DNA from: Leptolyngbya boryana PCC 6306
Lineage (GTDB): Bacteria; Cyanobacteriota; Cyanobacteriia; Leptolyngbyales; Leptolyngbyaceae
Assembly (NCBI RefSeq): GCF_000353285.1
Contig: NZ_KB731324.1
Span: forward strand, 2,312,577 to 2,376,576
Reading direction: 5' to 3'
Length of the DNA: 64,000 nucleotides
The notes beneath the pieces were generated by a model. That model was not told the DNA's origin, did no database searches, and was given only the letters and a program-made list of their open reading frames with translations. Both the position numbers and the translations under genes were made by a program. The number at the start of each line of letters is the position of its first letter. Positions within the stretch are counted from its first letter, which is position 1. Below are positions 1 to 64,000 of this stretch, in pieces.

Positions 1-106
1 TGAAAAGACATCATCTCGAACCTTCATAACTTGCGCCAATCATTCGCTTATCTCCTACCCGGTTCAGATTTTCGCCTACAAAATTTTGCTCAAAGAGGGT
101 TCCCAG

Positions 107-1795
107 ATGGCTCGAATTGGTTGGATAGTCGGCTTGTTCTCCGGCATCACACTCGCATTTAGTCAAGCTTCGATTACACTTGCCAAAGCAGTTCTTTCTC
201 CGTCTGAAATTCGCCAAACGGCTCAACCACTGACCGTTCAGATCTTAGGTTTTAGTCCAGAAGGAAGTCAGACGGGATCAGGTGTGATCATTGCGAAACA
301 GGGCAATACTTATGCAGTGTTAACCAACCGCCATGTAATTTGCAATTTGGATTTCGCGGGACAATGCGATCGCAATTTAAGACTTCAGATTCGGACTGCC
401 AATGGTCAGCGCTATCCAGTCGCAAATACTCATACATTTGAGCAGTTAAAAGGCATTCCTGACGTTGCAGTGGTTTTATTTCAATCTCCACAAAACTATC
501 CAGTTGCAACATTCGGGGATTCAACCCAATTAGCTAAGCGGGATCTGATCTGGATTAATGGTTATCCAGGCAGTCCGCAGCAATCTCCTGGGACAGAGCC
601 TGTTGCATTTCACAAAGGCTTTTTCACCTCTCAGGTGAATGATCCTCATAGTGAAGGTTACTCATTGATGTTTACAACGATCGCGGCTCCTGGAATGAGC
701 GGTAGCCCGATCTTTGATGCAAGCGGGCGAGTGATTGCCATTTTTGGGCAATCCGGCGATATGGGCGTTTTAGCAGGCATTCCCTCGAATTTTGTCTCGG
801 ATTTATTGCAAAAATCGTCGAAGTTAAATCAGATGACACTGACTGTCGATCGCTCTGCTCTCACCGGAACTCGACCACAGTTGAGCACACCTCAAACGGC
901 TGAAGATTACTTTTTGCGAGGAGTCAGTCAAATTGATCAACCCCAATCTGCACTCGCTGATTTGACAAAAGCAATTGAGCTAAATCCCAAGTTGATGATG
1001 CCGTATCGAACGAGAGCTACAATTCGAGCCAGAATGGGCGATCAACAAGGTGCAATGCGCGATTTTGAAACAGTACTGAAGCTCAATCCAGATCGCAGTG
1101 ATGCGTTGTCTGCACGGGCACAAATGCGCATTCAATGGAATGATCTCACAGGCGCGATCGCAGATTACACCGAAGCCCTGCAACATGCTCCTCAGACCCC
1201 AAGTTTGCTCTTCAATCGAGGCATGACACACAGCCGACTGGGGAACTATCAAGCCTCAGTAGACGATTTTACAGCGGGAATTGTACTTCAGCCTAAAGAT
1301 GCAGTTGCTTATCGAGAACGAGGACGTAGCTATCTCGGACTGCAACAATTACCGAGTGCATTGAAAGATCTCGATCGCTCGATTGCACTCGATCCTAGCT
1401 CAGCCGTTGCTTACGATCTGCGCTGCTTTATTCAAATGGGAATGGATCGTTATCAGGCAGCTTTGAATGATTGTAATCGCGCGATCGAGATCAATCCTAC
1501 TTATGCGATCGCGTATGCTGATCGAGCATTTGCTTGGCTTGGCTTAAACAATCCTCAGAATGCGATTCAAGATGCGAAAACAGCGAGTCGGCTTGATCCG
1601 AAATTGAGCGAATCTTATACGGTGCAAGCGATGGCGTATGAGCGGATAGGAGATCTGCAAAATGCGATCGTTGCTTATGAGGCTGTGATGAACTTGTTGC
1701 GAGAGAATGGTCAGATCAATTCCAGAGCATATCAGGGAATTTCAGCGACGATCGCGCAACTAAGAAGCAAGGTAAAATCACAAGAATCTCGATAA
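107..1795 (+). CDS. Secreted trypsin-like serine protease with TPR repeats
   Basis: The protein has two parts. An N-terminal signal-like hydrophobic stretch (residues about 4-27) leads into a chymotrypsin-fold protease with His in NRHV (about 76), Asp in PDVAVV (about 119) and the nucleophile Ser in GMSGSP (about 198). From about residue 265 to the end there are tandem TPR units with the usual alternating small and aromatic positions, which normally bind partner proteins. The protein probably acts in the periplasm or outside the cell, in protein turnover or in processing of partners docked on the TPRs. I chose the ATG that follows a GAGGGT purine stretch by six bases; a TTG 21 bases upstream is in frame but has no better signal. 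It stands alone, followed by a repeat element. The fold assignment is firm; the substrate is unknown. Confidence 0.85.
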   Translation: MARIGWIVGLFSGITLAFSQASITLAKAVLSPSEIRQTAQPLTVQILGFSPEGSQTGSGVIIAKQGNTYAVLTNRHVICNLDFAGQCDRNLRLQIRTANGQRYPVANTHTFEQLKGIPDVAVVLFQSPQNYPVATFGDSTQLAKRDLIWINGYPGSPQQSPGTEPVAFHKGFFTSQVNDPHSEGYSLMFTTIAAPGMSGSPIFDASGRVIAIFGQSGDMGVLAGIPSNFVSDLLQKSSKLNQMTLTVDRSALTGTRPQLSTPQTAEDYFLRGVSQIDQPQSALADLTKAIELNPKLMMPYRTRATIRARMGDQQGAMRDFETVLKLNPDRSDALSARAQMRIQWNDLTGAIADYTEALQHAPQTPSLLFNRGMTHSRLGNYQASVDDFTAGIVLQPKDAVAYRERGRSYLGLQQLPSALKDLDRSIALDPSSAVAYDLRCFIQMGMDRYQAALNDCNRAIEINPTYAIAYADRAFAWLGLNNPQNAIQDAKTASRLDPKLSESYTVQAMAYERIGDLQNAIVAYEAVMNLLRENGQINSRAYQGISATIAQLRSKVKSQESR

Positions 1796-1831
1796 CGAGG
1801 TTTTTGTCGTGGGGATTTGATTTTGACTGCG

Positions 1832-2050
1832 TTTAAGAAGGCGTTTGTTAAGTATCAACCTTTCCTCGCTCCGTTCGATCTCGCCCCGGACTGAAAGTCC
1901 AGGGCTAACGGTGCGAAGTCCTTTGAAAAGGACTAAAGAGCTGATTCTGATTGGCTGTTAGTCCCTTGAGTGGACTTCGTTCAACTAGCCCGGAATTCCA
2001 TTCCAGGGCGGGTGATTGCGATGAACGATACTTCTTTAAAATCCTCTAAC
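1832..2050. repeat. MITE-like palindromic dispersed repeat, copy 1
   Basis: This copy fills most of the 329-base gap between the protease gene and the broken oxoprolinase. It shares with copies at 25761 and 33017 a conserved body: GCCCCGGA, then GGGCTAAC, the small hairpin GTCCTTTGAAAAGGAC, TTAGTCCCTTGAGTGGAC, and CTAGCCCGGAATTCC. The left and right halves are imperfect inverted repeats, so the whole unit can fold into one long branched hairpin. No open reading frame is conserved among copies. It is best read as a non-autonomous mobile element, or the relic of one. Confidence 0.8.
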
Positions 2051-2124
2051 CTCCGAGGACTCAGATTTGAATTTTTGAGCAAAGTCTCACCGCACCTTAC
2101 CCCGTATTTCACTCAATTTTTCTT

Positions 2125-4165
2125 ATGGCAAATCAGGGCTGGCAGTTTTGGATTGATCGAGGTGGCACATTCACTGATGTTGTTGCTCAACGTCCAGATG
2201 GCACGATCGTCGTTCACAAATTGCTGTCTGAAAATCCTGAATGCTATCAAGATGCTGCAATTCAAGGCATTCGAGATGTGTTAGGACTGACGAATGATCA
2301 ACCGATTCCTTGCGACCAAATCGCAGTTGTGAAAATGGGAACGACTGTAGCAACCAATGCTTTGTTAGAGCGTCAAGGCGATCGCACTGTATTACTGATT
2401 ACTCAAGGCTTTCGAGATGCGCTGAGAATTGGCTATCAAAACCGCCCCAACATCTTTGCTCAACAGATCGTGCGACCAGAAATGCTGTATGAGCGAGTGA
2501 TCGAAGTAGAGGAACGCTTTAGCGCTCAAGGCGAAGAACTTTGTCCGGTTCAGATTACGGAGGAACTTATTCGATCGCTTACTGCTGCTTATGAGGACGG
2601 AATTCGAGCTTGTGCGATCGTGTTACTTCACGGATATCGCTATCCTCAACATGAACAACAGCTCGCTGAGATAGCTCAAAAGATTGGATTTACTCAAATC
2701 TCTGTTTCGCATCAGGTGAGTCCACTCATGAAGCTTGTGAGTCGAGGCGATACAACCGTTGTTGATGCTTATCTTTCTCCAATTTTGCGCCGTTATGTCG
2801 ATCAAGTTTCAGCCGCGCTCAACAACACTGATTTGATGTTTATGCAGTCTAATGGGGGCTTAGTCAATGCTCAGCAATTTCAAGGGAAAGATAGTATTTT
2901 ATCGGGACCTGCGGGTGGAATTGTCGGAGCGGTAAAAACCAGTGCACTAGCGGGGTTTGATAAAATCATTGGCTTTGATATGGGCGGGACTTCTACAGAT
3001 GTTTCGCATTTTAATGGACAGTATGAACGCACCTTTGAAACTGAAGTCGCCGGAGTGAGATTGCGATCGCCAATGATGGCAATTCACACGGTTGCAGCAG
3101 GAGGCGGATCCATCCTTCGCTTTGATGGATCTCGGTATCGAGTAGGTCCGGAATCAGCCTTATCCAGTTCGCAATCCTCAGCAGAATATCGCTGATTTGC
3201 AAGCTCAGATTGCAGCGAGTGAGAGAGGATCACAGCAGCTTTTACAAATGGTTGATCGCTATAGGTTAGAAACGGTTCAAGCTTACATGCAGCATATTCA
3301 AGACAATGCTGAAGAAGCTGTACGTCAAGCAATTACAGTGCTGCAAGATGGCGATTTTACTTACGAAATGGATGATGGCAATCAAATCCAAGTCAGTGTC
3401 AAAATCAAAGACCACAGCGCGATCGTCGATTTTACTGGCACTTCTCCGCAGCAGTTATCGAACTTAAATGCACCGCTCGCGATTTGTAAAGCAGTTGTTC
3501 TCTATGTCTTTCGTACCTTAGTTCAAGATGATATCCCACTGAATGCAGGGTGTTTGAAGCCTTTAGAAATTATTGTGCCTGAAGGGTGCTTGCTGAATCC
3601 TCAATATCCGGCAGCAGTCGTGGCTGGCAATGTGGAAACATCACAAGCGATCGCGAATGCTCTCTATGGTGCATTAGGAGTTTTAGCAGCTTCTCAAGGC
3701 ACCATGAACAATTTTACCTTTGGCAATGAGCAGTATCAGTACTATGAGACGATTTGTGGCGGGTCTGGAGCAGGCGCGACATTCGATGGGACAGATGCAG
3801 TTCAAACTCATATGACCAATTCGCGATTGACTGACCCTGAAGTGTTGGAATGGCGCTTTCCTGTCTTAGTCGATATGTTTGCAATCCGGGCAGGAAGTGG
3901 CGGTCAGGGGAAGCATTCAGGCGGAAATGGGGTGATTCGTCGGATTCGGTTTCGCGAGGCAATGACTGCTGCAATCTTGTCAGGGCATCGGCGCATTCAG
4001 CCGTTTGGATTAGCCGGAGGTCAAGCCGGAAAGACAGGACGAAATTGGGTCGAACGATCGAATGGAACGATCGTAGAAGTGTCGGGAAAAGCGGAAGTTC
4101 AGATGTTGCCGGGAGATGTGTTTGTAATTGAAACTCCGGGCGGGGGTGGGTTTGGGGAAGGCTAG
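2125..4165 (+). pseudogene. 5-oxoprolinase (HyuA-HyuB type), internally deleted and frameshifted
   Basis: The intact family member is an ATP-dependent 5-oxoprolinase of roughly 1,200 residues that opens 5-oxoproline to glutamate. Here the first 340 or so residues match the HyuA half (FWIDRGGTFTD near the start, SGPAGG, FDMGGTSTDVS, AAGGGSIL, RVGPES). The reading frame then jumps at about 3150-3160 into the last third of the HyuB half (YPVRNPQQN, IADLQAQIAA, QDNAEEAVR, GGSGAG, ETPGGGGFG). About 500 residues in between, including the rest of HyuA and the start of HyuB, are missing, and the two parts are in different frames. The upstream frame ends at a TGA at 3194-3196; the downstream part has no ATG near its start. 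A functional enzyme is very unlikely. An assembly collapse is the main alternative to a genuine deletion. Confidence 0.85.
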
Positions 4166-4210
4166 TAGTTTGCCGGAATTTAGATGATAGGGAGTGGGGA
4201 TTTTTAAGAG

Positions 4211-5278
4211 CTATGATGCGATCGCACTTTTTCGCTTCACGACAACCATTGAATCTCCTACGATCGGCGGTCGTGCTAGTAACACACCTCGCGGATCACG
4301 AACCTCTAATTTGGGAAGCTTGAACGTCTGAGATCGTGTCCACAATTCGTCTGCAAATCGGTCTTGCTGTTCAGCATTAAATCGATACCAGTCATTTGAA
4401 ACCGTAACTTTCATCTGACCTCGTGTTTCGTTCTGCTCAACTGACACGACTAGACCATTGATAAAGCGATCGCTAATTTCTATCACTTGATCCTCGATCG
4501 CAGCGATGCGTTTCTCTTCAGGTGTCAATTCTGGTTGAGGAATAGCTGGTTCTGCAACAACTTCCGGCACTTCTACTTCTGGCGTTTCTACAATCGGTTC
4601 TGCTGCTTCAACTGGAATCTCTGCAACGACTTCTGGTTCGCTAACCGCTTCTGGTTCACCGACGACAATCGGTTCACTTACAACGATTGGCTCACCAACT
4701 ACTTCTGGTTCACCGACGACAATCGGTTCGCTGACCACTTCTGGCTCACTGACGACAATCGGTTCACTCACTACTTCCGGCTCGCTCACCACAGGAGTCG
4801 TCACGGTTTGTGGTGCAGTGTCAGGAGTGGATAAATCAGAGGGAAAAGACGATTTTGTCTGATCTGGCAGAATCAGCGGGGGACGATTTGCGACTTGTGG
4901 GTGAGGGGGTTTCGAGGAAAAAAGCGATGTCGTGAACCAGAATAAAATCACGATCGCGCCTGCCAAAATCCTGCTTAAAGCGCGATCGCCTAATTTCTCA
5001 TTCCATTCGGGCGAGAGTCGATCGCGTACCAGTTTTAACAACTGATTCCAAATCGGTAAAAACTTCTCCCACACGACAGAGAAGAACTTCAAAATCTTCG
5101 CAACCGTTGGATTCGGTTCTGACGAACCTTCTAGCGTATTGGCAGTTTTTTCGAGAAACTGAATCGTCGATCGTAAGAGCTTAATCGTGCCAGTTTTTAG
5201 CGAAAAAATAAAATCCGTTGTCTGAGACTGTGCCACACTAGACTGGGATTCTGGGGTTTGGTTTGAGTCTTGTGACAT
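4211..5278 (-). CDS. Single-pass membrane protein with Glu-Pro-Val repeat linker
   Basis: I do not recognise a named family. The 355-residue protein has a Ser/Gln-rich N-terminus, an amphipathic cytoplasmic-looking stretch (about 25-100), one membrane segment at about 101-120 (LSRILAGAIVILFWFTTSLF), and then a long acidic Pro-rich linker. Residues 165-218 are nine six-residue units of the form [SG]EP[EI]VV. The last 90 residues form a compact domain (IAAIEDQVIEISDRF, then VSNDWYRF) that probably lies outside the cytoplasm. The linker could span periplasm or peptidoglycan, in the way TonB and similar proteins use Pro-rich spacers; that is inference. The gene is convergent with the oxoprolinase relic and divergent from the phosphatase gene. 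Confidence 0.75.
   Translation of the reverse strand: MSQDSNQTPESQSSVAQSQTTDFIFSLKTGTIKLLRSTIQFLEKTANTLEGSSEPNPTVAKILKFFSVVWEKFLPIWNQLLKLVRDRLSPEWNEKLGDRALSRILAGAIVILFWFTTSLFSSKPPHPQVANRPPLILPDQTKSSFPSDLSTPDTAPQTVTTPVVSEPEVVSEPIVVSEPEVVSEPIVVGEPEVVGEPIVVSEPIVVGEPEAVSEPEVVAEIPVEAAEPIVETPEVEVPEVVAEPAIPQPELTPEEKRIAAIEDQVIEISDRFINGLVVSVEQNETRGQMKVTVSNDWYRFNAEQQDRFADELWTRSQTFKLPKLEVRDPRGVLLARPPIVGDSMVVVKRKSAIAS
4625..4786 (-). repeat. Nine tandem 18-bp units encoding [SG]EP[EI]VV
   Basis: The stretch encodes nine hexapeptide units in a row, alternating SEPEVV, SEPIVV, GEPEVV and GEPIVV, with the eighth changed to GEPEAV. The DNA of neighbouring units is similar but not identical, so the array probably grew by unequal recombination or slippage and then diverged. 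Unit number is likely to vary between strains. Confidence 0.85.
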
Positions 5279-5390
5279 AGATGTGACCTCCTCGACAACA
5301 GAAATCTGTATGAATCCAGTAGAGTAAAGAGCGGTAAGATCTTCAATCTACCATCTGAGCGATCGCAACTGTTGTTAAGAACAAAGTCGT

Positions 5391-6308
5391 ATGAGATTAA
5401 GTCGTCGTCAACTGCTGGTGTTAGGGGGAGTCGGTGCAGCCGGACTTGCCGTCGCCGGAAAGAGCTTTAGTCGGCAATTTGAGCCAATGCCACAAACGGT
5501 TTCTGAACCGCCTAAACCTGCAAGTCAAGAATTGATGCTGCGATTTGTTGCGGTCGCAGATTCAGGAGCAGGCGATCAAAATCAGTTTGATTCTGCGAAT
5601 GCAATGGCAAACTATCACAAGAAGCATCCCTATTCACTCGTCACGCTCGCCGGAGATAATATTTACAACAGTGGCGAAATGGAGCGGATTGGCATTGCTT
5701 TCGAGCAGCCTTATGCACCTTTGTTGAAGCAAAATGTTCGCTTCCAAGCCTGCCTGGGCAATCATGACATCCGCACAGCAAACGGCGATCCACAAGTTCA
5801 ATACAAGAACTTTCACATGACAGGACGGTACTACACCTACCGCGAAAAAGATGTGCAGTTCTTTGTGCTGGATACTAATGGCAATGCTGACTGGAAAGAT
5901 CAAATGGCTTGGCTGAATGCTGAGCTAGGACGGAGTAATGCTCCGTGGAAAATTGTCTATGGACATCATCCGATCTATTCCTCCGGGCATTACGGAACCG
6001 ATCGAGAGATGATCCGAAAATTTGCGCCATTGTTCAAAAAACATCAAGTGCAGCTTTATATCAATGGGCACGAGCATCACTATGAGCGATCGACATCCAT
6101 TGATGGCACGACTTACTTAGTCACTGGTATTGGAGGCGCAAGTCTCCGTCCCGTCGGAACCTCAAAAACAACTGAATACTCCGTTTCTCGCTTTGGATTT
6201 AGTGCGATCGAAGTCTATCCGGATCGACTCCAAATCGAAGGCATCGGCACAGATGGGCTAGTGTTCGATCGCGGTATCATTGCTCGGCAAGCTCAGGTAG
6301 CAGTATGA
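5391..6308 (+). CDS. Tat-exported metallophosphoesterase (purple acid phosphatase-like)
   Basis: The N-terminus is a twin-arginine signal (SRRQLLVLGGVGAAGLAVAG), so the enzyme is exported folded. The calcineurin-like metal site is complete: ADSGAGD (first metal Asp), GDNIYNSG, GNHD, YGHHPIYSSG and NGHEHHYER. This order of motifs is that of purple acid phosphatase-like phosphoesterases, which use a two-metal centre to hydrolyse phosphate monoesters. A role in scavenging phosphate outside the cell is inferred from the family and signal. Its stop overlaps the start of the methyltransferase gene by ATGA, so the two are translationally coupled. Confidence 0.88.
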   Translation: MRLSRRQLLVLGGVGAAGLAVAGKSFSRQFEPMPQTVSEPPKPASQELMLRFVAVADSGAGDQNQFDSANAMANYHKKHPYSLVTLAGDNIYNSGEMERIGIAFEQPYAPLLKQNVRFQACLGNHDIRTANGDPQVQYKNFHMTGRYYTYREKDVQFFVLDTNGNADWKDQMAWLNAELGRSNAPWKIVYGHHPIYSSGHYGTDREMIRKFAPLFKKHQVQLYINGHEHHYERSTSIDGTTYLVTGIGGASLRPVGTSKTTEYSVSRFGFSAIEVYPDRLQIEGIGTDGLVFDRGIIARQAQVAV

Positions 6309-6943
6309 CAGATGCATCTACTCGCACCGTTCAACTCGCAACTGACTTCATCGGCAAGGGCGACCCCTTGGGATGGTTTGAAGAACTCTATGCGACTGCA
6401 AACGGAGATCCCACCACAGTTCCTTGGGCAAGGTTAACCCCGCATCCACTGTTTGTGGAATGGTTAAATCAACACTCGCTTGTCGGAAAAACGGCGATCG
6501 TCATCGGTTGCGGATTAGGAGACGATGCCGAAGAACTCGCAAAACGAGGCATGGAAGTGACAGCTTTTGATATTTCGGAAACCGCGATCGCTTGGTGCAA
6601 AAAACGATTTCCCGACTCATCTGTGAACTATCAAGTCGCTGATTTATTCCAGCTTGCATTGGGCAAATTCGACTTTGTTCTAGAGTCTTACACGATTCAA
6701 GCGATGCCGCCAGAATTGCGCGCTCAAGCGATTCCCAAAATCGCCGAACTTGTTGCAGAATCGGGACAACTGCTTGTGATTTGTCTCGGCAGAGAACCGG
6801 AACAGCCGTTAGCGACCGTGCCATTTCCGCTGACTAAAATAGAGCTATCTGGTTTTACTCAAGCTGGACTGCATGAAGTCAAGTTTGAAGACCTGAACGA
6901 ACCAGAAACGGTCAGACGTTGGCGAGTGCAGTATCAAGGTTAA
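6305..6943 (+). CDS. Class I SAM-dependent methyltransferase
   Basis: The 212-residue protein has the Rossmann methyltransferase motif I at about residues 65-75 (AIVIGCGLGDDAEEL), the acidic end of strand 2 (VTAFDIS), and a motif II-like FDFVLESYTIQAMP. The arrangement resembles thiopurine or small-molecule methyltransferases, but the substrate cannot be read from the sequence. It overlaps the phosphatase gene by four bases and is followed after four bases by an ABC ATPase gene, so the three genes probably form one transcript. Confidence 0.85.
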   Translation: MTDASTRTVQLATDFIGKGDPLGWFEELYATANGDPTTVPWARLTPHPLFVEWLNQHSLVGKTAIVIGCGLGDDAEELAKRGMEVTAFDISETAIAWCKKRFPDSSVNYQVADLFQLALGKFDFVLESYTIQAMPPELRAQAIPKIAELVAESGQLLVICLGREPEQPLATVPFPLTKIELSGFTQAGLHEVKFEDLNEPETVRRWRVQYQG

Positions 6944-6947
6944 TCCA

Positions 6948-7622
6948 ATGGCAAATATGATTTGGATGGAAGACATCACGAAGACCTATCGCTTAGGTGA
7001 AGTCGATGTTCCGGTTCTCAAAGGGATTGATCTGGCGATCGAAGAAGGCGAGTATGTTGCGATCATGGGCATGTCCGGATCGGGTAAGTCCACTTTGATG
7101 AATATCATCGGATGTCTGGATCGCCCATCTGATGGCAATTATGTTCTTGAAGGTCGGAATTTAACCACCTTAGATAATGATGAACTTGCCTTTATTCGCA
7201 ATCAACGCATTGGGTTTGTCTTCCAGCAGTTCAATTTGCTCAGCCGGGCAACGGCTTTAGAAAATGTGATGTTGCCGATGGTCTATGCAGGCGTTGCCCG
7301 ATCGCAAAGAAAACGCCGAGCCGAAGAAGCTCTCACACGAGTTGGACTCGCAGAACGTTTATCCAACCGTCCCAATCAACTGTCTGGAGGACAACAGCAA
7401 CGAGTTGCGATCGCACGAGCTTTGGTCAATCGTCCGGCGCTCGTCCTCGCTGATGAGCCAACAGGTGCTTTAGATACGCAAACTTCAGCCGAAGTGATGG
7501 CATTGTTGACTGAACTCAATCAGCAAGGAATTACGATCGTGATTGTGACGCATGAACCTGATATTGCCGCACAAACTCAGCGGACGATTCATGTGAAAGA
7601 TGGGTTGGTCGTTGATGGGTGA
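6948..7622 (+). CDS. ABC transporter ATP-binding protein, MacB/LolD type
   Basis: All ATPase motifs are present: Walker [11 protein letters not shown]-loop VFQQFNLL, signature LSGGQQQR, Walker [13 protein letters not shown] and the switch His in VTHEPD. The NIIGCLDRP and [23 protein letters not shown] stretches are typical of the MacB/LolD/FtsE group, which drives periplasmic machines rather than import. At 224 residues it is a lone nucleotide-binding subunit. No FtsX-like permease is encoded in the window, so the partner must be elsewhere. Confidence 0.92.
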
Positions 7623-7692
7623 GTACCCGAAGCATCGAGTTTCGAGGAAGTGATATGTAGCGATCCTGTCTGAGTTGCAACGGCTAGAAAAA

Positions 7693-7751
7693 GTGGGGAG
7701 TAGGGGGTAGGGAGTAGAGAGCTACCAAACAAACAACTCCCTACTCCCCAC
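7693..7751. terminator. G-rich/C-rich hairpin between convergent genes
   Basis: GTGGGGAGTAGGG pairs exactly with CCCTACTCCCCAC across a loop of 33 bases. It lies between the end of the ABC ATPase gene and the end of the glutathione S-transferase gene, so it can serve both. The same GTGGGGAGT word occurs at several other places in the window, which suggests a small repeat family as its origin. Confidence 0.55.
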
Positions 7752-7783
7752 CCTAGCAATTAAGCAAACTTGAATGAGCATCC

Positions 7784-8488
7784 TCAACTTGCAGGCTTGA
7801 CTGTCCCCGCCGATTGATTAAACAACAGTTCTCGTGCTTGTTCTGGGCTAATCTGATCTGCCTTAAACGCCTCTGCTTTCTCATAAGCTCGTACCGTTGC
7901 TGGACGAGATTGAATCGTCTCAAACCAGCGCTTCAAATTGGGAAAATCTTCGAGCTTTTGCCCCTGACGCTCGTAAGGCACAATCCACGGGTAGCAAGCA
8001 ATATCCGCGATCGAATATTCGCCTGCTAAAAATTCGCGATCGCTCAACTGTTTGTTCATCACCGCATAAAGCCTTCCCGTTTCATTCACGTAGCGATTGA
8101 TCGCGTACGAAATTTTCTCAGGCGCATACTGGCTGAAATGGTGATTCTGTCCTGCCATCGGACCTAACCCTCCCATCTGCCAAAACAACCACTGCAATGT
8201 ATCTGCCCGACCTCGAAGATCACTTGGAATCAATTTGCCTGTCTTTTCAGCCAGGTAGAGCAAGATCGCACCCGATTCAAACAGAGAAATCGGCTCACCG
8301 CCGTCTGCTGGTTCATGATCTACGATCGCCGGAATCCGATTGTTTGGAGAAACCTTGAGAAATTCAGGTTGAAACTGATCGCCCTTGCCAATATTGATCG
8401 GCACAAGATTATAAGGTAGCCCTACTTCCTCTAGAAAGATTGTAATTTTATGCCCATTGGGTGTTGTCCAATAGTAGAGATCGAGCAT
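7784..8488 (-). CDS. Glutathione S-transferase, YfcG/YghU-like
   Basis: The 234-residue protein starts with the thioredoxin-fold segment DLYYWTTPNGHKITIFLEEVGLPY, where the TPNG turn is the glutathione-binding and active-site region of the nu-class (YghU, YfcG) disulfide-bond oxidoreductases. The second glutathione-binding element NNRIPAIVD and the SIFESGAILLYL-like helix (SLFESGAILLYLAEK) follow, and the rest is the all-helical C-terminal domain. It probably reduces glutathione mixed disulfides or peroxides in the cytosol. It is transcribed towards the ABC ATPase gene and away from the RiPP operon. Confidence 0.9.
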   Translation of the reverse strand: MLDLYYWTTPNGHKITIFLEEVGLPYNLVPINIGKGDQFQPEFLKVSPNNRIPAIVDHEPADGGEPISLFESGAILLYLAEKTGKLIPSDLRGRADTLQWLFWQMGGLGPMAGQNHHFSQYAPEKISYAINRYVNETGRLYAVMNKQLSDREFLAGEYSIADIACYPWIVPYERQGQKLEDFPNLKRWFETIQSRPATVRAYEKAEAFKADQISPEQARELLFNQSAGTVKPAS

Positions 8489-8809
8489 GAGAGTTTGTGT
8501 TCCTGAGAATGTACTTCAATTGCACGATCGTAGCGAATCTCCGTCTCATCGATTTGCATTAAGATATCTAATTCTTATTCAAATCTGAATCAACTCTGCC
8601 GATGTCAAAAAGTTCCGGAGAGCAGGAATCCGTCACGTAATAGAGGAAATATTGGTATTTTTTATTACATTCTCTCTGGCTACGCAAGCGAATTAATACA
8701 AGAAAACAAACTAAAAAATTGTGATGGAAGAGTTTCAATGTAGGCATGTCTACAGTTCAGTCCCATGAAGATTGTTTGTTCTTGCTCAGCCCTCTAGCAT
8801 AAGCAATTT
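8489..8809 (+). other. Gap upstream of the RiPP operon
   Basis: This 321-base stretch between divergent genes must hold the promoters of the glutathione S-transferase gene and of the RiPP operon. The half nearer the operon is AT-rich. I see no convincing small gene, no strong hairpin and no clear Shine-Dalgarno sequence before the operon's first ATG. Confidence 0.5.
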
Positions 8810-10450
8810 ATGTCGCCCTTATCTCAAGACACTTTTGCCCCTTTGAGTTCTCAAGATGACCTTGAGCTAGCCTTACTCCTATGCTGTGCCAGAACTCATC
8901 GCGATGCTACAACAGTGGCTCAGATTCATCAACTAGTACACCAGCCGATTCGATGGGAAAACCTCATTCCCCTAGCCGAGTGGCACAGTGTCCTGCCGCT
9001 GGTCTATCAAACCTTAAACACAGTCTGTCCAGAAAAGATTCCTCCTGAAATTTCTAAGCGGCTCCGGCAGTCCTTCTATGCAATCTCACTCAACAATCAA
9101 CTGTTGATACAAACGCTGCTTATCCTATTAAAACAATTTGAGGATGCAGAGATTCCCGTTCTCGCTTTCAAGGGTCCATTGTTGGCGATTTCGTACTACG
9201 GCGACTTGAATTTAAGGCAATTTAACGATCTCGATCTGCTTGTTGCTCGAAATGATTTTGAACGTGCTCAAACCTTATTGCGGGAAAAAAATTACCAGCC
9301 TTATCAAGTATTAGGGTGGCAAACGGCTTTCGCTCATTCATCAAGTGGAGTAGGAATTGATCTCCACCGTGCCCTAACTCCACCCTATTTCAAATTCGAT
9401 TTGCAGTTTGAAGAACTGCGATCTCGCCTTCAATCTTGTTCGTTCGACAATCAGCAGATCGCCTGTCTCTCCCCGATTGATATGTTGCTCATCCTCTGTG
9501 TGAGCTTTTGCCGCGATCGCCATGAACAAAAATCTCGGCTCATTCAACTGTGCGATATCGCTCAACTGATTCAAGCTTATCCCAATCTCGACTGGCATCA
9601 GGTTCTCAACCAATCTCGTCGATTCGGCATCCTACATATGGTTCTAGTGACACTAGCACTTGGACAGCAGCTTTTGCAGATTCCCTTACCGAAAATGATG
9701 CAAACTCAGATTCAACACAATTCAGCGATCGAGTCGTTGCTGCATCCACTTGCAACCAATCTACTTAAAACCAATTTACAGCCTCAGCTTCTACAGTTTG
9801 ATTCAGAAACATTCTGCTTGGATCACACTTTCTATTTGGCGCTCAGAGAACGCTGGTCGGATAAAATCCCTTACTTTCTGAATTATGCTGCGCTGCCCGT
9901 TGATCATCTGCAACGCATCCAGTTACCCAAAGCATTCGATCATCTATACTTAATTCGCCGAACAATTGGACCGAAGACTAATCTATTTCGGCTGAAAGTA
10001 TTGCTACACAGAGTAAAGCTTTTCTTGCGCCTTTCTCCACAAGACAGCATTCGTTTCATCTGTGCCTTAGCATTGTTTCCTTGCATCGCGATCGCACTAC
10101 AGCATTGGAATATTGCACAGATTCAAGGTGTTCTCACTCGCTTATGCCGACCGCTCTCTCCTGCATCACCAGTTCAAGTAGCGCGAACAGTCAGATTAGT
10201 CGAAATTGCAGCACGGCAATACAGTTCTCGCTGGGCAAATTGTCTGAAGCGATCGCTAGTGCTCTGGTATCTGCTGCGCTGTCAAGGAATTGCGAGTGAA
10301 CTCAGAATTGGGGTGCGCCGAGAGCAAGGGGAATTTCAAGCCCATGCTTGGGTGGAATGTCAGGGCAAAATCCTGAATGATATCCCCGATGTGCACCAAT
10401 CGTTTGCTGCCTTTGACTCGACACTTATGCATAAGCTCTCATCTGACTAA
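8810..10450 (+). CDS. Nucleotidyltransferase - lasso-type B2 leader peptidase fusion
   Basis: The first 400 or so residues are a nucleotidyltransferase-family domain (NTP_transf_5 type): FKGPLLAISYYGD followed by NDLDLLV is the expected Gly-rich segment and Asp-x-Asp metal site. The last 90 residues are a lasso peptide B2 protease (transglutaminase-like fold) with the catalytic Cys in NCLKRSLVLWYLL (about 477), His in AHAWVE (about 512) and an Asp in ILND. B2 cuts the leader off the precursor. The nucleotidyltransferase half could adenylylate the product or an intermediate, or could be a binding domain; that is inference. It opens the operon, 68 bases before the B1 gene. Such domains occur as separate genes in other lasso clusters, so the fusion is notable. 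Confidence 0.85.
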   Translation: MSPLSQDTFAPLSSQDDLELALLLCCARTHRDATTVAQIHQLVHQPIRWENLIPLAEWHSVLPLVYQTLNTVCPEKIPPEISKRLRQSFYAISLNNQLLIQTLLILLKQFEDAEIPVLAFKGPLLAISYYGDLNLRQFNDLDLLVARNDFERAQTLLREKNYQPYQVLGWQTAFAHSSSGVGIDLHRALTPPYFKFDLQFEELRSRLQSCSFDNQQIACLSPIDMLLILCVSFCRDRHEQKSRLIQLCDIAQLIQAYPNLDWHQVLNQSRRFGILHMVLVTLALGQQLLQIPLPKMMQTQIQHNSAIESLLHPLATNLLKTNLQPQLLQFDSETFCLDHTFYLALRERWSDKIPYFLNYAALPVDHLQRIQLPKAFDHLYLIRRTIGPKTNLFRLKVLLHRVKLFLRLSPQDSIRFICALALFPCIAIALQHWNIAQIQGVLTRLCRPLSPASPVQVARTVRLVEIAARQYSSRWANCLKRSLVLWYLLRCQGIASELRIGVRREQGEFQAHAWVECQGKILNDIPDVHQSFAAFDSTLMHKLSSD

Positions 10451-10518
10451 TCTCCGGATTGGAATAAATTGCTGTGGATACAGCAAAGCACTATTAACAA
10501 CTATCACTTCTCAAACCA

Positions 10519-10836
10519 ATGCTTAAACATCCTCAAATCACCCTAACAGATTCACTTCTTAATCAGCAGAAATACCAGATTGCGGATGATGTACTCTATC
10601 GCCAAGTTGATACTGAAGCAATCCTGCTCAGCATTTCTGGTGGCGCTTACTATAGTTTGAATGAAACCAGTATTTACATCTGGGACGCGCTCAAAAATCA
10701 GCAGCCGCTCGCCTCTGCGGTAGACCGCATTCTGGATGAATACGACGTTGAGCGGACTCAAGTTCTCACGGATTTGCAACAAGTACTCCAAGACCTATCA
10801 GCTTATGGTCTGATTTCTCCCGTTAACCTAGAGTGA
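10519..10836 (+). CDS. PqqD-like RiPP recognition element (lasso B1)
   Basis: This 105-residue protein has the PqqD fold pattern: a strand pair (VLYRQVDTEAILLSISGGAYYSLNETS), then IYIWDALKNQQPLASAVDRILDEYDV, then the helix with VLTDLQQVLQDLSAYGLI. In lasso systems this B1 subunit binds the leader peptide and delivers it to the B2 protease. Its stop is three bases before the cyclase start, consistent with coupled translation. The family call is secure; the leader it binds is presumably that of the 53-residue peptide encoded downstream. Confidence 0.92.
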   Translation: MLKHPQITLTDSLLNQQKYQIADDVLYRQVDTEAILLSISGGAYYSLNETSIYIWDALKNQQPLASAVDRILDEYDVERTQVLTDLQQVLQDLSAYGLISPVNLE

Positions 10837-10839
10837 GCT

Positions 10840-12705
10840 ATGAGCGGAATTTTAGGAATCTGGAATAGCCAGCAGCCTAGCCCTTGGGAAGCAATGCTGA
10901 GCGATTTAACCGTGTTGGGAAGAGATGGACAAGGCAGTTGGCATGATCCATCGATTGGACTCAGTTTAGGGCGATCGCAGTTATTTAATACACCAGAATC
11001 TTGCTTAGAAGCACCTGTTGTTGAGCAAGATGGCTGTGTACTCGTTTGGGATGGGCGACTTGACGATCGAGAGACGTTACTCGCAGGGCGTACTCAAGTC
11101 CCAGATGCTCAATTGATTATTGAAAGCTATCGACGTTGGGGAGTGGATAGTCTGCGCCATCTCGTGGGTGAGTTTGTATTTATCCTTTGGGATGCGAGCC
11201 AAGACCTATTATTCGTCGGCTGTGATCCTGTCGGCAATCGTACGATCGCTTATGTCTGGGATGGCAATACTTTATTGCTTTGCTCACGGGTTTTGACTTT
11301 ATTGCTTCACCCGCAAGTGAGCCATGAATTTGATGAAGGTTACATGGCTCATACGATCTGCGATGCCTGGGCACATCCTGCCGAAATTACTCCATTTCAG
11401 GCAATTAAACGGCTCCGACCTGGATACGGCTTAATCCTCCAATCAGGACGACTTCAGCAGCGTCAACTTGCAAAATTAGCACCGACAAGCTACGACTTAC
11501 GGGACTCACCGGAAACCTACTTCGAGAAATTTTGGTATCTTCTCAATCAATCCGTTCGCGATCGCTTACGCAACTACCGTCCGGTATGTACGACCTTGAG
11601 CGGTGGGTTAGATTCTACAACGGTAACAGTTGCTCTCCTCAATCATCTTTCCAATCTTGAAGCATTCTCAGTCACTACAGAGCGTTATGCTGCAATTGAT
11701 GAAAGCGAACCCATTCAAGCATTTCTCGATCGATATTCCCAAGTCAAATGGCATTCCATTAACTGTGATGATGCTTGGGTATTGAGTGAACCGTGGGAAC
11801 AGTTACCGCTGCCTGATGATCCGTTTACGAGTTGTGTTGTACCAATGCATTTACGGATGATGCAAGAGGCTCAAAAATTGGGCTTTGGTCTGATATTTGA
11901 TGGCGAGTGGGGCGATGAGTTTTGCTATATATTCTGGCGCGATCGCATTCAAGTGGGAGACTGGCAATTTCTGTGGCAACAGCTTAGAAGCCCAGGAAAT
12001 CGTCGATCGTTTGTTTTGCAAGACCTCATTTTGCCCAATTGTCCAAAGCCCTGGCAAACTCAGTGGATGATGTCACGCCTGAAGCTCAGAAATCTTGCGC
12101 CGCAATGGATTCAATCCACCTATCTAGCACAGATACAACAGACTCAAGTTGCAGAACAGCTTGCGATGAAGTCTTTTGGATTAGATCGAGTTAAGGCTTT
12201 GAATCAAGAGATCGAAGATGCTAGTTTTGTTGGGACGATGCAAGTTCACCGATTGCTTCGATCTGCTCATCAATTAGAATATACTTCGCCACTACGCGAT
12301 CAGCGCGTAGTTGAATTTGCAAATCGGTTACATCCTTCGCTACAACTGGATTCAAACTATCAAAAAGTCTTTTTGCGCCATGCAAACCGAACAACTTTAC
12401 CAGATGCAGTTAGGTTACGTCCAAAAATCAACTACTTCGATCCATTGAAGTATGCTGGACTCGGTAGAGGAAGCCAAGCTCTTGAATTGCTAGAACAAGC
12501 AAAACAAAATTCCTATTTACAAGAAGCAATTGATTTCAAGCAGCTAGAGAATTCGCTCTTGTCCTATCGGCAGTCATACGAGCAAGATTATCGACCAGAC
12601 GAACCTTTCCACGATGGAATTGCGAATCAGTTGATCAGCACACTTGGATTAGCCAATTGGTTAACGCAGTTGGATAAAAAATATCTTGCTAGAAAGGTAA
12701 TCTAA
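10840..12705 (+). CDS. Asparagine-synthetase-like lasso cyclase (C protein)
   Basis: The 621-residue protein has the two halves of AsnB: an N-terminal glutaminase-like domain and a C-terminal ATP-pyrophosphatase domain with SGGLDSTT at about residue 254. The N-terminus reads MSGILG, so the catalytic Cys2 of true asparagine synthetases is Ser, as usual in lasso cyclases, which do not need glutamine. The expected reaction is ATP-dependent adenylylation of an Asp or Glu side chain of the core, followed by attack of the freed N-terminal amine to form a macrolactam. The place directly after B1 and before a methyltransferase supports this role. A generic asparagine synthetase is the alternative, but the context speaks against it. 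Confidence 0.9.
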   Translation: MSGILGIWNSQQPSPWEAMLSDLTVLGRDGQGSWHDPSIGLSLGRSQLFNTPESCLEAPVVEQDGCVLVWDGRLDDRETLLAGRTQVPDAQLIIESYRRWGVDSLRHLVGEFVFILWDASQDLLFVGCDPVGNRTIAYVWDGNTLLLCSRVLTLLLHPQVSHEFDEGYMAHTICDAWAHPAEITPFQAIKRLRPGYGLILQSGRLQQRQLAKLAPTSYDLRDSPETYFEKFWYLLNQSVRDRLRNYRPVCTTLSGGLDSTTVTVALLNHLSNLEAFSVTTERYAAIDESEPIQAFLDRYSQVKWHSINCDDAWVLSEPWEQLPLPDDPFTSCVVPMHLRMMQEAQKLGFGLIFDGEWGDEFCYIFWRDRIQVGDWQFLWQQLRSPGNRRSFVLQDLILPNCPKPWQTQWMMSRLKLRNLAPQWIQSTYLAQIQQTQVAEQLAMKSFGLDRVKALNQEIEDASFVGTMQVHRLLRSAHQLEYTSPLRDQRVVEFANRLHPSLQLDSNYQKVFLRHANRTTLPDAVRLRPKINYFDPLKYAGLGRGSQALELLEQAKQNSYLQEAIDFKQLENSLLSYRQSYEQDYRPDEPFHDGIANQLISTLGLANWLTQLDKKYLARKVI

Positions 12706-13478
12706 TGATGATTAAAATTCATAAGCAATCCTATCGTTATTTTTATCAATTGATTGACTTGCTCACGGCTTGTTTTGTTGGCTTCTGGTTAGGAGTGCTC
12801 GATCGCAATTCGATGTATCAAATTGATCAACAGTTTTACGATAGCGAAGCCATCTATCGAGATGAAGAATATAATCAAAGCGGTTTTTGGGAGTGGGAAT
12901 TCAAGGCGATTCAAACTCATTTTAAAACCTGTAAAACGATTCTGCTTGCAGGCGCAGGAGGAGGACGAGAAATCTTAGCCTTGCATGCCTTGGGATATGA
13001 AGTAGATGCATTTGAATGTAATCCTAATTTTGTCAAATTTGCAAATGAATTTCTTCAGGAAAAGCAGATCAATTGCACAGTTCAAATCGCGGTGAGAGAC
13101 ACTTGCCCGGTTTACGAAGAAATATACGACGGACTAATTGTTGGTTGGGGAGCTTATACCTTAATTCAAGGGCGGCAAACTCGGATTGATTTTCTAAAAC
13201 AAATGCGAGATCGTGTTAAGAGCGGATCGCCAATTCTCTTATCATTTCTGTACGCTTATAAGCCTGCAAAATATTACAAGATGATTAGTACGATCGCGAA
13301 TCTTATTCGAGCAATACGATGGCAATCTAAAACCGAAATCGGCGACTTTATACTTCCAGAAAACTTTGTCCATTACTTCTCGAAAGAACAGATTTCCTCC
13401 GAATTAAAGGAAGCAGGATTTAGACTTGAGTTCTATTCAGAACTCAACTACGGACATGCAGTCGGAATCGCCGAATGA
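12705..13478 (+). CDS. SAM-dependent methyltransferase of the RiPP operon
   Basis: The 257-residue protein carries motif I as ILLAGAGGGREILALHALG (about 79-97) and the acidic strand-2 end VDAFECN, followed by DGLIVGWGAYTLI at the motif IV position. Its start overlaps the cyclase stop as TAATG; a second ATG follows at once and either may be used. The hydrophobic N-terminal helix (LIDLLTACFVGFWLGVL) might contact the membrane. By position it is a tailoring enzyme for the peptide product, perhaps acting on a carboxyl or side chain; the target is not deducible. Confidence 0.82.
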   Translation: MMIKIHKQSYRYFYQLIDLLTACFVGFWLGVLDRNSMYQIDQQFYDSEAIYRDEEYNQSGFWEWEFKAIQTHFKTCKTILLAGAGGGREILALHALGYEVDAFECNPNFVKFANEFLQEKQINCTVQIAVRDTCPVYEEIYDGLIVGWGAYTLIQGRQTRIDFLKQMRDRVKSGSPILLSFLYAYKPAKYYKMISTIANLIRAIRWQSKTEIGDFILPENFVHYFSKEQISSELKEAGFRLEFYSELNYGHAVGIAE

Positions 13479-13666
13479 TTGAAAAAGAATCAATCGATTA
13501 CTCCTAATAATTTATGAATTGATGTTAGAAGAGTTTTCTATCAGCTCCTTCAAAACTGATTTTCAAACTCCTCATTTTTCTCATATATTTACTGAAACTT
13601 TATCTTTAAACTAATAGACTGAAACTAGTATATATACAGGGTGCGCTTCGTAATTTATAAGACCAT

Positions 13667-13673
13667 AAGGAGG
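13667..13673 (+). promoter_or_regulatory. Strong ribosome binding site of the precursor gene
   Basis: AAGGAGG stands nine bases before the ATG of the 53-residue peptide. It is a near-perfect match to the anti-Shine-Dalgarno sequence. Together with the AT-rich 200-base leader before it, this suggests that the precursor is made at higher levels than the enzymes. It also decides the start: the in-frame codons further upstream have no such signal. Confidence 0.85.
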
Positions 13674-13682
13674 TCAATCACA

Positions 13683-13844
13683 ATGAAGAAGACATACCTA
13701 TCGATGCAGGTTTCGCAACTAGGAAGTCTTGCAGAACTGACTCAACAAGCGCAAGGGAATCCTAAATCAGGTCCATTTCAAGATGGAATTAACATGAGAG
13801 TCACCAATCCAGGTGGTTTTGATGGCAGCGAAAATATGCGCTAA
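13683..13844 (+). CDS. Lasso-type RiPP precursor peptide with two putative tandem cores
   Basis: The 53-residue peptide starts MKKTYLSMQVSQLGS. The spacing Y5, M8, V10, G14 matches the lasso leader pattern Y-x2-P-x-L-x3-G with M for P and V for L, and LT at 19-20 follows as in lasso leaders. The rest holds two similar blocks: residues 26-39 (NPKSGPFQDGINMR) and 42-53 (NPGGFDGSENMR), joined by VT. Each block starts NP, ends NMR, has one Ser and one Arg, and has an acidic residue at its position 9 (D34, E50). That fits a nine-membered macrolactam in each. The usual Thr at -2 before the core is absent for both, so the exact cut sites are open. It lies between the methyltransferase and kinase genes of the operon. 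Confidence 0.8.
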   Translation: MKKTYLSMQVSQLGSLAELTQQAQGNPKSGPFQDGINMRVTNPGGFDGSENMR

Positions 13845-13939
13845 ACATCGATGTGAAGAGCATTGTTACAGTTTGCACACTTAGTAAGTAAAATTTGCTC
13901 AGTTCAGCAACTTAACAGGTGCTCAGATCATTCATCAAG

Positions 13940-13966
13940 GGAGCATTCCAGTTGACGGAATGCTCC
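13940..13966 (+). terminator. Hairpin after the precursor gene
   Basis: GGAGCATTCC pairs perfectly with GGAATGCTCC across a seven-base loop, some 95 bases after the precursor stop and 24 bases before the kinase gene. There is no strong T-run after it. It may be a partial terminator or an mRNA-stabilising end that raises precursor transcript over that of the downstream genes. Confidence 0.6.
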
Positions 13967-13990
13967 TAGCAAGTTTATCAAGATTGACCC

Positions 13991-14872
13991 ATGAAATTTC
14001 AGAGCATTCTGCAGGCTGCTACCGACGAACTCAGACATATCTCAAACACTCAACTAACCTTAGAGTTAGTTACCGAACTTCCCTTAAACTCAGGAGCAGG
14101 CTCTATATATAAGAATAGCTCTGCACAAAATACTTCACATCATTACTGGATTCCTTGGACAGAAGAGATGGGTGCATGGATTGATGCCAATGGTCATCAT
14201 GCAATCCTTGTCGTGGTTGAATCAGCCCCAATCGAGAACATTCAAGGCTCTCCCGTATTGTGTTTTGCTGCTCATATTGCTGCTACTTGTTTAGGGTTAC
14301 AGGGACAAATCGCACTTCATGCAAATGTTGTCGCTTTAGATGGAGTCGCGATCGCGTTTGCAGGATGTTCTGGAAAGGGGAAATCGACCTTAACTACATA
14401 TTGTGTAAGCCGTGGTGCAAGCTTTGTCACCGATGATGTTTTAGTCGTCAATGACCAAGGGCAAGTTCGCCCTGGAAGTCCTCGGATTAAGCTGTTTCCT
14501 CATACGGGAGAAAGCTTTGGATTAGACGCTTCCGAAACAACAACCTACAAAATTCATTATGCAATAGAACAATTGGGGATAACTCCTCAGAACCAATCTT
14601 TCCCATTGGGTACCATTTACCTACTCGAAGAAAGCGATCGCATCTATATTGAGCAGCTTTCACCCAGCCAAGCCCTGCTCGATCTGCTGATTCATAGCTA
14701 TCACGTGACCGAAATCATGCCCGATCAGCCGAGCTTGTTTTATGCCTACACCAATTTAGTGGCACAAGTCCCCGTCAAAAAACTGTTCTACCCACGATCA
14801 TTCGAGAGCCTACCCAAGCTCTACGACTTCTTGCAAACCGAAACGCATTCTTTTACTCCTCAACTTCTATGA
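13991..14872 (+). CDS. HPr-kinase-like kinase of the RiPP operon
   Basis: The 293-residue protein has the HPr kinase P-loop AGCSGKGKST at about 126-135, followed by SFVTDDVLVV with the paired Asp that act in metal binding and catalysis in HprK. Homologues in Firmicute and proteobacterial lasso clusters (paeninodin type) phosphorylate a Ser of the peptide. Here each putative core has one Ser (29 and 49), but the C-terminal residue is Arg rather than Ser, so the target would be internal. It overlaps the next gene by four bases (ATGA). Confidence 0.85.
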   Translation: MKFQSILQAATDELRHISNTQLTLELVTELPLNSGAGSIYKNSSAQNTSHHYWIPWTEEMGAWIDANGHHAILVVVESAPIENIQGSPVLCFAAHIAATCLGLQGQIALHANVVALDGVAIAFAGCSGKGKSTLTTYCVSRGASFVTDDVLVVNDQGQVRPGSPRIKLFPHTGESFGLDASETTTYKIHYAIEQLGITPQNQSFPLGTIYLLEESDRIYIEQLSPSQALLDLLIHSYHVTEIMPDQPSLFYAYTNLVAQVPVKKLFYPRSFESLPKLYDFLQTETHSFTPQLL

Positions 14873-15990
14873 GCTATCTTCTTCTACAGGGGCAGCAGGT
14901 GATGACCCTTGATGCTAGACGCAATGCAGCTTATCTTCAGGCGATGCAAGCAGTCATCACCCCAGACAGTGTGGTGCTAGATTTAGGAGCAGGTCTAGGA
15001 ATTTTTGGACTGCTGGCAGCTCAACTGGGCGCAAAACGAGTTTACATGGTCGAGCCAGAAGACATTATCAGCTTGACACAGCAGATTGTGAAAGCGAATG
15101 GATACAGCGATCGCATTCAGTGTTTACAAGGCAAAATCGAAGAAGTGACGATCCCTGAGCCTGTTGATGTGATTATTTCAGTCTTTACAGGGAACTTTTT
15201 ACTCTCAGAAGATCTCCTACCTTCGCTATTCTACGCCCGCGATCGCTACCTTAAGCCAAGTGGCGTGCTCATTCCCTCAGCGGCAGTCATGGAGACGGTT
15301 CCTGCCTCTGTCCCCGCTTTCTATGAACGAGAGATTGCAGTGTGGTCAAATCCACATCTGAATTTAGATCATAGTCCAGTTCGTTCCTATGTGAGCCAAG
15401 CTATGTTCTTTGCACGTCAAGACCTTGGACAGGCTCAATATCTGGCAGAACCCGAAAAAGTCATGGCATTAGATTTCTATCAAGCCACTGATACGAATTG
15501 TCGTGCAGAGATACACCATACCATCACTCAAGCAGGCATCTGTCACGGTTGGATCGGTTGGTTCAAAATGCTACTTGGAGATCAGTGGCTTTCGACTGCG
15601 CCGCACGAACCTCCGCTCCACTGGTCATCTGCATTCATGCCGATCGATCCACCTGTTGCTTTTGAAGTAGGTGAGACTGTTACTTTCAAATTACAACGCC
15701 CGCCTTATGGGGACTGGATTTGGCAATTTAAGAGCCAGCAGACACAGCAACAGCGATCGACATTCTTCTCTGTGCCCAACACCCTAAAAACCCTGCAAAA
15801 GATGGCTCCTGCTTATCAGCCTAATCTAAATACCAAAGGCAAAGCCGTGCATTATATTTTGGCTCATGCCGATGGAACTCACTCTGTACAAGAACTCGCA
15901 CAGCAACTCGTTTCGCTGTTTCCAGATACATTTGCGACAGATCAGAAAGCCACAAAATTTATTCAAACGCTCGTCAGTTGGTTGGCATAA
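14869..15990 (+). CDS. PRMT-like methyltransferase with C-terminal PqqD-like domain
   Basis: Residues 35-190 resemble protein arginine methyltransferases: motif I VVLDLGAGLGIFGLLAAQLGAKRVYMVEPED, then PEPVDVIISVFTGNFLLSEDLLPSLFYARDRYLKPSGVLIPS, where eukaryotic PRMTs have the double-E loop and the DRYLKPGG-like stretch. A middle beta-rich part fits the PRMT barrel. The last 60 residues (LNTKGKAVHYILAHADGTHSVQELAQQL, then ATKFIQTLVSWL) have the PqqD/RRE pattern, which would let the enzyme bind the leader itself. Methylation of Arg39 and Arg53 of the precursor is the obvious hypothesis. The two acidic residues of the PRMT double-E loop are only partly conserved, so another target is possible. 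Confidence 0.75.
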   Translation: MSYLLLQGQQVMTLDARRNAAYLQAMQAVITPDSVVLDLGAGLGIFGLLAAQLGAKRVYMVEPEDIISLTQQIVKANGYSDRIQCLQGKIEEVTIPEPVDVIISVFTGNFLLSEDLLPSLFYARDRYLKPSGVLIPSAAVMETVPASVPAFYEREIAVWSNPHLNLDHSPVRSYVSQAMFFARQDLGQAQYLAEPEKVMALDFYQATDTNCRAEIHHTITQAGICHGWIGWFKMLLGDQWLSTAPHEPPLHWSSAFMPIDPPVAFEVGETVTFKLQRPPYGDWIWQFKSQQTQQQRSTFFSVPNTLKTLQKMAPAYQPNLNTKGKAVHYILAHADGTHSVQELAQQLVSLFPDTFATDQKATKFIQTLVSWLA

Positions 15991-15993
15991 CGA

Positions 15994-17811
15994 ATGTTGT
16001 CTCTCCGTTATTTGATTCGCAAACTTCAGGGTGCAAGCCATTTGCTTCCTGCACTGCGCTTTGTCTGGAAAGGTTCGCCGCGATGGACTTTAGCCCATGT
16101 GACGCTAATTTTCATTCAAGGGCTTTTGCCGATCGCATTACTCTATCTAACCAAACTCATTATTGATATCGTTACAAGTAGTATTGCGCTGCCTGATAAA
16201 ACATTGCTGTTTCAGCGTTTACTTGTCTTACTTGGATTGATGGGTGCTGTTACCGTCATCGCTGCGATTCTCGCTGCTTTAGCCGAACTAGTTAACAGTG
16301 CCCAGACTCAGCAAGTCACTGATTATATGCAAGGCATTGTTCATGCCAAGTCACTAGAAATTGACCTAGAATACTACGAAAATCCAGACTATCACAATAG
16401 CCTACAACGTGCTCAACAAGAAGCTTTTTACCGTCCTAATCAAATCTTGGAGCACTTGATCCAGCTTGGTCAAACAATGATCACGTTAGTGCTGATGGTC
16501 GGCTTACTCGTTGCGCTACATTGGGGAATTGCAGGCATTCTCTTTGCGGCTTCGGTTCCATCCATTCTCGTTCGTTTGAAGTACGCCTCTATCCTACATG
16601 CTTGGCAACGTCGTCGAACTGAGATGCAGCGACAAGGAGAATACTTAAGCTGGTTACTCACAGGGGATTGGTTTGCAAAAGAGCTACGCCTCTTCGATCT
16701 CGGCAACCTTTTTAGTCAACGCTTTCAGCGGATTCGCAAGCAGTTGTATCAAGAAACTTTGCAGATTGGAACTCAGCGCGCGATCGCGAATGTTCTCGCC
16801 CAAAGCCTCTCTGCTCTGCTCCTTTTTTCTGCTTACAGTTTTGTGGTCTATCAAGCGTTTCAGGGTCAACTACAAATCGGAGATTTAGTCCTTTACCATG
16901 CTGCACTCCAACAAGGACAAGCTGCTTTGAAAGGGTTACTTGGAAGTTTGTCTGCACTCTACGAAGACAATCTCTTCCTGAGCAATCTTTATGAATTTCT
17001 AGAACTCCAGCCAAAAATCGCCGCACCCCTTCATCCTAAACCACTCCCTCGACCGATGCGATCGGGGATTGTATTCGATCGCGTGAGCTTTCAATATAGC
17101 AATACGCCCCGTTGGGCATTGAAAGACGTTAGCCTGACAATTCGCCCTGGTGAGGTCATTGCTCTCGTCGGCGAAAATGGTTCTGGAAAAACAACTCTGA
17201 TTAAACTGCTCTGTCGGCTATATGAACCTACACAAGGCAAGATTACCCTCGATGGCGTTGCCTTAGAGCAATATGATCTCGTAGACTTGCGCCGACAGAT
17301 TAGTGTAGTTTTTCAGGACTATGTGAAGTACTATTTCACAGCTTGGGAAAACATTTGGTTCGGCAATATCGAACTTCCACCTGGGGCAGAAACGGTGATG
17401 CAAGCTGCTAAACAATCGGGAGCCGATGCGGTGATTCAAACATTACCCCAAGGCTATGACACGATGCTCGGAAAATTATTTGAACAAGGCGAAGAGTTAA
17501 GCATTGGACAATGGCAAAAAGTTGCGCTGGCGAGAGCGTTTTTGCGCCAGTCCCAGTTAGTTGTCTTAGATGAGCCGACCAGTGCAATGGATCCGAAAGC
17601 AGAATATGAAGTTTTTCAGCAGTTTCGGCAACTGATTCAGAATCAATCTGCCATTTTGATTAGCCATCGATTATCTACGGTTAAGATGGCTGACCGAATT
17701 TATGTCGTCGATCGTGGAACGATCGTGGAACAAGGCACGCATACTGAATTAATGCAGTTAAACGGCAGATATGCTCATTTATTTGAAACTCAGGCTCAGA
17801 ACTATCGCTAG
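15994..17811 (+). CDS. ABC exporter of the RiPP operon (lasso D type)
   Basis: The 605-residue half-transporter has an N-terminal membrane domain with about six segments and a C-terminal ATPase: Walker A GENGSGKTT (about 394), signature LSIGQWQK (about 503), Walker B LVVLDEPTSAMD and the H-loop ISHRLST. There is no C39 peptidase domain at the N-terminus, in line with leader removal by the B2 protease. In lasso systems the D protein exports the mature peptide and gives self-immunity. It starts three bases after the PRMT-like gene and closes the operon. Confidence 0.92.
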   Translation: MLSLRYLIRKLQGASHLLPALRFVWKGSPRWTLAHVTLIFIQGLLPIALLYLTKLIIDIVTSSIALPDKTLLFQRLLVLLGLMGAVTVIAAILAALAELVNSAQTQQVTDYMQGIVHAKSLEIDLEYYENPDYHNSLQRAQQEAFYRPNQILEHLIQLGQTMITLVLMVGLLVALHWGIAGILFAASVPSILVRLKYASILHAWQRRRTEMQRQGEYLSWLLTGDWFAKELRLFDLGNLFSQRFQRIRKQLYQETLQIGTQRAIANVLAQSLSALLLFSAYSFVVYQAFQGQLQIGDLVLYHAALQQGQAALKGLLGSLSALYEDNLFLSNLYEFLELQPKIAAPLHPKPLPRPMRSGIVFDRVSFQYSNTPRWALKDVSLTIRPGEVIALVGENGSGKTTLIKLLCRLYEPTQGKITLDGVALEQYDLVDLRRQISVVFQDYVKYYFTAWENIWFGNIELPPGAETVMQAAKQSGADAVIQTLPQGYDTMLGKLFEQGEELSIGQWQKVALARAFLRQSQLVVLDEPTSAMDPKAEYEVFQQFRQLIQNQSAILISHRLSTVKMADRIYVVDRGTIVEQGTHTELMQLNGRYAHLFETQAQNYR

Positions 17812-18347
17812 GAATTCTTGAGCACTGTAGAGATATCAATGCTTTATCTCAGTCAGCAACATCTTCCCCAACTCTGATTTTCTAGAAAATCCCAAAGTGG
17901 CTGTTTTGTAAAACAAGTTGAATCTGGCGATCGCAGAAATCAAAGTCCCATCCAAACTATGCAGATTCGCAAGTTTCTCTACAAGTTCGGATTAGATTGA
18001 GGAAATCTAATCCGAAGCCGTTTATCAAAGTGGAGGGGCGGCTCCTGAGAAAACTGCGTTCCAAGAATTCTTGTGAAGCGATCGCTGCTCCGGATCTTCT
18101 CGGCTTGGGAGAGCGATTCTTTAAACTGCATAAGCGAGCAGGCTTGAACATATTAATTAATATCAGCCACAATCTGCGGAAGATTGGGTGTTGCAGTTCG
18201 CATTAGGTAGCAAAAAATGCGAACTAACCCCCTACGGTTGCTGTATCTATCGAGAGTACGTTGTAATCTTGATAGGGAGTATCGTCACATTTTCCGCGTT
18301 TTATGACAGAACGGACACATTCGTGTTGTTTCGCTTGAGGTCAAGAA
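17812..18347. other. Gap after the RiPP operon
   Basis: This 536-base stretch contains one strong hairpin (described separately) and otherwise no coding region that I can support; the open frames in it lack ribosome binding sites and familiar composition. The last part carries GAGG seven bases before the ATG of the caspase-like gene and should hold its promoter. Confidence 0.5.
17986..18016 (+). terminator. Perfect 13-bp hairpin downstream of the RiPP operon
   Basis: TTCGGATTAGATT pairs exactly with AATCTAATCCGAA across a five-base loop, 174 bases after the exporter gene. There is no T-run after it, so it may be a processing or stability element, or part of a small RNA, rather than a classic terminator. 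Confidence 0.5.
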
Positions 18348-20813
18348 ATGCCCCCAGTCGGTGTTGGTGCGAGTCGATTTGCTTCCGCCTTAGAAACAGG
18401 TGAAGCAAAACTCTGGGTAATGATGCTTGGGATCAATGATTACCAAGATGCAACATTGCCAAAGTTACGCTATGCCGCTTTTGACTGTCAAGGGTTGAGC
18501 CAAGCACTCGCTGAAGCAACGCAAGCATTTCCGCAGAAAGAGTTTTTTATTCATCACGATCTGACTCCAGACAAACCGACGCTACAAGCAATTCAGGCGA
18601 GCTTAGACCGCATTGTTGCCTCGGCAAAAACGCAAGATACAGTTTTATTCTATTTTTCTGGGCATGGTGTTCTAGAACCGGAGAGCCAGCAAACCGTGTT
18701 ATGTCTTGCGGACACACAAAAACAGCATCTGCTCAAGACTGGGCTATGTTTTCAAAATCTATTAGCGACTTTGGGCAACTGTGCGGCTCATAGTCAACTG
18801 ATTTGGCTCGACGCTTGTCACAGCGGCAATATTTCCCTATCTGGTGCGCGTGGACACTTCTCTGAACCTGCTCTGCTCAATCCAACGCCGCAACTTTTAG
18901 AAATGCTGCGCCAAAGAGCAGCAAAGAGTCGCGGATTTTATGCTTTACTTTCGTGCGATCAAGGACAGCAATCTTGGGAGTTTCCCGATCTGGGTCATGG
19001 TGTATTTAGTTACTATTTAATGCGCGGATTGCGCGGAGAAGCGGCTGGAGCTTATGGCATTATCGATGCAGATGCTCTTTATCGTTATGTGTATCATCAA
19101 ACACTTCAGTACATTGAGCAGACGAATCAGCAGTTGCGGTTAATCAATCAGCAGAAACGGAATAAAGGCGAAACAGATTTACATCCAGAGTATTCCCTGC
19201 AAACACCGAAGCGGATTGTTGAGGGGATCGGAGAGACAATTTTAGGACTTAAACCAACTCACACTGAAGTAGTGCAACAACGACAAGCTTTGATTGTGGA
19301 CGGGCTGATTCATCATACAGTCAGTCCTGCCGTATCGGACGTTCTGCGTCAGGATGGTAATTTTGACCTAACTTACTTCCCTCAGCCCAGTGATGCTTGG
19401 TCGAATGTTCGATCTGAGATTGCAACATTTCTTCAGCAAGACATGACTGTGCCGGAACAGCGATCGTCCGGGTCGATTCAAACTGTGGCAACGCGATTGT
19501 TATATCTGCGAGGACGGATTGAATCTTCAGAGGATGGCGATTCCTGGTTATTTTTGGGAGATGGGGCTTGGCTGAGTCGAACTTGGCTGCGGCAAGAACT
19601 TCGGCGATCGCGCACGGCTCAGCAAATTGTCATTCTCGATTGTCCGGGCGCAACTTCTTTAGAAGATTGGGTCGAGGATCTCAAGTTTTCGTCGGATCAT
19701 GGTCAGTGCATTCTTGCCTGTGCTTCGCCTCAAGATGAACCAGAATTGTTTGCTCAAGTCTTGCTCGAAGCATTGATTGCGGCTCCGGCTCAAACAGGGT
19801 TGTCGATGGCAGGATTGCTGGCAAAGCTGCAAACGAACTTAGATGGTTTGGGATTGACGTGCTACCTTTGGCTGTCTGGGACGCAGGGATTGATTGAAAT
19901 GCTGCCTCCAGTCCTAGAGACGCAAACCGTTCAATCGGTTCAGTCAGACACTTCGCATGATTCGCAAGCGGCGAGTACTGAAATTCCGTTGGATGAATTC
20001 ATCGCTCGGATTAAGCCCTTGTTGTTGAAATTAGTCGGGCCGATCGCGCCGAGTTTAATCGAGCAGGCAGCAGAACCGCTGCAAGAAAGCAGTCCTCAAC
20101 TTTTGATTCGCGCCTTGTCTGCACTGATCCCCGCCAAGCATCGCACATATTTTGAACAAGAGGCAGGATCGCTGATCCAAGTTCCTGCTCAGCCTGAAAA
20201 TGTCAGTGAAGCAAGAGCGATCGCTTTACCGATCCCCGAGCAAATTCAGCCACAAACTCATCCATCTATCCAGCAAAGCGTACCCCCTCAGCAACGCGAC
20301 CAATTTGTCGATCAAACGGCTCCCCGTCTCACCGCAGAACAGCTTGCAAGCATTGAGCAATTTCTGATTGAACTTGTAGGACCGATCGCACCCATGCTCT
20401 TAGGGCAACTCTCTCCCGCAGCTTGTGATCCGATAGTCATGCAGGAAGAGTTAGCCGTGCATCTATCACCTGTGCAGCAGACAAAATTAGCGCAGCGCAT
20501 TACTGCACTGATGCAGTTGCCTCCGAAATCACAGAGTCCTCGCTTGAGTACGGCAAAAGGGTATGGAGTTGCTGTCCGAGAGCCACAGCAGACTCAAGAA
20601 GCGCTGAGCGATCGCTTAGTCAATGCTCAATTAATTCAGGTCTGTGAGCAAGAACTGACCTGTTTGATTGGGCCGATCGCGAAGTTTATTGTGACAACGA
20701 AACGAGATTTAGAGAATCAGGTGTCTCTGACCACGTTTGTGGAGGAGTTGATCACAGAGATTCCCGATCGTCAGAAAGCAGACGAGTTTCGGCGGAAGAT
20801 ATTGAGAAATTAA
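18348..20813 (+). CDS. Caspase-like (metacaspase) protein with three LVGPIA modules
   Basis: The N-terminal 260 residues are a C14 caspase-fold peptidase: strand LWVMMLGINDYQD, catalytic His in FYFSGHGV (about 106) and Cys in LIWLDACHSG (about 157). A middle region (about 310-520) has no motif that I recognise. The C-terminal 270 residues hold three copies of a module built around LVGPIAPSLI (about 562), LVGPIAPMLL (about 677) and LIGPIAKFIV (about 774), each within a predicted helical segment of 80-110 residues. Cyanobacterial caspase-like proteins are linked to regulated proteolysis and to conflict or abortive responses; the modules could recruit partners. GAGG precedes the ATG by seven bases. 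Confidence 0.82.
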   Translation: MPPVGVGASRFASALETGEAKLWVMMLGINDYQDATLPKLRYAAFDCQGLSQALAEATQAFPQKEFFIHHDLTPDKPTLQAIQASLDRIVASAKTQDTVLFYFSGHGVLEPESQQTVLCLADTQKQHLLKTGLCFQNLLATLGNCAAHSQLIWLDACHSGNISLSGARGHFSEPALLNPTPQLLEMLRQRAAKSRGFYALLSCDQGQQSWEFPDLGHGVFSYYLMRGLRGEAAGAYGIIDADALYRYVYHQTLQYIEQTNQQLRLINQQKRNKGETDLHPEYSLQTPKRIVEGIGETILGLKPTHTEVVQQRQALIVDGLIHHTVSPAVSDVLRQDGNFDLTYFPQPSDAWSNVRSEIATFLQQDMTVPEQRSSGSIQTVATRLLYLRGRIESSEDGDSWLFLGDGAWLSRTWLRQELRRSRTAQQIVILDCPGATSLEDWVEDLKFSSDHGQCILACASPQDEPELFAQVLLEALIAAPAQTGLSMAGLLAKLQTNLDGLGLTCYLWLSGTQGLIEMLPPVLETQTVQSVQSDTSHDSQAASTEIPLDEFIARIKPLLLKLVGPIAPSLIEQAAEPLQESSPQLLIRALSALIPAKHRTYFEQEAGSLIQVPAQPENVSEARAIALPIPEQIQPQTHPSIQQSVPPQQRDQFVDQTAPRLTAEQLASIEQFLIELVGPIAPMLLGQLSPAACDPIVMQEELAVHLSPVQQTKLAQRITALMQLPPKSQSPRLSTAKGYGVAVREPQQTQEALSDRLVNAQLIQVCEQELTCLIGPIAKFIVTTKRDLENQVSLTTFVEELITEIPDRQKADEFRRKILRN

Positions 20814-20971
20814 GAGATTAGAATCGGCGCGAATTCGATTCGTCGATCGCTCATATGTTAATTAAACATCTCGGCGAACTTAGATTCATTGAGGCTGTAT
20901 GAATTGGGTCTCGACTTCGCCCCAACCTGCGAAAAATCCTCAATTTTGAGCGGTTCGCGAAGCGCATCTGA

Positions 20972-21040
20972 GCGGGTGAATGAAAAGTTTTCGCTGATAC
21001 GCGTTCACCCGCCCTGACTTCTACAGGAACGGGTGAACGC
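20972..21040. terminator. Competing hairpins between convergent genes
   Basis: GCGTTCACCCG at 21001 pairs perfectly with CGGGTGAACGC at 21030 (11 bp). The same middle arm can instead pair with GCGGGTGAA at 20972. The region separates the caspase-like gene from the convergent heme sensor gene and probably ends transcription in both directions. The alternative folds suggest a decayed repeat. Confidence 0.55.
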
Positions 21041-21075
21041 GATAAACAACAGGATTTTATTGAATCGTAAATCCT

Positions 21076-21978
21076 TTACTTGCGCTTGTTCAGCAAGTTC
21101 ATTGAAATCTCCAGGCTCGACTTCATCCGATTAAAAGCTGCGGCCAACGCGCCAATCTCATCTTGAGTATCTTGCTCAAACTCCATATCCATTTGCCCCA
21201 TACTGACTGCTTCCGCAGCATTCGAGATCCGACGAATCGGACGAATCACCGATCGTCTGAGCAAGGTGTTAATTAACAGCGCGAGCGCAATGAAGACTGC
21301 CGTTAAAATTGCCATCACGGTTAAGAGCGATCGCCAAGCGTTATTAATCACTTCACCTGCTGGTACAGCAATAATCTGAGTTGCAACAATCTCATTGAGA
21401 TTCCAACCAAATCCACCCGCATCGCCATAGGTTGCAATTTGACTTTTCGGTGCTTTATCGGGGGTCGAATGGCACTCCAAACAGCTTTGCTTACTCACAC
21501 TTAACGGACGAGCAATATAGTAAACCTGCCCACCCGGTAAATCGCGAAACCCAGAGATTTCCTTAGTGTTAGGTTCTTTTTGAAACCGCTCGACTAAAGA
21601 AGCCTCAAATACATCTGCCTTATCTCGCGGGTTAGTTGGATTCAAAGTGGCTTCTTTGTAAAAGAAATCTTTGTACTCGTTATTTTCACGAAACCGCTGA
21701 AAGACTTCGTTTGCAGAGTAAGCAGGAACCGTTTCAGCAATAAAAGTCGGCTCTGTCTCTAAACGCGATTTGAGCAACGGCTGAATCTTAGTACTCGTAT
21801 AATCGCGCACTGAGTTCATGGATTGAATCAGAATCAAAGCTTTCGTCGTCACTTCTCCCCTAGCTCGATTTTCGAGCACCTGCGATAGTGCCAAACTACT
21901 CAACAGCAATCCAATTAAAAATGCGGCTGCTAACAAGACATTAAATTTAGCGCCAAGCTTTAGTTTCTTTAAAATCAT
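21076..21978 (-). CDS. Heme-binding (DUF3365/Tll0287-like) HAMP sensor
   Basis: The 300-residue protein has an N-terminal membrane segment (FNVLLAAAFLIGLLLSSLAL), an outward domain with a CLECH c-type heme motif at about residue 167 and the family's GGFGWNLNEIVATQIIAVPAGEV stretch, a second membrane segment (LLTVMAILTAVFIALALLINTLL), and a HAMP domain (VIRPIRRISNAAEAVSMGQMD, then DEIGALAAAFNRM). It ends soon after HAMP with no kinase, cyclase or methyl-accepting domain, so it must signal through a partner. The Tll0287 family binds heme and is thought to sense redox state or gases. It is divergent from a PhnD-like gene. Confidence 0.85.
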   Translation of the reverse strand: MILKKLKLGAKFNVLLAAAFLIGLLLSSLALSQVLENRARGEVTTKALILIQSMNSVRDYTSTKIQPLLKSRLETEPTFIAETVPAYSANEVFQRFRENNEYKDFFYKEATLNPTNPRDKADVFEASLVERFQKEPNTKEISGFRDLPGGQVYYIARPLSVSKQSCLECHSTPDKAPKSQIATYGDAGGFGWNLNEIVATQIIAVPAGEVINNAWRSLLTVMAILTAVFIALALLINTLLRRSVIRPIRRISNAAEAVSMGQMDMEFEQDTQDEIGALAAAFNRMKSSLEISMNLLNKRK

Positions 21979-22216
21979 GACTCAGACAACCTCGCGGGGA
22001 TCAAGAAACATCAACAAATAGATGCTCATTCAGGCAGGGAAAAGGAGATCGAATCAATCTGTATGCTCTTCTTAAAAGTAGCGAATTTTGGGTCTTTTCC
22101 TATCAAAGCGCTACAAACAGTTACGGTTCACAAAACGTTAGGTAGTATTCCGAGCAAAACAAGACGAGCATCCGGCAGTATGAAACAATAACTAGCATTC
22201 ATAAATTCATTCAGCA

Positions 22217-23227
22217 ATGGATAGCAGAACCTCCCGGCGCTCATTTCTAATTCTGTTATTTCTATCGGGATGTGGCATCGGTTCACGTTCAGTTCAAGCA
22301 ATTCAACTCACCATTGGAACGGTTAGCTACGGAGCCGCCAATTCTGGCAATCAGTACGATCGCTTTAAACAATATCTGGCTGAGAAACTGCAAGCGGTCA
22401 TCCAATTTGAGCCTGCTTTTAATGAACGCAAAGCCTTAGAGCGCATCAAAGCACAAGCTTGGTCAATCGTGTTTGCACCTCCTGGACTTGCCGCGATCGC
22501 GATGTCGCAATATCAATACACGCCGCTGTTTCCCTTAGTCGGGGTGAACAATCTGCGCTCGGTTCTGGTCGTTCCCAAAGAGAGTCCTATTTCAGACTTG
22601 CAAGCCTTATCAGGTAAAAGGTTAGCAATCGGACAACCTGGATCAGCGACAGGCTATTACTTTCCCATTTTTAATCTCTATGGTTTGACACTCAAAGAGC
22701 TTCTGGTGACATCCACTCCCAAAGCAGTCTTAGAAGCGATCGCACAAGGAACAGCAGATGCGGGAGCGCTGTCCCTCGAAGAATTCAATCTTTACAAATC
22801 GCAACTTAGCTCAGCAGAGTTTCGCATTTTGTACAACGACCCGCACAAAGTTCCAGCGGGAGTCGTGCTAGTTAGTCCGAGTGTCGATCGCACACTGCTA
22901 GAATCGATTCGCAAAGTTCTGGGAGATACGCCTTCAGTCGTTGCCCAGGAAGCAGGATTTGTTCCGACGGGAACTGTTCCGGACTACAAATATATGATTT
23001 CGGTCGTCGATCGTGTGCGTGCAATTTTTCCGGCAGATCGCGCTGAAGGTGCAGCTTTACTCGCCCAAAAACCCGTTCGACTGTTTACAGATGGACAGCC
23101 AGCAGCGCCTCAAGCTGCTTCACCTGCTCCTGCTTCGCCCACTGCTTCGCCTGCGTCAGAATCTCCTGCATCAACACCTGATGCTTCACCGACCGCAAGC
23201 TCTTCTCCTGCTCCTGGCTCACCTTGA
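22217..23227 (+). CDS. PhnD-like phosphate/phosphonate-type binding lipoprotein
   Basis: The signal ends in a lipobox (LFLSGCG), so the protein is a lipoprotein. The fold signature TIGTVSYGAANSG, then AFNERKALERI, IVFAPPGLAAI, VPKESPISDLQALSGKRLAIGQPGSATGYYFP is that of PhnD-type periplasmic binding proteins for phosphate, phosphite or phosphonate. The last 40 residues are an Ala-Ser-Pro-Thr tail. No permease or ATPase lies nearby; solitary PhnD-like proteins can also act as ligand receptors for membrane sensors. Divergence from the heme/HAMP gene hints at a shared role, but that is inference. Confidence 0.82.
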   Translation: MDSRTSRRSFLILLFLSGCGIGSRSVQAIQLTIGTVSYGAANSGNQYDRFKQYLAEKLQAVIQFEPAFNERKALERIKAQAWSIVFAPPGLAAIAMSQYQYTPLFPLVGVNNLRSVLVVPKESPISDLQALSGKRLAIGQPGSATGYYFPIFNLYGLTLKELLVTSTPKAVLEAIAQGTADAGALSLEEFNLYKSQLSSAEFRILYNDPHKVPAGVVLVSPSVDRTLLESIRKVLGDTPSVVAQEAGFVPTGTVPDYKYMISVVDRVRAIFPADRAEGAALLAQKPVRLFTDGQPAAPQAASPAPASPTASPASESPASTPDASPTASSSPAPGSP

Positions 23228-23369
23228 GCGATCGCCAATCATTCATCACCCACCTCCAAAAATTGCTTCTAGTCATTCTTACGACGGGGTGAAGAAGAAT
23301 ATGCAGTTCTGGTGCTTTTTCTAGAAAATGGATATAGTTTGAAGACTAGCTCTCGCTCAATCTGAACTC

Positions 23370-24569
23370 ATGCGATCGCGACAAAGTATTCTTGAAATCT
23401 TTTCCACGTTTCTACAGTTTGAGAGCGATTCAGCGACTCGATGGGTTTCAGATGCTCGCCTGCGTCGGAGTATGCAACGCTGTCTTGAAGAATCCGATGA
23501 ACAAGACCTTTCCGAAATGGTTTGGTCGCTGTATTGGCATCGGCTCTGGCAAGCCGACAGTCATCCTCTCGCAGTCGCTCATTTATCTGCTTATTTGCAA
23601 GAAGTCTGCTTTTGGTCAGCTCGAAAGCTGGCATTGAATATCGGCAGCAGTCAGTCGCTTGCGGATTTCTTTCAAATCGCGATCGTCAAAATTCACCGTG
23701 TCCTGCAAGGGTTCAATCCTCAACACAGTTCAGGTCTGAAACGCTACGCAAGTCTAGCGTTTAGCAATGTGATTAAAGATACATTGCGCCTGCGCCAAGA
23801 AGTCGATATCTGTACAGATTGGGCACTGATGCACAAGTTAAGTCACAAACGATTTGTCGAGTCGTTGCAGAATTTTGGGCTAGATGCTTCTGCGATCGCA
23901 GAGCGAGTCTTCGCTTGGCAATGTTTCAAAATCATCTACGCACCTGCTCAAGGCAAAGGCTTACGAAAATTAGCAAAACCTGACCTTTCGACCCTGCAAG
24001 CGATCGTCGATCTTTATAATCGCGATCGCGTTGCCACGTTAGGCGCAACTGCCCAACCTTGCAATCCAGCTTTATTAGAGCAATGGCTGACCACTTGCGG
24101 CAAGGCAGCGAGATCGTATCTCTACCCGTCTTTGATTTCGGCAGACACGCCGCAGCCGGGAGCCGAGAATACGGAAATGTTAGACAATTTTGAATCGACC
24201 TTTCAGGAGTCAAATCTCAGCCAAATTATTGAAGCAGAAGAGGAAGATCAGCGGAAACAAACGCGATCGCAGTTGAATGCGACCCTTTTGAAAGCCCTCG
24301 TCAAACTGGATTTACCCGCGCAACGCTTGCTGCAAATGTACTATGGGAAAGGCATGACGCAGCAAGAAATTGCGAAAGAATTAGACACAAAACAATACAC
24401 AGTTTCGCGACGATTAACCAATCTCAAACAAAGCCTGTTACAAATTCTTGCAGAATGGAGTCAGACAACCCTGCATCAAACTCTCAACTCGAACGTAGTG
24501 TCTAATATGAGTACGATTTTGGAGGAATGGCTGAAACTGCACTACAGTCATCCAGACCTGCCCTCCTAA
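23370..24569 (+). CDS. RNA polymerase sigma-70 family factor (alternative)
   Basis: The 399-residue protein ends with a clear sigma region 4: LVKLDLPAQRLLQMYYGKGMTQQEIAKELDTKQYTVSRRLTNLKQSLLQIL, a helix-turn-helix that reads -35 elements. Region 2-like sequence lies at about 75-135 (SLADFFQIAIVKIHRVLQGFNPQHSSGLKRYASLAFSNVI), followed by a long linker. This is the layout of the divergent cyanobacterial alternative sigma factors that are encoded with a DUF1822 gene. The next gene starts within or just after its 3' end, so the pair is probably co-expressed. Confidence 0.85.
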   Translation: MRSRQSILEIFSTFLQFESDSATRWVSDARLRRSMQRCLEESDEQDLSEMVWSLYWHRLWQADSHPLAVAHLSAYLQEVCFWSARKLALNIGSSQSLADFFQIAIVKIHRVLQGFNPQHSSGLKRYASLAFSNVIKDTLRLRQEVDICTDWALMHKLSHKRFVESLQNFGLDASAIAERVFAWQCFKIIYAPAQGKGLRKLAKPDLSTLQAIVDLYNRDRVATLGATAQPCNPALLEQWLTTCGKAARSYLYPSLISADTPQPGAENTEMLDNFESTFQESNLSQIIEAEEEDQRKQTRSQLNATLLKALVKLDLPAQRLLQMYYGKGMTQQEIAKELDTKQYTVSRRLTNLKQSLLQILAEWSQTTLHQTLNSNVVSNMSTILEEWLKLHYSHPDLPS

Positions 24570-24607
24570 ATATCGAGCGATATTTAGCGCGTTCTGAGGC
24601 AAGTCCT

Positions 24608-25765
24608 ATGTCTTATCCTGGTACATCACCCATTATGATCGCTGACACCCCGCAACTTCAATTAGAAATTCCGAGCGATGCGTTGTCCCAGGTTTGGCAG
24701 CAACAAGCATTTACGACGGATGGAATTCATTGGCAAGCGGCACTCAATCAAGCGAGTCTCAAAACGCTCTTGCCCTGGGTACAAAGTTTTGCGCCGAATG
24801 CGCGAATTTGGGCAAATTCAGCCGCGCTTTCTAGTTTTTGGGAAGTGGTGAACGGCGGAGCGATCGAGTTTGAGAATCAGCGTTTAGTGGTGATTCCAAC
24901 TGCTGCGATCGACGATCGTGAACTGCGAGTGCCCCAAGAGTGGGTGGATCTTCCCAGTTGGGCAGGGGATTATTATCTATCGGTTGCCGTCAATTTAGAA
25001 GACGATGAAATTCAGGTTTTGGGATACACCACCCATCAAATGCTCAAGCAGCGCGCTCAGTATGATCCTCTTGATCGAACATATTCGCTCAATGAAGCCG
25101 ATCTGATTCCTGATACGAATGTGCTGTGGATTACGCGACGGCTTTGTCCGGATGAAGTTTTGCGATCGCAGCTTGCGCCTTTACCTGCGCTTTCCCTTCA
25201 GCAAGCTGAAAATCTACTTGCTCGGTTGGGAACTACGGATGTGGTTGTGCCGCGTTTAGCGATACCCTTTCAGCAGTGGGGCGCATTACTGGAGCATGGC
25301 GGTTGGCGGCAACGTCTGTATCAACGACGCTTAGGTCTACCCGAACAATGGTCAGTACAACAATGGCTTCAGAGCGGCATTTCCACGCTAGCAGAACAAT
25401 TCGGCTGGGGAGCAACAGAGATGCAGTCAAATCTGGCTTGGGCGCGTGGGTCTGAGATTAGCTCACAAAAGGCATTGTTACGCCATTTGTCGATCGCTGG
25501 AAAACCTTATGAGTTGAGAGTGTTTCAAAAGAGCGATGATGTCTGGCGCTTTGAGCTACAAAGTACTTCTGGAGCATTAATTCCAGGTGGCTTTAAGCTG
25601 CGATTGCTTCTAGAAGATTTGATGCCGTTTGAAAATAACGAAGATGTCGCCATGAATGCGATCGAGTGTCTTTATCTAGAAGTGCGGCTTAGCCCTGGCG
25701 ATACTTTAGTCTGGGAAACAGAACCCTTGCCAGAGAACTACGATCGCGAAATTCTTTGCTTTTAG
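24608..25765 (+). CDS. DUF1822 family protein
   Basis: The protein of about 385 residues matches the cyanobacterial DUF1822 family, seen in the N-terminal QLQLEIPSDALSQVWQQQAFTTDGIHWQAALNQ, the central LSVAVNLEDDEIQVLGYTTHQML and the C-terminal FKLRLLLEDLMPFENNEDVA stretches. Function is unknown; the gene typically follows a sigma factor gene, as here, so it may modulate that factor. I chose the ATG after the sigma stop. An ATG at 24527 inside the sigma gene is in frame, but its GGAGG is only one base away and too close. The TAG stop lies inside the terminal repeat of a MITE-like element. Confidence 0.82.
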   Translation: MSYPGTSPIMIADTPQLQLEIPSDALSQVWQQQAFTTDGIHWQAALNQASLKTLLPWVQSFAPNARIWANSAALSSFWEVVNGGAIEFENQRLVVIPTAAIDDRELRVPQEWVDLPSWAGDYYLSVAVNLEDDEIQVLGYTTHQMLKQRAQYDPLDRTYSLNEADLIPDTNVLWITRRLCPDEVLRSQLAPLPALSLQQAENLLARLGTTDVVVPRLAIPFQQWGALLEHGGWRQRLYQRRLGLPEQWSVQQWLQSGISTLAEQFGWGATEMQSNLAWARGSEISSQKALLRHLSIAGKPYELRVFQKSDDVWRFELQSTSGALIPGGFKLRLLLEDLMPFENNEDVAMNAIECLYLEVRLSPGDTLVWETEPLPENYDREILCF

Positions 25766-25976
25766 AGGGTCTTTGAAATGTATCAACAGTTGCTCGCTCC
25801 GTTCTAGCTCGCCCCGGAATGAATTCGGGGCTAACCGTGCGAAGTCCTTTGAAAAGGACTGAAGACCCCATTCTTATTAGCTTTTAGTCCCTTGAGTGGA
25901 CTTTGTTCAACTAGCCCGGATTTTCAATCACGGGCGGGTGAAGGCGATGAACAATACCTTTTAAACATCCTCTTAG
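25761..25976. repeat. MITE-like palindromic dispersed repeat, copy 2
   Basis: The copy fills the gap between the DUF1822 gene and convergent miaA almost exactly. Its left end begins TTTAGAGG, which supplies the TAG stop of DUF1822; its right end TTTTAAACATCCTCTTAG is the inverted counterpart, four bases from the miaA stop. The body matches copies 1 and 3 apart from scattered changes and small gaps. Confidence 0.8.
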
Positions 25977-25979
25977 TCC

Positions 25980-26972
25980 TCATCCAGGCAGCGATCGCGC
26001 TTCTGCTAAAAACACCTGAATCCGATCCCAAACTCGATCGACTAAATTTCCTGCATCCGCATCAAACCATTCCAGTTCCGGGACAGCTCGGAACCAAGTT
26101 CTTTGCCGTTTTGCAAACTGCCGCGTGTGCAGCACCGTCAACCGCTCCGCCTCTTGCAGAGAGATCTCTCCTCTCAAGTACTGCCGCATCTCTGCATAAC
26201 CCAACGTATTCAACAGCGGCAGATCCTCGCCATACTTCTGGCACAGTCGTTCTACTTCTTCGACAAATCCCATTTCAATCATTTGTCCTGCCCGTTTCGC
26301 AATCCGCTGCTCCAACTGATCCGACTCCAATCCAATCTGCAAAATCGGATAATTCGGCGGATTCTCCCCTTGCTGTTCAGAAATCGGACGACCCGTCACA
26401 TAAAAAACTTCCAACGCTCTCAACGTCCGCACCTGATCATTTGCATGAATCCGCTCTGCCGCAGCCGAGTCTACTTGTTGCAGCATTGCATAAAGCGTCT
26501 TCTGCCCGAGTGTTTCCAACTGCGATCGCAATTCCAACTGAGGCGCAACTCGCGGAATTTTCATCCCACGCGCGATCGCTTTAATGTAGAGTCCAGTTCC
26601 ACCAACCAGGAAAAGGTGGGGAGTGGATCTACTCCCCACTTTCTCAATCAACCCATTCGCCCGCTCCTGATAATCCGCCACCGTCAACGTCTCCGTCGGC
26701 TCGCAAATATCAATCAAAAAATGCGGCACTTGATTTAACTCTCGCTGAGTCGGTTTTGCCGTTCCGATGGTAAACTCTCGATACACTTGGCGCGAATCGG
26801 CACTCAAGATGATAGACTGCGAGCGTTTTGCAAGCTCGATCGCTAAACCTGATTTGCCACTTGCCGTCGCGCCAGCGATTATAATAAGTACAGGTGTATT
26901 GCTTAATCTTTTTTGATCGTTTTGCGATTTATAAGCCAAAATAGACCGATCCATCCTACTTTCAAAATTCAT
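25980..26972 (-). CDS. miaA: tRNA dimethylallyltransferase
   Basis: MiaA adds the dimethylallyl group to N6 of A37 in tRNAs that read codons starting with U. The P-loop GATASGKS (about 33-40), the substrate motif [34 protein letters not shown] and the tail [41 protein letters not shown] are all diagnostic. Between ADYQ and LVGGTG there is a slightly long segment ([10 protein letters not shown]) encoded by a DNA palindrome, probably a small insertion tolerated in a surface loop. It is divergent from gyrB. Confidence 0.96.
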
Positions 26973-27010
26973 CAGAGACTGTCCTAAAACCGCTCATAAG
27001 CCATTTGTGC

Positions 27011-27016
27011 TATAAT
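27011..27016 (+). promoter_or_regulatory. Candidate -10 element of gyrB
   Basis: A consensus TATAAT stands 64 bases before the gyrB ATG in the divergent miaA-gyrB gap. No convincing TTGACA-like -35 was seen at the proper distance. Confidence 0.45.
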
Positions 27017-27079
27017 TTTGGTGAAATTTGTCTCTCTCTTACTGATTTCGCTCCTTATTGCCCTAAAAGAACGCTTCCT

Positions 27080-29002
27080 ATGACGACAAACTACGATGCG
27101 CAGCAGATTCAAGTCCTTGAAGGTCTTGAAGCCGTAAGAAAACGCCCCGGCATGTATATCGGCAGTACTGGACCTCGCGGACTGCACCATCTTGTTTACG
27201 AGGTTGTCGATAACTCCGTCGATGAAGCACTTGCGGGCTACTGTAAAGCGATCGATATTTCAATTAACGCCGATGGTTCTGTCACCGTAACCGATGACGG
27301 ACGCGGCATTCCCACTGGAATTCATCCTAAAACCGGGAAGTCAGCACTGGAAACCGTGATGACGATTCTACACGCTGGCGGTAAGTTTGGCGGCGGTGGA
27401 TACAAAGTCTCTGGCGGTCTGCATGGGGTTGGGATTTCAGTTGTCAACGCACTCTCCGAATGGGTCGAAGTCACCGTCTGGCGCGAGAAGAAAGTTCACC
27501 TGCAACGATTTGAGCGGGGAATTGCGATGGGGGAATTGCAAGTCGAGCCTTATCCTCAAGCGAGAACCGGAACATCCGTCACCTTTCTGCCCGATGCTTC
27601 GATCTTCACGGAAACCACGAAGTTCGACTACACTACCCTCTCTGGACGATTGCGGGAGCTTGCTTATCTTAACGGTGGGGTTCGGATCAAATTCGCCGAT
27701 CACCGAGAAGGCTCTGAACGAGAAGATGTCTACTTCTACGAAGGCGGAATTCGTGAGTACATCTCTTACATGAACCGCGAAAAGCAACCGCTGCATGAAG
27801 AAGTCATCTTTGTTAGTGGGGAACGCAACGGCATTCAAGTTGAAGTGGCGCTGCAATGGTGTTCCGATGCCTACAACGACAATATTATTGGCTTTGCGAA
27901 TAACATTCGTACCGTCGATGGTGGAACGCATTTAGAAGGCTTGAAAGCAGTTCTGACTCGCACCCTGAATACGATCGCGCGCAAGCGGAACAAGATTAAA
28001 GAAAACGAATCGAATCTTGCCGGGGAAAACATCCGAGAAGGCTTAACGGCTGTGATTTCGGTGAAGGTTCCTGATCCTGAGTTTGAAGGTCAAACCAAGA
28101 CGAAATTAGGCAATACCGAAGTTCGTGGGATTGTTGATTCGCTGGTCGGTGAAGTGCTGACTGAGTATCTAGAATTCCGTCCGAACGTTTCGGATGCGAT
28201 TATTGAGAAAGCAGTTCAGGCGTTCAAAGCAGCAGAAGCGGCTCGACATGCACGAGAAATGGTGCGCCGCAAGTCGGTTCTCGAATCTTCTACACTGCCT
28301 GGAAAACTCGCAGACTGTGCATCTCGCGATCCAAGCGAATCCGAGATTTACATTGTGGAAGGGGATTCTGCGGGCGGTTCTGCAAAACAAGGACGCGATC
28401 GCCGATTCCAAGCGATTCTGCCGTTGCGCGGTAAGATTCTCAACATCGAGAAAACCGATGACTCGAAGATCTACAAGAACACTGAAATTCAAGCTTTAAT
28501 TACTGCATTGGGCTTGGGTATCAAAGGCGAAGAATTCGATGTGTCTCAGCTTCGCTACCACCGCATCATCATCATGACGGACGCAGACGTAGATGGAGCG
28601 CACATCCGCACCTTGCTACTGACCTTCTTCTATCGCTATCAGCGCATGATGGTCGATCAAGGCTATGTGTATATTGCTTGTCCTCCATTGTTCAAAGTCG
28701 AACGTGGACGCAATCACTACTATTGCTACAGTGAGCGAGAACTGCAAGAACGCTTAGCAACCTTCCCAGACAATGCGAGCTATAACATTCAGCGCTTCAA
28801 AGGGTTGGGTGAAATGATGCCACAGCAGCTATGGGATACAACGATGAATCCTGAAACTCGGACACTCAAACGAGTTGAAATCGAAGATGCAGCAGAAGCC
28901 GATCGCGTCTTTACGGTGTTGATGGGCGATCGCGTTGCCCCCCGTCGCGAATTCATCGAGACTTATGGCTCGAAGATGAATTTAGCAGACCTCGATATCT
29001 AA
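27080..29002 (+). CDS. gyrB: DNA gyrase subunit B
   Basis: GyrB is the ATPase subunit of gyrase, which with GyrA introduces negative supercoils. The start [30 protein letters not shown] is the classic beginning; the GHKL ATP site follows ([27 protein letters not shown]), then the TOPRIM domain ([40 protein letters not shown]) and the C-terminal [21 protein letters not shown]. The length of 640 residues is normal for the short cyanobacterial form without the enteric insertion. In-frame codons upstream of the chosen ATG do not resemble GyrB. Confidence 0.98.
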
Positions 29003-29027
29003 TTGGTTTGCTATTTCAATTGTCTTG

Positions 29028-29064
29028 AAGCTCAGCTAGTTTAAAAGCACTAGCTGAGCTTTTT
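29028..29064. terminator. Strong terminator shared by gyrB and the convergent operon
   Basis: AAGCTCAGCTAGT pairs perfectly with ACTAGCTGAGCTT over an eight-base loop, followed by TTTG. On the minus strand the TAG stop of the TIM-barrel gene lies inside the stem, so one hairpin closes both transcripts. Confidence 0.85.
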
Positions 29065-29943
29065 GTTGATGAGTGCAGCTTCTCCAAATCCGGATTGCAT
29101 AAACTGTCGCCGCTGGCGTTCTGCCATCCAGCAGGTCACATCCCACACATCCGCGATCGGCATTTTCGTAAACGGCAAGGTCTGCATATAGCCATCCCAT
29201 AGAAACTCTGGATTCATTGTGACTTGAGAGAATCCTCGTTGCCTTTGCGCCTTCCAAATGAGATCCCACCAGCGTTCATGCGCCGCCAAAGCTGCCGTAT
29301 ATTCGGGCGCTCGCGGATCAGGAACTTGAGCATGTTGAGCATAGCCGACTCGACAATGAATATGCATCGCTCGCTGAGCGCACTGCTCTAGAATTGCCCA
29401 TTCACTATCGAGTAACCGTTCACAGACGACGCACCAATGGCTAAAATCACACGTCAATTTCATCTCTGGAAATTGTGCGAGTAAATCTCGCGTAATCCAA
29501 GGATTAAACAGCGATCGACTTCGATGCGTCTCAAAGCTAATTGTTACTCCTGACGTTTGCTCTAGTTCAAGCGCTTGTCCAAAAAAGTCCACATTCTGCT
29601 GCCATGACCAAGCATCATACCCACACATGGTCGAAACAAACATCGCTCCCATGTCGATCGCATGTTCGACAGTCCAGCGTAAATCATTGAGATGATCTTG
29701 AATTGTGCGATCGCGCTGAGGAATCCACCAATCTTCAGGTGTATCGGGATTCACCCCCGTCGTCGCTTCAGCAATGTAGACTAGTTGATGTTCAGCTAAT
29801 TTTTGACGTAGCTTGTGGCGGTGTTCGATTTCGTTTGGAATCGGGCCTTCTAGCCCATCGAATCCGCCCTGAAGCGTCTGCTCGATCAGTTCATCGAGAT
29901 CGGATGAACCTGACCAGACTGAACGTAGCATCAATAGTTTCAT
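29050..29943 (-). CDS. Sugar phosphate isomerase/epimerase-like TIM-barrel protein
   Basis: The 297-residue protein fits the xylose-isomerase-like (AP endonuclease 2) TIM barrel: FDGLEGPIPNEIEHRHKL near the start, FVSTMCGYDAWSW, VTISFETHRSRSLFNPW (metal-binding Glu), LTCDFSHWCVVCERLL (Asp and His) and MHIHCRVGYAQHAQVPDP. These residues would bind a divalent metal. The substrate is unknown. The start overlaps the Rieske gene stop (ATGA), and it is the third gene of an operon with an uptake protein and an oxygenase, so it probably acts on the oxygenase product. Confidence 0.82.
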   Translation of the reverse strand: MKLLMLRSVWSGSSDLDELIEQTLQGGFDGLEGPIPNEIEHRHKLRQKLAEHQLVYIAEATTGVNPDTPEDWWIPQRDRTIQDHLNDLRWTVEHAIDMGAMFVSTMCGYDAWSWQQNVDFFGQALELEQTSGVTISFETHRSRSLFNPWITRDLLAQFPEMKLTCDFSHWCVVCERLLDSEWAILEQCAQRAMHIHCRVGYAQHAQVPDPRAPEYTAALAAHERWWDLIWKAQRQRGFSQVTMNPEFLWDGYMQTLPFTKMPIADVWDVTCWMAERQRRQFMQSGFGEAALINKKLS

Positions 29944-31136
29944 TGTGAATTGGCGCCTTGAATTTGCTGGGCTAGATATTTTTGAAATAACCAAATCGGC
30001 ATTTCTAAATGTCCCAACGCTCCGGGTGAATAAACCGACGATCGCAATCCTCGCTGTACCGCAGTACAAACCTCAACATCTTCTAAGTGAAACTCTTTGA
30101 GTCCAGCAATCTCTCGTTCGAGAATCTGCGGAAACTCTGGCATATCCTTGCTTTCAGAAGTCACTAACAATGTTGTATGCAGCGTCATTTCACCTGCGCT
30201 CGTCGGCAGTAGCAAGTACCAATAAACGCGATCGGGTCCTGTAAACAATAAGAAATTCGGATTCCCAAGATAGACTGCATATTCATAATGATCTTGAGGC
30301 AGCAGATTCACTGGCGTTTGAAACACTGTCGGAGACTGCCCTGCGTTAATCCGTTCTACGATCGATTTTGCTAACGGTAAATGACAGACAACTCCGTTTA
30401 AGACTTCTGGCTCTGTCCATGTCTTTGCCGCAGGCAGCATCGGTTCAAAGGTTTTAGCGTGAGTCCCTAAATGATGATAGGGTTCCATAAAATTCTCAAC
30501 TAAGACCTTCCAATTAAATTGGCAATTCCACTCTAGGTTCGCAACCATCTGCATTTCTGCAATGTTCCACCGTTCTAGATAGGGAGAGAGTGCAGCATAG
30601 TGAGTGCTAACCGATTCAATCTCAGGGTCGAAGGTGATAAAAATAAAGCCGTGCCAGATCTCAGATCGAAACTTGGGTAAACAAACTTTGTCCGGCTCAA
30701 ACTGCTGACTCTGGTGCATTTCTGGCGCGCCGACGAGCGTTCCGTCTAATCCATACACCCAATGATGATACGGGCAGAGAAAGCTCCGACGATTGCCTTG
30801 TGCTGCATGTCCAAATCCTTCTGGCATCATGTCCATCCCGCGATGAGCACAGACTCGCGACAGCACTCGAATCTGATTATCTTTGCCTCGGACAATTACA
30901 AGAGGTTCATCGATTAGATCAAGGTTAATATAATCGCCGGGCTGAGGCACTTGTGAGCAATGCCCGACACAGAGCCATTGTCGTTTGAAAATGTGTTGAA
31001 CTTCCCATTGGTAGAAGTCTGGATCAGTGTAAGTTTCTGCGGGTAGTGCGATCGCAGTTTCTAAAGGTCTACTCGCAGCTTCTAAGATCTTCTGTTGGAG
31101 TTCAACAAGCTTTTGCGGATGGGAACAGACGGTCAT
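29940..31136 (-). CDS. Rieske non-heme iron ring-hydroxylating oxygenase, alpha subunit
   Basis: The Rieske 2Fe-2S site is CAHRG (about C96, H98) with CPYHH (C121, H124). The catalytic iron site is VENFMEPYHHLGTHAKTF (His about 222 and 226) with a downstream carboxylate. At 398 residues it has the usual alpha subunit length. Such enzymes use NAD(P)H electrons, delivered by a reductase, to hydroxylate or demethylate aromatic or amine compounds. No reductase gene lies nearby, so a general ferredoxin probably serves it. The operon context (binding protein before, TIM barrel after) points to use of an imported organic substrate. Confidence 0.88.
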   Translation of the reverse strand: MTVCSHPQKLVELQQKILEAASRPLETAIALPAETYTDPDFYQWEVQHIFKRQWLCVGHCSQVPQPGDYINLDLIDEPLVIVRGKDNQIRVLSRVCAHRGMDMMPEGFGHAAQGNRRSFLCPYHHWVYGLDGTLVGAPEMHQSQQFEPDKVCLPKFRSEIWHGFIFITFDPEIESVSTHYAALSPYLERWNIAEMQMVANLEWNCQFNWKVLVENFMEPYHHLGTHAKTFEPMLPAAKTWTEPEVLNGVVCHLPLAKSIVERINAGQSPTVFQTPVNLLPQDHYEYAVYLGNPNFLLFTGPDRVYWYLLLPTSAGEMTLHTTLLVTSESKDMPEFPQILEREIAGLKEFHLEDVEVCTAVQRGLRSSVYSPGALGHLEMPIWLFQKYLAQQIQGANSQ

Positions 31137-31160
31137 AAATGCAACTCCTTATTGATCGAT

Positions 31161-32195
31161 CTAAGCTTGAATCCCTTTCAGAAAAGAGGTATTGACGACC
31201 GAATCAGCTTTAACAGTCTTCGTCATCAATCCTGCTTCTATCCAAACTTGTTGTGCTTTCGGAAAGCTTTCAAAGAATGGAGCAGTCCCATTTCCCTTTA
31301 AGCCAAAATAAGTGGCGTTCTCTTGGAGATCTGCGTACTTACACCCTTTGACCATTTCGCTGACTTCTTGCTCAGACACACCTAAACCTTTCGCAATCAC
31401 AGCATTTGCTTGAGTTGGGTTCGCTTTCCAGTATTCAACTGCATCAAACCAGGCTTTAATTACCCCGCTCACGGCATCTGGATTTGTTTTGGCATATTCC
31501 TGATGAACAATCAACAAGTCGAGTAAAAGTCCTGGTTTTTCTCGGCTAGTGGTCAGGATATGAGCATTCGGGGCTTGTTTTGCAGAAGTGGATAGATATG
31601 GCTCCCAGGTTACAGCAGCTTTGGCACGCCCTGCGCTGAATGCGCTTGCCGCATCGCCTGCGGTTGGCATGTATATGGCTTGAACATCTTGAGCCGATAA
31701 CTTAGCTTCTTTCATCAAAGATAGGAGAAAGAAATGAGAGGGAGAGCCTTTTTCAACGGCGATCGATTGTCCTCGCAAGTCGGCAACTTTCGCAATTTCT
31801 TTACTCGAAACAATGCCATCTGCGCCGTAAGAATCATCTAATTTGAGAATGCAGGATGCAGGGAGTCCCTGAGCCGCTTCGATCGCAAACCAGTCGAGTG
31901 TAGAAATCGAAAATTGCACTTCTTGCGAAGCTAAGGCACTGCGACGGGGGGCTGCATCTTCAATTTTGAGAATTTCTGCATCGAGTCCATACTTTTCAAA
32001 GAGTTTCTGGTCTTTCGCAACAAAGAAAGGACCATACCCAACCCAGGTCAAAATCGCAATTTTGATCGGTTTGAGAGAACTGGGTTTGTCTGATGATGAG
32101 GAGTTCGTTCGATTTTGACAGGCTGCGATCGCTGTTGTTGTTCCAGCCAGCAAACCATATTTCAGCAGTTGACGACGCTGTATCACTCTAGTCAC
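31161..32195 (-). CDS. SsuA/TauA/NMT1-type substrate-binding protein
   Basis: The leader has RRQLLKYGLLAGTTTAIAAC, combining a twin-arginine-like start and a lipobox, so it is probably an exported lipoprotein. The body has IAILTWVGYGPFFVAKDQKLFEKYGLDAEI, then VQFSISTLDWFAIEAAQ and AAVTWEPYLS, which mark the nitrate/sulfonate/taurine/thiamine-precursor binding family. It is the first gene of the operon; no permease or ATPase is beside it. The likely ligand is a small organic acid or amine handled by the Rieske enzyme, which is inference. Confidence 0.85.
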   Translation of the reverse strand: MTRVIQRRQLLKYGLLAGTTTAIAACQNRTNSSSSDKPSSLKPIKIAILTWVGYGPFFVAKDQKLFEKYGLDAEILKIEDAAPRRSALASQEVQFSISTLDWFAIEAAQGLPASCILKLDDSYGADGIVSSKEIAKVADLRGQSIAVEKGSPSHFFLLSLMKEAKLSAQDVQAIYMPTAGDAASAFSAGRAKAAVTWEPYLSTSAKQAPNAHILTTSREKPGLLLDLLIVHQEYAKTNPDAVSGVIKAWFDAVEYWKANPTQANAVIAKGLGVSEQEVSEMVKGCKYADLQENATYFGLKGNGTAPFFESFPKAQQVWIEAGLMTKTVKADSVVNTSFLKGIQA

Positions 32196-32452
32196 TCTCC
32201 AATCGTTTTAGATGGAACTGTGTAGTCACTCAAAGGCACGACAAACAAGCGATAGGGATAAAATCATTGTCTAGGTTAGGAGGATATCTAGTAGAAAAAT
32301 GTGTCTCAAGCAACAAAATTCGTACTTATGTGCCAAAATAATTGCGAATTTAGAGCCTCAAAGCTATTCAAATTTGTTTTAGCTACAAAATTCTGCCTAT
32401 AACTGCGAATATCGAATTTAACTCTATCGAATGAGTTGCAGACATTCCGATG

Positions 32453-32458
32453 TATACT
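32453..32458 (+). promoter_or_regulatory. Candidate -10 element of the AsnC/Lrp-type gene
   Basis: TATACT preceded by TG (TGTATACT) stands 29 bases before the ATG of the regulator gene, an extended -10 shape. It is in the 291-base divergent region that must also drive the Rieske operon. Confidence 0.3.
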
Positions 32459-32486
32459 ACGGGTTCCGTGCGATAAAGTTGGTGCT

Positions 32487-33005
32487 ATGTCTGATGAACC
32501 CGCATCTCAAGGAGTCGAAGGCGCTCAGTCCAACTTAGATGAGTTGGACATTGAGATTGTTCAACTCCTGCACAAAGATGGGCGGATGCCGTTTACGGAA
32601 ATTGCGAAGCAGCTAGGTGTGTCAGAAGCCACGATCCGCAATCGGGTTCAGCGTTTGACAAATTCTGGCGCAATTACGATTCAGGCTTACTTGAACCCGA
32701 ATAAGCTAGGATTCCGCAGCATTGCGCTGATTGAATTGAAAATGGTTAATTTAGAGCGAGCACAAGCGATCGCCTCTGAGTTAGTCGAGCAAGATTCAGT
32801 GAGCTATGTTGCGTTTGTCGCAGGAAGCTATGATCTATTTGTAGAAGTTACTTACGATACGAATGAAGGATTGCTTGACTTTCTAACCGCGTTAAGAGCA
32901 AAACCTGGCATCATTAATTGTGAAACAGCCACAGTTCTGAAGCTACTGAAAACTCAGTATTCATTTCAGATACGATCGACGAAGAGTTCTAGCTTTTCAT
33001 CTTAA
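32487..33005 (+). CDS. Lrp/AsnC family transcription regulator
   Basis: The 172-residue protein has the AsnC-type helix-turn-helix (LDELDIEIVQLLHKDGRMPFTEIAKQLGVSEATIRNRVQRLTNSGAI) and the RAM effector domain (VSYVAFVAGSYDLFVEVTYDTNEGLLDFLTALRAKPGI). Such proteins form octamers and often control the divergent gene in response to an amino acid or related metabolite. It faces the Rieske operon across 291 bases and is its most likely regulator. I chose the internal ATG; an upstream frame opening has no family resemblance. Confidence 0.9.
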   Translation: MSDEPASQGVEGAQSNLDELDIEIVQLLHKDGRMPFTEIAKQLGVSEATIRNRVQRLTNSGAITIQAYLNPNKLGFRSIALIELKMVNLERAQAIASELVEQDSVSYVAFVAGSYDLFVEVTYDTNEGLLDFLTALRAKPGIINCETATVLKLLKTQYSFQIRSTKSSSFSS

Positions 33006-33016
33006 TTCTGCCTCTA

Positions 33017-33229
33017 AGAGGCTGTTTGAAACGTATCAACAGTTTCCTCGCTCCGTGCTATGTCGCCCCGGAATGAAATTCCAGGGCTAACGGTGCGAAG
33101 TCCTTTGAAAAGGACTGAAGACCCGGTTCTAACTGGCTGTTAGTCCCTTGAGTGGACTTTGTTCAACTAGCCCGGAATTCCATTCCAGGGCGGGTGAATG
33201 CGATGAACGATACTGTTCAAACATTCTCT
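33017..33229. repeat. MITE-like palindromic dispersed repeat, copy 3
   Basis: This is the best preserved copy. Terminal inverted repeats are AGAGGCTGTTTGAAACGTAT on the left and, read inversely, AGAGAATGTTTGAACAGTAT on the right. Inside, GCCCCGGAATGAAATTCC...GGGCTAAC mirrors CTAGCCCGGAATTCC...GGGCGGG, with small hairpins between. The right end overlaps the DUF790 gene and supplies its last codons and stop. Confidence 0.82.
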
Positions 33230-34437
33230 AAGACTTGTAAAATCGCCTTCGGGAGCAATTGATCCTTAAACCAAACAATTCGAGCAGGTGTATCTGAGAT
33301 TTTCACCCCTGCATTCTCTAAATTCAGTCGCTCTGAAACTGCCAAAATCAAATCATCCCGCCCTGATTGCCTAACTTGTGAAAACTTTTTCCGCAAATAT
33401 TCAGGTCGCCAATATCCGACAATTTCTACTAGAAACGATCGACCATCTGGATGCACGACTCGAAAATCTGGAATCATCACACTGCCAGGAATCGGAATTA
33501 AATCAACTTCTCGTTCCAATCGCCATTCCGTCTTCGCTTTATTCCAGCGATCGACAAATCCTGCTTCTAGTAGACTATCGTAGGTCTTTCCAGGCGGATA
33601 GTGGCTGACCAATCCACATTCAGAATCTAGAGCAAATCGCCCTTGTCGCTTTTGACCTGAATAGCTATCGTTGATCTGCAATTCTGCTGCAAGGCTCCAG
33701 CGAGTTACATGCAGTAAAGCAGGAAGTAACTTTGCGATCGCAAGTCCATACCGAGTTGAAGGCTTAAACAAACTGGTCGGACCATCGATCGTCAACGTAA
33801 ATCCATGATCCGCATCGCCTTCGATATACGTCATCAACTGAAACAATTTCATGTACCGAAACAAGAGCTTATACTGTCCCGGATCATTGCGGTGAGCATT
33901 GATCACCAGATGACTTGCCCGATAAAACACACCTTGCACTTGCGATAAATTGTAGCGATGGAGCAGTGCTTCTGGGGTTGGAGCTTCAAAGCTCGTTAGA
34001 ATTTGATTCTCTGGTAAATCCGCATACAATCCAGCTTTTACTTGTTCTGGTAAGACTTCGCGATCGAGTTCTTGACCCAAATCATTGGCAATCTTCTCGA
34101 TCGTCATCTGAGTTGCCTGAGCACTCGGAACACTTTGCGCGGACAATGCAAACACCCGCTCTCGTAACATCGGCGGATCAAGGGGACTCACAGTTTCAAA
34201 GGTACTAAATGAGCTATTGAGTAAATGCGCTAATCCTCGCTTGACTCGATAGTCCGTCTCTTCTCCTTCAAGCTCTTGCAGTTGCCGATTGAGTGCGCCT
34301 CTAGTTCCGTTCCGAGCTTCTTGAAATAAAGTGATTAAATCTTCAGCGATCGCTAAAACTTTCGCATCAAACTCTAACCGTTTTGGTGCAATTTCTTCTC
34401 CATTGAATCGATGAATTAATAACTCAGTCGGTAACAT
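33217..34437 (-). CDS. DUF790 nuclease (Bax1-like)
   Basis: The 406-residue protein begins MLPTELLIHRFNGEEIAPKR and contains the C-terminal nuclease-like core PDFRVVHPDGRSFLVEIVGYWRPEYLRKKF, a PD...ExK-like arrangement. This is the DUF790 family, of which archaeal Bax1 is the known member, a nuclease that works with an XPB-type helicase. No XPB helicase gene lies beside it here. The final residues LENV and the TGA stop come from the terminal repeat of a MITE-like element, so the C-terminus has probably been altered by a few residues. Confidence 0.82.
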   Translation of the reverse strand: MLPTELLIHRFNGEEIAPKRLEFDAKVLAIAEDLITLFQEARNGTRGALNRQLQELEGEETDYRVKRGLAHLLNSSFSTFETVSPLDPPMLRERVFALSAQSVPSAQATQMTIEKIANDLGQELDREVLPEQVKAGLYADLPENQILTSFEAPTPEALLHRYNLSQVQGVFYRASHLVINAHRNDPGQYKLLFRYMKLFQLMTYIEGDADHGFTLTIDGPTSLFKPSTRYGLAIAKLLPALLHVTRWSLAAELQINDSYSGQKRQGRFALDSECGLVSHYPPGKTYDSLLEAGFVDRWNKAKTEWRLEREVDLIPIPGSVMIPDFRVVHPDGRSFLVEIVGYWRPEYLRKKFSQVRQSGRDDLILAVSERLNLENAGVKISDTPARIVWFKDQLLPKAILQVLENV

Positions 34438-34567
34438 GATTGCAATACATTTCTCTATTTCTTAGAAGTAGCGGGCACATCACTACTCTAGCGTTAAGAT
34501 TGAACACTTTGCGTACTATGGAAGTCAAAAACCACTGCATAATGGTGTCCAAAAGATTAGTTTTCGT

Positions 34568-35428
34568 ATGCTGAAACCTCGTTGGCAAATTTTCGCGATC
34601 GCGGCTCTGGTCATTGCCTTAATTGTAGGCGGCATTATTTTAATCAATCGCCCCAAGGAACCGACTGGAACTCAACCCTTTCTCCCTCCAGTTGTCGGCA
34701 ATGTTCATCTGACGATGGGGATTCCGAGCAAAGCAACTCGCGACATTCAAAATGCCAATGATTATTTAATTGACGACAATCAGCGCCCCTATGCACTGTC
34801 ATACAACAACACCAAACGGATTCCCAACTGGGTGAGTTGGCAGCTCAATAAAAGCTGGTTAGGTACGGCTCCTCGTAGCAATGATTTTCGTGCCGATACC
34901 ACTTTGCCCAAGGGTTGGTATCAAGTGAAATCAAGCGACTACAACGGTAGTGGATACGATCGTGGACATATGGCGCCTTCTGCCGATCGCGCCAAAGATA
35001 TCGCGACGAATTCTGCAACTTTCTTGATGACCAACATTGTTCCCCAAACGCCAGATAACAATCGTGATGTTTGGGAGAGCTTAGAAAGCGAGTCTCGTCG
35101 ATTGGCAAATCTGGGCAAAGAACTTTATATCATTGCAGGTGGAGTTGGGGAAAAAGGCACGATTGGGGCAGCAAAAATTTCGATTCCTGCTTCGACTTGG
35201 AAAGTAATTGTCGTTCTGGATAAGCCGGGGTTAAGGGCGGCGAATGTCACGAATAAAACGCGGGTGATTGCAGTCGATGTTCCCAATATTCAAGGCATTA
35301 AAGATAAGACTTGGCGAGACTTTCGAGTGAGTGTCGATCAGCTTGAAGCAAAAACAGGCTATAACTTTTTGACCAACGTACCGGAAGCCGTGCAAACCGC
35401 GATCGAGAGCCGAGTCGATCGCGGATAG
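34568..35428 (+). CDS. NucA-type DNA/RNA non-specific endonuclease
   Basis: An N-terminal membrane or signal segment (IFAIAALVIALIVGGIILI) precedes the His-Me finger nuclease domain with the active-site motif DRGHMAPSADR (about residues 136-146) and the metal-binding Asn in TNIVPQTPDNNRDVW. This is the family of Anabaena NucA and Serratia nuclease, which degrade single- and double-stranded DNA and RNA outside the cytoplasm. No NuiA-like inhibitor gene is seen beside it. It is divergent from the DUF790 nuclease gene. Confidence 0.92.
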   Translation: MLKPRWQIFAIAALVIALIVGGIILINRPKEPTGTQPFLPPVVGNVHLTMGIPSKATRDIQNANDYLIDDNQRPYALSYNNTKRIPNWVSWQLNKSWLGTAPRSNDFRADTTLPKGWYQVKSSDYNGSGYDRGHMAPSADRAKDIATNSATFLMTNIVPQTPDNNRDVWESLESESRRLANLGKELYIIAGGVGEKGTIGAAKISIPASTWKVIVVLDKPGLRAANVTNKTRVIAVDVPNIQGIKDKTWRDFRVSVDQLEAKTGYNFLTNVPEAVQTAIESRVDRG

Positions 35429-35613
35429 CCAAAATTAGATTCTGAACAAACAATTCTCAGCGACAGCTTTTGTCTCGATCGCTCTTCCTCTGGTTAGACG
35501 AAGTTCGGATCCTGACTCTCTATCATCCGTCCAAGTGTTGTCTCTGCTTTCAGCCTGCCAACAAATGGCGAATGACATCGACTTCACGGTTCAGACAATA
35601 GAGGAACTTAGTG

Positions 35614-36834
35614 ATGAAAGCTGTTGTGTTTCACGGAGTCGGTGATATTCGGTTAGATAATGTCCCTGAACCCAAGATAAAAGATCCCCTAGATGCGATC
35701 GTGCGCCTAACTGCCAGTGCGATCTGTGGAACCGATCTCCACATGATTCGCGGAACGTTTACAGGCATGAAGCCAGGAACAATCCTCGGACATGAAGGCG
35801 TAGGAATCGTTGAAGAAGTCGGCGCAAATGTGCGGAATTTGAACAAAGGCGATCGCGTCGTGATTCCATCTACCATTGCTTGCGGCTACTGTTCATATTG
35901 TCGATCGGGCTACTATGCTCAATGCGACGTTGCCAATCCCAATGGACCTGAGGCAGGAACCGCATTCTTTGGTGGTCCCGAACCCACTGGTCCAATCGAT
36001 GGATTGCAAGCCGAGTATGCGCGAATTCCCTATGCTAGTACCGGACTCGTCAAACTGCCTCAAGGTGTGACTGACGACGAAGCAATTCTACTCTCAGATA
36101 TTTTTCCAACCGCTTACTTCGGAGCAGAACTAGCAGAAATCACGTCTGGAGATACAGTCGCAATCTTTGGCTGCGGGCCAGTTGGACAATTTGCTATTAA
36201 GAGCGCACAACTCTTGGGTGCAGGACGAATTTTTGCGATCGATACGATTCCTTCTCGTTTGCAAATGGCAAAGGCACTCGGAGCCGAAATCATTGACTTT
36301 AATGTTGAAGATCCGGTCGAAACACTGAAAAGTTTAACGGGAGGAGCGGGAGTCGATCGAGCGATCGATGCTGTCGGTGTCGATGCTGTTGCGCCGCATT
36401 CAGGTGCCGCTGCTCAAAAAGCTCAAGCACAAATGCAGCAGTTTCAGCAACAAGTCCATGAGATTGCGCCTCAAATCAATCCGCAGAATGGGAATTGGCA
36501 TCCGGGAAATGCTCCTTCTCAAGCGTTGGAATGGGCAGTCCAAGCACTAGCAAAAGCAGGAACATTATCGATTATTGGGGTGTACCCCCTGACGCATAAG
36601 TTTTTCCCAATCGGGATGGCAATGAACAAAAATCTCACGATCAAGATGGGAAATTGCAATCACCGCAAATACATTCCGCAACTGATTGATATGGTACAAA
36701 GCGGAATGGTAACACCCACACAAATTCTGTCGCAAATCGAGCCGATGACTTCGGTGCTAGATGCTTATAAATCGTTTGATCAACGTAAACCAGGATGGGT
36801 CAAAGTAGAATTAGTACCCGGAGCCACAGCTTAA
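35614..36834 (+). CDS. Zinc-dependent alcohol dehydrogenase (formaldehyde dehydrogenase-like)
   Basis: The 406-residue medium-chain dehydrogenase has the catalytic zinc ligands in ICGTDLHMIRG and GHEGVGIVEEVG, the structural zinc lobe CGYCSYCRSGYYAQC, and the NAD site VAIFGCGPVGQFAI. An inserted segment rich in Gln and Ala (about 265-310) is typical of the glutathione-independent formaldehyde dehydrogenase-like branch. The likely substrates are alcohols or aldehydes. GAGG lies nine bases before the chosen ATG; a GTG directly before it is also possible. Confidence 0.9.
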   Translation: MKAVVFHGVGDIRLDNVPEPKIKDPLDAIVRLTASAICGTDLHMIRGTFTGMKPGTILGHEGVGIVEEVGANVRNLNKGDRVVIPSTIACGYCSYCRSGYYAQCDVANPNGPEAGTAFFGGPEPTGPIDGLQAEYARIPYASTGLVKLPQGVTDDEAILLSDIFPTAYFGAELAEITSGDTVAIFGCGPVGQFAIKSAQLLGAGRIFAIDTIPSRLQMAKALGAEIIDFNVEDPVETLKSLTGGAGVDRAIDAVGVDAVAPHSGAAAQKAQAQMQQFQQQVHEIAPQINPQNGNWHPGNAPSQALEWAVQALAKAGTLSIIGVYPLTHKFFPIGMAMNKNLTIKMGNCNHRKYIPQLIDMVQSGMVTPTQILSQIEPMTSVLDAYKSFDQRKPGWVKVELVPGATA

Positions 36835-36902
36835 AACTATTTCTAACAAATCCAGCAACGTCTAAGAGCAGAGTTTAGAACATTTGGCAGAAGTCTTCCT
36901 AA

Positions 36903-36932
36903 AGGTCAAGGTACTTCCTAAAACCCTGACCT
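36903..36932 (+). terminator. Hairpin after the alcohol dehydrogenase gene
   Basis: AGGTCAAGG pairs with CCCTGACCT with one mismatch over a twelve-base loop. No T-run follows, so termination is likely to be weak. It sits between the dehydrogenase and catalase genes. Confidence 0.4.
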
Positions 36933-37012
36933 AATCTCTTAGATGTGTTTCATTCACCAAACGATAAAGCCTTCTAAGAAAGTATTTTCATAAGCTAGAA
37001 CAAGGGGACAAA

Positions 37013-37699
37013 ATGTTTTTTCACAAAAAAGAATCTATCCATACTGTCAATGTTGACGACGCAAATCCAAAATTTGCTCAATTACTATTAGAACAATTCG
37101 GGGGTGCCACGGGTGAGTTGACTGCTGCTCTACAGTACTGGGTACAGTCTTTTCACTGCGAAAATCCTGGCATTCGAGATATGCTCCAGGACATTGCGAT
37201 CGAAGAGTTTGGGCACTTGGAAATGGTGGGCAAACTGATCGAATCCCATACCAAGAATGTAGACCAAACCGAAGCTTACAAGAGTTCTCTGTTTGCTGTG
37301 CGCGGGATGGGACCTCACTTCCTCGATAGCCAAGGCTCAGCTTGGACGGCTGCCTACATTAACGAAGGCGGTGATGTTGTCCGTGACTTACGCGCTAACA
37401 TTGCCGCAGAAGCAGGAGCGCGACAAACTTATGAGGCGCTGATTAAACTCGCTCCAGACAAAGGAACTGAGAAAACGCTAGTCCATTTGCTAACTCGCGA
37501 AATTTCGCACACCCAAATGTTCATGAAAGCATTGGATTCTATGGGCAAACTGACTGATCCGATGTTTGGTAATATTCAACCGGATGAAACCGTGGATATT
37601 TACTACAACCTCTCTCAAAATGGTCAAGATCAGCGTGGTCCCTGGAATTCAGAACCCACGTTTAAGTATATTGCTGACCCAATGTCACAACAATCATAA
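37013..37699 (+). CDS. Manganese catalase
   Basis: The 228-residue ferritin-like protein carries the di-manganese catalase helices: QLLLEQFGGATGELTAALQYWVQSF, then IAIEEFGHLEMVGKLIESH, NIAAEAGARQTYEALIKL and LLTREISHTQMFMKALDSM, which supply the Glu and His metal ligands. It breaks down hydrogen peroxide in the cytosol without heme. AAGGGG lies a few bases before the ATG. It is a single-gene unit closed by a strong terminator. Confidence 0.94.
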   Translation: MFFHKKESIHTVNVDDANPKFAQLLLEQFGGATGELTAALQYWVQSFHCENPGIRDMLQDIAIEEFGHLEMVGKLIESHTKNVDQTEAYKSSLFAVRGMGPHFLDSQGSAWTAAYINEGGDVVRDLRANIAAEAGARQTYEALIKLAPDKGTEKTLVHLLTREISHTQMFMKALDSMGKLTDPMFGNIQPDETVDIYYNLSQNGQDQRGPWNSEPTFKYIADPMSQQS

Positions 37700-37725
37700 C
37701 CAGATCTAAATTCTCTTTCATGCTA

Positions 37726-37754
37726 GGAGCCTTGAAGATCAAGGCTCCGTTTTG
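37726..37754 (+). terminator. Rho-independent terminator of the manganese catalase gene
   Basis: GGAGCCTTG pairs perfectly with CAAGGCTCC over the loop AAGAT, followed by GTTTTG. It also separates the catalase gene from the convergent phosphoenolpyruvate synthase remnant. Confidence 0.9.
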
Positions 37755-38313
37755 CTATATAACCTCATGGGTCCTCGTTACTGTTCTGCCTGTGCGATCG
37801 CCATTCTCGTCTTCAATACAGAATCAGGATTCAAGCTAATCGAATCAATGCCCTGCTGAACTAGGAATTTGGCGAACTCTGGATAGTCACTGGGAGCCTG
37901 TCCACAGATGCCAATCTTACGTCCACAGCGTTTCACTTTCGCGATCGCCAGTCCGACCATTTGCTTGACCGCTTCATTACGTTCATCAAACAAATGAGCA
38001 ACCAGTGAAGAATCGCGATCGAGTCCTAATGTTAACTGAGTCAGATCATTCGACCCGATCGAGAAGCCATCAAACACTTCACAGAACTGAGTCGCTAACA
38101 TGACGTTACTCGGCAACTCACACATAACATATTCCCTGAGCTTCTCTAAGTCAAGTAAGAATGTGAAAAAGTGCTTCTACCATCATTGTTAGATTCATTC
38201 TAGACATCACAATTCTATCGATTCTCAATCTGATAACTTCAGTAAGTTTAGAATCGAAAATCTAAATTACATTGAGTTTCATTCCTACATTCACACCATG
38301 ACAAATGTCGCGT

Positions 38314-39570
38314 TCATGCTTGTGAAAGAATTTGCTGTGCTAAGGGTGACCCTTTTTGGTGCAATGCCAGGAGGTACTTGGCTTCATCATACGGAACTCG
38401 GTCTTGCCAGCAACGAAATAGAATCCGAATCCACTTAAACGCCAGTGCTCGAATTGCAGCTTGATGCGTCTTTCCAGCTTGTTTCTGAGCTTGATAGAAT
38501 GCCTTTGCCCAGAGGGACGCTTTGCGCGATTCATTCGCCCACTCAATGAAGGTTTGGCGTAAGAATCTCGGTGCTCCCCAACGCCAATGTATCCAACACT
38601 TTTTCCCACTGCGTTCGGTTACCGGAGCAATGCCTGCATACTGCAACAAGTCTTGGGCAGTTTGATAACGAGTGCGATCTTCTCCAAACGCCAGCAGCAA
38701 TCGTGGCGCGAGGTTAGTTCCAGCATGAGGGAGCGCCGCAAAGATCGCAGCATCAGGCAGTTGATTGAATTCGCGATCTATTTGGGCTTCAAACTGACGC
38801 ACCGATGTGAGCAAGCTACGAAGTTGGCTGACCAAGGCTTGCACCATGAGTTGAGACGATTCGACGATCGCCGAATCTTGCGTGAGTGGAATACCGTTGC
38901 GTAAACACTCAATTCGACGAGCATTGCAGTCTTTGTAGCGAGAATGATGCTCACAGAAAAACTGCTGCAACTGTTCATCGCTGACTTGCTGCACCGCACT
39001 CAAAGTTGACCATTGTGTGAGAAAGTCACAGAACACCATCGTATCGCGATGCTCGAAACAGTCAATCGCTTGAGGAAAGTATCCTTTGAGCACATCGACG
39101 AGACGATTGGTCGTGCGTCCAATATCTTCAATCAGCGTGCGTCGCCATTCGACGAGTGCTTGCAGTTTTCTGAGCATTGGGCTGGCAGGTTGCCAAACCG
39201 TCAGTTTATCCCGGTGTTTCCGAAGAAGTTCAACCTGCAGTGCTGCATCCGTCGGATCATCCTTTGCACGACTCGGAGTAAAGACTTGACGATACTTAGA
39301 GACGGTTTGAGGATTGACGGGATAGAGGACAAGGAACTCGTACTTACACAATGCATAGATCAACGGTCCTCGTTTCTGTTCCAGGCAAACAGCAATCGGT
39401 TGTCCTCCATAGCGCACCCGCAATTGCATTGCCCAGGCTTCAATCGCTTCTGGTCGAGCGCCAATCACGCAATGTTCTTGAGTTTGAGCCGCACAATCAT
39501 ACAAACACACATCGTGCTTTTGGTCTGCCCAATCTAAACCAATCAAAGCCACATAAGGCATGTCAGTCAT
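38314..39570 (-). CDS. IS110-family transposase (DEDD recombinase)
   Basis: The 418-residue protein has the N-terminal RuvC-like DEDD domain (LIGLDWADQKHDVCLYD, VCLEQKRGPLIYAL, AKDDPTDAALQVELL), a coiled-coil-rich middle, and the C-terminal Transposase_20 domain (LPHAGTNLAPRLLLAFGEDRTRYQTAQDLLQYAGIAPVTERSGK), where the Ser after PVTE is the expected catalytic residue. IS110 recombinases are guided by a structured RNA from the element's own non-coding end. The frame is complete, so the element may still be mobile. Confidence 0.95.
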   Translation of the reverse strand: MTDMPYVALIGLDWADQKHDVCLYDCAAQTQEHCVIGARPEAIEAWAMQLRVRYGGQPIAVCLEQKRGPLIYALCKYEFLVLYPVNPQTVSKYRQVFTPSRAKDDPTDAALQVELLRKHRDKLTVWQPASPMLRKLQALVEWRRTLIEDIGRTTNRLVDVLKGYFPQAIDCFEHRDTMVFCDFLTQWSTLSAVQQVSDEQLQQFFCEHHSRYKDCNARRIECLRNGIPLTQDSAIVESSQLMVQALVSQLRSLLTSVRQFEAQIDREFNQLPDAAIFAALPHAGTNLAPRLLLAFGEDRTRYQTAQDLLQYAGIAPVTERSGKKCWIHWRWGAPRFLRQTFIEWANESRKASLWAKAFYQAQKQAGKTHQAAIRALAFKWIRILFRCWQDRVPYDEAKYLLALHQKGSPLAQQILSQA

Positions 39571-39661
39571 CTGAGTCCACCTCCGAAGGAATGTGTCATC
39601 ATGAACTTGGTTTCAATCCCAGTCTTCAGGCGAAAGTATTATGGCAGACATAAAAATCTGT

Positions 39662-39775
39662 CCCTGAGGATTCGTTCATTGAGGACTAGGAAGCGAGGTC
39701 AGTGCGACAATATGTTAGAAGTCATCTGGCTGTCGCCCGTTGCATAGTCGTCACTGACCTTGCCTATTCTCAGGG
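39662..39775 (-). ncRNA. Candidate bridge RNA of the IS110 element
   Basis: The non-coding end upstream of the transposase can form nested stems: an outer CCCTGAG/CTCAGGG (39662-39668 with 39769-39775), and an inner GGTCAGTG/CACTGACC (39697-39704 with 39752-39759) extended by CGAC/GTCG. The inner stem encloses a loop of about 38 bases. On the transcript strand this loop contains TAACATA, which also occurs in the plus strand across the insertion site (CATAACATACAC), and TGCAA, which occurs on the other side of the core in the ppsA strand. This is the layout expected of a target-binding loop. The structure was drawn by eye, not computed. Confidence 0.5.
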
Positions 39776-42183
39776 CAATTCTGATCTCTTCGGTACTGCC
39801 CTTGTCTACCCATAATACACTTGCAGCCCATTTTCGCCACGAGTCAAACCGTATTTTGCCATCTCGGCTAGGACTCGTTTTCCTTCTTCGGGCGTTCGAC
39901 AGAACGGAATCATCAGAATCACATTCGTCAATCCCATCTGATCTCGAACTCGCTTCATGGCTTGACATTCCAAGGCGAAGCCTTCTTGATACCGCTCATC
40001 ATAGTAACGAGAAGCTCCACGCCAGCCAATCATCGGGTTTTCTTCGCGGGGTTCAAACTGCCGTCCACCAAGTAAGTTCGCATACTCATTGCTCTTGAAG
40101 TCCGACATGCGAACAATCACAGGTTTCGGATAGAACGCAGCCGCGATCGTGCCAATTCCATAGGCTAACTTATCGACAAAGAACTGAGATTTGTCGTCGT
40201 ATCCGGGAGTGAGTGCTGCAATTTGAGCTTGGGCAACGCGATCGTCTAGCTCATCAAAGTAAATCAATGCGAGTGGATGCGTTTGAATTTGATTGGCAAT
40301 GATAAACTCCAAGCGTGCTAGCCCAACACCATCGTTTGGAATGGCAGCAAGACTAAAGGCTTCCTGAGGATTGCCGACATTCATCAAAATGTCGGTTTTG
40401 GTCTGCGGTAAGGTTTCTAACTCAACTTCATTGATTTCAAACGGGATCATTCCCGCATAGACTCGCCCGGTTTCGCCTTCTGCACAACTTACGGTAATCG
40501 TTTGACCCGTATAGATTTGAGTCGTCGCATTGCCGCAGCCGACGATCGCTGGAATCCCCATTTCTCTTGCAATGATTGCCGCATGACAAGTTCGACCGCC
40601 TTGATTCGTCACGATCGCGCTTGCTTTTTTCATGATGGGTTCCCAGTCTGGATCAGTCCGATTCGTCACCAAAACATCCCCAGTTTGAAATTGATCAAGC
40701 TGATGCACATCAAGAATCACTCGTGCTTTACCTTGCCCGATCATTTCACCGACAGCCCGCCCCGTGATCATGGGTTCTGGAGGCGTAGCGACTAACCGAT
40801 ACGTGCGCAGAATTTGCTGAGTCTTTTGTGATTGCACCGTTTCGGGTCTAGCTTGCACAATAAACAGTTCGCCTGTGATGCCATCTTTTGCCCATTCAAT
40901 GTCCATCGGCGTCGGAACGCCACGCACTTGTGAATAGTGGTCTTCAATGATGCAAGCCCAGTTTGCGAGTTGCAGAATCTCCTCATCTGCGATCGCAAAT
41001 TGCTGCCGTTGTTCGAGTGAAACCGAGCGATTCTTCGTCGATTTAGTTCCACCGAGGTCATAGACCATCTTGATCTCTTTAGAACCCAGTCGTTTGTCTA
41101 GAATCGGACGATAGCCTTGTTTCAACGTCGGTTTGAAGACAACATACTCGTCAGGATTGACGGCTCCTTGCACCACGTTTTCGCCTAAACCGTAGGCTGC
41201 CGTGATCAACGCTGCATCTCTAAATCCCGTTTCAGTATCGATCGAGAACATCACGCCCGACGCAGCAAGGTCTGAACGCACCATTTTTTGCACCCCGACT
41301 GATAGTGCAATTTCTAAGTGATCAAAGCCGCGCAGTTGACGGTAAGAAATTGCGCGATCGGTAAAGATCGATGCAAAACATTTATGGCAAGCTTCCAGTA
41401 AACTCGGCAAACCATGAATGTTCAAATAGGTTTCTTGTTGTCCTGCAAAACTGGCATCTGGCAAATCTTCTGCGGTCGCACTTGAGCGGACTGCTACATC
41501 GGTATCTGTTCCATATTCCTCACAAAGCGTTTGGTAAGCATTCGCGATCGCTTGTTCTAATTCGACCGGGAAAGGAGTTTGGAGAATTAGCGATCTTGCT
41601 TTTCTGCCCCGTTCTTGCAAATTTTGCACATCTTCGACATTCAAATCCGCGAACAGTTGACGCAGTTGTGTTTCTAATCCTGCACCTGCAATGAAAGAGC
41701 GGTAAGCAAATGCGGTCGTCGCAAATCCATTGGGAACATTCACGCCTTTGGATGTAAGTTGTTGAATCATTTCACCGAGTGAAGCATTCTTGCCGCCGAC
41801 GATGGGAATATCTGCAATTCCAACTTGCTGAAATGGCAACACCAGCGCTTGCGCTTTGGTGGATTCATTGATGAGGGAGTTCGATACTTGAGCTTCTAGC
41901 ATAATTGCACTTCCCAACGGAATGTATCGGATAGGCTTCAAACCTGCTGAATTTATAGAAAAAAAGTTTGAGGAACTTGTGAGGAAAAAATCAGCAGCCC
42001 CTGTCCTACATACCTTGGGAATGAAAGACTTGCCACTGCACCTTATCTGGCTCGATTGTCATAGTGTGTTGATAATCCATAAAAGAGAACCCTTTTCCCA
42101 ATAGATAGCTCATCACTAGACAAGTAACAGTTGTACTCAGAATCGATAGCAAATACGATACTGTAGAGTCAGAAATTAGAAGA

Positions 42184-42861
42184 ATGGCAGGTTTTATGTC
42201 AACTACGTCTGAGATCGCATCCCCACAATTCGCGCTAGAGCACTTGCAATGGCGGTATGCTACGAAGCAATTTGATCCTGCTAAGAAGATTCCGACCGAA
42301 ACCTGGAACGTCCTCGAACAGAGTCTAGTCCTCTCACCCTCTTCCTTTGGTTTACAGCCTTGGAAATTTCTAGTCATTCGCAATCTAGAACTTCGCCAAC
42401 AACTGCTGGAGCATTCTTGGGGACAGAAGCAAGTTGTCGATGCCTCTCATCTCGTTGTATTCGCAATCCAGAAAAACATTGATGCCGCATACGTCGATCG
42501 CTATATTGTGCGGATGGCTGAAGTTCAACAAGTGCCTGTAGAGTCACTCCAAGGATTTGCTAAGGTCGTCAAAGGCTTCCTTGACCAGCGCCCCTCTCCT
42601 TCAGATGTGCAGGCTTGGGCTACCCGCCAAGTCTATATTGCCCTGGGGCAGTTTATGACGACTGCTGCAATGTTGGAAATCGATACTTGCCCAATGGAAG
42701 GATTTGTTCCAGCCAAGTATGACGAGGTGTTGGGATTGAGTGAACAAGGATACGCTTCCGTTGTGCTTTGTCCTACGGGCTATCGGTCTGCTGAGGATAA
42801 GTATGCAGCCAAACCGAAAGTGCGGTTTGCAACTCAGGAGGTTGTTCAAAACCTCGACTAG
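42184..42861 (+). CDS. Nitroreductase family NAD(P)H-dependent oxidoreductase
   Basis: The 225-residue flavoprotein shows the NfsB-like features: RYATKQFDPAKKIP at the FMN-binding start, LSPSSFGLQPWKFLVIRN, and the C-terminal DTCPMEGFVPAKYDEVLGL and ASVVLCPTGYRSAEDKYAAKPKVRF. It probably reduces quinones or nitro compounds in the cytosol. A second Met four residues in is an alternative start. It is a single gene facing away from ppsA. Confidence 0.9.
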   Translation: MAGFMSTTSEIASPQFALEHLQWRYATKQFDPAKKIPTETWNVLEQSLVLSPSSFGLQPWKFLVIRNLELRQQLLEHSWGQKQVVDASHLVVFAIQKNIDAAYVDRYIVRMAEVQQVPVESLQGFAKVVKGFLDQRPSPSDVQAWATRQVYIALGQFMTTAAMLEIDTCPMEGFVPAKYDEVLGLSEQGYASVVLCPTGYRSAEDKYAAKPKVRFATQEVVQNLD

Positions 42862-43121
42862 GAGAGCTGTAGCAGAACTGAGAATGCAATTGTTGAGAAC
42901 ACAATTCTAGGGTAAGAGACTTTTCAAATTTCCACCTTCTTGTTGCTTAGACGATAAACGGGTTCCTTGAAAAATTCGTTTTTATAGAGAAGAGATGTAG
43001 AAACGCGGGACGATAAGCTTCATTCTTCTCAATAGCGTCTATTTTTCGAGGTGCCCTTTCGTTTTCCAAGGCGGATTATGGCTGCACAATAAGAAGCAGT
43101 CCTAAACTTCGATCGAGTCCT

Positions 43122-44039
43122 GTGCAGTTAAAACAAGTTCTGATTATTCACAAATCCGGTGATGCGCTCAGCCAACGATGGGCGAAAAAGTGTGCTGAAG
43201 CGTTAGAAAAGCGGGGTTGCAACGTCCTCATGGGACCAAGTGGTCCGAAAGACAATCCCTATCCTGTATTTCTAGCCTCCGTGTCTCTGCCGATCAATCT
43301 CGCTGTCGTACTTGGGGGAGATGGAACCGCATTGTCTGCTGCTCGGAATTTAGCCTCTGATGGCATTCCGATTTTAGCGGTGAATGTTGGGGGACATTTA
43401 GGCTTTCTGACCGAATCACCCGATGATTTTGACAGTGAGACGATTTGGGATCGATTAGAAGCCGATCGCTATGCCGTGCAGACCCGAATGATGCTTCAAG
43501 CAACCGTACATGAAGGAAATCGCACAAATTTAGAGCCTGTCAGCGATCGCTTTCTCGCCTTAAATGAGATGTGTATTAAGCCTGCATCTGCCGATCGTAT
43601 GATTACCTCAATTTTAGAAATGGAAATTGATGGAGAAGTCGTCGATCAGTATCAAGGCGATGGACTGATTATTTCAACGCCGACCGGATCAACGTGTTAT
43701 ACCGTTGCAGCGAATGGTCCAATCATTCATCCCGGTATGGCAGCGATCTCCGTTACGCCGATTTGTCCCCTGAGTTTATCTAGTCGCCCGATTTTGATTC
43801 CGTCTGGATCAGTCGTGAGTATTTGGCCTTTGGCAGATTATGACTTGAGTACAAAACTTTGGATGGACGGAGTGCTGGCAACTTCGATTTGGCCTGGACA
43901 GCGGGTGGATATTCGGATGGCAGCAGAAGAAGCAAGATTTATCGTGCTGCGCGAAAATTACTCTTACTACCAGACGTTACGCGAGAAATTACAATGGGCA
44001 GGTGCTAGAATTCACTACCACAATAATCATCGCAATTAG
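43122..44039 (+). CDS. nadK: NAD kinase
   Basis: NAD kinase makes NADP from NAD and ATP or polyphosphate. The GGDGT motif (VVLGGDGTALSAARNLA), the NE/D region (FLALNEMCIKPASADRMITSILEMEIDGE), and QGDGLIISTPTGSTCYTVAANGPIIHP are diagnostic. The start is a GTG, chosen because it gives the normal N-terminus MQLKQVLIIHKSGD. Cyanobacteria usually carry two NAD kinases; this one looks like the longer, about 305-residue type. The end overlaps the convergent glycosyltransferase gene by four bases. Confidence 0.94.
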   Translation: MQLKQVLIIHKSGDALSQRWAKKCAEALEKRGCNVLMGPSGPKDNPYPVFLASVSLPINLAVVLGGDGTALSAARNLASDGIPILAVNVGGHLGFLTESPDDFDSETIWDRLEADRYAVQTRMMLQATVHEGNRTNLEPVSDRFLALNEMCIKPASADRMITSILEMEIDGEVVDQYQGDGLIISTPTGSTCYTVAANGPIIHPGMAAISVTPICPLSLSSRPILIPSGSVVSIWPLADYDLSTKLWMDGVLATSIWPGQRVDIRMAAEEARFIVLRENYSYYQTLREKLQWAGARIHYHNNHRN

Positions 44040-45136
44040 ATTACTTCTAGATAGCGATCAACCGCTTGTTCAATACTGAAATCATCGGCGCGAAATTTTA
44101 GCAGTCTCGGTGAGATGGGATGTTGAATTGAATTTTTCATCGCAGCAGCCATTGCTACTGGATCTGCGATCGGAACAATTTGCCCAAACTCGCCGCCAGA
44201 TAAAATCTCATCTACGCCTGATCGGCACTGAGTTGCAATCACTTGACACCCACATGCCATCGCTTCAATCAAGACGGTCGGCAGAGCTTCCCAGCGCGAG
44301 GATAAAACAAAAGCAGTGGCGCGACTCATATATTGGTAGGGATTATAAACAAAGCCTGGAAGCTCGACATCGGCTTGTAACCCTAAGGATTGGATTTGAG
44401 CTTCTAACTGAGATCTCAAAGCTCCATCTCCTAAAATCACCAATCGAGCTGGCATCTCTTGTCGCAAAATTGAGAACGCTCGAATCAGCGTCGTAAAATC
44501 CTTTTGCGCTGCGAATCTTCCGGCTCCCAGAAAGACCGGAATCTCATCGGATGCAAACCAGGGATGATCTAGGTCTGATTGCGCTTGTTCAGTGAGACGA
44601 GAATTGACGACCGCATTTGCGATCGCCAGCACATTCGTGAGATTGTACTTACTTCTCAATTCTGCACCGATTTGCTGAGACACAGAAATCACAGCATCCG
44701 CATGTGGATAGAGCACTCGAATCAGCAGTGGGAGAAGTTTACTGTGAGGTTCACCGTCATGTTCATCGGTAGAGAGGGCAAGATGCTCCACCAGAACCAG
44801 TTTTGGGGCTGGAAACGTGAGAAATTTGCTGAGGGTCACGATCGCATTTGCAAAACACAAATTCGAGATCAAGGTTTTGGGTTGAACACGCCGAAGGTAA
44901 TGAAGCAACGGAAACAACAGCTTGATCATACTAGACGTGCGGGCGGTGACAGGAGTCTGCAGATCAATCACATTCACCTGCTTCGACAAATCTGATAAAA
45001 CAAATTGCGCAGAAGATGCGAGCAGTAAATCAATTTCAAACCCTCTAGCAATCAGTCCTTCGGCTAAATTAAAGATAACTCTCGTGTCGCCAGTCATCTT
45101 ATTACCGGCTAGCAAAATTGCAATTCGATCGCTCAT
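44036..45136 (-). CDS. Glycosyltransferase family 4 (GT-B fold)
   Basis: The 366-residue protein has the GT4 layout: AGNKMTGDTRVIFNLAEGLIARGFEIDLLL at the N-terminus for the acceptor domain, FLGAGRFAAQKDFTTLIRAFSIL for the donor domain, and RWEALPTVLIEAMACGCQVIATQCRSGVDEIL with the E-x7-E nucleotide-sugar site. The donor and acceptor are unknown; a cell-wall or exopolysaccharide role is likely. It stands alone. Confidence 0.9.
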   Translation of the reverse strand: MSDRIAILLAGNKMTGDTRVIFNLAEGLIARGFEIDLLLASSAQFVLSDLSKQVNVIDLQTPVTARTSSMIKLLFPLLHYLRRVQPKTLISNLCFANAIVTLSKFLTFPAPKLVLVEHLALSTDEHDGEPHSKLLPLLIRVLYPHADAVISVSQQIGAELRSKYNLTNVLAIANAVVNSRLTEQAQSDLDHPWFASDEIPVFLGAGRFAAQKDFTTLIRAFSILRQEMPARLVILGDGALRSQLEAQIQSLGLQADVELPGFVYNPYQYMSRATAFVLSSRWEALPTVLIEAMACGCQVIATQCRSGVDEILSGGEFGQIVPIADPVAMAAAMKNSIQHPISPRLLKFRADDFSIEQAVDRYLEVI

Positions 45137-45292
45137 GTCTTTCCCTCATTTCTCAGTCTAGAGAGTGCCCGAACGATCTCAGTATCTAAAACGTTCATGC
45201 TAAAAATCATGAATTGCAGAGCAGAACACTTGATTTATCTGATCAGAGCATTTGAGAATTAATGGACTGCAAGTTTAAGACAGAGATCTGCT

Positions 45293-46135
45293 GTGAGTGT
45301 TTTAATTCGATTAATTTTGGGGCTGATCTTCGCGATCGGGGGATTGTTTAGCTACTACGGCAATACTAGCCAAAACCCAGTCACAGGCGAAAATCAGCGA
45401 GTCCAACTCACTCCTCGACAAGAAATTGTGCTCGGACTGCAAAGCCGTCAACAAATGGCAGCCAGGCACGGTGGATTATTTCCTGACCAGGGCTTGCAAA
45501 CTTATATGGATGAGGTAGGACAGCGGATTGTACAGCGCTCTGATGCGTCAAAATCGCCTTATACCTATGAGTTTCACCTCTTACGCGATCCGAAAACCGT
45601 GAATGCTTTCGCTTTACCGGGTGGGCAAGTTTTTATCACAGCAGCATTGCTTGGACAAATGAAGTCAGAAGCACAGTTAGCAGCCGTATTTGGACATGAG
45701 ATCGGGCATGTCGTGGGTCGGCATGGAGCAGAACATTTAGCAAAACAGCAGTTAGGAAGCGCGCTAGTCACAGCAGTCGGGGTGGCAGCCAGTGGGGGAC
45801 AAGATGGCGGACAGGGCGCAGCTGCAATCGCACAAGCCACGAACCAGTTAGTGAATCTGCGCTACGGTCGCAATGATGAATCCGAAAGCGATCGCTTAGG
45901 ACTCAAGTTTATGCTGGACGCAGGTTACGATCCCCGTGGCATTTTAGAAGTGATGCAGATTTTGGCAAAGAGTGCAGGGAGTGGACGACAGCCGGAGTTT
46001 CTCAGTTCTCATCCCGATCCCGGCAATCGGTTGCAGGCATTAAAAGCAGCAATTCAGAAACAATTTCCACAAGGATTGCCGAGAGATCTAGAAGATGGGC
46101 GCGATCGATTTGCTCAGGCAGTCTTGCGTAGATAG
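45293..46135 (+). CDS. M48 family metalloprotease
   Basis: The 280-residue protein begins with a signal or membrane segment (LIRLILGLIFAIGGLFSYYG) and has the zinc site HEIGHVVGRH with the third ligand Glu in NDESESDRLGLKFM. The layout matches BepA/Oma1-like periplasmic quality-control proteases, including the SSHPDPGNRLQAL stretch. It probably degrades misfolded envelope proteins. The start is a GTG. It is followed 33 bases later by a DUF456 membrane protein gene. Confidence 0.9.
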   Translation: MSVLIRLILGLIFAIGGLFSYYGNTSQNPVTGENQRVQLTPRQEIVLGLQSRQQMAARHGGLFPDQGLQTYMDEVGQRIVQRSDASKSPYTYEFHLLRDPKTVNAFALPGGQVFITAALLGQMKSEAQLAAVFGHEIGHVVGRHGAEHLAKQQLGSALVTAVGVAASGGQDGGQGAAAIAQATNQLVNLRYGRNDESESDRLGLKFMLDAGYDPRGILEVMQILAKSAGSGRQPEFLSSHPDPGNRLQALKAAIQKQFPQGLPRDLEDGRDRFAQAVLRR

Positions 46136-46168
46136 GGCGAGTTTGGATAGGTCAGACGGAGTAAAACT

Positions 46169-46708
46169 ATGGAATTGACAGTGCTCTATTGGATATTGGT
46201 GGCAGTAATGGTGGTCGGAGTCGTAGGAGCAGTCGTTCCAGGGATTCCGGGGCCGAGTTTAATCTTAGTGGCAATTTTGCTGTGGTGCATTGTCACGAAA
46301 TTTGCGATTCCGCTGCTGCCGCTCGGATTGATTTTTGTCGCCTTGCTGCTCAGTTCGGTTGTGGAATGGCTGGGATCTTACTGGGGTGCAAAACAGATCG
46401 GCGCAAGTCGGTGGAGCCAGATGGGGATGTTTATCGGGATGGCGATCGGCTTTTTTGGATTGCTGCCTGCACTGCCGCTCGGTGGACCGATCGCTGGAAT
46501 TTTAGTCGGCGGATTGCTCGGGGGATTTATCGGTGAGTTTCTGTATCGCAGCGATTTGCCGACTTCAGAGCGGCTGAGAACGGCTGGACGAGTCACATTG
46601 GGAATTGGCTTTGGCGCACTGATTGGAAATCTTATTGAATTGGTTCTGGCGATCGCTGCGGTGGCAGTTTTTGTTTGGGTAACTTTGCCGTCGGTAATGT
46701 GGACATGA
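46169..46708 (+). CDS. DUF456 family membrane protein
   Basis: The 179-residue protein is almost wholly membrane-embedded, with Gly- and Pro-rich helices (VVGVVGAVVPGIPGPSLILVAILLW, LLPALPLGGPIAGILVGGLLGGFIGE) typical of DUF456. Function is unknown. It is probably co-transcribed with the M48 protease gene and may take part in envelope upkeep. The 3' end overlaps the convergent secreted protein gene by 77 bases. Confidence 0.88.
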   Translation: MELTVLYWILVAVMVVGVVGAVVPGIPGPSLILVAILLWCIVTKFAIPLLPLGLIFVALLLSSVVEWLGSYWGAKQIGASRWSQMGMFIGMAIGFFGLLPALPLGGPIAGILVGGLLGGFIGEFLYRSDLPTSERLRTAGRVTLGIGFGALIGNLIELVLAIAAVAVFVWVTLPSVMWT

Positions 46709-47033
46709 TTCTGGGTTTGCCGTCTGCTACTCCAAAAGCATCACGCGGAGGTTTGAAAAAACTACAGACGGCTTCAGCGGTTCCGTCTTGCTCAAACAGT
46801 TCTAAAACTTTGTTGTCTTGAATCGTTGTTTTCGATCGACAATCGTCAATCTGTAAGGGTTTGACTGCGCCATCGACTTTGACGATCGCTCGGTATTCCC
46901 AATAGTTTTTAGCACTGCGCCGAATTGAAACAATGCAGACTTCCTGATCGTTGACTGGGCGACAGCGTTCAGCAGCGTAGGCGGGAAATGCAATGCTCAA
47001 CCATAAAAGCAACGCAATCAGAAATCTTTTCAC
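46632..47033 (-). CDS. Small secreted protein of unknown function
   Basis: I do not recognise the family. A clear Sec signal peptide (FLIALLLWLSIAFPAYAAE) precedes about 110 residues with four Cys (CRPVNDQEVC, DDCRSK, AVCSFF), which could form two disulfides in the periplasm. The C-terminus is Pro- and Lys-rich. I chose the GTG that places the signal directly at the N-terminus; a TTG 15 bases upstream is also in frame. The unusual 77-base tail overlap with DUF456 lowers confidence slightly. Confidence 0.7.
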   Translation of the reverse strand: MKRFLIALLLWLSIAFPAYAAERCRPVNDQEVCIVSIRRSAKNYWEYRAIVKVDGAVKPLQIDDCRSKTTIQDNKVLELFEQDGTAEAVCSFFKPPRDAFGVADGKPRIMSTLPTAKLPKQKLPPQRSPEPIQ

Positions 47034-47128
47034 GGTTCTCAGCGACAAGTTGGAATTTGCTCGATCGTACAGGGTGCGCCGCCATCAATTCAAGCTTGCC
47101 GGTCGGGATATCTTTCGTGATCGAGCGA

Positions 47129-47788
47129 TCACCCACTGGCTAACTTATGAGCATGTCGGGTGGTTTCTGGCAATCGATATTTTGTTGTACAACCCATTAC
47201 ATACGCGATCGCACTTTCTAAACGAATGCGATGTCCAGATGAAATATAAAGCGGTTTCGTTCCTGGACGAGTTCTGAGAACGGCTCCGATCGTGTTGCCT
47301 TTATAAATCAGAGGAACCCAAGCCCCGCGCTGATCCGGCGGTTCTTCGTGCTTGCCCACCAATCGAGACTTGCCGACTCCGATCGCGGGAAGATTCGTCA
47401 AGATCCCCAAATGACAGGCAATCCCAAACCGTCTCGGATGAGCTAACCCTTGACCATCACACAGCAACAAATCCGGGCTTGTCTTGACTTGCTCCAACGC
47501 ATCTAGCACGGCTGGAACTTCACGAAATGAGAGAAAACCGGGAATGTAAGGAAAAGTAGTAGGGCGACGCGCGATCGCATGGTCACAGAACTCTAATTCG
47601 GGATACTTTAAGATCGCGACAGCAGCACGGGTAATCGTTCCCTCTGCTTCAAATCCGACATCGATCCCCGCCACATAGTTCACTGTCCCAAACTGATCGT
47701 CTGTGATCACTTCTTGGGATAGTTCTTGTTGAATGACGATCGCGGCTTCTGCGGTCAACACCCATTCGTGACGCTGTTCAATTTTCAT
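47129..47788 (-). CDS. nfi: Endonuclease V
   Basis: Endonuclease V cuts near deoxyinosine to start repair of deaminated adenine. The 219-residue protein has the active-site Asp in YVAGIDVGF, the wedge motif TFPYIPGFLSFREVPAVLDAL, LLLCDGQGLAHPRRFGIACHLG with the second Asp, and VGKSRLVG. It is divergent from the kinase-receptor gene across about 60 bases. Confidence 0.94.
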   Translation of the reverse strand: MKIEQRHEWVLTAEAAIVIQQELSQEVITDDQFGTVNYVAGIDVGFEAEGTITRAAVAILKYPELEFCDHAIARRPTTFPYIPGFLSFREVPAVLDALEQVKTSPDLLLCDGQGLAHPRRFGIACHLGILTNLPAIGVGKSRLVGKHEEPPDQRGAWVPLIYKGNTIGAVLRTRPGTKPLYISSGHRIRLESAIAYVMGCTTKYRLPETTRHAHKLASG

Positions 47789-47850
47789 GACTGGATGTGC
47801 CTGAACTTGTCGATCGACCTACAATGCCATTATCGCTTTTCAGGGCTGCA

Positions 47851-50088
47851 ATGCTAGGACGTATACTCGACGCACGGTACAAAATTCTTCAACCCCTTGG
47901 CTCTGGTGGCTTTGGGCAAACGTACATCGCCGAAGACACTAAACGCCCCGGAAATCCTCGCTGTGTTCTCAAACATTTGAGTTTTTCGAGTCAAGATGAA
48001 GCCATTCTACGTCAAGTGCGGCGCATGTTCTTTGCAGAAGCAGAAACCCTGGAACGCTTGGGCAGACACGATCAGATTCCACGGCTTCTCGCTTATTTTG
48101 AAGAAGATCAAGAGTTTTATCTCGTTCAAGAATTCATTCAAGGGCATCCGTTGAGCGAAGAAATCGGCGGAGATCGCAGACTTGCAGAAGCACAAGTCGT
48201 TGACCTGGTTGAAGATGTGACTCAGGTTCTAGGATATGTGCATGAGCAAGGCGTGATTCATCGCGATTTGAAACCCGAGAATTTAATCCGGCGCGATCGC
48301 GATCAGAAACTCGTACTGATCGACTTTGGAGCCGTCAAAACGATCTTAGAATCGTCGATCGCAACTGAACCCGTTGATCTCAGTGTTCCAATCTATACGT
48401 CTGGCTATGCCGCCAGTGAGCAATGTTTAGGTCAGCCCCGATATAACAGTGATTTCTATTCGTTGGGCATGATTGCCATTCAGGCTTTGACTGGAGTACG
48501 CCCGTCTCAACTGGCTTACGATCCTAATACTCATAACTTGCTTTGGCGAGATCGCGTCACGGTCAGCCATGATTTTGCCGCCGTTTTAGAGAAGATGACG
48601 CAGTTTCACTTCAACGATCGCTATCAAACTGCGGCAGAAATCTTAGAGGCGCTCAATCAGGTCAAGTCCTCGATTTTTACGCAGATGCCAATTTCCGAGG
48701 CAAAAAATCGACTGCGATCGCCACAACCTGTCTTGAACAAGCCGTTGAAAATGAGCGCGATCGCGGCCGGACTCACTGCGATCATTGGCGCTTCAGCTTG
48801 GACACTGACCCGCAACACTCCAACCCCGACCGACCCACCCGGACAACGCGGGCAATTTCTCAGCGTTGGACAAACGTTACTCAGTCCAAACACACCGCCA
48901 CAACCCTTGAAACAAGCGGCAATCGACAAAATGAAAAGCGGCGAGTTTGCAGAAGCCGTCAGTTTGTTTGAACAAGCCCACAAAATCGATCAGAGCGATC
49001 CTGAAACGCTGATCTATCTCAACAATGCGCGAATTGGTTCCGAGCAGGCAAATACGATCGCTGTCGTTCTGCCGATTCGGACAAATCCAACCGCTTCGGC
49101 TGAAGTCTTGCGAGGAATTGCTCAGGCACAAGATCGGATCAATCAAACGAAAGCGATGAAATTGAAAATCGCGATCGCGTCTGATGATGCGAATCCGGAT
49201 CTCGCTCGCCAAATTGCGACCCAACTGGTTCGCGATCCGACCGTCTTGGGCGTGATTGGACATGGAACGAGCGATACGACGCTGGCAGCAGGCAAGATTT
49301 ACCAAGAAGGAGAACTGGTTGCAATATCTCCGGTGAGTTCAGCCAAGAATTTATCCGGATTTAGTCGCTATGTGTTCCGCACAATGCCAAGCGATGAACT
49401 GCCAGCCAAGCGGCTCGTAAGTTATATGACCAAACAATTGAAGAAGCGAAAAGCTGCCGTCTTTTTCAATTCCAAAAATCTCTATAGCAAATCGCTGACA
49501 GAAGCATTCAAAGATGCACTCTACTATGCGGATAAAGGTAAGGTCGTGCATGAAGTGGATTTGAGTAATCCTGCGATCGAAGTTGCAGAAAACGTTGCCC
49601 AAGCGATGAAAAAAGGCGCAGAAGTGATTTTCTTGGCTCCGAATGCAGAATTGCTCGATCGCACTCTACTTATCATTAATGCCAATCAGAAACGTCTGCC
49701 CATTCTCGCAGGAGATGCGTTGTACAATTCTCGAATTTTGACTGAGTTAGGAAGCGCAGCGAGTGAAATGGTTGTGGCGATTCCTTCGGCACAGACTCAG
49801 CTTCAGAATTCGCCCTTTGAACAGCAAGCGAAATCCGTCTGGGGGCGTGCCCCAGGCTGGCGATCGGCGTTAGGTTACGATGCGACGCAAGCCATGATCG
49901 CTGCACTGCAAAAAGCCCCAACGCGAAATGGTATTCGAGCGACACTTTCAACCCCAAGCTTTACCACAATTGGGGCAGTTCAGTCCGTCAGTTTTACCCC
50001 AGAAGGCGATCGTGAAACAGAAATTACGCTCGTGCGAGTCACAGGTGCGAAATCTGGCAAATTTATCTTTCAACCGATTCCGAAATAG
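47851..50088 (+). CDS. Serine/threonine kinase fused to a periplasmic type I binding domain
   Basis: Residues 1-275 are a Hanks-type kinase: LGSGGFGQTYIAED, catalytic loop VIHRDLKPENLI, VLIDFGAVK. One membrane segment follows (KMSAIAAGLTAIIGASAW), then a TPR-like stretch (AIDKMKSGEFAEAVSLFEQAHKIDQSDPETLIYLNNA) and a LivK/Peripla_BP_6-like domain (IAVVLPIRTNPTASAEVLRGIAQAQDRIN, VLGVIGHGTSDTTLAAGKIYQEGELVAISPVSSAKNLSGF, FRTMPSDE). The binding domain should face the periplasm and pass an amino-acid-like signal to the kinase. AGGG stands before the chosen ATG; an ATG 27 bases and a GTG 54 bases upstream are alternatives. Confidence 0.9.
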   Translation: MLGRILDARYKILQPLGSGGFGQTYIAEDTKRPGNPRCVLKHLSFSSQDEAILRQVRRMFFAEAETLERLGRHDQIPRLLAYFEEDQEFYLVQEFIQGHPLSEEIGGDRRLAEAQVVDLVEDVTQVLGYVHEQGVIHRDLKPENLIRRDRDQKLVLIDFGAVKTILESSIATEPVDLSVPIYTSGYAASEQCLGQPRYNSDFYSLGMIAIQALTGVRPSQLAYDPNTHNLLWRDRVTVSHDFAAVLEKMTQFHFNDRYQTAAEILEALNQVKSSIFTQMPISEAKNRLRSPQPVLNKPLKMSAIAAGLTAIIGASAWTLTRNTPTPTDPPGQRGQFLSVGQTLLSPNTPPQPLKQAAIDKMKSGEFAEAVSLFEQAHKIDQSDPETLIYLNNARIGSEQANTIAVVLPIRTNPTASAEVLRGIAQAQDRINQTKAMKLKIAIASDDANPDLARQIATQLVRDPTVLGVIGHGTSDTTLAAGKIYQEGELVAISPVSSAKNLSGFSRYVFRTMPSDELPAKRLVSYMTKQLKKRKAAVFFNSKNLYSKSLTEAFKDALYYADKGKVVHEVDLSNPAIEVAENVAQAMKKGAEVIFLAPNAELLDRTLLIINANQKRLPILAGDALYNSRILTELGSAASEMVVAIPSAQTQLQNSPFEQQAKSVWGRAPGWRSALGYDATQAMIAALQKAPTRNGIRATLSTPSFTTIGAVQSVSFTPEGDRETEITLVRVTGAKSGKFIFQPIPK

Positions 50089-50094
50089 CAGAGG

Positions 50095-50252
50095 GTTCGA
50101 GACTGCGTTCCTGTCCTGCACCGGGTTTTGAATCCGGTGCTAACTGTGCGAACTCCCTCAAGGGACTCCCGAACCTAGCTAATGGCTTAGAGATACAGTC
50201 TCTTCAGAGACTTCGTTCGATGAGCACGGGGTTTCTAACCTCGCGCGGGGTT
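50095..50252. repeat. Diverged relative of the MITE-like repeat, copy 4
   Basis: The order of elements matches the other copies: a CACCGG...CCGGTGCTAAC arm, GTGCGAACTCCCTCAAGGGACT, a hairpin AGTCTCTTCAGAGACT with TTCGTTCGATGAGC, and a closing CG-rich arm. The sequence itself differs strongly, so it belongs to a sister subfamily or is an old copy. It fills the gap after the kinase-receptor gene. Confidence 0.6.
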
Positions 50253-50267
50253 ATTTCAATGGCTGAA

Positions 50268-50615
50268 CTAATTCAATGGCTGTACCACAGGCGCAGGTGC
50301 GACTTGAGGCTGAGTTTGCAGCATTTGGCGACGTTTATTGAGAAACTCTGCTGTTGCAGCGTCTAGGCTTTCTCGCTGCTGTTGACGAAAAGCTTCGGGA
50401 TCAACGCTACCTTGCGAAACTCGTTGAATCAAGTCCATCAGACTGCTCGTTGCGTTATCGCCTCGGTTGTTGAATAAGTTGCTGAGCGAATCTTGAGATT
50501 GGGGATCTCTGAGCAGATCAGCACTGCTCGGAGCTTGTTGGGCATGTGAGGGAGCAGCGATCATTGCTATTCCAAACCCTGCAATCAAACCGAGCGCGAA
50601 TTTTTTCTTAGACAT
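50268..50615 (-). CDS. Small secreted protein of unknown function
   Basis: The 115-residue protein has a typical Sec signal peptide (KKKFALGLIAGFGIAMIAAPSHAQ) and a mature part rich in Gln, Ser and Asp (DLLRDPQSQDSLSNLFNN, then FRQQQRESLDAATAEFLNKRRQMLQ). No family is recognised. It lies before the Omp85 gene on the same strand in the opposite order of transcription (Omp85 gene first), so it may share its envelope context. Confidence 0.7.
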   Translation of the reverse strand: MSKKKFALGLIAGFGIAMIAAPSHAQQAPSSADLLRDPQSQDSLSNLFNNRGDNATSSLMDLIQRVSQGSVDPEAFRQQQRESLDAATAEFLNKRRQMLQTQPQVAPAPVVQPLN

Positions 50616-50790
50616 GACACTGAACTCCACAGGATGGTTTTTGTAAGTTGCCCTATCGATATTTTACAAACGACGAAATCTTTTGAAAATTTCTCCTGAA
50701 AAATTGTTGAAACAGCGATCGACTTAATTTAGCGCTTCTCTATCAGTTCTAAATCAATTGTGAAGTGGGGAGTGGTTTTGGATCGCGATT

Positions 50791-52971
50791 TTAGAATTTC
50801 TCCCCGAATCCAAATTGGAAACGCCCTTCGCCTTGATCGTTAATTCCATAGCCTGCTCGAATTGTTCCCAGAGGCGACTTTAAGCGAATCCCTAAGCCAA
50901 ACCCAAAACCAGTTCCCGGACGATTCCGAACAATGCCAGGTTCACCTAACACTGTATCTGCAGATCCGAGATCAGACGCAAAGTCGGCAAACACGGCTCC
51001 GCCAATGATGCTGTAAATCGGGAAGCGATACTCTGCCGAAGCTAAAACAAAACTCCGTCCGACTCCAACTTCTCCGACTCCATACCCTCGAACTGAATTG
51101 GGGCCGCCGAGCGTATAGGCATTGTAGGGCGGCAAATCTCCGATCGTGGTTCCTGCCTGCACATTAAATGCCAACACTTCTGGCTGTTGCTGCGTTTTTT
51201 CTAAATTAAAGAAATTTACTGGCATATACTGCGAGTAGTTCGCTTGCAGACGATTCGAGAGAATATTTCCTCGACCGATCGGAATCGATTGCTCGGTACT
51301 GAGCGTCAAAATCGAACCACTTGACGGATCGATCGCACTATTGCGCTGATCTCGAACGGCTGTAAAACTGAGCGTCGTCAGATCATCAATCCCAGTACCA
51401 CTCCAGGAAAGCGGTGCGCCATTTGCATCGCGTCGCGCGACATCACCATCGCGATCGCGAATACTCACTCGCGTATAGTTCAAGCCCAACGTTCCATCCC
51501 AACCATTCCCAATTGGACGATTGACCGCAACGGTTCCCCCAAATCGACCTTCTCTTGGGCGATCGCCATTCGCTAATTCGCTCTGCTCGTCATCAAACAC
51601 CCGCGACACCCCACGTCGCCGGAATCCGCTGATACTGTAGCCAAGCTTATCGGGTTCTGTCGCGCGATAAGGACTGACAAATCTGCCATCAAACTGTGCA
51701 TCTTTTGTCCCGATCGAGGCATTCCCACTCAACTGTTGCCCAACTCCATTGAAGTTGTTATCGCTGTAGTTGAAGTTGCCAAAGATGCCTAAATCATCAT
51801 TAAAGCCACCGCTGACATTTAAGGCACGACTGCGCGCCTCAGTCAGGTTATACACGACCGTGGTTTGACGGGCATCGCCTTCGAGTGAAACCCGCCCATT
51901 TGTAAACAGTCCTGTTTGCAAAATGCGCTGAAGATCTTGACGAGCCGCAGATTCTTGAAAGATCTGACCGGGCTTTAGTTGGATCTGATTGCGTAGAAAA
52001 CTTTCGCGGGTTCTGCCGCGCACAGGTTCACCTTGATCATTAACCAGTCTGCCTTGCTCATCCGTAAAGCGAATTTGAATATCGCTCACTGCCCCTTCTG
52101 CAACTTCCAGCGTTAAGACTCCATCCCGACTCGGAACGACCCCAATCACACGCGCTAAAGTGAATCCATTCTGGCGATACCAAGCATTGATTTGACGAAT
52201 GCTTTCATTAATTGCTGTTGGGCTGACGGGCGCGCCAAGTTGTGATTGGAAAAATTGATTAGCGATCGCAGGTGTCAACGCCTGAGCATTCACCAAATTC
52301 ACTGTGCGTACTGTCGTCGGTTGCACTTGAAACGTCACACTCAATCCATTCGGATTCGCCTGAGTCGTAAAGTTTGCCGTACTAAACAGCCCCGTTTCTA
52401 AAATGGCGGCGATATCGCTCTCGAGCTGAGGAGTACTAACATTTCCGCCCGCTTGAGTGCGGATCTTAGAGCGAATGATCGATTGCAGTTCCGAATCTGC
52501 GCCCACGATTTGCACATCGGTTGCTGTGAGAACGAGATTAGCAGGAACCGGAGCCGGGGTTGCAGGAGTCGGGGTTGGACGCGGCGGAGTTTGGCGAGGA
52601 GCAGTTTGAGCGGTTGAGGCAGGCGAACGACTCGGAACGATCCACTCTTGCGTCGGAGAAACGGGTTGATAGGTCTGCTCAAATTGGGCTTGAGCAAGTT
52701 GGGAAGGGCGCGAAAATTCTGGAGCCGCGACAGGAGTTGCGATCGCAGGAACGAGTTGAGCGGAGCGCGAAAATTCTGGAGCCGCGATCGCTTGCTTAAC
52801 AGCAGCACTCTTCGGACTCGGAGCGTCTGAAACGCTCTGCGTCTGAGTAGACTCAGCTTCAATCGGAACAATTTCATCGAGATTCGTCGCGCTCGTTGCT
52901 GCTGCTGTTTGCGCGAGATCTGATATGGAAATTAATCCGATCGTACAAGCCGTTAATGTAGAAATTCGCAT
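50791..52971 (-). CDS. Omp85/BamA-type outer membrane protein
   Basis: The protein of about 726 residues has a signal peptide, a long Pro/Ala/Gln-rich linker (about 40-145), POTRA domains (LTATDVQIVGADSELQSIIRS, TVRTVNLVNAQALT, DIQIRFTDEQGRLVNDQGEPVRGRT) and a C-terminal barrel with YTLGGPNSVRGYGVGEVGVG, the conserved VRGY loop, ending in Phe. This is the cyanobacterial BamA/Toc75-like assembly factor that inserts beta-barrel proteins. I preferred the ATG over a GTG 12 bases upstream. Confidence 0.92.
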   Translation of the reverse strand: MRISTLTACTIGLISISDLAQTAAATSATNLDEIVPIEAESTQTQSVSDAPSPKSAAVKQAIAAPEFSRSAQLVPAIATPVAAPEFSRPSQLAQAQFEQTYQPVSPTQEWIVPSRSPASTAQTAPRQTPPRPTPTPATPAPVPANLVLTATDVQIVGADSELQSIIRSKIRTQAGGNVSTPQLESDIAAILETGLFSTANFTTQANPNGLSVTFQVQPTTVRTVNLVNAQALTPAIANQFFQSQLGAPVSPTAINESIRQINAWYRQNGFTLARVIGVVPSRDGVLTLEVAEGAVSDIQIRFTDEQGRLVNDQGEPVRGRTRESFLRNQIQLKPGQIFQESAARQDLQRILQTGLFTNGRVSLEGDARQTTVVYNLTEARSRALNVSGGFNDDLGIFGNFNYSDNNFNGVGQQLSGNASIGTKDAQFDGRFVSPYRATEPDKLGYSISGFRRRGVSRVFDDEQSELANGDRPREGRFGGTVAVNRPIGNGWDGTLGLNYTRVSIRDRDGDVARRDANGAPLSWSGTGIDDLTTLSFTAVRDQRNSAIDPSSGSILTLSTEQSIPIGRGNILSNRLQANYSQYMPVNFFNLEKTQQQPEVLAFNVQAGTTIGDLPPYNAYTLGGPNSVRGYGVGEVGVGRSFVLASAEYRFPIYSIIGGAVFADFASDLGSADTVLGEPGIVRNRPGTGFGFGLGIRLKSPLGTIRAGYGINDQGEGRFQFGFGEKF

Positions 52972-53147
52972 TGCTAAACTCACAGAATTAGAGCACTCAA
53001 TTCAACAATCAGAAGCCAAGATTTAAGAGTAGTTGTATCAGAAAATTGAGCTGATCTCACGGATGAATTCGTGATCCCTCGAACAGCTTTGTGATCAAAA
53101 GTTGTAGTACCTATTGAAGAAGAATTGAAACCTAGAGTTCCCCAAAT

Positions 53148-53936
53148 ATGAATGAGCCGATGTATCCACTCGGTCTTCCACCGAATGCCTGGTATGTGAA
53201 TTCCACGATCGCAGATCTAACTCGATCTCCTATTCCTCCTCAAATCATTACGGTCGAAACCGCAACAAAAAAAATACGATTAGACCTAAACAAATCTGCA
53301 TTGATTGTCATCGATATGCAGAATGATTTTTGTCACCCGGATGGATGGTTAGCCCATATCGGAGTGGATGTTACCCCTGCACGATCGCCAATTGTGCCGA
53401 TTCAACAATTTCTACCGATCGCGCGACAAGTTGGTCTATCGATCGTTTGGGTCAATTGGGGAAACCGTCCTGACTTACTGAATATTAGCCCCGCAACACG
53501 ATATGTCTACAATTCAGACGGACAAAGTGTAGGACTCGGCGATCCGCTCCCGAAAAATCAGGCTCCTGTTTTACAAAAAGATAGTTGGGCGGCAGCGATC
53601 GTCGATGAACTTCAACCGATAGAAGGTGATATTCAAATCGATAAATATCGAATGAGTGGATTTTGGGATACACCGCTGGATAGTATTCTGCGAAATTTAG
53701 GAAAAACGACGCTATTTTTTGCAGGCGTAAATGCAGATCAGTGTGTGATGGCAACTCTACAAGATGCAAATTTCTTAGGATACGATTGCATTTTGTTAGA
53801 AGATTGCACGGCAACAACTTCGCCGGATTTTTGTTGGCAAGCCACTCTGTATAATGTCAAACAATGCTTTGGATTTGTATCCAGTTCCATCTCTGTTTTG
53901 AATGGGATAAAATCCGGGGTTAAAGATAAAAATTAA
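53148..53936 (+). CDS. Isochorismatase-family cysteine hydrolase
   Basis: The 262-residue protein has the family's catalytic triad: Asp in ALIVIDMQNDFCHPDGWL, Lys in QIDKYRMSGFWDTPLDSIL, and Cys in LFFAGVNADQCVMATLQDA with the cis-peptide before it. Members hydrolyse isochorismate, nicotinamide, biuret or N-carbamoyl compounds; the exact substrate is not clear, but the length and the KYRMSGFWDT stretch point to an amidase such as a biuret or ureidoacrylate hydrolase. It stands alone. Confidence 0.88.
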   Translation: MNEPMYPLGLPPNAWYVNSTIADLTRSPIPPQIITVETATKKIRLDLNKSALIVIDMQNDFCHPDGWLAHIGVDVTPARSPIVPIQQFLPIARQVGLSIVWVNWGNRPDLLNISPATRYVYNSDGQSVGLGDPLPKNQAPVLQKDSWAAAIVDELQPIEGDIQIDKYRMSGFWDTPLDSILRNLGKTTLFFAGVNADQCVMATLQDANFLGYDCILLEDCTATTSPDFCWQATLYNVKQCFGFVSSSISVLNGIKSGVKDKN

Positions 53937-54071
53937 CTGATTAGCTCTCATCACTTTACATCTGCCTGCTGAATTCATGATTGAGTTCATCACGGAGTCC
54001 ATCACTCTGATACTCAAGCAACGGAATTCCAGCGTGCCATCTTGTTGCTGAGTTCCTATGTGAGGAGAAGT

Positions 54072-55094
54072 ATGACATTTTTTGATAGTTTGAATTCGTT
54101 CAAAGCACCTGATTTTAATGGAGATGGGCGGACTGATTTATTCAGTTTTGATCTCACGACACGCATTCCAGAAATTAATTTATCAGCCAATATCAGAACG
54201 AGTGCATCAAGTCCGATCTTCTTCATTCCAGAAGGTTGGCAGACTCCAAAATATGGCGACTTTAATCAAGACGGTAAAACGGATCTCGTTTGGCGAAATC
54301 CCAAAACTGGAGAAAATGCAATTTGGCTGATGGATGGAACTTCATCCTTGGATGCCCAATGGCTTGATTCTCTGCAAGGTACATGGACAGAAGTGATCGG
54401 CGATTTTGACGGCAACGGAACCAGCGATTTGTTTTGGTATAACTCTACGACTGGGGAGTTCCAGATCTGGGCAATGAATGGGGCGCAGCGTGTGAAACGC
54501 TCGATCGCTCAGATTGAACCGGGTTGGGAACCTGCTGCTGTAAATTTTATAAGTGATCATCGCCATGAATTATTCTGGCGCAATCCGTTGACAGGACAGA
54601 ATGCGGTCTGGACAATCGATCCGCAGACGCTGAGTACTTCCGGAGAATGGATTGAGACGAAGTCTCCGACCTGGAACTATGAAATGATTGACTACAACGG
54701 AGATGGGCGCAGTGATCTGTTTTGGCGCGATCGCTTAACCGGACAAAACCAAATTTGGCTTTGGACAAGCGACAGTCTGCAACCTGATCCAATCGCGATC
54801 GATTTACCCAGCACAAGCAGGGATTTTGTGATCAAAACGGGCGATTTTGATGGCAATCACAAAACAGATTTTCTCGTTCGCAATCCAAGTACAGGCGAGA
54901 ATCAAATCTGGCGCGCCGGAGACATCGAAGTGCAAATTTCCGATATTCCAGCGCAGTCTGCTACATTCTTTCCCGAAATTGGAGATTACAACGGCGATCG
55001 GTTTTCAGATATTCGTTGGGTCAGTGTGACGGGTCAGGAAAATGTGATTTGGTTCAGCGATGGGAAACTACCTCAGTCAATAGCAACCGAGTAA
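54072..55094 (+). CDS. FG-GAP/VCBS repeat beta-propeller protein
   Basis: The 340-residue protein is built of about seven repeats, each with a calcium-loop motif such as DFNGDGRTDLFSF, DFNQDGKTDLVWRN, DFDGNGTSDLFWYN, DYNGDGRSDLFWRD and DFDGNHKTDFLVRN, followed by TGENQIW. This gives an integrin-like seven-bladed propeller with bound calcium. No signal peptide is visible, so it may be secreted by a non-classical or type I route. The GAGGAG five bases before the ATG sets the start. Confidence 0.88.
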   Translation: MTFFDSLNSFKAPDFNGDGRTDLFSFDLTTRIPEINLSANIRTSASSPIFFIPEGWQTPKYGDFNQDGKTDLVWRNPKTGENAIWLMDGTSSLDAQWLDSLQGTWTEVIGDFDGNGTSDLFWYNSTTGEFQIWAMNGAQRVKRSIAQIEPGWEPAAVNFISDHRHELFWRNPLTGQNAVWTIDPQTLSTSGEWIETKSPTWNYEMIDYNGDGRSDLFWRDRLTGQNQIWLWTSDSLQPDPIAIDLPSTSRDFVIKTGDFDGNHKTDFLVRNPSTGENQIWRAGDIEVQISDIPAQSATFFPEIGDYNGDRFSDIRWVSVTGQENVIWFSDGKLPQSIATE

Positions 55095-55179
55095 ATCTGA
55101 TGGGAGATAGGGCAAAGCTCTAAAATCATGGCTGTTTCTCCCCGTCTCCCCGTCCCACAAGATGGATGCAACCGATCGC

Positions 55180-56649
55180 TTAATACTTAAACAATCCAAC
55201 CCCTTGAACTTTATAGCCCGTCGGTTCCAGAATTTTCTGAGCCGCCTGCTTGCCTGAAATCGTTGCACCTTCCATGCTATCGATATAGTCCTGTTGGGTG
55301 TAACTGCCTGCTAAGAAGAAATTCTCGATCGGCGTTTTTTGCGAAGGACGATAGGGATCTTTTCCGGGTTCTTCACGGTACAGCGACTGTGCTAGCTTCA
55401 CCACGTTAAACCAGGTCATATTCAGTTCGCGCGAGGAAGGAAACAGATCATGAATTTGCTTGAGAGCATGTTGAGCAATGTCTTCATTACTCATTGGCAC
55501 AAACGGATCACCCGGCGTGAGCACGACTTGCATCAAAGAGCCTTGACCTTCTCGGTAGTAATCTTTCGGACTCGTCAGCGCTAGATCTGCAAAACAAGAA
55601 AAATCTGCGTCCGAACTGTAGAGCAAGTTATCAATTCCTGCTGCATGGTCAACTTGCTTTCTCGCGGCTGGATCATTCATTTCTGTCACCCAGCCATCAA
55701 ATCTCATTTGCACTGTTGCGACTGGAACTGCTTCGAGTTTGTAGATATTGTCAAACTCCTTGATACTGCGCCATTCCTGGGGAAGCAGTCTCTGAATTCC
55801 AGGAACATCACAGGCTGCAAGATAGGCATCAGCAGTAATAATCTCTTCTGTTTCACCATTCGCGATCGCAAGTCCAGTGACAGTCGTATTCGTCCCTTCA
55901 CCTTCAAACAAAATGCGGCGCGTTTGTCTGCGGGTGTGAATCTTTGCGCCTCTCGCTTCCAAATAATCTACGATCGGCTTGTGCAAATATTCCGCAGGTG
56001 AGCCAGATAGCATGTTCAATTGCGACGCTTCTGTTTTCGCGGCGAACATCATAAAGATGGTTAACATGCAGCGTGCAGAAATATTTTCGGTATCGATGAA
56101 GCCGAGAGCGAGAGCGATCGGGTCCCACATTTTCTTCAAACTATTCTGAGAACCGCCATGACTGCGGAACCAATCAGCAAAGCTGACTCCATCCAAAGCG
56201 CGAATCATTTTCATCGCGGCATCGAAATTAATCAGCCCTGGAACAATCGGACTTGTGCCCAGCGCGATCGCGTTTTGCAATTTATCTTGAATCGTGAGTT
56301 GTCCGGTTGTAAAGAACGCCTTCAATCCGTGAAATGGCGCACCGACTAAGAAGCGAAAATCTAGCTTGCCAAGTTCACCGCCACGATTCACAAACGTGTG
56401 AACATGTTCTTTCGGCAGCAATTCTTGATATACGCCGACCTTTTTCATTAAGGCGAATAGATTCGCGTAATTGTTGAAAAACACATGCAATCCCATCTCA
56501 ATGTGATTGCCATCCGCATCGATCCAACTGCCCACTTTCCCGCCGACAAACGATCGTGCTTCAAAGATTTCAACTTCGTGACCCGCATCGACTAATTCTA
56601 CGGCTGCGGCTAATCCCGCTAATCCTGCCCCAACGATCGCAACACGCAT
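55180..56649 (-). CDS. zds: Zeta-carotene desaturase (plant type)
   Basis: The enzyme removes four hydrogens from 9,9'-di-cis-zeta-carotene to give prolycopene on the way to beta-carotene. The FAD-binding start [31 protein letters not shown], then [33 protein letters not shown] and the C-terminal [24 protein letters not shown], are diagnostic of CrtQ/ZDS in the phytoene-desaturase-like family. The length of 489 residues is normal. Confidence 0.96.
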
Positions 56650-56753
56650 TCGCTCATCTCACTGACATGACTTCATTAAGAAATTTTAACGCTGTTGTGT
56701 GATCAAATGTGGAAATTGAGGCATTCTAACGGGGTCGAATTTGTTCTCTGCTC

Positions 56754-57350
56754 ATGGTTAAGGTTTTGTTACTCGTCGCAATGCTAGGATTTCTCACAAG
56801 CTGTACTCCTTTACCTACAAAGATCAGAGCCTACGTCGAGTCTCGTCCCGTTGATCCAACGCCCTACGAGAAACAAGGTTTGGTTGCAGTACAACCTGAT
56901 GCACCCAAGCCTTCTGGATCTGAGATAAAGCTCCCGCCAACGGTCACAGTAAAACCGGGTCAGAAACTTTCTGAGGAAGAAATCAAGACTTTACTGACTC
57001 AAGCCGATGATAAAGCAGCGAGTGCTGCGAATCTTTCAAGAGTGGCGCAGTCGAAGGATGATTGGAGACTGGTGATCGATCGCTGGAAATTAGCGATCGA
57101 TATTCTCAAACCTGCGGCGCAAATTCCTCGAATTCGCAAGCAATTGTCCGAGTATCAAACCAATTTGACAGCAGCACAGGTACAAGCCAGCACGAATCCA
57201 AGACAAATAGAAGCAACCGAGCGATCGACCAGTGATGGGATTCCCCTAACAATTCAAGCGCCTTCACCGTCGCCGTCGCCGTCTGCATCGCCATCTCCGA
57301 CAGCATCTCCTTCATCGACAGCATCTCCGTCCCCATCTCCATCTCCCTAG
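56754..57350 (+). CDS. Lipoprotein of unknown function with Ser-Pro tail
   Basis: The N-terminus VLLLVAMLGFLTSCTP has a lipobox, so the protein is probably a lipoprotein. The 198 residues include a helical segment (EEEIKTLLTQADDKAASAANLSRVAQSKDDWRLVIDRWKLAIDILK) that recalls a single TPR-like hairpin and a C-terminal tail of repeated Ser-Pro and Ala-Ser-Pro. The family is not recognised. It is divergent from zds. Confidence 0.75.
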   Translation: MVKVLLLVAMLGFLTSCTPLPTKIRAYVESRPVDPTPYEKQGLVAVQPDAPKPSGSEIKLPPTVTVKPGQKLSEEEIKTLLTQADDKAASAANLSRVAQSKDDWRLVIDRWKLAIDILKPAAQIPRIRKQLSEYQTNLTAAQVQASTNPRQIEATERSTSDGIPLTIQAPSPSPSPSASPSPTASPSSTASPSPSPSP

Positions 57351-57398
57351 AGTTGGTCAAGATTCTCACACTGTCAAACCTGCTCAAGCCGCAGCACA

Positions 57399-58310
57399 TC
57401 AGTCTGAATTCAACAACAATTCAATCAACGCTTGCGTGATTGGAAATCCAGTCTGTTGTTCAAAGGCTAAGAAGGATGGATTGGGATTCGCTTCGAGAAA
57501 GAGATACTTGCCGCTCGGTGTTAATCTCCAATCAATCATCAGCCATTCCGCATCCAAGGCTTGAGCGATCGCAATTGCCTGCTGGCACATCGCTTTCGGA
57601 AAGATGATCGGAATGACTTTAACATCGTCATCCTCATGAAAATCCAATGCAGCACTGCAAATCTCGGCTGCATAAACCGTGTCACCAATGACATACGATC
57701 GAATATTCGCTCCGGCAATGTATTCGCACAGCGTCACAGGCGCAATTTTTAGACTCAATTTCAAGCGTTCAGGATTCAAGTGTTCTGCTGAAATGAGTTG
57801 GGTTCTAGCTCCGCCATAAATTGGTTTGAAGGTCGTTTTGGAATGTCGATAGACGAACTCTCGCACTGAAGTTGGATCATTCGTGACGATCGTATCGGGA
57901 AGGTTGACTCCTAATTGATGAAGTTTGCTGAGTTGCAGCGGTTTCTCGCGATGCAGTTGATACGCCTGTATGGGATTCACCCAGTGGATTGAAGGAATTT
58001 GAATCAGAGAGCGCACGAGCGCGATCGCATCTTGATACGCGGCTTTTTGCACCGATGCATGAGGTAATCTGGGCACTCGTACCCCGGCAAAATGTCGCCA
58101 GAACACACTGCGAATCTGGCTGACTGCTAAGTGCCGCCCATCTGCCAGACGCAATAAGCCTTCTTGAGATACGGGCGACCAAGTAATTTGTGCTTGGGTC
58201 GGAAACGTTGCCACATCCCAGTAGTGACAGACAATTCCCAATCGTTCTAAGGTTTGATACAGATGTGATGCATGAAGATCCGCGGCATGTCCCAAAATCA
58301 GCACGGTCAT
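57399..58310 (-). CDS. ATP-grasp protein, RimK/MvdD-like
   Basis: The 303-residue protein has an N-terminal pre-ATP-grasp part (VLILGHAADLHASHLYQTLERLG, SVFWRHFAGVRVPRL) and an ATP-grasp core: NPIQAYQLHREKPLQLSKLHQLGVNLPDTIVTNDP, the ATP-binding Lys in TTFKPIYGGART, and metal-binding MIDWRLTPSGKYLFLEANPNPSF. This is the layout of graspetide ligases and RimK-like carboxylate-amine ligases. No microviridin-type precursor was found beside it, so its substrate is open. Confidence 0.83.
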   Translation of the reverse strand: MTVLILGHAADLHASHLYQTLERLGIVCHYWDVATFPTQAQITWSPVSQEGLLRLADGRHLAVSQIRSVFWRHFAGVRVPRLPHASVQKAAYQDAIALVRSLIQIPSIHWVNPIQAYQLHREKPLQLSKLHQLGVNLPDTIVTNDPTSVREFVYRHSKTTFKPIYGGARTQLISAEHLNPERLKLSLKIAPVTLCEYIAGANIRSYVIGDTVYAAEICSAALDFHEDDDVKVIPIIFPKAMCQQAIAIAQALDAEWLMIDWRLTPSGKYLFLEANPNPSFLAFEQQTGFPITQALIELLLNSD

Positions 58311-58434
58311 ATAGATGTAAGTCAGAAGTTTGCCAGATTGAGAAGCAATCGACGGACAATTGATAGTTTCTATCTACGATCTTGTGACCCGAAATCAGGG
58401 TAATTTGGTACGTTAAGGATAACGTTGCACAGGA

Positions 58435-59910
58435 ATGATCATGACGGCAGTAGTGACCCAACCCAATTGGCAAGCGATCGCACGCGAATTTGAAGCAGTT
58501 GTGGGAAAATCGGGGGTTGTGCAACGCCGCGAAGAACTTTTGGTTTATGAGTGTGATGGCTTGACGAGCTATCGAGAACGTCCCGCGATCGCAGTGTTAC
58601 CGCGCACGACAGAAGAAGTCGCAGAAGTCGTGAAGATTTGCGCGCGCGCTTCGGTTCCCTTTGTAGCGAGAGGTTCAGGCACAGGACTGTCGGGTGGTGC
58701 TTTACCGATCGAGAACTGTGTCTTGATTGTCACCTCTTTGATGCGGAAAATCCTTCAGGTGGATTTGGAGAATCAGCGCGTGATTGTTCAACCGGGCGTG
58801 ATCAATAGTTGGGTAACTCAGACGGTGAGTGGAGCCGGATTTTACTATGCACCCGATCCATCGAGTCAGATTATTTGTTCGATCGGCGGTAATGTAGCTG
58901 AGAATTCCGGCGGGGTGCATTGCCTGAAATATGGAGTGACGACGAATCATGTATTGGGTGTGAAGATTGTCACTCCCGAAGGCGCGATCGTGGATTTGGG
59001 CAGTGAGATTCCCGAATCGCCAGGATACGATCTCACCGGAGTGTTTGTTGGCTCAGAAGGAACGCTCGGAATCGCGACTGAAATCACGTTGAAAATCTTG
59101 AAAACACCGGAGTCGATTCGGGTGCTTTTAGCAGATTTTATGAGTGTTGAAGCAGCGGGAGCGACAGTTTCGGACATTATTAGTGCGGGCATCATCCCAG
59201 GCGGAATGGAAATGATGGATAACATGAGTATCAATGCAGTCGAAGATGTCGTCGCGACTGGGTGTTATCCACGTGATGCGACTGCGATTTTGCTGGTGGA
59301 AGTAGATGGCTTAGAAGTTGAAGCAGACTTGAACAGTCAGCGAGTCGCGGAGATTTGTAAAAAAAATGGAGCGCGAAATGTCACGGTAGCAACCGAGGCG
59401 GATGAGCGACTAACGATTTGGAAGGGACGAAAAGCAGCATTTGCAGCAATGGGTAAGATGAGTCCCGATTACTATGTGCAAGATGGCGTGATTCCGCGCA
59501 CGAAGTTGGAATATGTGCTGCGTGAAATTGAAGCCTTGGGACAAAAGTTTGGCTACAACGTGGCAAATGTGTTTCATGCAGGCGATGGGAATTTGCATCC
59601 GTTGATTTTGTACAACAATGCAATTCCAGGCGCGTTAGAACAAGTCGAAGCGTTGGGTGGAGAGATTCTGAAGCTCTGTGTGAAAGTGGGGGGAAGTATT
59701 TCTGGAGAGCATGGCATTGGGGCGGATAAACGGTGCTATATGCCAGAGATGTTTTCGCCTGCGGATTTGGAGACGATGCAGTGGGTGAGATTGGCATTTG
59801 ATCCACAGGGAATTGCTAATCCAACAAAGTTGTTCCCGACTCCTCGGACTTGTGGAGAAGCGGCTCAGGCGCATGGACAGAAGGTTTTTGAGGGCATTGA
59901 GCGGTTTTAG
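58435..59910 (+). CDS. glcD: Glycolate dehydrogenase FAD-linked subunit
   Basis: GlcD oxidises glycolate to glyoxylate in the photorespiratory pathway. The 491-residue protein has the FAD-binding PCMH domain (AVLPRTTEEVAEVVKICARASVPFVARGSGTGLSGGALP, CSIGGNVAENSGGVHCLKYGVTTNHVLGV) and the C-terminal FAD-linked oxidase domain ending GGSISGEHGIGADKRCYM. In other bacteria GlcE and GlcF complete the enzyme; in this window only GlcD is encoded. A Met two residues in is an alternative start. Confidence 0.93.
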   Translation: MIMTAVVTQPNWQAIAREFEAVVGKSGVVQRREELLVYECDGLTSYRERPAIAVLPRTTEEVAEVVKICARASVPFVARGSGTGLSGGALPIENCVLIVTSLMRKILQVDLENQRVIVQPGVINSWVTQTVSGAGFYYAPDPSSQIICSIGGNVAENSGGVHCLKYGVTTNHVLGVKIVTPEGAIVDLGSEIPESPGYDLTGVFVGSEGTLGIATEITLKILKTPESIRVLLADFMSVEAAGATVSDIISAGIIPGGMEMMDNMSINAVEDVVATGCYPRDATAILLVEVDGLEVEADLNSQRVAEICKKNGARNVTVATEADERLTIWKGRKAAFAAMGKMSPDYYVQDGVIPRTKLEYVLREIEALGQKFGYNVANVFHAGDGNLHPLILYNNAIPGALEQVEALGGEILKLCVKVGGSISGEHGIGADKRCYMPEMFSPADLETMQWVRLAFDPQGIANPTKLFPTPRTCGEAAQAHGQKVFEGIERF

Positions 59911-60013
59911 GTGAAGGTGCGATCGCAAATTGGAAAATAGCAATTGCCCTTCAGAAATGGCGCGCCAATTTTGAAGTCGCGTAAAATGAAATAGATCGTC
60001 TAAGTACTGCTTT

Positions 60014-60256
60014 ATGAGAGCGATTGAAGTAACAGGCAGCGTGAATGAGGAAGGTTGTATCCAGATCGATCAACCGCTCCCTGCAGCAAAATCAACCAGA
60101 TTTCGAGGGATTTTGCTCTTCCCTGACTCAGAGAGTTCTTTGAATCAAGAGTGGTCATCCTCTGCAGTTCAACCTTCTGTTCAGGATTGGTTAGATGATC
60201 CGGCGGAAGATATTTACACGTTAGAAGATGGCGAACCTGTGAGTGATGAAGCATAG
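60014..60256 (+). CDS. Putative type II antitoxin
   Basis: The 80-residue acidic protein begins MRAIEVTGSVNEEGCIQIDQPLP, a start shared by many small cyanobacterial proteins encoded before toxin genes. The C-terminal half is acidic (DWLDDPAEDIYTLEDGEP), as in antitoxins that wrap the toxin. Its stop overlaps the remnant of a MazF/PemK-type toxin gene. The function is inferred from size, composition and this neighbour. Confidence 0.7.
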   Translation: MRAIEVTGSVNEEGCIQIDQPLPAAKSTRFRGILLFPDSESSLNQEWSSSAVQPSVQDWLDDPAEDIYTLEDGEPVSDEA

Positions 60257-60586
60257 GTATTGTCTTGATCGAGTTTCCTTAATGATGATCTTTCAGCTAG
60301 CAAGATTCGTCCTGCATATTGTCTCACTGACCCAATTGGAGAGAATCGCCATCTGATTTTTGCACTGATTACGAGTCGGATTCCGGCCATGCTACTCGAT
60401 TCGGATCTCGTTCTAGATTTGTCTCACCCAGATTTTGTGATGAGTGGGTTGCGAAAGCCTTCTACGCTCCGTCTGAATCATCTGATTACGCTTCGTCGAT
60501 CGATGGTTCAGCGTCGCTTGGGCGAATTATCTCTGCAGACTCATGCTGTATTAGTTGAGAAGCTCTGTAGCTTGCTAAATGGGTAA
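60246..60586 (+). pseudogene. MazF/PemK-type toxin, frameshifted near the start
   Basis: Reading across three frames gives a normal PemK-like toxin: ATGAAG at the antitoxin stop, then (one extra base near 60252) IGIVLIEFP, then (one extra T at about 60280) NDDLSASKIRPAYCLTDPIGENRHLIFALITSRIP and DFVMSGLRKPSTLRLNHLITLRRSMVQRRLGELS. Homologues read GDIVLIPFPFTDLSGSKKRPA without breaks. Both shifts lie in the first 35 bases, so no intact toxin is made. MazF-type toxins are RNases that cut mRNA at short motifs. Sequencing error is a less likely alternative. Confidence 0.75.
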
Positions 60587-60780
60587 TTGAGATCGCGCTT
60601 GGAAATTCCGCCGCTGTCTACGCTTTCTCATTTCGCAAGCGTTGGAGTGATTTTCAAAATTTCTACAGGCATTCAGTCAGCTCAATCCACTGAATTCTTT
60701 GATGCAGTTCTCCGGCTCTCTGCACCTGAGACATCCCCTAAGTTTTACAATTAAATCTGTGATGTATTGCGGATTGTCTC

Positions 60781-61671
60781 ATGCAGGTCGCTTCTTCGAT
60801 CGATACGGTTCCAGGACAGTATTGGAACTGGCGAAACGAGCCAGTTTACTATGTAAAAATGGGCGAACGGAACAATCGCCCCCCGCTGTTATTGATTCAT
60901 GGATTTGGAGCTTCGACTGATCACTGGCGCAAAAACGTGATCGGATTGAGCCAAGAGTTTGAAGTGTGGGCGATCGACTTACTCGGATTTGGGCGATCGG
61001 CAAAACCAGACTGGAAATACAGCGGTGAACTGTGGCGCGACCAGATTCATGAATTCGTCACTGAAGTCATCGGTGCGCCTGCCGTCGTTGCTGGAAATTC
61101 GCTCGGTGGCTATGTTGGACTTTGTGCCGCTTCCCAACGTCCCGAATCGTCAGCAGGATTAATTTTGATCAATAGTGCAGGTCCCTTTACCGATATTCAA
61201 GGCACAACCAAGCCTGATCCGATTCGCCAAGTCATGGGAAGCTTTGTGATGAGCTTATTTCACCAGGACTGGGCAAGTTGGTTGCTCTTTCAGTATGTGC
61301 GGCAGAAATCAACGATCCGAAAAACCTTAGAAAAGGTCTACTTAGATCAAACGGCAGTCACAGATCGCTTAATTGAGGAAATCCAACGCCCTGCCTTTGA
61401 TCAAGGCGCAGATAAAGTCTTTGCATCAGTCTTCCGCACTCCACAAGGAGAAAAAGTCGATGTATTGCTCGGACAACTAACGCGACCCTTGTTAATGTTG
61501 TGGGGAGAAGCTGACCCCTGGATTAACGCGCGCGATCGCGGTGCAAAATTCCGCAGCTATCATCCCCAACTGACCGAGCATTATTTGAATGCAGGACATT
61601 GTCCGCATGACGAAATTCCTGACCAAGTGAACGCACTGATTCGGACTTGGGTCACATCGGCAGTCAATTAA
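60781..61671 (+). CDS. Alpha/beta-fold hydrolase
   Basis: The 296-residue protein has the oxyanion-hole segment LLLIHGFGASTDHWRKN, the nucleophile Ser in VVAGNSLGGYVGL, the acid in LWGEADPWINARD and the His in NAGHCPHDEIPDQV. It is the common cyanobacterial alpha/beta hydrolase related to haloalkane dehalogenase and epoxide hydrolase-like enzymes. The substrate is unknown. It ends before a strong shared terminator. Confidence 0.9.
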   Translation: MQVASSIDTVPGQYWNWRNEPVYYVKMGERNNRPPLLLIHGFGASTDHWRKNVIGLSQEFEVWAIDLLGFGRSAKPDWKYSGELWRDQIHEFVTEVIGAPAVVAGNSLGGYVGLCAASQRPESSAGLILINSAGPFTDIQGTTKPDPIRQVMGSFVMSLFHQDWASWLLFQYVRQKSTIRKTLEKVYLDQTAVTDRLIEEIQRPAFDQGADKVFASVFRTPQGEKVDVLLGQLTRPLLMLWGEADPWINARDRGAKFRSYHPQLTEHYLNAGHCPHDEIPDQVNALIRTWVTSAVN

Positions 61672-61693
61672 GCGATCGCAGCATCAATTCCAA

Positions 61694-61750
61694 AATCCCC
61701 AGAAAATCACCGTTCCGTTAATCAAGGATAACAGTGATTTTCTGGGGATT
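61694..61750. terminator. Perfect 17-bp bidirectional terminator
   Basis: AATCCCCAGAAAATCAC pairs exactly with GTGATTTTCTGGGGATT across a 23-base loop. It lies between the convergent hydrolase and aminotransferase genes and is A/T-rich at both stem edges, so it can act on either strand. Confidence 0.8.
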
Positions 61751-61803
61751 CTTTGTGATAATCAGCCTCACGCTAGCGCTCTACAACCATCACAACTTCC
61801 GAC

Positions 61804-62715
61804 TTAAATCTCAATCACATTCACCCAGTCGCGATACGTCTCATTCCGATTTTCCGTTACCGCCGTCACCGCTTCACGCAGCTTATCCGTCACTGGACGA
61901 TGCTTACTAAACTCAAACGTCTCAATGCGTTTCACAGGCGTTACCTTCGCTGCCGTTCCGCTTAAGAACACCTCATCCGCGATGAATAACTCTGACTTAT
62001 CCACCGGACGTTCGATCGTTTTAATCCCCAAATCGCGCGCGATCGTCAACACACTATCCCGCGTAATCCCCTCCAAAATATCCTGGTCATATCCTGGCGT
62101 AATCAATTCCCCATTGCGCACCAAGAAAATATTCATTCCCGATGCTTCACTGACTTTGCCTTGCGAATTCAGCAAAATCGCCTCATCAAACCCACAAGAC
62201 ACCGCCTCTGTCTTCGCCAATGAAGACGTAATATAGGCTCCACTAATCTTGCCGCGCAACGGTAGACTGCGATCCTCCTGCCGATACCAAGAACTAATGC
62301 GGCAACTCACCCCATCCGGCGACAAATAATCCCCTAACTCCAGCCCATACACAAAGAAATCATGTTCAATATTGTGTAATCGCGGTGCGATCCCCAGATC
62401 CGAGGTATAGACAAACGGACGAATATAAAACGATGTTTTTGGCTGATTTTTCTTAACAAAATCCGTAATAATCGATTGGATCTTATCCGCAGGCAGCTCA
62501 AAATTCAGCAATCTTGCACTATTACTCAAGCGTTGACAATGGCGATCGAGGCGAAACAGCAAAATCTGATTTGGATTCTCTGGATTCGGAATCCCGCGTA
62601 ATCCGCCGAACGCACCCGTTCCGTAATGCAGCGCATGGGTTGCGATCGACAAATTGGCATTCTCAAAAGGGAGAAATTGATTTTTGAAATAGGCGATGGG
62701 GAGGAAATTGTGCAT
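61804..62715 (-). CDS. ilvE: Branched-chain amino acid aminotransferase
   Basis: IlvE transfers amino groups between glutamate and the keto acids of Leu, Ile and Val. The 303-residue PLP fold type IV protein has THALHYGTGAFGGLRGI, the pocket KISGAYITSSLAKTEAVSCGFDEAILLNSQGKVSEASGMNIFLV with the catalytic Lys, and EVFLSGTAAKVTPVKRIE. I chose the internal ATG (MHNFLPIAYFKNQFLPFENA) over a TTG 15 bases upstream. Confidence 0.95.
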   Translation of the reverse strand: MHNFLPIAYFKNQFLPFENANLSIATHALHYGTGAFGGLRGIPNPENPNQILLFRLDRHCQRLSNSARLLNFELPADKIQSIITDFVKKNQPKTSFYIRPFVYTSDLGIAPRLHNIEHDFFVYGLELGDYLSPDGVSCRISSWYRQEDRSLPLRGKISGAYITSSLAKTEAVSCGFDEAILLNSQGKVSEASGMNIFLVRNGELITPGYDQDILEGITRDSVLTIARDLGIKTIERPVDKSELFIADEVFLSGTAAKVTPVKRIETFEFSKHRPVTDKLREAVTAVTENRNETYRDWVNVIEI

Positions 62716-62916
62716 GGGAGTGAGGATCAAAAACTAGAAAACGCGTCCCGATAAGACAGATTTCAAGATTACCTTGAAATTCGCGTTCTGGTTTGATTCA
62801 CCTCCTGCTGAATCCTTTTCATCGAGGAGAAATTTTTATTTTGCCGCGTTCATCTCCTGACCTAACTATGGTTTAAATAAAACGTGGGCGATAATTCTCC
62901 ACGATGAAAAATACAT

Positions 62917-64000
62917 ATGGCTTCTCACTCGCGATTTCAAATTCTGCTCCTGTCGCTACTTCCTCTTGTTCATCCGTCGCCTGCTCTCGCTCAGCGCGTT
63001 TTGCCAATTCCCCCACCTCAAGATTTACCCAGACCGCAACCGCCGCAGCCTTCTCCACCAGAACCCACTCCAACTCCACTTCCCCCACCTGATCAACTAC
63101 TCCCGGGTCTAACTCCCCCCACTCCTGAACCTCCGGAGAATGTCTCAGACACGATTCAAATTAAACAAATTGAAATTGTCGGCAGTACGGTTTTTCGTCC
63201 GCAAGATTTCGCGGAGATTACTCGCAAATATGTCGATCGCAGGATCTCGTTTGCAGAATTGTTGCAAATTAGAACTGAAATTACTGAACTGTATATCAAA
63301 CAAGGCTATGTCACCTCTGCCGCAGTTCTCCCACCTCAGGTTTTAACGGGTGGCACCGTTAAAATTCAAATCATTGAAGGTGCGATCGCGAGCATTGATG
63401 TCATCGGAACCCGTCGCCTTAATCCTGCTTATATCCGCAGCCGAATTGGGCTTGTGGCTCAAAAACCTTTGAATGTAAATCGGTTGCTAGAAGGCTTGCG
63501 GCTGTTACAGCTTGACCCCTTGATTGCTTCGATTTCAGCCGACTTGCAAGCAGGTACACGCTCAGGCACGAGTGTTTTACAAATTACGATCGCAGAATCG
63601 AAAACTTTAACTATCTCGCCTTTGCTTGATAATTCACGTTCTCCGAGCGTCGGCTCGTTTCGCAGACAACTCGAAGTCTCACAGGCAAATCTACTCGGCT
63701 TGGGCGATGCTCTTAGAGCAAGCTACACCAATACAAACGGGAGCAATGGTGTTGATTTGAGCTACATCGTTCCGTTAAATCCTCGTAATGGAACTCTACG
63801 GCTTGCTTATGGCAGCACTCGCAGTCGAGTGATTGAGGAGCCGTTTGATATTTTGGAGATTGAAGCGCGATCGCGTTACTACGAACTGACGCTAAGACAG
63901 CCGATTGTTCAGCGCCCAACGAATGAGCTTGCAATCGGTTTGACGTTCTCGCGCCAAGAAAGTCAGACCGAGCTTGGCATTGATAATATTGGACCTTTTC
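62917..64000 (+). CDS. ShlB/FhaC-type two-partner secretion transporter, N-terminal part
   Basis: The frame runs off the window. A signal peptide (FQILLLSLLPLVHPSPALAQ) leads to a very Pro-rich linker, then POTRA_2 (IQIKQIEIVGSTVFRPQDF, ITELYIKQGYVTSAAVLPPQ, GTVKIQIIEGAIASIDVIG) and a second POTRA (LNPAYIRSRIGLVAQKPLNVNRLLEGLRLLQLDPLI), followed by the first strands of a barrel (NLLGLGDALRASYTNTNGSNGVDLSYIVPLNPRNGTLRLAYG). It exports a large adhesin or haemagglutinin partner, which may be encoded beyond the edge. An ATG 13 bases upstream is in a different frame and not the start. Confidence 0.9.
   Translation, partial: MASHSRFQILLLSLLPLVHPSPALAQRVLPIPPPQDLPRPQPPQPSPPEPTPTPLPPPDQLLPGLTPPTPEPPENVSDTIQIKQIEIVGSTVFRPQDFAEITRKYVDRRISFAELLQIRTEITELYIKQGYVTSAAVLPPQVLTGGTVKIQIIEGAIASIDVIGTRRLNPAYIRSRIGLVAQKPLNVNRLLEGLRLLQLDPLIASISADLQAGTRSGTSVLQITIAESKTLTISPLLDNSRSPSVGSFRRQLEVSQANLLGLGDALRASYTNTNGSNGVDLSYIVPLNPRNGTLRLAYGSTRSRVIEEPFDILEIEARSRYYELTLRQPIVQRPTNELAIGLTFSRQESQTELGIDNIGPF

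Follow-up and report, generated by a model that had tools for sequence, protein, structure and literature searches.

Lasso peptide enzymes are thought to need a threonine at position −2 and an acidic residue at positions 7–9. The closest described systems are the cyanobacterial lasso peptides (NF033528, NF033535) and the lasso peptides associated with an HprK-type kinase, namely paeninodin (kinase PadeK, PMC9266682) and BsfA (kinase BsfK, PMC10368454). According to PMC9266682, the paeninodin kinase targets the C-terminal Ser. In PMC10368454, BsfA is phosphorylated at Ser3, five residues before the ring Asp8, and has Ile at −2, indicating that the −2 residue can vary. Metanodin, as described in PMC12670498, uses Asn as ring residue 1 and has Thr at −2.

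The locus described here lies in the window, a 64,000-nucleotide stretch of Leptolyngbya boryana PCC 6306 DNA. It shares with the cyanobacterial lasso peptides the leader pattern, the B2, B1 and C enzymes and the exporter, and the original prediction of a lasso-type operon and precursor was supported, as B2, B1/PqqD, C, kinase, PRMT-like methyltransferase and exporter genes were all found. It differs from those peptides in the scores of its precursor (P0001; 13.1 bits with NF033528 lasso_cyano, E 0.069, cut-off 33) and its cyclase (219.6 bits with NF033535, cut-off 525), and in having the first acid at position 13. All operon genes are open and are arranged in the following order:

8810–10450, + strand: NTP_transf_5 domain fused to the lasso B2 peptidase (Pfam NTP_transf_5 and Transglut_core3; NF033537, 80.6 bits, cut-off 33)
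10519–10836, + strand: B1, PqqD/RRE (PqqD, 62.7 bits, cut-off 23.4)
10840–12705, + strand: C, asparagine-synthase-like macrolactam cyclase (SGGLDST intact; below the NF033535 cut-off)
12705–13478, + strand: MT1, SAM methyltransferase, lying between C and the precursor
13683–13844, + strand: precursor A, 53 aa (open reading frame with AAGGAGGTC upstream and a leader common to six relatives)
13939–13967, + strand: 11-bp hairpin between the precursor and the kinase gene (spacer folding)
13991–14872, + strand: HprK-like kinase (profile matches all below curated cut-offs; H110, K131, D148 and D149 conserved in an alignment of seven)
14869–15990, + strand: PRMT-like methyltransferase with a C-terminal extension (PRMT_C, 44.4 bits, cut-off 27)
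15994–17811, + strand: ABC exporter (Pfam; no peptidase domain among the Pfam hits)

Relatives of this operon were drawn from overlapping searches of 386, 42, 386, 217, 388, 38 and 57 genomes. The cyclase matched in 2 of 42, 3 of 386, 6 of 217 (three close and three distant), 6 of 388, 1 of 38 and 1 of 57 genomes, counts that include the window's own genome and overlaps between searches. A scan of genome contigs with the C protein found nothing, a contig scan with the PRMT alignment gave one locus, and plasmids contained no C relative at E ≤ 1e-60. Six relatives with a precursor were retained (G185, G091, G475, G577, G648 and G722), with C proteins 44–54% identical to that of the window. G185 belongs to the same family as the window organism, and the tree of C grouped the two weakly (support 0.59). 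Three distant cyclases (G576, G596 and G489; 24–26%) served as outgroup and in the survey only. G660 (C 42% identical) was left out of the six; it is an orphan cyclase (L056 7620–9398) whose SGGLDS motif has become SGGLAS, and the 17 kb fetched around it yielded neither a precursor nor a partner gene.

In tblastn searches, B1, C, the kinase and the ABC exporter were present in all six relatives, B2 in five (not G577), the PRMT-like methyltransferase in five (not G091), and the NTase in three, as far as the fetched DNA extended. MT1 was seen in none of the six. The gene table used matches >40 bits (or to A); a second search at E ≤ 1 gave the same outcome for MT1, for B2 in G577 and for the PRMT in G091. 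With tblastn at E ≤ 1, MT1 likewise matched nothing in any of 10 related loci, nor was it found at E ≤ 1e-10 when 41 further genomes from the order were searched; its own weak matches were to TehB and to daptide methyltransferases. The NTP_transf_5 and B2 domains, one fused gene in the window, are separate open reading frames in G185, G648 and G722. In G475, the PRMT gene is shortened and is separated from the ABC gene by an open reading frame (L047 10623–12089) that we presume to be an IS66-type transposase.

Across six aligned B2 proteins, including that of the window, a Cys, a His (AHAW) and an Asp (NDxP) are conserved, which we take to be the catalytic residues. The window B2 is accompanied by a B1/PqqD-like RRE and a cyclase with SGGLDS, the components of a lasso operon. 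Similar to the kinase-associated systems in PMC9266682 and PMC10368454, the window kinase adjoins the precursor and retains the His-Lys-Asp-Asp residues. Compared with what the same sources describe for paeninodin and BsfA, the window encodes an additional PRMT-like methyltransferase, and its precursor, unlike paeninodin, has no C-terminal Ser. A PRMT-like methyltransferase sits inside a lasso operon here as in most of the relatives. Its C-terminal extension is possibly RRE-like, judging from a weak PqqD match (E 0.0018), and the hhalign comparison of this C-terminus with B1 was negative and did not support an RRE.

The 146-nt spacer holding the hairpin folds strongly (−44.8 kcal/mol, z −4.00). 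The hairpin has no T run and was not called as a terminator; a partial terminator or an mRNA stabiliser is possible. The window shares strong folding after the precursor with G577, G648 and G722 (z −4.0 to −4.8). As a conserved element the hairpin was rejected, given the weak folding in G185 (−1.60) and G091 (−1.18); G475 was left out of the folding.

Precursor A reads MKKTYLSMQVSQLGSLAELTQQAQGNPKSGPFQDGINMRVTNPGGFDGSENMR followed by a stop, 53 aa translated from 13683–13844 (+), with AAGGAGGTC at 13667–13675 providing a good ribosome-binding site; no frameshift was found. Searches with the precursor gave no match in Pfam (E ≤ 0.01) or PHROGs (E ≤ 1) and 13.2 bits with lasso_leader_L3 (NCBIfam; cut-off 19). 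As a query against 386 genomes at E ≤ 0.1, the precursor recovered, apart from itself, only G185. It was divided as follows, with the last three boundaries proposed from comparison with the relatives:

13683–13745, + strand: leader, residues 1–21 (Y5, M8, V10, G14, T20), in which the Y5–T20 spacing fits −17/−2
13746–13757, + strand: QAQG, residues 22–25, surplus in comparison with six relatives and separating N26 from the canonical cut
13758–13784, + strand: proposed ring N26–D34 (NPKSGPFQD), placed by alignment to G185 N1–D9
13785–13841, + strand: proposed tail, residues 35–53, holding block 2 (13806–13841) and PGG, with PGG/PAGG in the relatives' tails

Of the YxxPxL leader motif, the window (Y5xxM8xV10) keeps the Tyr, with M where P is expected and V where L is expected; the six relatives carry M or I in the former place and V or I in the latter. 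Leader numbering follows the −17/−2 convention in PMC10368454, by which T20, 15 residues after Y5, occupies −2. The original prediction that a Thr at −2 was missing was therefore incorrect, and the real difference is that no Asp or Glu stands at positions 7–9 after T20. Counted from T20, the core begins QAQGNPKSGPFQD, and since QAQG lies between the canonical cut and N26, the first acid falls at position 13. Counted from N26, an acid does stand at position 9 with Gln at −2, and neither N26 nor G25 has Thr at −2, so the combination of Thr −2 with Asp/Glu at 7–9 is lacking. It is this displaced cleavage signal that is the true peculiarity of the window precursor. The six relatives are regular, each having one core, Thr at −2, a ring acid at D8 (four) or D9 (two) and a tail of 14–26 residues. 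Following T-x, their cores are:

G185: ring NMNVGRYTD, tail of 20 residues
G091: ring GNGGYLCD, tail of 19 residues
G475: ring GGTGSRGD, tail of 25 residues
G577: ring GMSGNYPD, tail of 26 residues
G648: ring AMNTGAYGD, tail of 15 residues
G722: ring GMFALYND, tail of 14 residues

The G091 precursor (L041 9603–9803) has one Cys at ring position 7 and another adjoining the C-terminus, and a disulfide is possible.

The acid position was also surveyed in 50 leader-bearing cyanobacterial precursors, including the window, selected by regular expression. In this set, whose loci came mainly from the NF033528 and C searches and which therefore favors that family, as well as the leader spacing used for selection, the acid stood at 7–9 in 37 precursors and at 10 in three, and ten had none at 7–10. 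These ten were eight members of the G[LF]T[QE]/xVGGSxGF group (slash, cut), L070 and the window, and only the window had its first acid at position 13. The precursors with an xVGGSxGF core (L017, L021, L022, L025 and L036) have a lasso-like leader and often occur in pairs. Arrays of separate lasso-like precursor genes were also observed, five in L059 and three each in L058, L060, L061 and L066; where the surveyed cyanobacteria make several products, these apparently come from separate genes.

A canonical cut between T20-Q21 and Q22, with C forming a 13-residue ring from Q22 to D34, would suit the −17/−2 spacing of T20. We consider it unlikely in light of the survey, which has an acid at 7–9 or 10 in most precursors and a first acid at 13 in the window alone, and of PMC13352647, where ring changes of a single residue already lower the yield. 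By the same canonical count, position 8 is Ser29, and MAFFT sets the ring acid of the relatives at or beside S29, not D34. The precursor may accordingly no longer form a macrolactam at all, the gene drifting or encoding another RiPP, as could be imagined from the eight of 50 precursors of the xVGGSxGF group that have the same leader type and no acid at 7–10. Weighed against the open genes of the operon, the intact motifs of B2, kinase and C, and a precursor gene with an unbroken frame and a good ribosome-binding site, this loss is unlikely.

Residues 26–39 (NPKSGPFQDGINMR, block 1) and 42–53 (NPGGFDGSENMR, block 2) share the pattern NP..GF.DG..NMR. The translated open reading frame bears out the description that each block starts with NP and ends with NMR, with an acid at position 9 from the Asn (D34 and E50), and the codons do differ between blocks. 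Block 2 additionally has D47 at its position 6, a residue absent from the original description, and it is D47, not E50, that aligns with D34. For residues 22–53, the observed self-similarity was reached by 31 of 1000 shuffles at gap 11/1, 2 at 6/1 and 0 at 4/1; for the whole frame the counts were 67, 6 and 3 of 1000, and a repeat of the shuffle test gave 19 of 1000 (11/1) and 0 of 1000 (6/1). Among the 50 surveyed cores the window ranked first at gap 6/1 (0/300), and at gap 11/1 L025 (1/300) stood above it (3/300), with p ≤ 0.03 in three of the 50. None of the six relatives showed significant internal similarity, the lowest count being 225 of 1000 (G091). Because of the shuffle counts and the rank among the 50 cores, the similarity between blocks is more than a chance impression, although it is only modestly above chance.

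The original prediction took this repeat as two tandem cores. On such a reading, N26–R39 would close on D34, the other core would begin at N42 (with E50) or at V40 (with D47), and the two would be cut apart into small macrolactams. The repeat is specific to the window, block 2 doubled scores above the natural core (see below), and by eye FDGSENMR of block 2 resembles the relatives' YPDGNSGM and YNDGDSGM around the ring acid. The homologue check that the prediction had proposed nevertheless went largely the other way, as all six relatives with a findable precursor are single-core, and the match of block 2 is somewhat closer to their tails than to their rings. Neither N42 (with T41 at −1) nor V40 is preceded by a second leader or a Thr at −2, so that, of the hallmarks of a multi-core RiPP, the window shows the repeat only. 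The tails would measure 5 and 3 to 6 residues, below those of every relative, the exporter lacks a peptidase domain, and no tandem-core lasso precursor was found in the open-access literature searched. Two cores are thus improbable. We give even less weight to a history in which the precursor gene of one cyanobacterial lineage went from one core to two by intragenic duplication, with displaced B2 recognition, with MT1 as a methyltransferase that related operons lack and with one leader feeding two macrolactams; this is very unlikely.

With moderate confidence, we favor one core from about N26 (or G25) to R53, with a ring closed on D34, a 19-residue tail that includes block 2, and a displaced cut. 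Aligned at full length as one core, residues 26–53 matched G185 (score 36, p 0.002) and G577 (score 44, p 0.015; 2000 shuffles each), p-values that, like those below, span several relatives and gap settings without multiple-testing correction. With QAQG added to the core, p was 0.01 (G185), 0.022 (G577) and 0.04 (G091). At each of the four gap settings D34 lay opposite the ring acid in G185, G091 and G577, and at the loosest it did so in all six relatives. Window PGG aligned with the tail PGG of G185 and G091 and with PAGG of G577, and the tail counted from D34 is within the range of the relatives. The earlier assignment of Asn26 as residue 1 and Asp34 as residue 9 is plausible: for G185 (TQ/NMNVGRYTD), every one of the four gap settings puts N1 on N26 and D9 on D34, and metanodin (PMC12670498) shares Asn1 with the proposed N26, with Thr at −2 where the window has it at −6. 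It is less secure in that the first core residue aligns with G25 for G091 and with P27 or G25 for G577.

Summed over six relatives, the alignment score was reached by 20 of 2000 shuffles of the whole core, 85 of 2000 of the tail only and 52 of 2000 of the ring only. Block 2 was matched by 119 of 2000 shuffles against the relatives' tails and 308 of 2000 against their rings, neither below 0.05; block 1 by 284 of 2000 against rings (not significant) and 1626 of 2000 against tails. The one-core alignment would place block 2 on the tails of two of the six relatives (G185 and G577), a fragile placement.

Several results count against a single core. Four of the six relatives gave no significant alignment (p 0.11 for G091, 0.53 for G475, 0.66 for G648 and 0.83 for G722), and the alignment position of G475, G648 and G722 shifted with the gap penalty. 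To these are added the MAFFT placement at or beside S29, the lack of a Thr two residues before N26 or G25, the non-significant match of block 1 to rings and the preference of block 2 for the ring of G091 (p 0.03) over its tail (p 0.23). Summed scores were 168 for the natural block order, 127 for swapped blocks, 118 for block 1 doubled and 181 for block 2 doubled. This last score speaks against a pure tail reading, but we give more weight to the fact that all six regular relatives have one core, that the tail length lies within their range and that no second cut signal is present. The unusually strong internal repeat is not explained by a pure tail reading.

For the window product of such a single core, we infer the cut site, ring, threading and decorations as follows. 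B1 would bind the YxxM(P)xV(L) leader and B2 would remove it, either by a later-than-usual cut or with a second trimming step, because about four extra residues (QAQG) follow the canonical TQ. C would then close a macrolactam of 9 (or 10) residues by joining the freed N-terminus to the D34 side chain, and the 19-residue tail, containing the second NP...NMR block, may thread through it. The non-threaded product of the original prediction started from tails of 5 and 3 residues, shorter than the one expected from a single core. The kinase and the methyltransferases may modify the product, and the ABC protein would export it. If D34 closes the ring, S29, five residues before it, would match Ser3 of BsfA as given in PMC10368454. 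A Ser or Thr occupies a like place in G475, G577 and G648, for four of seven precursors with the window included, and because it is missing in G185, G091 and G722, S29 as a kinase site is a lead rather than a result. No shifted cut like the one proposed here was found in the open-access literature searched.

These data suggest that the precursor encodes one peptide with a ring-like tail and that its usual cutting signal stands about four residues too early. The window is a case in which an internal repeat can pass for a second core. With an intact operon whose precursor breaks the spacing rule and six regular relatives beside it, the cut-site rule becomes directly testable.
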